The notes beneath the pieces were generated by a model. It did not search any database. It was not told where the DNA came from and worked only from the letters and a program-made list of their open reading frames with translations. From Pseudomonadota bacterium (GTDB taxonomy: Bacteria; Desulfobacterota; S145-22), in contig WGDA01000124.1 of NCBI GenBank assembly GCA_015493505.1, positions 1 through 32,249 on the forward strand: DNA of 32,249 bases. Direction: 5' to 3'. Below, piece by piece: positions 1 through 32,249 of the stretch (positions are counted from its first letter, which is position 1; every line of letters begins with the position of its first letter). The translations under genes and the position numbers were made by a program.

Positions 1-273
1 AAGCGTAAATCTGGTATCTTTGCTCTTGGGTAAGCTGATGATAGGTCCTCATAAGCGCTCCTTTTACTTGGTGGAGAAGGTTCGCTATGTTTCCTATCAC
101 AGCTTGCCCCCTTCACCAACTCCTGTTGCACTTACAAGTTGAATGCAAGTCAAGCTTTTCAAAGAAAAAACGATAAGATTTTGAGAAATGAAGGCGAGCG
201 CTAAAACCACGGCAAGCCAAATGGGCATGATAAAAAAATGGACCGGGGGAAACTTATTTTATAGAACAGTATA

Positions 274-1242
274 TCAAGCGTATTCCTGTCCCAGCTTGAT
301 CCTCGAAATGTGATACTGCCCCATTCCCTGGGTGGTGTGCTGGCCGATGTGGAGCGCCTCGCCAAGGACGAGGAGGGGAAGAAGCAGGGCCACCTCCCCC
401 TTCAGCTCCACGCCGCCCATGAATCCCTTGATGGGTTCCTGCGTTTTCTTACCCGATGGGTGTTTCTTGGTTGCTACGCGATGCACAAACCTGAAGTCCC
501 CGTGCCGTTCGAGGCTGACGGAATTCCCGTCCAGAATCGTTTCGAGCGCCGGGACCGTCCCCGTGAAGCCGCAATGCTGGGTCGAAACCCCGGCGAGACG
601 CCGGTGAAGGGCTTCCATAAAAAGCTCCACCGTCATATCCTCGGGCTGTGTGACCTTCCGGTTCTGAAAGGTAAAATGAAACGGGGTGAGGAAATCGATG
701 GCAACCCTCGTGACCGGCGTTGCCCGGATCTTGCCCGACCGGACATATTCCACAAGAAGGTCTTCGAGCCTGAAGGGCCTGCCGCCGTTTGCCGTCTCGA
801 CGCCTTCCAGCGTCATCGCGAGCGGGCTCTGTTCATCCACGGAATCGAAGGCGATAAGCGGTTTTGAGACAAAGGCGTCCCGGACCTCTTGCGTTTTCTC
901 CGTGCCATACCCAAGAAGCCGAAGGGTGAAGGAAAGCGTGTCGCCTTGTCGGAACATCCCACGCGCCCGCTGCGAGGGAGCGGTGTGGATGAGGTAGGGG
1001 AGATAATCCCTTCGCGCATCCTCCACAAGCAACGCGTGATAGAGGCAGGACGCGCGGTGGGCGCACGCCGCGCACGCCATCTGGCGCTGGTCGAGGCATG
1101 GGCTCTGGCTTTGAAGGATCGCCTTGAAGACAGCCCGGAACTTCCGGGCGGGGAAGTTCCCCAGATATCCGGTCTCAACGGCGCGATACGTGACGTTCAG
1201 GTCTGTAAACCGGATGGCCGAGAGCCAATCATCCGCGTCCAT
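274..1242 (-). CDS. cas6: Cas6-family CRISPR RNA endoribonuclease
   Basis: 322 aa; C-terminal Gly-rich RAMP motif 'LGEALHIGQHTTQGMGQYHI' typical of Cas6 (PF10040-like); internal Cys cluster 'CLDQRQMACAACAHRASC' seen in this Cas6 type; located in a CRISPR locus. Confidence 0.85.
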   Translation of the reverse strand: MDADDWLSAIRFTDLNVTYRAVETGYLGNFPARKFRAVFKAILQSQSPCLDQRQMACAACAHRASCLYHALLVEDARRDYLPYLIHTAPSQRARGMFRQGDTLSFTLRLLGYGTEKTQEVRDAFVSKPLIAFDSVDEQSPLAMTLEGVETANGGRPFRLEDLLVEYVRSGKIRATPVTRVAIDFLTPFHFTFQNRKVTQPEDMTVELFMEALHRRLAGVSTQHCGFTGTVPALETILDGNSVSLERHGDFRFVHRVATKKHPSGKKTQEPIKGFMGGVELKGEVALLLPLLVLGEALHIGQHTTQGMGQYHISRIKLGQEYA

Positions 1243-1345
1243 TCCCGTCCTCCCGGGAGGGGTTCAGGGGGAAACATCTCTATAACGCCTGCGAACCGTC
1301 TTGGAACGAATCGAACGGCGGTCCCTTGCACCTTAAAAATCCTTT

Positions 1346-1540
1346 TCAAGAAAGAGCCGCCATTTTGTTTTGCTTGCCATCCGCATCTGAGCCGATGAAG
1401 TCTTTTACATCCTCTCTGACCTTGCGAACCAATACTTCGAAGTCCGAATGGCAAGACAGTGAGTAATAATCTTTTACCTTCCACAACTCCCGCAAAATCT
1501 CATCTTTTTCGTCGACTTCCGTTTCCTCATTTCTCTTCAT
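1346..1540 (-). CDS. Small acidic antitoxin-like protein paired with the PIN protein
   Basis: 64 aa, 'DEILRELWKVKDYYSLSCHSDFEVLVRKVRED'; start overlaps the 3' end of the PIN ORF by 14 nt, typical of TA translational coupling. Confidence 0.5.
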   Translation of the reverse strand: MKRNEETEVDEKDEILRELWKVKDYYSLSCHSDFEVLVRKVREDVKDFIGSDADGKQNKMAALS

Positions 1541-2003
1541 TTTTCATCTCCTGAGGCGTACAAATGGTTGGAATTATCAGGCCTTCATCATAAGATATAT
1601 TCTGCACCTTTCGTATAAAGTGGGCATTTGCCAGGTGCCTGCAATTCCACGTTAACAGGAAATCCATTTGATAGTGGGTTGCCACGGCAATATGTAATGC
1701 ATCGTCTCGAGCCTTCTCAGGTAGCGATGCCTTCGTAAAAAACAGCTTTGCCAGCTCGATACACGCTTTAGTGATTTTTAGCAGTGGGATTTTTTTGGCA
1801 ACACCCATTCTAAGTTTAACTGCCTCATTATCCCCATGGGAGCATTCCGCTAATACCAATTCTGAAATAAAGATATTGTACTTTTTCCTTTCGCTTTCCC
1901 ACCAATCGAATGTAATCTTCTGCCGCGCCGCCGATATCAAATTACTGCTTGGTCGCGCGACAAGATAGCTGATTATTGATGTTTCAACATATACAGATTC
2001 CAT
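1527..2003 (-). CDS. PIN-domain (VapC-like) ribonuclease toxin
   Basis: 158 aa; N-terminal 'VYVETSIISYLVARP', middle 'SELVLAE', 'DDALHIAVATHYQMDFLLTWNCRHLANA', matching the acidic motifs of PIN proteins. Confidence 0.8.
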   Translation of the reverse strand: MESVYVETSIISYLVARPSSNLISAARQKITFDWWESERKKYNIFISELVLAECSHGDNEAVKLRMGVAKKIPLLKITKACIELAKLFFTKASLPEKARDDALHIAVATHYQMDFLLTWNCRHLANAHFIRKVQNISYDEGLIIPTICTPQEMKNEEK

Positions 2004-2227
2004 ATCAATGTCCGGTTATTTTCGTAACATCCAACAAAAAGTTTATCGCCAATTCAACAGGGTGAGAGAGCAACAACAGTTCTTATTTTGACAGTTTATC
2101 ATCTGCTGATTCTCTAATAAAATATCACATCTGATTCCATAGATCCACATAACGCACCAAAGGGTAAAAATCAAGGGATACGGCGGGGTGCCAATCATCC
2201 GCACCACGCCTCTGGTTTCTGGCCTTT

Positions 2228-4567
2228 CTAATATCTTCCCACAAACGGCTTGTAGCGTGTCTTTCCCATGAGACAGCGGGCCAGATGCCTCGACTGGAGC
2301 ACAATCACCTCGCCGAGCAATACCTTGCGCCTCCTACGATAGGGCACCAGGGCACTCAGACGCTCCAGGACATTCTGTATAACCTTTTTCCTTGAACCAT
2401 CCGTCAGATACCCGGGTTTTTCATCCAGCGCGAGATGCTCGTCGCGGGTCACCATGGTGAAAATGGCGCGGTCCACCACCTGTGACCTGAACTCTTCGAT
2501 CATATCATAGACGAGCACGGGCTTGTTCTTCTGTGACGCGTGTAGAAAACCGATATAGGGATTGAGTCTTGCCAGGATAAGCGCCCGCCAGATTTTCCCA
2601 TAAAGGATTCCATATCCATAATTGAGGCAGGAATTTATCAGATCGCTCGCCCCCCGTCTCTCCCGGCCGGGGAAGTCCATGTCATTTCCGAACAGAATTT
2701 TGGCAAGCCGCCAGTAGCTCGAGGCGACTCTTCCCTCGATGGAAAGCAGTTCGTAACGAAAAGCGGCAGAGTCGTTGTCGGAAATCCTCTTGATCCGATC
2801 CGTCATCGTTTCTACTTCATCTTCCATCGCTCGGAGCTTTTGCTGGAACAGATGGTTGTCCTTACGGCTTCTCCCATAAAATTTCATGAGGTTCAACTGA
2901 TTCTTTATCTTGCCGGCCACGATTCTTTTTGCAATTTCATTGCCCACCCCGTTTCGCACCGCCTCAAGCTGGCTCAAGTGCAGGCTTGTGTCCGGGGACT
3001 CCGGAGACAAAAACATGGCATAAGGGGTCCCAAGGGCATCGCAAAAGAGGAATGGAATCCCCTTCTCCCCGCACGCCCGGACCAGGTCGGACGACAGGGT
3101 GATGCCGTGGGCGGCGACCAGGATTCCCTGGACCGTCTCCATTCGTTTCTTCAGCAGGGCCTTCCCCTGAAAGCTTACGACAACCCTGGTTCCCCGTTTC
3201 CCGAGGAAGGAACCGGGTGTCGTCACCACAATCTCCGATGACAAGGCCTGTTTCCGAAGATACTTCCGTTTTTTTCTCAAGACCGCGCGATCCCCCGATT
3301 TAACGGGGGCCTCAACCGATGGAGAAACATGCTTTCTGCTTTCGCTGGGCGTGCTTTTTGCCGTGACGACCTGTTTCAGGCTCCGCGTGACAATCTCCTT
3401 TACCCTCTCCTCGCGGCCCTCCCTGAATTCCCTGGAGAGGAAAGGCAGGGGAGAGAGGTAATCCGTCAACTCCCGTGTGGTATGATAAATTCCCTTCCTG
3501 ACGAATTCGGCCAGAAGGGGAATAATCCGTTCCGCGACAAACAGATCGGTTTGGACCATCTGTTCTTCGGGGTCGAGAACTTCGTAATAGCGATGAAACC
3601 CCGCGAGGGACTCGCACAATTTCGTCATGAGAAGAGCCGGGTTGGATGTATGATGCCGAAGAATCCAGTCAATCCTGCGCCTGATCTTTGCCATCTTTGC
3701 CGTTGATATGGCCCTGATCTCATCGCGATAATAGATCCCGAGAAACGTGAATCCCCGCGCCAGGGAACAAATGGGCCTCTTGTCCGGGTTCAGCATGAGT
3801 TTCAGGGTCTCAAGGGCGTAAAATGTCAGATCATCCAGCGCCTCACGGGCCCCTTTCCGGGAGAAAGAGAGCACGATCATGTTGTCGGAATATCGAAGGT
3901 AGGTATATCCCCTGCGCGTCATGTAAACATCGAGCGGATGGGCATAGATATTCGACAGAAGCGGGGAAATAATGGAGCCCTGCCCGATGCCTTCCGGCAT
4001 ATCCCCGTATTCCCCGCTGGGCCCCACGAAACCGATGGTGCTCCACATGCGGATGAGGCGAAGGATATCCGCATCATCCACGACCTTATGAACCTCATTG
4101 ATCAGGATGTCCTGGTTGAGGGAATCGAAAAAATTGTCAAAATCGGCGAGGGCCACCCACCGATATTTCTCGTCGGATAGCAGGTGGTGCATCCGGATAA
4201 AAACCTTTCTTGGCCCCTTCCCCGGGCGATAGGCGTAACTGCAGGGCAGGAACACCTTCTCAAACAGGGGTTCAATCACCTGCCTGACGGCCTGCTGGAC
4301 GATCTTATCCCGCACCGTCGGAAGAGACAGAACACGCTTCTCTGGGGTTCCATTCATTTTTGGGATGGCGCACCGCCGGAAGGGCTCGGGGACGTAGGTC
4401 CCGTTTTTCAACTCATCGAGGAGTTCCCGAAGGAATCGGTCCCGTTCCCTCTCGAAATCACGAACGCTCAGGCCGTCGATATCCCCCGCCGCCTTTTTGG
4501 CGCGAACCCTCTTCCAGGCGTTTTGAAGGGTGGACAGGCGACAGACCTGTTCAAACAGAACATCCAT
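2228..4567 (-). CDS. cas1: Reverse transcriptase-Cas1 fusion (group II intron-like RT + Cas1 integrase)
   Basis: 779 aa from ATG at 4567 (ORF track start 4651 overlaps cas2). RT motifs: 'LADFDNFFDSLN', 'GIGQGSIISPLLSNIYAHPLD', 'LRYSDNMIV', 'FTFLGIYYR'. Cas1 motifs: 'EGRVASSYWRLAKILFG', 'SCLNYGYGILYGKIWRALILARLNPYIGFLHASQKNKPVLVYDMIEEFRSQVVDRAIF'. Confidence 0.95.
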   Translation of the reverse strand: MDVLFEQVCRLSTLQNAWKRVRAKKAAGDIDGLSVRDFERERDRFLRELLDELKNGTYVPEPFRRCAIPKMNGTPEKRVLSLPTVRDKIVQQAVRQVIEPLFEKVFLPCSYAYRPGKGPRKVFIRMHHLLSDEKYRWVALADFDNFFDSLNQDILINEVHKVVDDADILRLIRMWSTIGFVGPSGEYGDMPEGIGQGSIISPLLSNIYAHPLDVYMTRRGYTYLRYSDNMIVLSFSRKGAREALDDLTFYALETLKLMLNPDKRPICSLARGFTFLGIYYRDEIRAISTAKMAKIRRRIDWILRHHTSNPALLMTKLCESLAGFHRYYEVLDPEEQMVQTDLFVAERIIPLLAEFVRKGIYHTTRELTDYLSPLPFLSREFREGREERVKEIVTRSLKQVVTAKSTPSESRKHVSPSVEAPVKSGDRAVLRKKRKYLRKQALSSEIVVTTPGSFLGKRGTRVVVSFQGKALLKKRMETVQGILVAAHGITLSSDLVRACGEKGIPFLFCDALGTPYAMFLSPESPDTSLHLSQLEAVRNGVGNEIAKRIVAGKIKNQLNLMKFYGRSRKDNHLFQQKLRAMEDEVETMTDRIKRISDNDSAAFRYELLSIEGRVASSYWRLAKILFGNDMDFPGRERRGASDLINSCLNYGYGILYGKIWRALILARLNPYIGFLHASQKNKPVLVYDMIEEFRSQVVDRAIFTMVTRDEHLALDEKPGYLTDGSRKKVIQNVLERLSALVPYRRRRKVLLGEVIVLQSRHLARCLMGKTRYKPFVGRY

Positions 4568-4572
4568 GGCGG

Positions 4573-4851
4573 TTAGACGAAAACAACCGGCTCTTCCCTC
4601 TTTTCTCCGCTGTTTCCCTGCGCTTTGATCTTTCGCTGGCATTCCCGGCAAAGGGGATAATACCGAACGTGATCCCTCCGGGGATTGATCACCTGCCCGA
4701 TCTCACGCCGGAGCGCCGTGAAGGCCCGGGCATCCGTGAGTGTGCACTCAAAGACGGACAGATTAACCCTTTCCCCGTGCCGGGAGAGGATTTTTACCAC
4801 CCGGTTGCGCCGGCGCGTGGCGGAGATGTCGTAGGCCACGACCACAAACAT
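4573..4851 (-). CDS. cas2: Cas2
   Basis: 'MFVVVAYDISATRRRNRVVKILSRHGERVNLSVFECTL' is a typical Cas2 N-terminus; GGGGAGGG ribosome-binding site just upstream; 5-nt gap to RT-cas1. The longer ORF start (4875, TTG) lies inside a CRISPR repeat and is unlikely. Confidence 0.92.
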   Translation of the reverse strand: MFVVVAYDISATRRRNRVVKILSRHGERVNLSVFECTLTDARAFTALRREIGQVINPRRDHVRYYPLCRECQRKIKAQGNSGEKREEPVVFV

Positions 4852-4868
4852 GCGACCCTCCCCGTTCT

Positions 4869-5134
4869 GTCTCAATGCCCAGCCTGCCTCACAGGCCAGG
4901 CTTACGGAATCGCCAACATATTTTCTCTACAAGGCCGTGAGCGGTCTCAATGCCCAGCCTGCCTCACAGGCCAGGCTTACACAGTGATAGTAATTTTACA
5001 GAGAAGGAAAAGGGTCTTTTGTCTCAATGCCCAGCCTGCCTCACAGGCCAGGCTTACTGGCAGTATTAGACACCCTTTTAAAATCTTTAGGAAAAAAGTC
5101 TCAATGCCCAGCCTGCCTCACAGGCCAGGCTTAC
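4869..5134 (-). CRISPR. CRISPR array: 4 identical 37-nt repeats, 3 spacers (38, 40, 40 nt)
   Basis: Repeat (+) GTCTCAATGCCCAGCCTGCCTCACAGGCCAGGCTTAC at 4869-4905, 4944-4980, 5021-5057, 5098-5134. On the minus strand it ends ...GCATTGAGAC, like the 8-nt ATTGAAAC-type 5' handle, so transcription is inferred on minus. Internal hairpin AGCCTG-CCT-CAC-AGG-(c)-CAGGCT. Confidence 0.98.
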
Positions 5135-5149
5135 CGTTCTCATTTCAGG

Positions 5150-5167
5150 GGGTTATCTCCCTAACCC
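5150..5167. repeat. Inverted repeat in the leader adjacent to the first repeat
   Basis: gggtta (5150-5155) / taaccc (5162-5167), 6-nt loop, 15 bp from the leader-end repeat. Confidence 0.4.
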
Positions 5168-5181
5168 TTCTCCATGAGATT

Positions 5182-5210
5182 TTTATACCGCAATTTTTTG
5201 AATCATTCAA
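5182..5210 (-). promoter_or_regulatory. Putative leader promoter for the CRISPR array / cas2-RT-cas1
   Basis: Minus strand reads TTGAAT-(17 nt)-TATAAA: -35 at 5205-5210, -10 at 5182-5187; about 40 nt of leader would precede the first repeat. Confidence 0.55.
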
Positions 5211-5230
5211 GGCCCTTGCCACTTCTATCG

Positions 5231-5613
5231 CAAAAGTTTGAAGATCCCCTCTCAAGTGGGCCGTCACACAAACCAATTTATCCTACAAATCACCGTAACC
5301 AACTGATATTCCAATATAAGTTCCCCCTTCCAAAAGTTTGAAGATCCTCGCTCGTTCCCCCACTCTGGGGTCATCTTCACAAAAACCACGCGCGTTCTTT
5401 CGAGGGGCGCACGAACCCCCCTTTTATATCAGGCAGTTTCAAGGGCCGTTTCCGTCTCTTTTGAAGATGCCGCCCGTGCTTACCCCTTTTTGCCATCTTC
5501 AAACCCTCTCCGCCGCCCGCCGGGGGCTCCTATCCCCGTCCAGCCCGGCGGAACCTGTTGACCTGATTGGCCTTTCCGCCTTATCCCCTTCGTGCGTGAA
5601 AAGTTTGAAGATG
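5231..5613. repeat. Dispersed direct-repeat motif CAAAAGTTTGAAGATCC and relatives
   Basis: Identical 17-mers at 5231-5247 and 5331-5347 (exactly 100 bp apart), AAAAGTTTGAAGATG at 5599-5613, a weaker TTTTGAAGATGCC near 5459-5471 and an inverted CCATCTTCAAACCC near 5493. Confidence 0.7.
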
Positions 5614-5625
5614 TGCCGGTGCCGC

Positions 5626-7062
5626 TCACGGGTTTTCCCCTATCACCGCACCGTAATTCGTGGAGGTTTTCTGATACTTATCAAAAAAGAGGGTCTTTTT
5701 TTTGTAACTTTTTGGCTTCTCAGGGTTTGGGAATATCTCTTTCCCCTGACTATTTTTCCTCACCTCTTCCACGCAGGCAAACCCCTTTTGGTCGCAGTTT
5801 GCACCACGCGTATTAAAGGGCGGGTAGATGAACAGATAATTTCTTTTCTCGCTTTCACCCGGGAAGTGGAGGATTTTTTTCAGCTTTTCATACGCCTCTG
5901 GGAAGATCAGCTTTTCATCCAGGTCCTGCTTCCGGATCGTTTTCATATTTTCATCAACCCCGAGGGGGCCAAAAGGATCTCCCATGTCCTTTTTTTTCAC
6001 GGTGGTGACGGCGAAACGCACACTTCCGAAACCGAAGGGTTTCAGTGCCCCCAGCTTGTGGGCCATGTCCTCCTCGAGGACCAAACCATAGACGAGCAGC
6101 TTCAGGAGCGCCTCGGGCATGTCGGTGAAATACACCCGTCCGCCGTGGATGGATGCCCCCGGTTTTATTGCCTCCACGTCATATTCCCACATTGCTCTCA
6201 TCCAGCCCTTTTCCCATTTCCTGTACTCTTTATGACATGGGTCAGGCTCCTGGTGGAAATAGAATTTTCGGCCCCTTACCTTGTCGGCCAGGATTTCCCA
6301 GACGTTATGCCCCCTGACATTTCTTGGTCTACTCCCGCCTGGTGTGAAATACCAGGCCGTGTTGGCCCGCGGGTTGGGAGAGCCGAAGACCGCGTCGGAA
6401 TTGAGGTCCCACGCCTTTTTACATTCTGTTAAAACAGAATTATTCACCACAATATCCTCAAAGAAGACCCTGCCTTTTCGGCTTCGGCCCGCCCCGTTTT
6501 GTTCTACATGCCCAAAGAGGAACCTCGCCGCGTCCTCCGCCTTGTTCTGGCCGAAGCCGTTGGGGAGGGTTGCGTTCCTTTCATACCTGAATGGACTTAC
6601 AGAGCCATGCCTACCCCTGAAAGAGAATTGCTCTTTTCTCAAGTTTTCGACACTTTTATCGTCGGCCGAAGCAATCAGGAAGCCCACATGCCTATTAACT
6701 TTAATGGCTTGCCGCCCTCGGCCCGCAAACCATTTTCCATAGGCCGGTCGCCCTGAAGTATTCTTTTCGTCTCCCCTTGTGAACGCCCGCAGGTCGCTGC
6801 CGGTGAGGGCCTCGAGGAAGGCGGACACCATCCCCCTGAGGGAGGCGCCGGGAATCACCCTTTGCCCCGCCCGCCGGAAAAAGAATTTTTTGTCAAAATG
6901 ATTCTGATTCTTAGGCTTTGTCGTTTTCCCGGTTATGTGGAGCGGGGTCAGGACCTTGATGGTATATTCAATATATCCCTCGAGCCTGGGTTGGTTCAGG
7001 ACATCATCAGAGATGGCAATCGGGCCATTCTGGGGTAGGGGGACGAAATCAAAGGGATTCAT
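5626..7062 (-). CDS. Type III RAMP protein, TIGR03986-like
   Basis: 'MNPFDFVPLPQNG...EGYIEYTIKVLTPLHITG', 'VIPGASLRGMVSAFLEAL', 'HKLGALKPFGFGSVRF' (Gly-rich RAMP motif). The ORF extends to 7074; 7062 is the preferred Met. Confidence 0.75.
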   Translation of the reverse strand: MNPFDFVPLPQNGPIAISDDVLNQPRLEGYIEYTIKVLTPLHITGKTTKPKNQNHFDKKFFFRRAGQRVIPGASLRGMVSAFLEALTGSDLRAFTRGDEKNTSGRPAYGKWFAGRGRQAIKVNRHVGFLIASADDKSVENLRKEQFSFRGRHGSVSPFRYERNATLPNGFGQNKAEDAARFLFGHVEQNGAGRSRKGRVFFEDIVVNNSVLTECKKAWDLNSDAVFGSPNPRANTAWYFTPGGSRPRNVRGHNVWEILADKVRGRKFYFHQEPDPCHKEYRKWEKGWMRAMWEYDVEAIKPGASIHGGRVYFTDMPEALLKLLVYGLVLEEDMAHKLGALKPFGFGSVRFAVTTVKKKDMGDPFGPLGVDENMKTIRKQDLDEKLIFPEAYEKLKKILHFPGESEKRNYLFIYPPFNTRGANCDQKGFACVEEVRKNSQGKEIFPNPEKPKSYKKKTLFFDKYQKTSTNYGAVIGENP

Positions 7063-8110
7063 GTAATGATCCATGGGTGCCCTCCTTGTTTTGGCTTAAG
7101 GTCTTGTAGTGTTCCTTCAATATGTTGAGATAGTCCTCCCTGGCTTTTCCCCAATCTTCATTGGAGATGGTCCAGCGCGTGAAGAGTCCAGCGAGTATTT
7201 CATTACGTGCTGTGCCGCCATTCTCTTTTTTCAAATAAGTAGATCCGTTTGGCCTACCAGAATCTCTGAGATAGAGATTGATCTCCTTCTCCGTTATCTT
7301 CAGTCGCCCCCTTCCCGCAGCGGTCAGTCCGCCCAGCCGGAGCCTTCCGCTGTCGATGGCGTCTTCCCAAAAGCCCAGAAGGCCGATGTCCGTGGGCTCC
7401 GGATTCACAATACAGAGCTTTATCGTGAAGGAATTGCCCGGGGCGAGCTCCATGAAGCTGTGCAGCCCCCCCGCCTTTGCCGCCTGGGTAATCCGGTCCA
7501 GGGGGTTTCTCGTGGTAAAACACATGCGCCCGTTCCGGGAGGGGTATTGCACTTGATGAATATTAAATCCTTCCGATTCCAGATGGCTCTTTATATCCTC
7601 TTCAGGTAACTCCGGGGGACCCTCAACCATCACACGCAGCCTGCCGGCAATTGTGGGGTTGGAGATATCCTCATCCATATCCCAGGCCAGCCCGAACAGG
7701 TTCCTGACCAGTTGCCATCCCGGATCGTTCGTGGAGGCCTTGAGATCGCTTTCCCCGGAACATTCATCAGGATAAAGAAAGGCATTCCACCACTCCCTTT
7801 TGACCAAGGCGCGGATGGTAAACCCCCGAAGCGCCCCGCGCACGCTGGAGGGGGGAATGGTATATCTAACGCTAAGTTTGCTCGCGCTGTTGATATCATT
7901 GATAAATACGTCGTAGTAAAAATCCGCGATGGTGTGCTGGGTTAAGGTCTTGTTGAAAAAATCGAAGGTGGCTTTAACCTGCCGGGTCTTCGGCTGCGTC
8001 GACTGGTTCCACACCGAGGTGGTTCCCGCCTTGATGCAAAGGGGGGTGACGGTCTTCACCTGCCACCTCATCCATGCCACCCCATTTATTGTAGAGAATT
8101 GTGTGTCCAT
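7049..8110 (-). CDS. Type III RAMP (Cas7-like) protein
   Basis: 'MRWQVKTVTPLCIKAGT', 'YTIPPSSVRGALRGFTIRAL', 'LRLGGLTAAGRGRLKI' are RAMP-type motifs; 353 aa. Confidence 0.75.
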   Translation of the reverse strand: MDTQFSTINGVAWMRWQVKTVTPLCIKAGTTSVWNQSTQPKTRQVKATFDFFNKTLTQHTIADFYYDVFINDINSASKLSVRYTIPPSSVRGALRGFTIRALVKREWWNAFLYPDECSGESDLKASTNDPGWQLVRNLFGLAWDMDEDISNPTIAGRLRVMVEGPPELPEEDIKSHLESEGFNIHQVQYPSRNGRMCFTTRNPLDRITQAAKAGGLHSFMELAPGNSFTIKLCIVNPEPTDIGLLGFWEDAIDSGRLRLGGLTAAGRGRLKITEKEINLYLRDSGRPNGSTYLKKENGGTARNEILAGLFTRWTISNEDWGKAREDYLNILKEHYKTLSQNKEGTHGSLHESL

Positions 8111-8113
8111 ATC

Positions 8114-9001
8114 CTATTTCTCCTCCGCTTTTATGGCGCTTGAGAATTTCTCCTTGAAGTTCTTTATCTTCTCCCCCTGCTCCTCTTGCGAGAGTTGCTT
8201 CAATCCCTCGTAGCCCGCGTGCCCCGATTGAATAGCCTTATCCAGCCAATCTGTCAGGTTTTCCTGGTTCAGGCAATAGATGGCCTGCATGTCAAAAGAG
8301 AACCTTCCGAAGCCGATACTTCTCATGGCGCCCAGGGTTACCGGATATATCTCCGAGTTGAAGCCTTCAAGGGTAAAAATCAGCATGCCGAGCTCTTCAT
8401 CGCTGAGGTTCTGACCGCTGATGGTGAGCTTGAATTTGGCCCCTTCGGGCACCACCTCATAGTTATACAGCTTTTTTTCCGCCGCCGTCCCCGTGGCGGG
8501 ATCTATCGCGACCGATTTCAGGATTATGGTGCCCCTTGTGCCGTCATAAGCGAGATACACCTTCCTTTGATCTTGGGAGATTTGGGGAGGATTCAGCATG
8601 GGGGCGTCCCAGAATTCGAGCTTCCCTTCGTTGACGGCGCTGCCGAAAAGGCGCTCGGCCAAGGTAAGTCCGGGGGACCGCTTGTCATTTATGGCATCTC
8701 TCAGGGTCGCGGCCCGCTTTCCGTCGTTGACGCATGCCAGGTCCAACGGCGTGAATATCTGGGTGGCCCATGCGCGCATATTCCCCTTGAGTGTGCTCCC
8801 CGGGATATAGGCGCGGTCCCGGACGTCTGTTACGACCGTGGTGAATTTAACCTCCCCGCCGTTGTCGTCCTCGAGGGTAAGCCTGCTCGGGTCGCTCATC
8901 ATCCCGCCATCGCCGATGTGCAGGGGGCTTCTGGTCGTGAGTGTTCCCGTGATCTTATACCGATTGACAAGACTCCCTCCCTTGAATTCCCCATTGACCA
9001 T
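8114..9001 (-). CDS. Csm3-like RAMP (Cas7 backbone) protein
   Basis: 'YKITGTLTTRSPLHIGDG', 'VVTDVRDRAYIPGSTLKGNMRAWA', 'LGAMRSIGFGRFSF'; Asp residues before the IPGSTLKG loop resemble the Csm3/Cmr4 target-cleavage Asp region. Confidence 0.8.
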   Translation of the reverse strand: MVNGEFKGGSLVNRYKITGTLTTRSPLHIGDGGMMSDPSRLTLEDDNGGEVKFTTVVTDVRDRAYIPGSTLKGNMRAWATQIFTPLDLACVNDGKRAATLRDAINDKRSPGLTLAERLFGSAVNEGKLEFWDAPMLNPPQISQDQRKVYLAYDGTRGTIILKSVAIDPATGTAAEKKLYNYEVVPEGAKFKLTISGQNLSDEELGMLIFTLEGFNSEIYPVTLGAMRSIGFGRFSFDMQAIYCLNQENLTDWLDKAIQSGHAGYEGLKQLSQEEQGEKIKNFKEKFSSAIKAEEK

Positions 9002-9002
9002 T

Positions 9003-10826
9003 TTACTGCTCCTTTGTCTTGATTTTTATTTCACCGTACCCGTTTTCACGCAGATACGGGCAATGTTGCCACAGCGGTTCACCGAAGGCTTCATGGACCC
9101 ATTTCGGCAGCGGCATTCCTTCATCCAGGAATTGAGCGACTCTTTGTTTGACCTCTTCCTTTTTCTCAGCCTCGGAGGCATCCAGCACGAAGGTGCTGCC
9201 CGCCGAGGTCAGGTAGAAGGGCCGGTAGGTCCCATTTCCATAGCGCATCCCCACATACCCGCCTCTCAGCTCCTGGGCCGCGAAGAACCGCTTCAACACA
9301 ACGCCATGGCCGAGGATTTCTTCCCAAAACTTCTGGTATTGATTATGAAGCAGGGCACTGTCATTGAATATCTCTTTCGCCTCTTTGGCCATAACCTCGG
9401 GATCGATGATTATGGCGGGGGTCTGGAGAACGATGGCGAACTCGTCCGGGACATAGGGCGCCATATCCTTGATTTTCGGCATCGCTGATATCTGCACGAG
9501 GCACTGACGTTTGCCGAGATAGCGCAGGGCCAACGGCAGGGCGCGAACAAGCTCTTCGGTGATCTCAGCGCGTTCCTCAGGTGCAAGACGAGGGGGAATC
9601 CGCACTTCCGTATTCCAGTAAACCTGCCTCAGGCTGCCCTCGGACCGGGCCATCGGCTTGATCATCCACATGGTGTAAAGTTTGCTTTCCTCGGCCTTTC
9701 TTGTCAGGGGGTCAATGGCTGTCCTGGTAGTCGAATGATACTCCAGGGGTGGGAGGCGGTAGGACTCCGGCAGGTTGTCGGGAGGGCCCTTCCAGTCTAT
9801 TTGAAAGGCCACCGGGGTCGTTCCATCCGCGTAAATCTCTTCATCTTTGAGGAAGGTAACCTCCCGATAGCGCCCCCCATAGGCAGCCCCCGAGAGGGGG
9901 ATGGCCTCGGAGCGTGTGTGTTCTTTCAGCGAGGGGATGGCGTGGAGAAAAATCAGGTCCGAAAAATGCGCCGCCAGATTTGGGAAGCATGCCTTGACCG
10001 CCGAATTATCGCTGGTGATAGGCGAGTTCAGGTTTCCATTTCCGGCAATCCGGTTAAGGCCGGCGGCCAGCGCCCCTTTGAGCACCGCGCCGGGGATGAT
10101 GGGTTCGCTTTCAAATACGTTCTCCGTCCTCCTGATCCCCCCGATGAAGAGTGGTTCCTGAGGGGCGATCGCCAGTTTCAGGCCATCACCGGATGGGTTA
10201 GTATCAAACGAAGAGGTTTTGCCGAATGAAAGAAGGTCAGTTTGGGTAAGTGAAAATGAGATCCCGATTAATCGGCCAAACCCAGAGGTCTTTTCCGCAC
10301 CGATGTTCGCGATAAGGGTAAAGGCCCTTTTAAGTTGTTCAACGCACGCATCGGTTAGATTAGGGTCGCAGAAAAATTCGATCGTTCCTTCCCACTCGCT
10401 TGTGTCATTCGGTTTTATGGGGGATTCCATCATCCAGAGTGCGCCCTTTTCCACGGAGAGCCTTTCGTGCTGGATCCTGATCCTGGTAAGGGGCTGGTTG
10501 GCCTGCCTCTCTGGGGCCCTTTTCAGGACGAAGTCCATAACCTTCAGCTTCCCTCGCGCTGGGGCATACGGGTCGCTGCCCATGCCGCTCTCTTTGCCAA
10601 ACCATTCTTCCAAACTCCAGGGGGTTCCCCTATGGGGCGCGGGGAGAAGGGTCATTGCCTCCCTCAGTTTCCCCCTCACGTGGGAGCCGGGGATGGCGTA
10701 CTTTCCCTTCCAGTTCCTGTAGAACGCCACGTCCATTCCCCACGTGGCAAACGCGGAACCCGCTGTCAGGACAGGCCCCATCACGCGCAGCGTGACGGAC
10801 AATTGCACGAGGTTGTGTGTCGACAT
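9003..10826 (-). CDS. Two-domain RAMP fusion (Cas7-like N-domain + Csx10/Cas5-like C-domain)
   Basis: 607 aa with two RAMP modules: 'VMGPVLTAGSAFATWG...YAIPGSHVRGKLREA...NIGAEKTSGFGRLIG', then 'LAIAPQEPLFIGG...PIIPGAVLKGALAAGLNRI...LHAIPS...RTAIDPLTRKAEESKLYTMWMI'. Confidence 0.7.
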   Translation of the reverse strand: MSTHNLVQLSVTLRVMGPVLTAGSAFATWGMDVAFYRNWKGKYAIPGSHVRGKLREAMTLLPAPHRGTPWSLEEWFGKESGMGSDPYAPARGKLKVMDFVLKRAPERQANQPLTRIRIQHERLSVEKGALWMMESPIKPNDTSEWEGTIEFFCDPNLTDACVEQLKRAFTLIANIGAEKTSGFGRLIGISFSLTQTDLLSFGKTSSFDTNPSGDGLKLAIAPQEPLFIGGIRRTENVFESEPIIPGAVLKGALAAGLNRIAGNGNLNSPITSDNSAVKACFPNLAAHFSDLIFLHAIPSLKEHTRSEAIPLSGAAYGGRYREVTFLKDEEIYADGTTPVAFQIDWKGPPDNLPESYRLPPLEYHSTTRTAIDPLTRKAEESKLYTMWMIKPMARSEGSLRQVYWNTEVRIPPRLAPEERAEITEELVRALPLALRYLGKRQCLVQISAMPKIKDMAPYVPDEFAIVLQTPAIIIDPEVMAKEAKEIFNDSALLHNQYQKFWEEILGHGVVLKRFFAAQELRGGYVGMRYGNGTYRPFYLTSAGSTFVLDASEAEKKEEVKQRVAQFLDEGMPLPKWVHEAFGEPLWQHCPYLRENGYGEIKIKTKEQ

Positions 10827-10839
10827 CTCTTACCCCCTT

Positions 10840-12300
10840 TCAGGTCAAGTAATCAAACAATTCCGCCATTTGGAGCCAGCGGTATCCCCCCGGCGCGCGT
10901 GTTTTCTGTGTCTTTCCGTTAATAAAATCCGTTTGGGTAACATTTTGTATGGCGTTGATCAGGTTGTTCTTTTGCGTGGTGTTTCCTTCATAGGCGTCCA
11001 GCCCGTCATCAAGCAGTTCGGCATAGGACGTATCGTTACCCCTCGCCCATGCGGCGGCTATCTTAAAGACGCGCGAGCGCGGAAAGCCTTCTTTCAGAAG
11101 AGCGGCGAATTCCTGCATCGCTTTCATGTCGCCCGGGGAAAAGGTAACCTTGTCTGGTCCTGTTTTGTAATAGTCCCGGCAGAAGGTCTCATAGGAAGCG
11201 GGGAGGGTCTCCAGGGATTCCAGCACGAGGCAGCCCATCCGATCCCCGGAATCGCGCTTGTAAGGATCTGAAATTCCACCCTTCACGGCGTGTACCAGTT
11301 CTTCGGCGATCCTGGTGATGTTTCTGATAGGGTTGTTATGATGGGCAAAGACAAGCCCCATGGCGTAGGTCAGGTCTTTTCTGCTCATCACCATTTTTGG
11401 GTCATTTGCAAGAGAAAAGAAAAGCGACGCCACTTTCCACCCCAACCACGCGGGCACAATGAGTTTTAACTCGTCGCCTCCCCAGAGTAGGGTTTCCAGC
11501 CTCACCTTTCCCCCGGCAAGAAAAGAGGGGTCGTTTGCCGGCAGGCCGAGAATGGATGATAGAAAGTCTCTTTTGAAGCCCTGAAGCTTTTGGTCGTAAT
11601 CCTGGAAATCCTCTTCCGAAAATTCCTTCTGAAGGGCGCCGAATTTATTGCCATCCACGTAGATATAGGCAATTTTCCCACTCAGGTTTCCCTGATCGGG
11701 GTCCGACGACAGCTCTTCCAGGCTGTCGGTGAAATCATACCCGGCAAAAGAGATTGAGCTGTTTTTGAGCATCTCAGCATATATTTTTTGGCGAAGGGTT
11801 TTGCCCTGCTCTCTTCGTTGGTACGTGAAATTGGATATGTCTTTATCCTTTGAGTTATCATGAACATGCGCGGGCAAGACCCTGTTAAATTCATCGAACC
11901 GCATGGTGCCATTTGGCTTTAAGGTATCTTCAAAGACCCTAATACACGGAGACCGCATCTGGGCAAGCCGTAATTTTCCCATGAGCTTTGCCAGGGCTTC
12001 CTGAAAATTGTTCCCATATTCAATATATTCCACAAGAAACATCATCTCTTTTATGGATGAGACTCCATTATAGAGTGAGTCAAGGAGACCCTGTTTTTCT
12101 TTTTCCGGGTTATTTGTATCGACTTTAAATACCGCGGTGCTTGCCCCTTCCGTGATCAATTGATAACCCGATCTTGCCGCGAGCTGGTGAACCCGGTTTA
12201 AGAGATAGAACCCCCCGCCCCGGATAGTGCTGATGTCGGAGGTGTCGTAGATCGTTGTCGCCAGATTGACCGCCTCTACCCTGAAAAGATACTGAGCCAT
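10840..12300 (-). CDS. cas10: Cas10-like palm-domain protein, GGDE variant, no recognisable HD domain
   Basis: Start set to MAQYLFRVEAVNL at 12300 (GGAG upstream; the ORF-track extension overlaps the previous gene). 'IAYIYVDGNKFGALQKEF' and 'LLWGGDELKLIVP' are Cas10 palm-type motifs; 'YDTSDISTIRGGGFYLLNRV' N-terminal block. No HD pair seen at the N-terminus. Confidence 0.75.
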   Translation of the reverse strand: MAQYLFRVEAVNLATTIYDTSDISTIRGGGFYLLNRVHQLAARSGYQLITEGASTAVFKVDTNNPEKEKQGLLDSLYNGVSSIKEMMFLVEYIEYGNNFQEALAKLMGKLRLAQMRSPCIRVFEDTLKPNGTMRFDEFNRVLPAHVHDNSKDKDISNFTYQRREQGKTLRQKIYAEMLKNSSISFAGYDFTDSLEELSSDPDQGNLSGKIAYIYVDGNKFGALQKEFSEEDFQDYDQKLQGFKRDFLSSILGLPANDPSFLAGGKVRLETLLWGGDELKLIVPAWLGWKVASLFFSLANDPKMVMSRKDLTYAMGLVFAHHNNPIRNITRIAEELVHAVKGGISDPYKRDSGDRMGCLVLESLETLPASYETFCRDYYKTGPDKVTFSPGDMKAMQEFAALLKEGFPRSRVFKIAAAWARGNDTSYAELLDDGLDAYEGNTTQKNNLINAIQNVTQTDFINGKTQKTRAPGGYRWLQMAELFDYLT

Positions 12301-12316
12301 ATCGAATTCTCCATTT

Positions 12317-14722
12317 TTAGGTGTGTTCCTGACTCTTTGAAAAAATGAGTCTAAAGAGAATGATAATTGACCAAGCAAAACAAACACCGCACACGAAGGA
12401 AATTGCAACAAAGAGCCATGAGCTTTTGCCCCAGCTCATTACCTGATCGAAGTTCATCCCGAAATAACCCGACAGGATTGCAATAATCCCGAAAAGCACC
12501 CCTATATGCCCGGCTGTGGTGTTGAACTTTTCCACGTTTTCGTTATGTAACACCTCAACCAGGTCATCGGCCCGTTCGATTTCCTCTTTTACCTGGCTGT
12601 ACATTGTATCGAGCTGAAAAGCCTTTCGTATCAGGTGGAAAAGCTCGATGCCCTGATCTTGATGGGTAACTTCAACAAACCAGTGGACATTCATGAACCG
12701 CATAAACTCCGTGTGCAATACACGCAAATCTCGTTTCAGGGCTTCCAAAAGCTTTTTATTTTCTGAACTGGTTGGCCATTTTTTCGCGATCGTGGCAATT
12801 TCGTCCGCGAACCTGACAAGCCGTGCCCGGTAGTAGGTGGCAAGGAGAAACATCTGAAAATTCATGGATACAAAGGGACGGTATAAAAAAGCTTCATATC
12901 CAAAATACAGAAACGCCGCGGAATATCTGGAGAACCCTATTTTCGTTCCATAATGGGACCATCTTTCATAGGTATGCTCCCGAATCAGGTTTTCTGTGAA
13001 TTCGCGCGCGTAGCGGTAATCTTTGCCCGGGTTATCCACAAAGAGAAGGTGAGAAAAGTAGATGTCTTTATCATGTTTGGATGTGTTTTCGAAACACTTT
13101 TGAAAGGCCACGTAGCAATAGACCAGCATCCGATCGTCCAGGATGGGATAATAGGCGACACCCTCGCCCAATAAGGTTGTCAAAAGGGGCTTAATATGAT
13201 TTTGAAAAACGGGATATGCCTTGTCACCGTTTTCCTCTTTTTTCATGTAAACAGAAAGAAAGCCATCTTCCCCTTTCTGTGAGGAAATCTCCGATACACT
13301 CTTACCATTCTGATATTCCTTTATTGTCAACAATGCCGGGAATTCATTGTTTTTTATCTGCTGATACGGGTCATCCTTCTCAAAATAGGCCGGGTAAAGC
13401 CTCCGAAACATTTGATTGAAATAGAGGAGATCCGATCCGGTAGAGACCATGGGAAACTTTTTTAAAAGCGCTTTCTCTTCTTTTGTCAGGCAGCGATCCG
13501 CTGTATTGCTGGTTTCAACTACAAGGATTCCGACATCACCCGGATAGATAAACGCATAGACCCCGTTGATGACCGCAGCCACCTCCGAGGGTTTTTCACC
13601 CTGATTTCTAAAGAACTGCAATGTGGTTATAGGGATTCCTTTAAAGTCATACCTATAGAATGAGACGGCATCATCTTCTTCCCGCTTTTCTCTTTTCCCG
13701 TTTTCATCCGAGCTGAACGGGAAGAGGAACGAACGAATATACTCATGAAAATAGATATATTCACTATAGTTTCGCTGAAGATCCCAATTATCTTTCAGTT
13801 CGTTTTCCTCTTTTGGGAGCTTGAACGTTTCCTTTTTCCATGATTCTGATGCTGACAAAAAATTTTTCTCTTTCGGGTGAAAATAGAAGGGATAGATAAA
13901 CATGGTGCAGAATTTGTCGATTTTGGCCCGATGCATTGGCGTGGTTTCCTGATTTGAATCCCTATCCAAAAGCATCTCTATCTCTTTGTCTCCAATAATT
14001 TTGTTCGCCCCGAAATACCCCCTTTCCGGCAGATTGCCGCCATACCAGAATTCGATGCCTGGGGACGTTTTGCTGAGTTCCGCGTATTTTTCTTTGAGTT
14101 TCTCAACTACTTTGCCGCTTCCCGCGTAGTGAAATTTGTGGTCGGGCGTGCGGATGAAAATGTACTCGTATTGGTCATAAAGGGCATCAAAGATCGGGGC
14201 GGTCCGATTTGTGAGCGCGTCGATAACCACGGCGCAGGGGGTAATTTTTTTCAATTTCTTTTCAATGGATTTCTCAGCGAGGTCTCTGTCCTTTTCCGTA
14301 ACGCCCTGGCAGTCTTGATCCAGTTTTCTTATTGCTTTGACTTCATCCTGGGTGGCGCACAGCTCGAGCATCGCGTCGATGTATCCCCGGTCGTTGGCGG
14401 CGATAAGCCGCTGCCTTCTGTCCAGCTCCACACCCAACAGGCCAGCCACCTGTTCGAGGGAGGTTGGTTTGTCCTCGCCCGCCGCCTCCCCGTGGTGGTC
14501 GATGATAAGCGCCCTCTCCGGATACGCGCAATCCAGCTTCAGTTCGACGAAGACGGGAATCTGGGTATCGGGAAGTTTTTCGAGTTCTGCTTTGTATTCG
14601 GAAAGCCTGGCGCCCCATGACAGGTTTTTGTCGTGAAATGGGATGCCCTTTTCTTCAAAAATCTTGCGGATCTCGCACATCTCTGCGTCATGTCCGCCAA
14701 GGAAAAAGACGTAATCGTTCAT
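12317..14722 (-). CDS. DHH-type phosphoesterase-like domain fused to CorA-like membrane domain (predicted type III CRISPR ancillary effector)
   Basis: N-terminal 'ERALIIDHHGEAAGED...LIAANDRGYIDAM'; C-terminal 'ADDLVEVLHNENVEKFNTTAGHIGVLFGIIAILSGYFGMNFDQVM...SWLFVAISFVCGVCFAWSIIILFRLIF' = two TM helices with a CorA GMN motif; sits just upstream of the Cas10-like gene. Confidence 0.82.
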   Translation of the reverse strand: MNDYVFFLGGHDAEMCEIRKIFEEKGIPFHDKNLSWGARLSEYKAELEKLPDTQIPVFVELKLDCAYPERALIIDHHGEAAGEDKPTSLEQVAGLLGVELDRRQRLIAANDRGYIDAMLELCATQDEVKAIRKLDQDCQGVTEKDRDLAEKSIEKKLKKITPCAVVIDALTNRTAPIFDALYDQYEYIFIRTPDHKFHYAGSGKVVEKLKEKYAELSKTSPGIEFWYGGNLPERGYFGANKIIGDKEIEMLLDRDSNQETTPMHRAKIDKFCTMFIYPFYFHPKEKNFLSASESWKKETFKLPKEENELKDNWDLQRNYSEYIYFHEYIRSFLFPFSSDENGKREKREEDDAVSFYRYDFKGIPITTLQFFRNQGEKPSEVAAVINGVYAFIYPGDVGILVVETSNTADRCLTKEEKALLKKFPMVSTGSDLLYFNQMFRRLYPAYFEKDDPYQQIKNNEFPALLTIKEYQNGKSVSEISSQKGEDGFLSVYMKKEENGDKAYPVFQNHIKPLLTTLLGEGVAYYPILDDRMLVYCYVAFQKCFENTSKHDKDIYFSHLLFVDNPGKDYRYAREFTENLIREHTYERWSHYGTKIGFSRYSAAFLYFGYEAFLYRPFVSMNFQMFLLATYYRARLVRFADEIATIAKKWPTSSENKKLLEALKRDLRVLHTEFMRFMNVHWFVEVTHQDQGIELFHLIRKAFQLDTMYSQVKEEIERADDLVEVLHNENVEKFNTTAGHIGVLFGIIAILSGYFGMNFDQVMSWGKSSWLFVAISFVCGVCFAWSIIILFRLIFSKSQEHT

Positions 14723-14995
14723 GGTCTTTCCTTTCCTGTTATCGCGTGTAGATTTATAGCGGCTGTGTAAGGGACGGGGAAGCCTTCAAAGGGTATCGTG
14801 AATTTCCAACTGACGAGAGAATAGCCCATCTCTCTTGCTACGCCTTGTTTTCCCCCAAATCACAAGAAATCGGGGGATGGTTCCTGAAAGGTTTTGAATA
14901 AAGGTACCCTGACCATACACCCGCGAAAAACTAAATGTCAAGTGTGTAAAAAACCGTTTTAAGTCCTACGCCAAAATTTTGGATGGACACCACTG

Positions 14996-15406
14996 CTAAG
15001 ACAACATACTGTTCACCGCTTCCATGAAGTTGTACAGATTTCGGCCTCTTCCCCTTACTTTGTAGGCATTTACGCCGCTCATGTGGCTGATGACGAGGTG
15101 TGTTTTTCCCCTCCATCCAAGAACCGCGAGCCCTCCCCCCAAAACCAGTAACATTGTGCCCGCCATGTTGTCATTACTGAAAGCTCCAAGGGCGGAAATG
15201 ATGAAGAGGATTCCTGCAATGATTAACACCCATGAGCGTTTGAAGAAGAGTTTGACGGCGGTGATCTTGCTCAATGGATAGCTTTCCTCCGCGTTTTTAT
15301 ACATAATCAAGAGCCTGCGGTCTGTCAGGATACACATGTTCTCCACGTCGTTTTTCCTTTTGAGATAGAACTCCCCTATCTTTTTCTCCCCTGCGGCCAA
15401 TTTCAT
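14996..15406 (-). CDS. Bacterial PH-domain-like small membrane protein
   Basis: 'CILTDRRLLIMYKNAEESYPLSKITAVKLFFKRSWVLIIAGILFIISALGAF...TMLLVLGGGLAVLGW...HLVISHMSG'; PH-like 'LTDRRLL' motif plus two TM segments. Confidence 0.55.
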   Translation of the reverse strand: MKLAAGEKKIGEFYLKRKNDVENMCILTDRRLLIMYKNAEESYPLSKITAVKLFFKRSWVLIIAGILFIISALGAFSNDNMAGTMLLVLGGGLAVLGWRGKTHLVISHMSGVNAYKVRGRGRNLYNFMEAVNSMLS

Positions 15407-15555
15407 GGTTTTTTCTCCTTTCTTTTCCTCCATCGGTGGCTAATTGACCCGTTTGGGCTTCGTCTTTCCATTCTTCCGGGGGACCCCTGCTGCCGAGACA
15501 ACTGCCCGGCAGCAGGGTTGTGGCCTCCGACAATTGGTCGCCAGCGATGCCATGT

Positions 15556-16446
15556 TCAGGGCCTGCGAATGCTTAAAAGCAGGATGACGCCCGTTGGATC
15601 TCTCTCTATCGTGGCATGATTCAGGTCGCACCCCGCCTGTTCAGTGAGTTTCAGGATTTCCGATTCCGTCCGGTGATGCAGGAACCATTCGCCACATTCC
15701 ATGTAATCCCTGGATGGGTTGAATTCCGAGAAATTTCCGATGACGAGTTCCCCGCCGGGCGCCACCATTTCCCATAACGAGCGCAGTAAGAATGTGAACT
15801 GTTCCTCGTCGAGATAGTCGAACAGTCCGGATGACCATACCAGGGTGTATTTTTTGTCTATCCTAAAGTGGAAGGCGTTTTGGCAGTAGAAGGTGATTTC
15901 CGGTTTGGTTGGCAATGACTGTAAGAGTGATTTCGCGTAGGCGATGGCTCTTTTGTCCATGTCCAGACATTCGAAGCGTATGTTGGTCGATGGGTTTTGC
16001 CGGATGTATTCAAAGATATCGCGGCAGGGGCCGCTGGCCACATTCAGTACCGAGGGGTCGGGGTGTCCTTCGTCGATTTGTGTTAAGAGCGACTTGAAAT
16101 ATTCTTTCCTGTTTCTGACGGCAATCGGTGCTTTTTGCCAATGGAAAAACTTGTCCCACTTTATCAGGGATGGTTTTGGGGAATGCCATTTTGTGTATAT
16201 CTTATCAATAATCTCGAAGTCTCCCGGGTACCCATACGGTTTGTTCAACGCCAGTCCCTGCATTGTTTTGACCGAAAAGGGTTCACCGCAACGTTGCCAT
16301 ATCTCTCTTGTTTGTTCCCGTGTCAAGGCACCAGCCATGACCTGGGTGTTGAGATCATGAAACCATTGATTCAGTTCTTCGTATTGTTCGGGATCGGGAC
16401 CACCCTGTTTAGTCAATGACAAGATGTAATTCATTTGATTTTCCAT
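15556..16446 (-). CDS. Class I SAM-dependent methyltransferase
   Basis: 'VLNVASGPCRDIFEYI', 'IRFECLDMDKRAIAYAKS', 'YTLVWSSGLFDYLDEEQFTFLLRSLWEMVAPGGELVIGNF'. Confidence 0.85.
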   Translation of the reverse strand: MENQMNYILSLTKQGGPDPEQYEELNQWFHDLNTQVMAGALTREQTREIWQRCGEPFSVKTMQGLALNKPYGYPGDFEIIDKIYTKWHSPKPSLIKWDKFFHWQKAPIAVRNRKEYFKSLLTQIDEGHPDPSVLNVASGPCRDIFEYIRQNPSTNIRFECLDMDKRAIAYAKSLLQSLPTKPEITFYCQNAFHFRIDKKYTLVWSSGLFDYLDEEQFTFLLRSLWEMVAPGGELVIGNFSEFNPSRDYMECGEWFLHHRTESEILKLTEQAGCDLNHATIERDPTGVILLLSIRRP

Positions 16447-16473
16447 TATCTTTCTCCTTTCGCTGAAAAGCCG

Positions 16474-16510
16474 CCTTCAGCGAACCGACCATGAACCGGT
16501 TCGCTGAAGG
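16474..16510. repeat. Perfect 14-bp inverted repeat (hairpin) upstream of the methyltransferase gene
   Basis: CCTTCAGCGAACCG (16474-16487) - 9 nt - CGGTTCGCTGAAGG (16497-16510). Confidence 0.85.
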
Positions 16511-16591
16511 AACTTGCCTGATTTTCCCTTGGATTTTTCCAAAACATCATTTTAGAAAATTTTTGGTCGTTTTTCCATAGGGATTTTATTT

Positions 16592-17221
16592 TCATTCATT
16601 CTCGACAACCCGCCATCCGTCATCGTATTTTTTCATAAGTACTTCTCCCTTGTGGATAGCCTTGAGGTCGGAAGAGCTTATCCCTCTTAATGGAGAGACA
16701 CGGAGCACCACCTTCGTGATGGGATGAATTCCCTCAAATGCCCACTCGTATTTCACAAGCGCCGTATAGTTGTTTTCCCGCAGGATGCCCGTTACACCTT
16801 TCAAAACCGCTCTACATAATTCTATCCCCCAAAGTCTTTTTTTAATCTTTTTGAACGCCTTTTTCCCCTTGGGGGTCATGGAAATGTACACGAGCGTGAT
16901 ATACGGTTCGACGAGATTCCCGTTTTGCGCCCCTTTGGGTTCTAATATTTTTACGGTAATGTATCCCATCCTCTCCAGTGCGGCCCAGGCCTGTAGATAG
17001 TCCATCCTACTTGGCTGATCGATAAACCCGACAACGAAGCCTGTCCTTACCCGGCCGGTGGGAATGGTAAAGTAAACATGTTGCGGGAAACCCTTGGCTT
17101 TCGCTATCAGTCTGGCCGCCTTGGTTCGAGTCAGGCTTTTGCTGCTGCAACCGGAAAAGACAGCAAACACCAGGAATAAACCTGCCAGCACGAAACACAT
17201 CACTTTTTGTCTTTTTTTCAT
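16592..17221 (-). CDS. Putative lipoprotein of unknown function
   Basis: Signal peptide with lipobox 'LVFAVFSGCSS'; 209 aa. Confidence 0.65.
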   Translation of the reverse strand: MKKRQKVMCFVLAGLFLVFAVFSGCSSKSLTRTKAARLIAKAKGFPQHVYFTIPTGRVRTGFVVGFIDQPSRMDYLQAWAALERMGYITVKILEPKGAQNGNLVEPYITLVYISMTPKGKKAFKKIKKRLWGIELCRAVLKGVTGILRENNYTALVKYEWAFEGIHPITKVVLRVSPLRGISSSDLKAIHKGEVLMKKYDDGWRVVENE

Positions 17222-17364
17222 TTTTTACCCTCCTTTTGTTTTTTTAGGCCTTGTGGGAAGCAAGGCCGGAGTTGCGTCGTATCGAGAATATCTGGTTTGT
17301 ACAAAAAATTTTCTGATGAAAGGGAAGCAGCGTGATGGCCCTATCCGGCAGGCAAACCGGATAT

Positions 17365-18222
17365 TCAAAGATAAGGGATTAGGCAAAAGAAGGGCCAGAT
17401 CAGGAACTTCGCGCTTTCAAGGATATACCCCGCGTAACGTCGCCGTTTTATCAGGGCCAGGGATGCGAGGGACTCAAAAAAGGTGAGTGAAAGAAGCTGT
17501 AACGAGATGGTTTTTCGAAACCATACAATCGCGGCGAAAGAAGCTACGAGATTCAGGGCGGCGAGCAGATTGATCGACCGTTTCTCGCCCATCAGGACGG
17601 AAAGTGTTTTCAGGCCTCTAAGCCGGTCCGCCTCGACGTCTTTGATATCCAGCGTGTTCTGCATTAAAAGGGCTTCCAGGCCCGCGAAGAGGGAGAAGAA
17701 AAGCAGTTTCACCGCCTCGTCTCCCTCGGGTTTTCCGTAATAGAGGAGAGGAAGGAATACAATCAACGCGAAAAACAGGGCCACGTAGAAATCCTTGAAG
17801 AGCGGGATCCGGGCGGTGATCCCTTTGAACAGATCGGTATACAGCAGTCCGGCTCCCAGAAGGCCGAGGGCAAAGATCGCGAGCTGAAGGTTCCAGGCGA
17901 GGATCAGCAGCGCCCCAAAGAGAGACAAATCAAGGAAGATTAAACTGTATCCATGCCTTCCATATCTTTTGATATGCGCCGTTCTCGCCCGGTTTCCCGT
18001 TTCGTCATGCGCCAGCTCTTTGAACCTGTTGTAGAGGTAGAGGGGGTAGAACAGCAGATAGGCCAACCCAAGGACGATCAGAGAAAGCCTGTGAAGCAGA
18101 AAATACGAGGCGATAAACACGATGCTGACGGCGCCGAGGGATTGCAGATGCCCCCCGAAAATGAATTCTTTCCATAAAAATTTCATTAGATTTCCGCCAG
18201 AGGCGGTTTGCTGCCTTTTCAT
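17365..18222 (-). CDS. UbiA-family prenyltransferase-like membrane protein
   Basis: Multiple TM segments; 'YNRFKELAHD' and 'NTLDIKDVEADRLRGLKTLSVLMG' resemble the two Asp-rich motifs of UbiA enzymes. Confidence 0.75.
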   Translation of the reverse strand: MKRQQTASGGNLMKFLWKEFIFGGHLQSLGAVSIVFIASYFLLHRLSLIVLGLAYLLFYPLYLYNRFKELAHDETGNRARTAHIKRYGRHGYSLIFLDLSLFGALLILAWNLQLAIFALGLLGAGLLYTDLFKGITARIPLFKDFYVALFFALIVFLPLLYYGKPEGDEAVKLLFFSLFAGLEALLMQNTLDIKDVEADRLRGLKTLSVLMGEKRSINLLAALNLVASFAAIVWFRKTISLQLLSLTFFESLASLALIKRRRYAGYILESAKFLIWPFFCLIPYL

Positions 18223-18370
18223 CCATGGTCCTCCTTTTGAGAAATTGAGAGGGGTGCATGAGGCGGGAAAGGCTTTCCCCGTCTATTGAAGATATTTCAG
18301 GACGTTTGATGGAGTTTTTAAGTAGAAATCAGCTGTTTAGATACGTTTTTATGTGAACCCTGGGCTGTGT

Positions 18371-21001
18371 TTAATAATCCACACCCGTGGCGAGGATGTC
18401 CCGAGATTTGCGCTCTAAATCGTCCCACTCTTCCTCAAACCTCTCTTCCAGGAACGGCAGGACGAGGTCCCCTAACGGGTCCCCCAACCTGGCCAAACCT
18501 TCCGCCGCAAACAAGCGAACTTTCCAGTATTCATCCCTCAGGGCCTCCATGAGCGCCCCATGTCTATCGAGGTCCGGCGTTCCACTCAGCTTCAAAACCG
18601 CGCAAGCTCGAACCTCTTCACAAGGGTCTTTCAGGACATCTGTAAAAATTTCGATGACTTCCGGTTCGTGCCGAAAGGGGAGATAGAGCGAGGCGGTAAG
18701 TCGATATTCACTATCCTTATACGTTAACGCCCTGCGAAAGCCGATGAGCGCCTTCGGGTGTTTTACCTGGCTCAACGCGAAAAGACCTTTACGTTCGTAA
18801 AGGGGGAAGTGCCTCAAGAACGCGTCAACATATCGGTGATCCCCGATTTTCCCCAAAGCCTCCATTGGTGTGGTAGTGTCGCGGTCTTTTACTCGCATTT
18901 CAGCTTCGAAGAGCGCTTCCGCCGCCGTGGGATCCCCGATTTCTCCGAGAATTTCAATCGCCTCTTTTGCCATTGTTCCTTCCGGTTCTTGCCGGACATA
19001 TTCGATAAGGGGTTGGATCGCTTCCTTGGGTTCATAGATTTTCAGGGCCAAAGCGGCCGATTCTCTGAGGGAATAGTCCCGGTCGCGCCTAAACACATCG
19101 ACGGTCAACTTGATGCCAAAGGGGTTTCTCATTTCCACGAGTAACCACATCGCGTCTTCGCGCAAATCACTCAAAGGGTTTTTTAGGATTTTCAAAAGGG
19201 TATGAATGGCCTTAGGCGTTTTTGTTTTTGCCAACGCTTTTATGGCTGCTTTCCGGACGATATCTTTTCCGTCGCGATTCAAAACTTCCAAAAGGAAATC
19301 CACGGTTCTTGGGTGCGCGATCCGCTTCAACGCCCAGAGTCCCGCGACAAGAATTCCATCCGAATGATTACCGCTTATGTAATAATCCTCGAATATTCCA
19401 GATAGGTTGAATTTTTCAAATTCCCGTGGATTCTCTTTTCCCGACCCATGGGGCTCTTTTTCCATGGTATCCCTGATGATTCCAATGAGAGGTTCAACCG
19501 CCAGGGAGCTGCCAATATCCCCCAGGGCGCATACCGCGGCGAAACGAATGCGGGGATCTTCATCCCGAAGGGCGGTAAGCAATGGCAATACCGCGTCCGT
19601 ATGTTTCAGGACACCCAGGGCTTCAATGATGGTTGCCCGGGCCTTGATGTCTTTTTCCATGTTCAGGGCCTTCAGGAGCGGGGCGACCGCGGAGGGGGTT
19701 TGGGTCATGCCCAGGAACGCCGCCGCGCAGCCTCGTATTTCAGGCGTCCCATCACGGAGAAGGGCCACAAGCCCCGCTTGGAGAAGGCTTAGGAGCTCTT
19801 TATCCCCGTCAATCTGCCTGAGAATATCACTGGCAAACTGGCAAAACCATTCCCGGTCCCCAGACACAACATTGAGAGCTTTCCGGACGGTAGTTTCCAG
19901 TTTGATTCGCAGAATCGGGGTTTTGAGGTAGAGATGGTTCAGAAATTCCTTGAGGAATATTTGCCGAAGTGCTCGCTTGATAACGGCAGGGTACTCACTT
20001 TGCTCTACATTCATTCTTTCCGCCTGTTTCCGTAAAACCTTTTCCGCTTTCTTTCCCCCAATTACCCCCAGCGCTTCGATAATCGCTTTCTGACACCATG
20101 GCTCTTCTTCCAGGCGTAACGCGCGTATCAGCGGCACCTCCGCCGAGGAATCTCCTATCCTCATGAGCGCCATTGCCGCGATTCGCCGAACACAGTCCCG
20201 GGGATTTTCAAGGGCGGCCACAAGGTGATTGACAGATGCGGAGGTGCCGATACGCCCAATCGCTCTATACCCTTCAACCGCAAGATCCGGCTGCTTGGCA
20301 ATAAGCTCGACGATCGGCTTTATGGCCATTGGGTCCCCGCGGAGGCCCAACCGCGAAACACATTTGTCTATAAAAGGCGCGTCCGAGTCCCGTGCGTAGT
20401 CAATCAACTGTTCCGTGGGCGTTTTGCGAAAAATCTTTTCAGCAGCCCCAGAAATAGCGACTATCAGAGATAGAATCTCCGATGATCTAAATTTCAGTAG
20501 TGATGGAATAATATTAAGGGTGCCGATTTTTCCGAGAGCGATGATGGCGTGGCCGGCAACGTTGAGATCTGCGTCGTCAAGGAGCTGTACGAGTACATCA
20601 CTGCCTTTCGGATCCCCGAATTCACTGAGAACCCTCACCACGTGGAGGCGTTTTTCCGACGAAGTGTCTTTGATTCTTTTTTCGGCTTGGGCCAACAGGC
20701 TGTCTGCCGCGTTGAGTTTTCTGACCGCCTGATATGACGCATGGCGGATCCATTCATCTCCGTCCCACGCCATCTCCAACAGAAGAGGAATCGCCCGGCT
20801 CTCCCCGATTTCAGCCAACGCCAGAATCGCCCAGTAGCAGACCCACCAGTCCTTGTCCCGGAGCCTTTCCATGAGGGGGCCGACCGCCTCTCTGAGTTTC
20901 ATCTCTCCCGCCAGGATCGCTGCCGCCGCGCGAACCCGGTGATTCCAATGCCTGAGCGCTCCAAGAAGGTCTTCAACCGACTGAACCCTGACTTGTGACA
21001 T
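18371..21001 (-). CDS. Large HEAT-repeat (PBS lyase-type) protein
   Basis: Many repeats such as 'VRAAAAILAGEMKLREAVGPLMERLRDKDWWVCYWAILALAEIGESRAIPLLLEM'; start MSQVRVQSVEDLLG at 21001. Confidence 0.85.
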   Translation of the reverse strand: MSQVRVQSVEDLLGALRHWNHRVRAAAAILAGEMKLREAVGPLMERLRDKDWWVCYWAILALAEIGESRAIPLLLEMAWDGDEWIRHASYQAVRKLNAADSLLAQAEKRIKDTSSEKRLHVVRVLSEFGDPKGSDVLVQLLDDADLNVAGHAIIALGKIGTLNIIPSLLKFRSSEILSLIVAISGAAEKIFRKTPTEQLIDYARDSDAPFIDKCVSRLGLRGDPMAIKPIVELIAKQPDLAVEGYRAIGRIGTSASVNHLVAALENPRDCVRRIAAMALMRIGDSSAEVPLIRALRLEEEPWCQKAIIEALGVIGGKKAEKVLRKQAERMNVEQSEYPAVIKRALRQIFLKEFLNHLYLKTPILRIKLETTVRKALNVVSGDREWFCQFASDILRQIDGDKELLSLLQAGLVALLRDGTPEIRGCAAAFLGMTQTPSAVAPLLKALNMEKDIKARATIIEALGVLKHTDAVLPLLTALRDEDPRIRFAAVCALGDIGSSLAVEPLIGIIRDTMEKEPHGSGKENPREFEKFNLSGIFEDYYISGNHSDGILVAGLWALKRIAHPRTVDFLLEVLNRDGKDIVRKAAIKALAKTKTPKAIHTLLKILKNPLSDLREDAMWLLVEMRNPFGIKLTVDVFRRDRDYSLRESAALALKIYEPKEAIQPLIEYVRQEPEGTMAKEAIEILGEIGDPTAAEALFEAEMRVKDRDTTTPMEALGKIGDHRYVDAFLRHFPLYERKGLFALSQVKHPKALIGFRRALTYKDSEYRLTASLYLPFRHEPEVIEIFTDVLKDPCEEVRACAVLKLSGTPDLDRHGALMEALRDEYWKVRLFAAEGLARLGDPLGDLVLPFLEERFEEEWDDLERKSRDILATGVDY

Positions 21002-21104
21002 TATTCTCACCACTCCCCGTTCTTTTCTGCCCCCACACCTGAACCTATTCAAAACCACCTTGATATCCGCGGCACATGCGTTCCCTTTTTCCGCAAAAGT
21101 GGTT

Positions 21105-21863
21105 TTATTGCTCATTTTTCTTGGTTCCCGCATTGCTCCCCTGGGCGTTTCCCTTTCCACCGGGTTTTTCACCGGCCTTGCCGGTCTTCAATTGGATGAT
21201 TTTTTCCGCGATTGTCTGACCGGTTATTTTCCATACCTCCATTTCGTTTACCATTTTTTCCGTGATTTCGACTTTAACCATGACGATTCCGTCGTAAACA
21301 ACCTTATGTTGATGATGGTCGTAAACATAGATTTCGCGCAGCCTTTCCGTATAAGGTTTATGAAAGGAGAAGGATGACGTATGTTCTTTGATACCCATGA
21401 ACTTCAGCGCAACCAGGATATCCGCGTGCGTCTTCCTGCATACTTTTTCGAAATTTTCCAACATGTCTTTTTCGGTCATTTCAATTGTCGATTCTTCAAG
21501 ATTTAGCTTGTCCAATATTTTTGACACGCGTGAGGGCGTCAGAATTTTTCTGAATTCATGTGATTTCTGTAATTTGTCCGCCACATAAACCGCAGCATCA
21601 TCGCCTGGCCAAACAACCAATTGTTTGCAGCGGTTCATCGTGCTTTGAATATCGCTTCCCACTTTTTTGTCTTTGAAGCTGACGGTAACCGAGGCGCCAG
21701 TTTCTATCTGCACGGATTTAAAAATGGTAAAGCTGGTAAAAGCCGTATCTCCCACGGTCATCAGTGGCATCACGGCCATTGGCGCCGCAGCGCAGCCGCA
21801 CAGGAAGGTTCCGACACAAAAAAGAAACAGGAACTTTACGGTTTTTCTTGCCATTTTTTTCAA
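21105..21863 (-). CDS. Putative lipoprotein of unknown function
   Basis: Lipobox 'FLCGCAAA' after a hydrophobic signal; 252 aa. Confidence 0.6.
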   Translation of the reverse strand: MKKMARKTVKFLFLFCVGTFLCGCAAAPMAVMPLMTVGDTAFTSFTIFKSVQIETGASVTVSFKDKKVGSDIQSTMNRCKQLVVWPGDDAAVYVADKLQKSHEFRKILTPSRVSKILDKLNLEESTIEMTEKDMLENFEKVCRKTHADILVALKFMGIKEHTSSFSFHKPYTERLREIYVYDHHQHKVVYDGIVMVKVEITEKMVNEMEVWKITGQTIAEKIIQLKTGKAGEKPGGKGNAQGSNAGTKKNEQ

Positions 21864-22010
21864 GGTATTCCTCCTTTCTGATTAAAGTTGACGGTTTTGG
21901 AAAATGCGTGAAGCCTTTTGATCTGTCTTATATTTTTGGATTGTTACGAGCGTTCCACGGGTGTCAGGGTGTAAATTTTTATGGTATTTAAGGGTGGGGG
22001 TTGAGGTGGA

Positions 22011-23036
22011 TTATTTTCTGATAATCAAGGGGTTGAAAATCTCTTTTGCCTTTTCGTTGAATTCATGTTGCGTCCAACGGATCACCTCCTCGTTTTTGAA
22101 TTTTGCGGCCACGATTGCCTCAACCGCGCAACCGGGCATCCAGTTCGCACGGTATCCCGGAAGCCTCGGGAAAAATCTCGCCCCCGGCATTTCCACCGCT
22201 ACCTTGTAAACAGTTTGTGGCAGTTTTTCCCTCATTTGAGGATGCGTGTCATCCAGTACGACCGCCGCGGGTTTGAGATACTGGCTGTATGGCAGAAAGC
22301 CACTTCCTTTCGGCATCAGAACGATCACCACATCGGCCTTTGCCAGAATCTCGGGGGCGTTTTCGGCGAGCGCTATCTTTTTCCCTTTGGGCTTTATATC
22401 AATGCCTTTCACATTCCTGAAACCCTCGTTAAACAAGTATTTCATAAGCGCTCCGCCAATCCTGCCTACGCCAACGATCACTATCCTTGGTTGGGGTGGC
22501 AACGGTTCCATTTTTAAAATCTTTTCTAAGATTACAGCGATACAAAATACCGTTCCCTTGATCCCCTTAACGAATGATGAGGGTAACTCTATAACCTTTT
22601 CCATAAATCCCGGGGCTTGTCCTGCAAAGGCAATGCTTTTGGCACGGAGAGCTTTCTTAATGAGGATTAACCGTCTGGTTATCTTCTCTGACTTCTCCTT
22701 GATTCCAAATTCATAAGACTTGTTTGGAATCACCAAGACCAGGCCTCTTCCTGACTTCTTTTTTCTGCTTCCGGAAATGATGCCGCCAATAACCGGTTTC
22801 TCCCGGAAAAGGAAACTGTTCGCCAGCCAGCGGGGACAATAACCATCCAGGTCGGTGTCACTGCCCGGATAAACGAGAAACAGGTAGTTAAAAACGCGAA
22901 AAAAACGTGATACACAATAAAGCGCGAACCAGAGAGGCCAGTGAAGTAACAGGCTAAGCGTCAAAAACCCCACTTTCCTGAAAAACACGATGAAGTTTCT
23001 TTTTCCCCCATTGAATCCAGGGCCGCTTGATTTCAT
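22011..23036 (-). CDS. NAD(P)-binding Rossmann-fold protein with N-terminal membrane segment
   Basis: 'RIVIVGVGRIGGALMKYLFNEGFRNVKGIDIKPKGKK' Rossmann GxGxxG; 'ADVVIVLMPKGSG'. Confidence 0.6.
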   Translation of the reverse strand: MKSSGPGFNGGKRNFIVFFRKVGFLTLSLLLHWPLWFALYCVSRFFRVFNYLFLVYPGSDTDLDGYCPRWLANSFLFREKPVIGGIISGSRKKKSGRGLVLVIPNKSYEFGIKEKSEKITRRLILIKKALRAKSIAFAGQAPGFMEKVIELPSSFVKGIKGTVFCIAVILEKILKMEPLPPQPRIVIVGVGRIGGALMKYLFNEGFRNVKGIDIKPKGKKIALAENAPEILAKADVVIVLMPKGSGFLPYSQYLKPAAVVLDDTHPQMREKLPQTVYKVAVEMPGARFFPRLPGYRANWMPGCAVEAIVAAKFKNEEVIRWTQHEFNEKAKEIFNPLIIRK

Positions 23037-23073
23037 TTTCCCTCCTTATTTTCATTTTATGGGTTGCCTTTCC

Positions 23074-23118
23074 AAAAAAATCCCCGGAACAAAGGGAAGG
23101 AATGACCCTTGCCGGGGA
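23074..23118 (-). terminator. Rho-independent terminator of the sigma/anti-sigma operon
   Basis: Minus strand: TCCCCGG...CCGGGGA stem (23112-23118 with 23081-23087, inner CAAGGG/CCCTTTG pairing) followed by T7 (23074-23080). Confidence 0.8.
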
Positions 23119-23215
23119 CCTTTTTCAGCCTTTCCACCCAATAAGACGTCAGAAAGGGGGAAATCTTACAGATAAATTTTTCGTGATAAAAAATGCCAGA
23201 ACGGCGGTGGGGTCT

Positions 23216-24205
23216 TCAGATAACCTCGGAAAGCACCGCTTCCACGGATTCAAGAAGATTTTTTTCCGAAAGAACCTCGCGGTTGGCTTCTTTAACTTTG
23301 GATCCATTCGCGCCGATTCTCCAGGCCTCAACCAGTATTTTCTTTTTGTTTCTTTTTATTTTAAGAAACAGCCAGGCATCCGCTTCCCCAGATCGGACAA
23401 GCGTTGAAACGGCTTCTTTGCTTTTCCCCGTTTTCTTCCCGTTCAAAATTTTCCGGATGACATCTGGGGAGATGAGATGATAATCTTTCAAATGGGTTAA
23501 ACGCTGATTTGCGATGCGCTGAATTTCCCGTTTTGTCGTCTCTGAGAGCCTGAGGTTCGGGTCGACAAGAATAAGGAACCCCAGGCGTTTTTCCTGAACC
23601 CCATAAACATGCACGGGGGTCTCTGAGACAATTCCTCCGGGAAGAAACAGGACCTTACCTTTTCGCGCAACGTGGCCCAAAACCAGGATGACCACGGCCG
23701 TTCCCACCGCCAAGGTGCCCAAACCTGCCCATAAAAGTTTCCAAAAAGGTTTTTTTTCTTTTTCGTCGCGGGTTGCTGACGACCGGGGATAGGCGGCGTG
23801 AACGGCCCGAATGAATTGTGGAGGCGGCTCTATTTCATCCGGTTCAACCGGTATGGTGCCCTCTTCACCCTTCCCGATTTCGGTCAGGGCCTCCACGGCC
23901 TTTTTGCAAGCTGGGCATGTTTGCAGATGGCGCTCGATTCGTTTTGTCCCATCCGGAGATAAATTGCCTTCTGAAAAATCGATCAACAGTTCGGGGTTGG
24001 GGCAAGGCTCTTGCTCAACATTAACCGCGCTTAGTTCATCAATATGATTCTTCACGTGTTGGTGTATCCAATTTAGTTTTTCATACTCAGACTGGCATGT
24101 TTTGCATGTCTTTAGGTGCGCGCGCACACGTCGGGCTTCCTCATCCGAAATTTTTCCGGAAATGAGGTCGAAGAGTTTGTCCTGGATTTCATGGCAATCG
24201 CTCAT
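23216..24205 (-). CDS. Anti-sigma factor with two N-terminal zf-HC2-like domains and one TM helix
   Basis: 'CHEIQDKLFDLISG...HLKTCKTCQ' and 'CPNPELLIDFSEG...HLQTCPACKKAVEAL'; TM 'LLWAGLGTLAVGTAVVILVLG'; ATGA overlap with the sigma gene. Confidence 0.8.
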   Translation of the reverse strand: MSDCHEIQDKLFDLISGKISDEEARRVRAHLKTCKTCQSEYEKLNWIHQHVKNHIDELSAVNVEQEPCPNPELLIDFSEGNLSPDGTKRIERHLQTCPACKKAVEALTEIGKGEEGTIPVEPDEIEPPPQFIRAVHAAYPRSSATRDEKEKKPFWKLLWAGLGTLAVGTAVVILVLGHVARKGKVLFLPGGIVSETPVHVYGVQEKRLGFLILVDPNLRLSETTKREIQRIANQRLTHLKDYHLISPDVIRKILNGKKTGKSKEAVSTLVRSGEADAWLFLKIKRNKKKILVEAWRIGANGSKVKEANREVLSEKNLLESVEAVLSEVI

Positions 24206-24774
24206 GATGTTCCACCCGTCAGTTGACAATAGAGTTGGCGAAGTTTTTTAAGGCATCTCTTGAGGCTCACGCCTACATTGGAAACGGTGGTGCCAAAACG
24301 CTTCGCGATGTCTTGGTAGGGCATTTCATCGGAATAAAAGGAAATGATAAACTGCCGACATCGGTCGTCCAGTTTTTTGAAAGCACGAGCGAGATAGAGC
24401 CCTACCTGCTTCTTTTCAAAAGAGTGTTCCGGGCCATCGATCTTTGGGCTCAACAGGGAATCTGGATTCGGCAAGTCAACCAGACACGCCTTCAATCTTT
24501 TCCTTAACTCGGTAATGCAGACGTTCTTTGTGATTCGACCGATATAAGAGCTGAGAGTGCCTTGGGACTGGAATTTCTCCAATCCGCCTTTAACAAGTCG
24601 GAGGAAAACCTCCTGAATAAGATCTTTGTGTAAGGCCGGAGGAAAGTCCCACTTTGGAGAGCTTACAATGTACTTTACGAGTCGATAGTATCTCCTGTAA
24701 AGTTCTTTCCATGCTGACTCATCGCCTGAGAGGCAATTTTTAATCAATTGCTTTTCTTGTTCACTTGCCTTCAC
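24202..24774 (-). CDS. ECF-type RNA polymerase sigma factor
   Basis: 'LSGDESAWKELYRRYYRLVKYIV...DLIQEVFLRLVKG', 'FQSQGTLSSYIGRITKNVCITELRKR', sigma4 'MPYQDIAKRFGTTVSNVGVSLKRCLKKLRQL'. Confidence 0.88.
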   Translation of the reverse strand: MKASEQEKQLIKNCLSGDESAWKELYRRYYRLVKYIVSSPKWDFPPALHKDLIQEVFLRLVKGGLEKFQSQGTLSSYIGRITKNVCITELRKRLKACLVDLPNPDSLLSPKIDGPEHSFEKKQVGLYLARAFKKLDDRCRQFIISFYSDEMPYQDIAKRFGTTVSNVGVSLKRCLKKLRQLYCQLTGGTS

Positions 24775-24909
24775 GCCATATGCCTTTTCCCAGGACAGGA
24801 TGTTGTTTTACCGAATATAAAATATTCTACTCAATATGACGCGATTTTTCCAGTATTATTACAAAGGACATGAAAAATTTTTTCACATAGCCCCCCGATT
24901 GTGGCTTAA

Positions 24910-24925
24910 AAGGAAACGTTTCCTT
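24910..24925. promoter_or_regulatory. Perfect 16-bp palindrome, candidate operator
   Basis: AAGGAAACGTTTCCTT in the divergent intergenic region; the core AAACGTTT resembles LacI/PurR-family operators. Confidence 0.5.
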
Positions 24926-25063
24926 GTTTGCCTGTTTTTTCGACTTTTCCTTGACGGATGGGGTGGATAGGAATAAAAAATAAAGGAAACTGGTATCGCG
25001 AGTGATAATCGGAAGCGTGGGGTAGGCGCCTGGGGCCAAGGAAGATGAAAAGGAGGAAGATCC

Positions 25064-26467
25064 ATGAAATCGAAGTATGATGTGGTTGTAATTGGAGGAG
25101 GCCCGGGGGGTACGCCGGCTGCCATCCAGTTGTCTTCGCAGGGTAAATCCGTTCTGCTGGTGGAAAAGTCCGGCAAACTGGGAGGCGCCTGCCTGTTCGT
25201 GGGGTGCATCCCGTCAAAGATTATCCGGCACTGGGCCGATGAGTTCACGGCCCGTCATACCCATCTGGACCGTGAGTCGTGGACGCCGGATGAGCGGGAA
25301 GAGGCGTGGGGCAGGATCCAGCAGGCCATGCGCGTGATTCTTGAAAGACGTTCCGCAGGCGCCATGCAGGTAGTGAACAGACTGCCAACCCTCGATTTTG
25401 CCGCCGGCCACGCGGAGTTTGTCTCTGATCGGGAAATCGCGATTGAAGAAGAGGAGTTGGGGCGAAGGGATCGCGTCGCCTTTGACCGCGCGATTATCGC
25501 GACCGGCGCGCGTTCCTTCGTGCCTCCCCTGAAGGGGGATGGTGTCCAGGCCGCCTTGACCAGCGAGGTGCTTTTTTCCCAGGAAGCGCTTCCGGAATCG
25601 ATGCTGATCGTGGGTGGTGGACCAATTGGTGTAGAGCTGTCCCAGATGTTCGGCAAACTGGGCGTGAAGTGCACCATCATTGAGTTGTTGGACAGTATCC
25701 TGTCGAGTGTGGTGGACCCGCAAGCCGTCGCCATCATCCTGAAGGAACTGGAGCGCGTCGGCGTGGAGGTTTACACGTCATCCAGGGTAGAGGAGATCAA
25801 CAAGGCACAGGAACGCTTCAACGTGGTTTATACGGATGCCGATGGGCAAAGGCGCCAGCGGGACTTTGAAAAGGTGCTGATCGCCATTGGCAAGGTGCCC
25901 AACGTGGAGGGCCTGAACCTGGAAAAGGCCGGGATCGAGGCGGACCGGAAGGGCATCGCGGTGAATGAGTTTCTCGAGACGACGGCGAAGGGCATTTATG
26001 CCACGGGGGATGTCATCACGGGGCCGAAATTCGCCCACGTCGCGGCCTACGAAGCGCGCGTCGCGGCCATGAACATAATGATGGGAAATAAACAGACGGT
26101 GGACTTTTCCAAGAATTCCTGGGTACTGTTTACGGAACCGGAGATCGCGACTGCGGGGCTCACGGAGACGCAAGCGGCCCAGCAGGGGATTGACGTGATA
26201 ACGGGGGTGTACGACTACAAGGTTGACGCCGCCGCGCAGGTGGCAAACGCGCCCCAGGGCTACCTGAAGTTTGTGGTAAACAGGGGAAACGGAAAGATCG
26301 TTGGGGTGGACCTGTGTGCCAGGCACGCCGCTTCGCTGGTGGGAGAGGCGGCCCTCATTGTTTCAGGCGGGCTGACACTCCGGGATGTGGCCCAAGCCAT
26401 CCATCCACATCCCACCATGACGGAGGCGTTTGGGGTCCTGGCCCTGAAGATGCTCAGTGGGCAGTAA
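25064..26467 (+). CDS. FAD-dependent pyridine nucleotide-disulfide oxidoreductase (dihydrolipoamide dehydrogenase-like)
   Basis: 'VVVIGGGPGGTPAAIQL', redox disulfide 'GGACLFVGCIPSK', 'IYATGDVITGPKFAHVAAYEA', C-terminal 'IHPHPTMTEAFG'. Confidence 0.9.
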   Translation: MKSKYDVVVIGGGPGGTPAAIQLSSQGKSVLLVEKSGKLGGACLFVGCIPSKIIRHWADEFTARHTHLDRESWTPDEREEAWGRIQQAMRVILERRSAGAMQVVNRLPTLDFAAGHAEFVSDREIAIEEEELGRRDRVAFDRAIIATGARSFVPPLKGDGVQAALTSEVLFSQEALPESMLIVGGGPIGVELSQMFGKLGVKCTIIELLDSILSSVVDPQAVAIILKELERVGVEVYTSSRVEEINKAQERFNVVYTDADGQRRQRDFEKVLIAIGKVPNVEGLNLEKAGIEADRKGIAVNEFLETTAKGIYATGDVITGPKFAHVAAYEARVAAMNIMMGNKQTVDFSKNSWVLFTEPEIATAGLTETQAAQQGIDVITGVYDYKVDAAAQVANAPQGYLKFVVNRGNGKIVGVDLCARHAASLVGEAALIVSGGLTLRDVAQAIHPHPTMTEAFGVLALKMLSGQ

Positions 26468-26593
26468 CGCGTTGTTTTTGCCGGTGACAGACCGAAGGTA
26501 TGCCTGAAACGGCTGGCGACATACGTTAGGCTGAAGAAAGAAGCACGCGTTTGTGTGGGGTGCCTGTTCGGGTAGTTTCGAGGAGGTGGCAAG

Positions 26594-28267
26594 ATGGAAG
26601 ACAAGAGGTGGCTCGCGTCTTACGATGAAGAAACGCCTGCCTCGATAGAATATCCGGAATGCCCCATCCAAGCCATCCTGGATGCCTCAGCGGAGCGGAA
26701 CCCTGACCACGCCTTAACGGTTTTCTACGGGAAGCGACTCACTTACGGGGAGATAAAGAGATTATCGGATTCTTTTGCCACTTCCCTTCTGTCAGCGGGC
26801 GTGGGGAATGGCGACAGGGTCGCCCTGCTGCTTCCCAATTTCCCTGGCTATCTCATCGCGTATTTTGGTGTCCTCAAGGCGGGCTGCGTGGTTGTTCCCC
26901 TGAACCCCCTGTACACGGAAGGCGAGTTGTCCTATCAGGTCTCGGACAGCGAATCGAAGCTGCTCATTACCATTCCCCGGTTTGCCCGGAAGGCGCTCAA
27001 AATCTCCGAAAAATTAAGGATAAATAATCCGGTGGTGAGTTTCATTTCGGATTTTTTGCCCTTCCCGCTGAGTCTGATCATGCGATTCAGGGAAAACAGG
27101 CAGGTTAAGGGAATTAAAACCCGCATAACGGATTTTAAACATTTGTTGAAGAAGGTCGGAGATTTCGAGCAGGCGGCGGTGGACCCCCAAAGGCTCGGTG
27201 TCCTGATTTATTCCGGTGGCACGACCGGCGTGGCGAAGGGAATTATGCTGTCCCACTACGCGGTCGTGTCAAACGCACACCAGATAGCAACCTGGGGGCA
27301 CCTAACTGAAACGGAGAGGATTCTTGCCGTATTGCCTCTGTTTCACGGTTATGGGATGAATGTCTGTATGAACGCCGCGGTGCTCAGCGGGATGAGCATC
27401 GTCCTCTTGCCCAGATTCAACGCGGAAGAAATGGCAAAAACCATCCAGAAATATCGGCCGACCATGACCGCCGTGGTGCCGACCATCCTGACCGCCCTTT
27501 CAAACCTTCCCGGCATTGAGCGGTATGATTTCACATCCCTGAAGGCCGTGTGGGTGGGCGCGGCTCCCTTGACGGAGGTGGTCAAGAAAAACTTCGAAGC
27601 CAAGGCGCGTTGTAAGGTCATCGAGGGGTACGGCCTGACGGAGGCGGTGACGGCCATCATGGCAAACCCTTATCGGGGACGGCATAAGGTGGGCAGCATT
27701 GGCCTTCCATTTCCGGACGTCATCGCGAAGATTGTGTCGCTTGAGGATGGAAAGACCACCCTAACTCCCAACGAGACCGGCGAAATCGTCCTCAAGACAC
27801 CGACCATGATGCTGGGCTACCTGAACCGGAAGGACGAAACCCAGGAAGCTATCCGGGATGGATGGCTTTATACAGGGGATATCGGCTTTATGGATGAAGA
27901 GGGCTATTTTACCCTCACGGACCGGAAAAAGGATTTAATCATCGTGGGCGGGTTTAACGTCTTCCCCAGTGAGATCGATGAGGTTCTCTACCAGCACCCG
28001 AAGGTGAAAGAGGGAGTCAGTGTTGGGGTGCCGGATGAGTACAAGGGAGAAAGAATCAAGGTGTACGTGGTTCTGAAGGATGGGGAGGAAGCAACGGAGG
28101 ACGAGATCAGGGCGTTTTTCCGGGAGCGCCTGGTGGCATACAAGGTTCCGAGCGAGGTGGAATTCCGAACGTCGCTGCCGAAGAGCGCCATCGGGAAGAT
28201 CCTCAGGAAGACATTGAGAGCGGAAGAAGTGGAAAATATGAAGAAAAAAAGAGATGCCACCTATTAA
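26594..28267 (+). CDS. AMP-forming acyl-CoA synthetase/ligase
   Basis: 'LIYSGGTTGVAKGIMLSH', 'EGYGLTEAV', 'GWLYTGDIGFMDEEGYFTLTDRKKDLIIVGGFNVFPSEID', 'LPKSAIGKILRKTLR'. Confidence 0.92.
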   Translation: MEDKRWLASYDEETPASIEYPECPIQAILDASAERNPDHALTVFYGKRLTYGEIKRLSDSFATSLLSAGVGNGDRVALLLPNFPGYLIAYFGVLKAGCVVVPLNPLYTEGELSYQVSDSESKLLITIPRFARKALKISEKLRINNPVVSFISDFLPFPLSLIMRFRENRQVKGIKTRITDFKHLLKKVGDFEQAAVDPQRLGVLIYSGGTTGVAKGIMLSHYAVVSNAHQIATWGHLTETERILAVLPLFHGYGMNVCMNAAVLSGMSIVLLPRFNAEEMAKTIQKYRPTMTAVVPTILTALSNLPGIERYDFTSLKAVWVGAAPLTEVVKKNFEAKARCKVIEGYGLTEAVTAIMANPYRGRHKVGSIGLPFPDVIAKIVSLEDGKTTLTPNETGEIVLKTPTMMLGYLNRKDETQEAIRDGWLYTGDIGFMDEEGYFTLTDRKKDLIIVGGFNVFPSEIDEVLYQHPKVKEGVSVGVPDEYKGERIKVYVVLKDGEEATEDEIRAFFRERLVAYKVPSEVEFRTSLPKSAIGKILRKTLRAEEVENMKKKRDATY

Positions 28268-29351
28268 AATTCCATCACGAAAAGAGGTCATCCAGAGAGA
28301 AAAATCCTCCGGGAAGGATGTGGCCGCCATTTACCCCATCCACTACCCACGGGAGCTTTTCCGGGCGTTCGACGTGCATCCGGTGGAGGTATGGGGTCCC
28401 CCGGGGGTCGATACCAAAATGGGAAGCGCGCATCTGCAGTCTTATATCTGCAGCGTGGTGCAAAGCGGGCTGTCTTTTTATCTGGAAGGCGGGCTGAAGG
28501 AGGTCAAACTCATCCTGGTCCCCCACTGTTGTGACTCCCTCCAGGGCCTTGGAAGTATCTTCAAGGATTTCGTGAAACCGGGACAGGAGGTCTTGACCCT
28601 GTATATCCCTCGCGGAATCACGGAAGAAAGCGTGCGTTTTTTGTCGGATGAGATAGAAAAACTTTACAAAAGCCTTGCCCGCGTGACCGGGAGGGCGCCC
28701 GCCCGTGAAAGGTTGATGGAGGAGATCCTGCTTGAAGAGGAAACAGACGCCCTGGTGAAAGATTTTTACGCGGGCAGAAAGAAAACACCCCTGTCAAGCC
28801 GGGAATTTTACGCGATTATAAGGGCACGGGAGTACCTGCCCCCTCGGGACTATGCCCGGCTTCTTCAGATCGCGCCGCGGCAATCTCCCGAAAGCGGGCC
28901 CCCTGGGCGGGTGGGGATTATCGTCTCCGGGCTTCTTCCAGAGCCGATGGAGATTCTGGATGTCATCGATGAAGCGGGCGGGTTCGTGGTGGCTGATGAC
29001 CTGGCCTGCTGTATGAGGCGGGTTTACGGTAAAGGCGCTGCGGAAAACCCGTTCAAGAGAATGGCGGAGCGAATTGTACAGGGTCCCCCGGACTCCACGA
29101 AAGGAGGGAGCGTGGACGAGATATCCGTCTCCCTGACAGGGCTCACGGAGGCAACCGGTGCCAGGGGCGTCATTTTTTACAACGTGAAGTTCTGCGAGCC
29201 GGAGGATTTCTACCGCCCCATGTTGAAAAAACGGCTGCAGAATAAAGGGATAAAGACCCTGACACTGGAGGCAGATATCAATCAGCCCCTTTCGCAGCAG
29301 GCCATTACCAGGGTGAGGGCATTCATCGAAATGCTGAAGGGTGAGGCGTGA
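28254..29351 (+). CDS. 2-hydroxyacyl-CoA dehydratase family subunit (HgdB/BcrC-like)
   Basis: '[22 protein letters not shown]', '[13 protein letters not shown]', '[12 protein letters not shown]', '[34 protein letters not shown]'. Confidence 0.88.
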
Positions 29352-30676
29352 TGGGCCTCGTAAATCAAATCAAATACCTGACACTCTACAAAATTATAGG
29401 CACCGCCGTCATCAGCCGGCAGACCAGGAAAAGCCTCCGACATTACCGGCTTCCCAGGGGTTGGAGAGAGGATATTCTGGCGCCGCCGTTGAGAATTGGG
29501 GCATACACCCAACAGATGATCGCAAAGCACTACCTGGAAGGCAGGTATGTCAACGGGGTAAAGCCTGTGGCTTGGGTCACCTCCGGGGCGCCAATAGAAA
29601 TCCTGAAGGCCCTGGGGTATTATATCCTATACCCGGAGAATCACGGGGCACTTTGCGGAGCGAGAAAGGTCGCCCAGGAAATCTCGGAAGAGGCAGAAAG
29701 GGATGGCTATTCCATAGATATCTGCTCGTACGCAAGGACTGATATCGGAACGGCGCTCTCCGGAAAGACACCGGTCGGGAAACTGCCAAAGCCGGATTTG
29801 CTTCTCTGCTGTACGAATATCTGCCAGACAGTCCTCTACTGGTACCGGGTGCTGGCGGATTATTACGAAGTCCCCCTCATCGTGATCGACACCCCTTTCG
29901 TATATGAGGAGGCGAACGACCACGACATCAAGTACGTAAAAAGGCAGCTTGAGTCCTCCATAGAGGTTTCAGAAGGGATCGCGGGCAGGTCTCTGAATTT
30001 CAAAAGATTGAAAGAGGTGGTGCGGGCGAGCAAAGACGCCGCCGACCTCTGGCTTCAGTGTCTGAAGGCGAACAGGCGAAAACCCGCCCCCATTTCTGTG
30101 TTTGACCAGTTTATTCATATGGCCCCAATCGTGGAAAAAAGGGGGGATCCGGAAACCGTCGATTTCTACGCGCGTATGCTGGCGGAGATCAACAGACGGG
30201 TAGAAAATGGCGTGGGCGCGGTGAAACATGAGCGGAAGCGTGTGCTGTGGGACAACCTTCCCATATGGTATCGAATCAGGTTCCTGTCGGAATCCCTGGC
30301 TGAACACGGTGTCGCGGTGGTTGCCTCCACCTACACCAACGCGTGGGGAGAGCTGGCACCTCTTATGGACGTGGAAAGGCCGGTGGAATCCATGGCGAAA
30401 ACCTATACCTATCCAATTTTGAACAGGGGCACGGGACACAAGCTCCGAACCATGGAAAGCATGATTAAGGCATATTCCCTAAACGGCGCCATTCTGCACT
30501 CGGACAGGTCGTGCAAACCCTATTCGATAGGCCAGATGGATCAGCGGCTGAAGCTGCTGAATGAACGGGGAATCCCGGCCCTCTTGCTGGAGGCCGACCA
30601 CAACGATCCCCGGGCGTTTGCCGGCGAACAGGCTGTATCCAGACTTAAGGCGTTTGTGGAGATGATGGAGGCATGA
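29348..30676 (+). CDS. 2-hydroxyacyl-CoA dehydratase family subunit (second subunit)
   Basis: '[33 protein letters not shown]', '[42 protein letters not shown]'. Confidence 0.88.
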
Positions 30677-31434
30677 AAGTTCTAAAATCTTTAGGAATCG
30701 ACGCGGGGTCCACGACCCTGAAAATCGTCGGCCTTGATGAAGAGAGGCAAATAGTTTTCAGTATTGTGGAGGAACCAGACCCAAAAATTGAAGAACAGGT
30801 GGATGCCCTGCTGAGGGAAATCGGCACGCGCTACGACACGGCAAGCGCGAAGGTCGTGGCAACGGGGTATGGCAGCAACCTGTTGCGGGCGGACGAGAAA
30901 ATCACGGAAATTTCATGCCACGCCAGGGGAATTTACGAATATTTCAAGACGGGTGGAACCGCCGTGGATATCGGAGGCCAGGACAACAAGGTCATGCTCA
31001 TATCAGAAAACGGAAAGGTCATTGACTTCATGATGAATGACAAGTGCGCATCGGGGACGGGACGGTTTCTGGAGAACACAGCCTGGAGGCTCAAGATTCC
31101 AATAGAAAAGATGGCGGACCTTGCCCTCAAAAGTGATGGCGAGGTCCCCATTTCAAGCACCTGTGCCGTGTTTGCCGAAAGCGAGGTGATTTCACAACTG
31201 TCACGGGGGCACAAACTCGCGCACGTGATCAAGGGATTACACCGGGCGATGGTTAAAAGGATTGGGGGGATGATTTACGCCATTGGGATTCGCCCCCCGT
31301 TAATGCTGTCCGGTGGAGTCGCAAAAAACAGGATGGTGGTTCAGATGATAGAGGAAGAGACCGGCGAAACGGTTCTGCTTCCGGAAGACCCGCAAATAAT
31401 CGGGGCGTATGGCGCGGCAGTTTTGGGTCTTTAA
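30673..31434 (+). CDS. BadF/BadG/BcrA/HgdC-type ATPase activator of 2-hydroxyacyl-CoA dehydratase
   Basis: '[17 protein letters not shown]', '[13 protein letters not shown]', '[19 protein letters not shown]' (4Fe-4S Cys pair), '[12 protein letters not shown]'; ATGA overlap with the upstream gene. Confidence 0.92.
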
Positions 31435-31441
31435 GCCTGAA

Positions 31442-31466
31442 GGGGACCCTTTCAGAAAGGGCCCCC
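31442..31466. terminator. Hairpin between convergent genes (putative terminator)
   Basis: GGGGACCCTTT-CAG-AAAGGGCCCCC, 11-bp stem with one mismatch; no clear T-tract. Confidence 0.5.
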
Positions 31467-31512
31467 ATAATATGGCAGACATTGGAACAGAATGCGCGCC
31501 TTCGGGTGCGGG

Positions 31513-31941
31513 TCAGACGATTTCCACCAGCTGAATATCGAATGTCAGGTCCTTGCCGGCGAGGGGATGATTCGCATCCAGGGTCACCATGGATTCGGTG
31601 ACCTCAGTGACCGTGACATTGATGGGCTGGCCATTCGGCTGGGTCAACTGAAGCTGCTGCCCTACCTCGGGTTTGATGGTGGGGGGGAATTGATCCACGG
31701 GGACTTCCAGCGCGAGTTCCTTGTGATAAGGGCCGTAAGCCTCTTCCGATGGGATGGTGAAGGTTTTCGTTTCGTTGACCTCCATCCCGATGACGCCTTT
31801 TTCGAATCCCTCGATGACCTGCCTGCTTCCCAGAGTGAATTCCAGGGGCTCCCGACCGGCGGAAGTATCGAACTCCGTCCCGTCATCCAGTTTGCCAGTG
31901 TAGTGAACCTTTACGGTATCGCCGTTTTTTGCTTTTGCCAT
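31513..31941 (-). CDS. FKBP-type peptidyl-prolyl cis-trans isomerase
   Basis: 'MAKAKNGDTVKVHYTGKLDDGTEFDTSAGREPLEFTLGSRQVIEGFEKGVIGMEVNETKTFTIPSEEAYG'. Confidence 0.92.
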   Translation of the reverse strand: MAKAKNGDTVKVHYTGKLDDGTEFDTSAGREPLEFTLGSRQVIEGFEKGVIGMEVNETKTFTIPSEEAYGPYHKELALEVPVDQFPPTIKPEVGQQLQLTQPNGQPINVTVTEVTESMVTLDANHPLAGKDLTFDIQLVEIV

Positions 31942-31956
31942 TATTTCTCTCCTTTT

Positions 31957-31985
31957 GGGCGCGTAAAAACGCGCGCCGTTTTTTT
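31957..31985 (+). terminator. Hairpin plus T7 on the plus strand, antisense to the FKBP 5' region
   Basis: GCGCGT-AAAA-ACGCGC stem followed by GTTTTTTT. Confidence 0.45.
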
Positions 31986-32249
31986 GTCCGCGATGACTCG
32001 AATCTTGAAACACGGAAAAAGGGTGAAACCAAGAACTTCGATTGTCGCTTTTTTAAACATATCATAATTTTCCATTGGTGGCAAATTTACGTGGCTTTTG
32101 AGCCATTTGCTTTGTTTGTGTTTTTGAGTCTAAGAGAGAGCAAAGGAGTTTTGTGGGAAGAGATTTCTTCTTCCCGATGAGGGCTTCCTGTTGTCCTTGC
32201 CTCCAAAAGAGGCATTTGGGTCTTATATCCCCTTTTTTACGATACACCT

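Follow-up and report, generated by a model that had tools for sequence, protein, structure and literature searches.

An NrN–CorA fusion protein in a type III-D-like CRISPR locus: a predicted membrane channel that may carry its own signal eraser

A single chain of 801 amino acids, encoded in a window of 32,249 nucleotides (the whole stretch of DNA that was analysed), joins an NrN-type DHH phosphodiesterase to a CRISPR CorA effector with two C-terminal hydrophobic helices, an architecture confirmed by profile matches and structure prediction. This protein is likely to be a signal-gated membrane channel carrying its own signal eraser, in a type III-D-like CRISPR system. The two domains, the intact catalytic residues, the operon context and the III-D clade come from sequence and structure comparison; the identity of the messenger, the gating, the oligomer and the local clearance of signal are what we infer. 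The III-D-like rather than III-B nature of the locus, which is the part of interest, had escaped the initial annotation of this DNA.

Domain layout of the fusion and its operon

The open reading frame is uninterrupted by stops and present whole in the genome assembly. The PADLOC profile DHH_CorA matches residues 3–248 of the 801-aa protein (5.5e-61) and the PADLOC profile CorA residues 275–796 (4e-77), while a phmmer comparison with the PDB NrN chain gives 1.6e-37. The AlphaFold model has a mean pLDDT of 77, with values of ~82–95 in the NrN part; the CorA part, built as a monomer, is of modest confidence. The top Foldseek match of this model is 9lqa, that is NrN E21A with SAM-AMP (E 2.5e-22, TM 0.86 by target), and the CorA structure 8tmc ranks below the NrN entries (E 3.1e-4). 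Profile matches, intact catalytic residues and the AlphaFold/Foldseek results thus concur on the identity of the fusion. A frameshift or assembly artefact is ruled out, the frame being intact and stop-free and the NrN–CorA order being repeated in 11 other loci.

These results bear out the initial annotation where it read one chain with a DHH-type phosphodiesterase-like domain and CorA; the locus is a type III CRISPR one and the catalytic residues are intact. The IIDHHGE and ANDRGYID motifs on which it drew are both found in the fusion, GMN lies at 12452–12460 as it claimed, and the AlphaFold and Foldseek check that it proposed recovered both a DHH fold and the CorA topology. It was mistaken on two points. 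The DHH codons, placed at 14502–14510, lie about ten bases away when counted from the sequence (14492–14500), and the middle region of ~400 residues that it described as having no family is spanned by the CRISPR CorA profile and corresponds to the known CorA cytoplasmic domain. This region had seemed unassigned because Pfam sees just the CorA tail of the fusion, below its cut-off; a new sensor family in the middle region is rejected.

In the NrN domain, D12, E14, D75-H76-H77, N110-D111 and the C-terminal glycines (GG..G..G) do not vary among the 21 NrN domains aligned, that of the fusion included. E14 is the counterpart of NrN E21, the residue mutated in 9lqa, and D111 that of NrN D119, mutated in 9lqc. 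With a fold and catalytic residues that match NrN, the domain is predicted to be a SAM-AMP phosphodiesterase. The features of a CRISPR CorA are present as well, namely the cytoplasmic domain, two C-terminal transmembrane (TM) helices and the RR and DD pairs. In Bacteroides fragilis CorA, mutating the R152-R153 or D219-D220 pairs abolished immunity; their probable equivalents in the fusion were mapped through a Bacteroidota CorA (L031, residues 155-156 and 229-230), used in place of the B. fragilis sequence. By analogy with CorA biology, the fusion would probably be a pentamer, with a 1:1 stoichiometry of its two parts.

The fusion gene heads a tightly packed run that continues with cas10, a 607-aa double RAMP (R607), two Cas7-like RAMPs (R295 and R353) and a TIGR03986-like Cas7 (R482), the successive gaps being 16, 13, 1, 3 and -26 nt (Table 1). 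A short CRISPR array, Cas2, a reverse transcriptase–Cas1 fusion, a PIN protein and Cas6 come after the effector run. The reverse transcriptase–Cas1 fusion suggests a possible capacity to acquire spacers from RNA. Outside the CRISPR operon, the window encodes a 933-aa HEAT-repeat protein (18371–21172). An Rfam search gave no match.

Table 1. Coordinates of the fusion, its domains and motifs, and the neighbouring CRISPR genes in the window
Feature	Position	Strand	Basis
NrN–CorA fusion ORF, 801 aa	12317..14722	(-)	
NrN-type DHH/DHHA1 phosphodiesterase domain, residues 3-248	13979..14716	(-)	PADLOC, PDB NrN, Foldseek 9lqa
Motif I, D12-A-E14	14681..14689	(-)	invariant in 21/21 aligned NrN domains
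DHH motif, D75-H76-H77	14492..14500	(-)	invariant in 21/21 aligned NrN domains
N110-D111	14390..14395	(-)	invariant in 21 aligned NrN domains
Linker between the two domains, residues ~249-274	13901..13978	(-)	254-260 modelled with low confidence
Cytoplasmic domain of CRISPR CorA (putatively ligand-binding), from residue 275 to ~735	12518..13900	(-)	PADLOC CorA, model
R440-R441, probable counterpart of R152-R153 in B. fragilis CorA	13400..13405	(-)	alignment
D529-D530, probable counterpart of D219-D220 in B. fragilis CorA	13133..13138	(-)	alignment
TM1, about residues 740-758, GMN at its end	12449..12505	(-)	hydropathy; model helix 704-755
GMN motif, G755-M756-N757	12452..12460	(-)	counted from sequence
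TM2, about residues 768-795	12338..12421	(-)	hydropathy, model
Cas10, 486 aa, no HD domain, DGN + GGDE palm	10840..12300	(-)	
Double-RAMP subunit (III-D Csm4/Cas5-like), 607 aa (R607)	9003..10826	(-)	
Cas7-like RAMP, 295 aa (R295)	8114..9001	(-)	
Cas7-like RAMP, 353 aa (R353)	7049..8110	(-)	
TIGR03986-like Cas7 (III-D), 482 aa (R482)	5626..7074	(-)	
CRISPR array with four ~37-nt repeats and three spacers	4865..5134	(-)	
Cas2	4573..4851	(-)	
Reverse transcriptase–Cas1 fusion	2228..4651	(-)	
Cas6	274..1242	(-)	

Subtype of the locus and its relatives

In the Cas10 tree, the eight Cas10s of III-D CorA loci, that of the window among them, form one clade (100/99) that joins the III-D1 references (91/91), and ten Cas10s of III-B CorA loci form a separate clade (98/95). 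Two marks of type III-D are found in the window, a TIGR03986 Cas7 (score 148, under the curated cut-off of 161) and a III-D Cas5/Csm4-like subunit; no gene for the small subunit Csx19 was seen at the window locus. The sole PDB sequence match of the window Cas10 is the 9wxh complex (9wxh/9wxi/9wxj; 2.6e-47), which is also the nearest PDB match of R607 (4e-47). A Cas10 structure model drawn from three sequences was given no weight, its quality being poor (pLDDT 54). With its Cas10 in the III-D clade, the locus is classed by sequence as type III-D-like. An ordinary III-B SAM-AMP system with the already published fusion would fit the NrN–CorA architecture, which is common in III-B loci, but it is very improbable here: the Cmr1/3/4/5/6 set is absent from the window operon, III-D profiles and TIGR03986 stand in its place, and a III-B identity is contradicted by the Cas10 tree and gene content alike and is rejected.

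Related loci were collected from a genome search of the bacterium's own phylum, one scan of a species-level genome collection and annotated plasmids, and were typed against III-B and III-D references, whereby the two groups separate cleanly. The scan relied on two N-terminal NrN patterns, so that it favours NrN-bearing loci and yields no frequencies; in the whole-genome sample of the phylum, NrN occurs in 5/395 genomes. III-B loci contributed 11 NrN/CorA fusions, including those on Arcobacter and Haliscomenobacter plasmids, and Cmr genes adjoin the fusion in every case with flanking sequence. One of these 11, in a Spirochaetales MAG (L030:890-3247), is reversed, with NrN C-terminal to CorA.

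The III-D-like module was found in the window and in eight further loci (L013, L014, L015, L016, L017, L026, L032 and L033). NrN is present in the window, in Desulfonema magnum and in four others, to which a weaker, diverged case (L017) can be added. The D. magnum locus (L026) has the same NrN–CorA fusion; here a III-B-type NrN–CorA precedes a III-D cas10 by 541 bp (L026:10001-14642, NZ_CP061800), an apparent effector swap between subtypes. The genes corA and nrn are separate in Rhodobacter capsulatus (L032) and in an Acidobacteria MAG (L033), the NrN of the latter having a diverged motif I and being the least certain of the separate NrNs. In genome G172 (L013), nrn, again a separate gene, lies directly 3′ of the TIGR03986 gene. 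Genome G153 (L014) encodes a separate CorA together with a 1000-aa TIGR03986 Cas7 bearing NrN at its C-terminus (residues 740-988); in this Cas7–NrN fusion (L014:11632-14634), the predicted eraser would be tethered to the effector complex. The diverged case (G015) is a CorA with an N-terminal DHH region (E 2.4e-4; motifs IDHH, SSLEQ and SANDRGHI). No NrN was found in the contigs or genomes of L015 and L016, both III-D with CorA; therefore, III-D CorA does not always need NrN. The CorA of L016 (G144, same genus as the window) belongs to another subclade and has neither the second R nor the second D of the pairs.

Other observations were made in passing. In G172, the first ~160 residues of CorA are joined in-frame to the second palm region of Cas10 (L040:13418-14587), owing to a deletion or an assembly error. 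A weak NrN match in G183 (L018) is actually a RhuM-family protein. Searches of viral contigs for the whole fusion protein and of annotated phages for NrN found none. A stand-alone NrN of 263 aa (PADLOC DHH_CorA 4.4e-35, PDB NrN 4.2e-22) was seen on a phage contig (L054:5992-6783, IMGVR_UViG_3300035141_000014) among early genes for replication initiation and Gam-like, Erf and Rha-like proteins. This protein is a candidate anti-CRISPR that would counter SAM-AMP signalling.

Origin of the fusion, messenger and mechanism

In the NrN tree, a single clade of III-D NrNs is rejected (AU p 0.0001), and the NrNs of the window and D. magnum group with III-B types. The D. magnum CorA is sister to a III-B one (100/99) and its Cas10 is III-D; since this fusion is nested in III-B fusions despite its III-D Cas10, one effector type serves both Cas10 types, which bears on the question of the III-D signal. 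The window protein behaves differently in its two halves. Compared with III-B proteins, its CorA is 21-24% and its NrN 36-53% identical, and against the III-B fusions L019/L012 its NrN reaches 53% and its CorA just 21%. The AU test rejects a position of the window CorA among these fusions (p 0.0004) and disfavours one of its NrN outside the III-B types (p 0.0185); the AU p values serve as a guide only, since the trees contain long branches and were already known when the groups were picked. The window fusion thus probably had an origin of its own or came about through an exchange of domains.

As regards the messenger, the NrN of B. fragilis is active on SAM-AMP but leaves pApA and cA2-cA6 uncleaved (Chi et al. 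2023, PMC10600005), so that an NrN on a III-D CorA points to SAM-AMP, which by this analogy we infer to be the signal of the window system. However, the synthase itself counts against it. Cas10 D70, important for SAM use (Chi et al. 2023, PMC10600005) and pinpointed by residue count along the B. fragilis-type Cas10 of PDB 9lq5, is kept in 10/10 III-B CorA Cas10s examined; its place is taken by the Ser of an invariant GAS in 7/7 complete III-D CorA Cas10s, the window's included, a match resting on motif context via III-D1 and P. furiosus because HHalign of the III-B and III-D Cas10 profiles aligned the second palm alone and left unalignable the place of E151, which like D70 is an acidic acceptor-site residue. 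III-D Cas10s may thus bind SAM differently or make something else, and the literature searched holds no report of SAM-AMP from a III-D complex.

If something else is made, whether another adenylyl conjugate or a cyclic oligoadenylate, the CorA sensor would have been retuned to it along with NrN. GAS and GGDE in place of the SAM-favouring Asp, the lower conservation of the window CorA relative to its NrN, and the part of Hoikkala et al. 2024 that proposes cA6 for a divergent CorA clade would all fit. This is nevertheless rather unlikely, given that the catalytic and motif residues of NrN are unaltered, that the window NrN groups with III-B NrNs in the tree described above, and that in D. magnum a III-B fusion with hardly any modification is used by the III-D locus. 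It is tentatively proposed that the III-D Cas10 branch, with its GAS acceptor loop, GGDE palm and missing HD domain, makes SAM-AMP or a close non-cyclic relative through an acceptor pocket unlike that of III-B, and that NrN has repeatedly been attached either to the channel that senses the signal (window, D. magnum) or to the complex that makes it (Cas7–NrN of G153).

With SAM-AMP as the signal, the system would probably operate as follows. On meeting target RNA, the crRNA-guided III-D-like complex would have its HD-less Cas10 make a nucleotide messenger, most likely SAM-AMP, whose binding to the CorA cytoplasmic domain would open or distort the (probably pentameric) channel and lead to growth stop or cell death. 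The NrN domain on every subunit, beside the sensor, would hydrolyse SAM-AMP locally to SAM and AMP; more than a late reset, this clearance would keep the channel closed at background signal and responsive under strong signal. The built-in off switch of the initial annotation is too simple a term: in B. fragilis, immunity requires NrN activity (PMC10600005) and a SAM-AMP lyase can replace NrN, and therefore the eraser is part of the effector's working.

Could the fused NrN serve chiefly to restrain the channel in the manner of an antitoxin, or as its scaffold, hydrolysis being secondary? B. fragilis CorA without NrN is toxic even when SAM-AMP is not synthesized (PMC10600005), a fusion fixes stoichiometry and both fusion orders exist (CorA–NrN in L030), all of which would suit such a role. 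It is improbable all the same, since catalytic residues are retained in every NrN copy, B. fragilis DHH mutants lose immunity (PMC10600005), an unrelated lyase substitutes for NrN, and the NrN of L014 is fused to Cas7 and not to CorA.

Comparison with known systems

As an architecture, the fusion is not new: nrn and corA are fused in the III-B systems of Aliarcobacter butzleri and relatives, where a functional link was suggested (Chi et al. 2023, PMC10600005), and the 11 III-B fusions found here add to these. The Aliarcobacter genes have the same domains in the same order, directly before the cas effector operon, an order verified on the Arcobacter plasmid (L036), but they belong to a Cmr (III-B) locus, whereas the window has a III-D-like Cas10 and RAMPs, and the window CorA is ~24% identical to the Arcobacter CorA (L036). 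The B. fragilis III-B system shares the NrN fold and catalytic residues and a CorA with the RR and DD pairs; it differs in having separate CorA and NrN proteins, a III-B complex and a Cas10 with D70. Why immunity there requires an NrN activity that a lyase can replace is not understood in the literature, and the fused protein lends itself to a clean study of this need for SAM-AMP destruction. The PDB complex 9wxh/9wxi/9wxj (Cas10, a 635-aa RAMP and a 1235-aa TIGR03986 protein) matches the window Cas10 and R607, but its TIGR03986 protein is one 1235-aa chain where the window has three separate Cas7-like proteins.

The closest counterparts in subtype are the CorA-associated III-D systems of Makarova et al. 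2025 (PMC12669027), which likewise combine a III-D Cas10 with a CorA effector. The passages of that paper on these systems call their sensing of SAM-AMP unclear on the ground that these loci encode no known SAM-AMP-cleaving enzyme. What is new is therefore the III-D context of NrN–CorA, an exception to that statement as worded in those passages; a III-D NrN could be marked in Fig. 7 of Hoikkala et al. 2024, this comparison being one of texts. The III-D loci with NrN fused to or beside CorA or Cas7 make the III-D SAM-AMP question directly testable, and, compared with the III-D CorA systems as described in those passages, the window differs in having a predicted enzyme of this kind fused to CorA itself.
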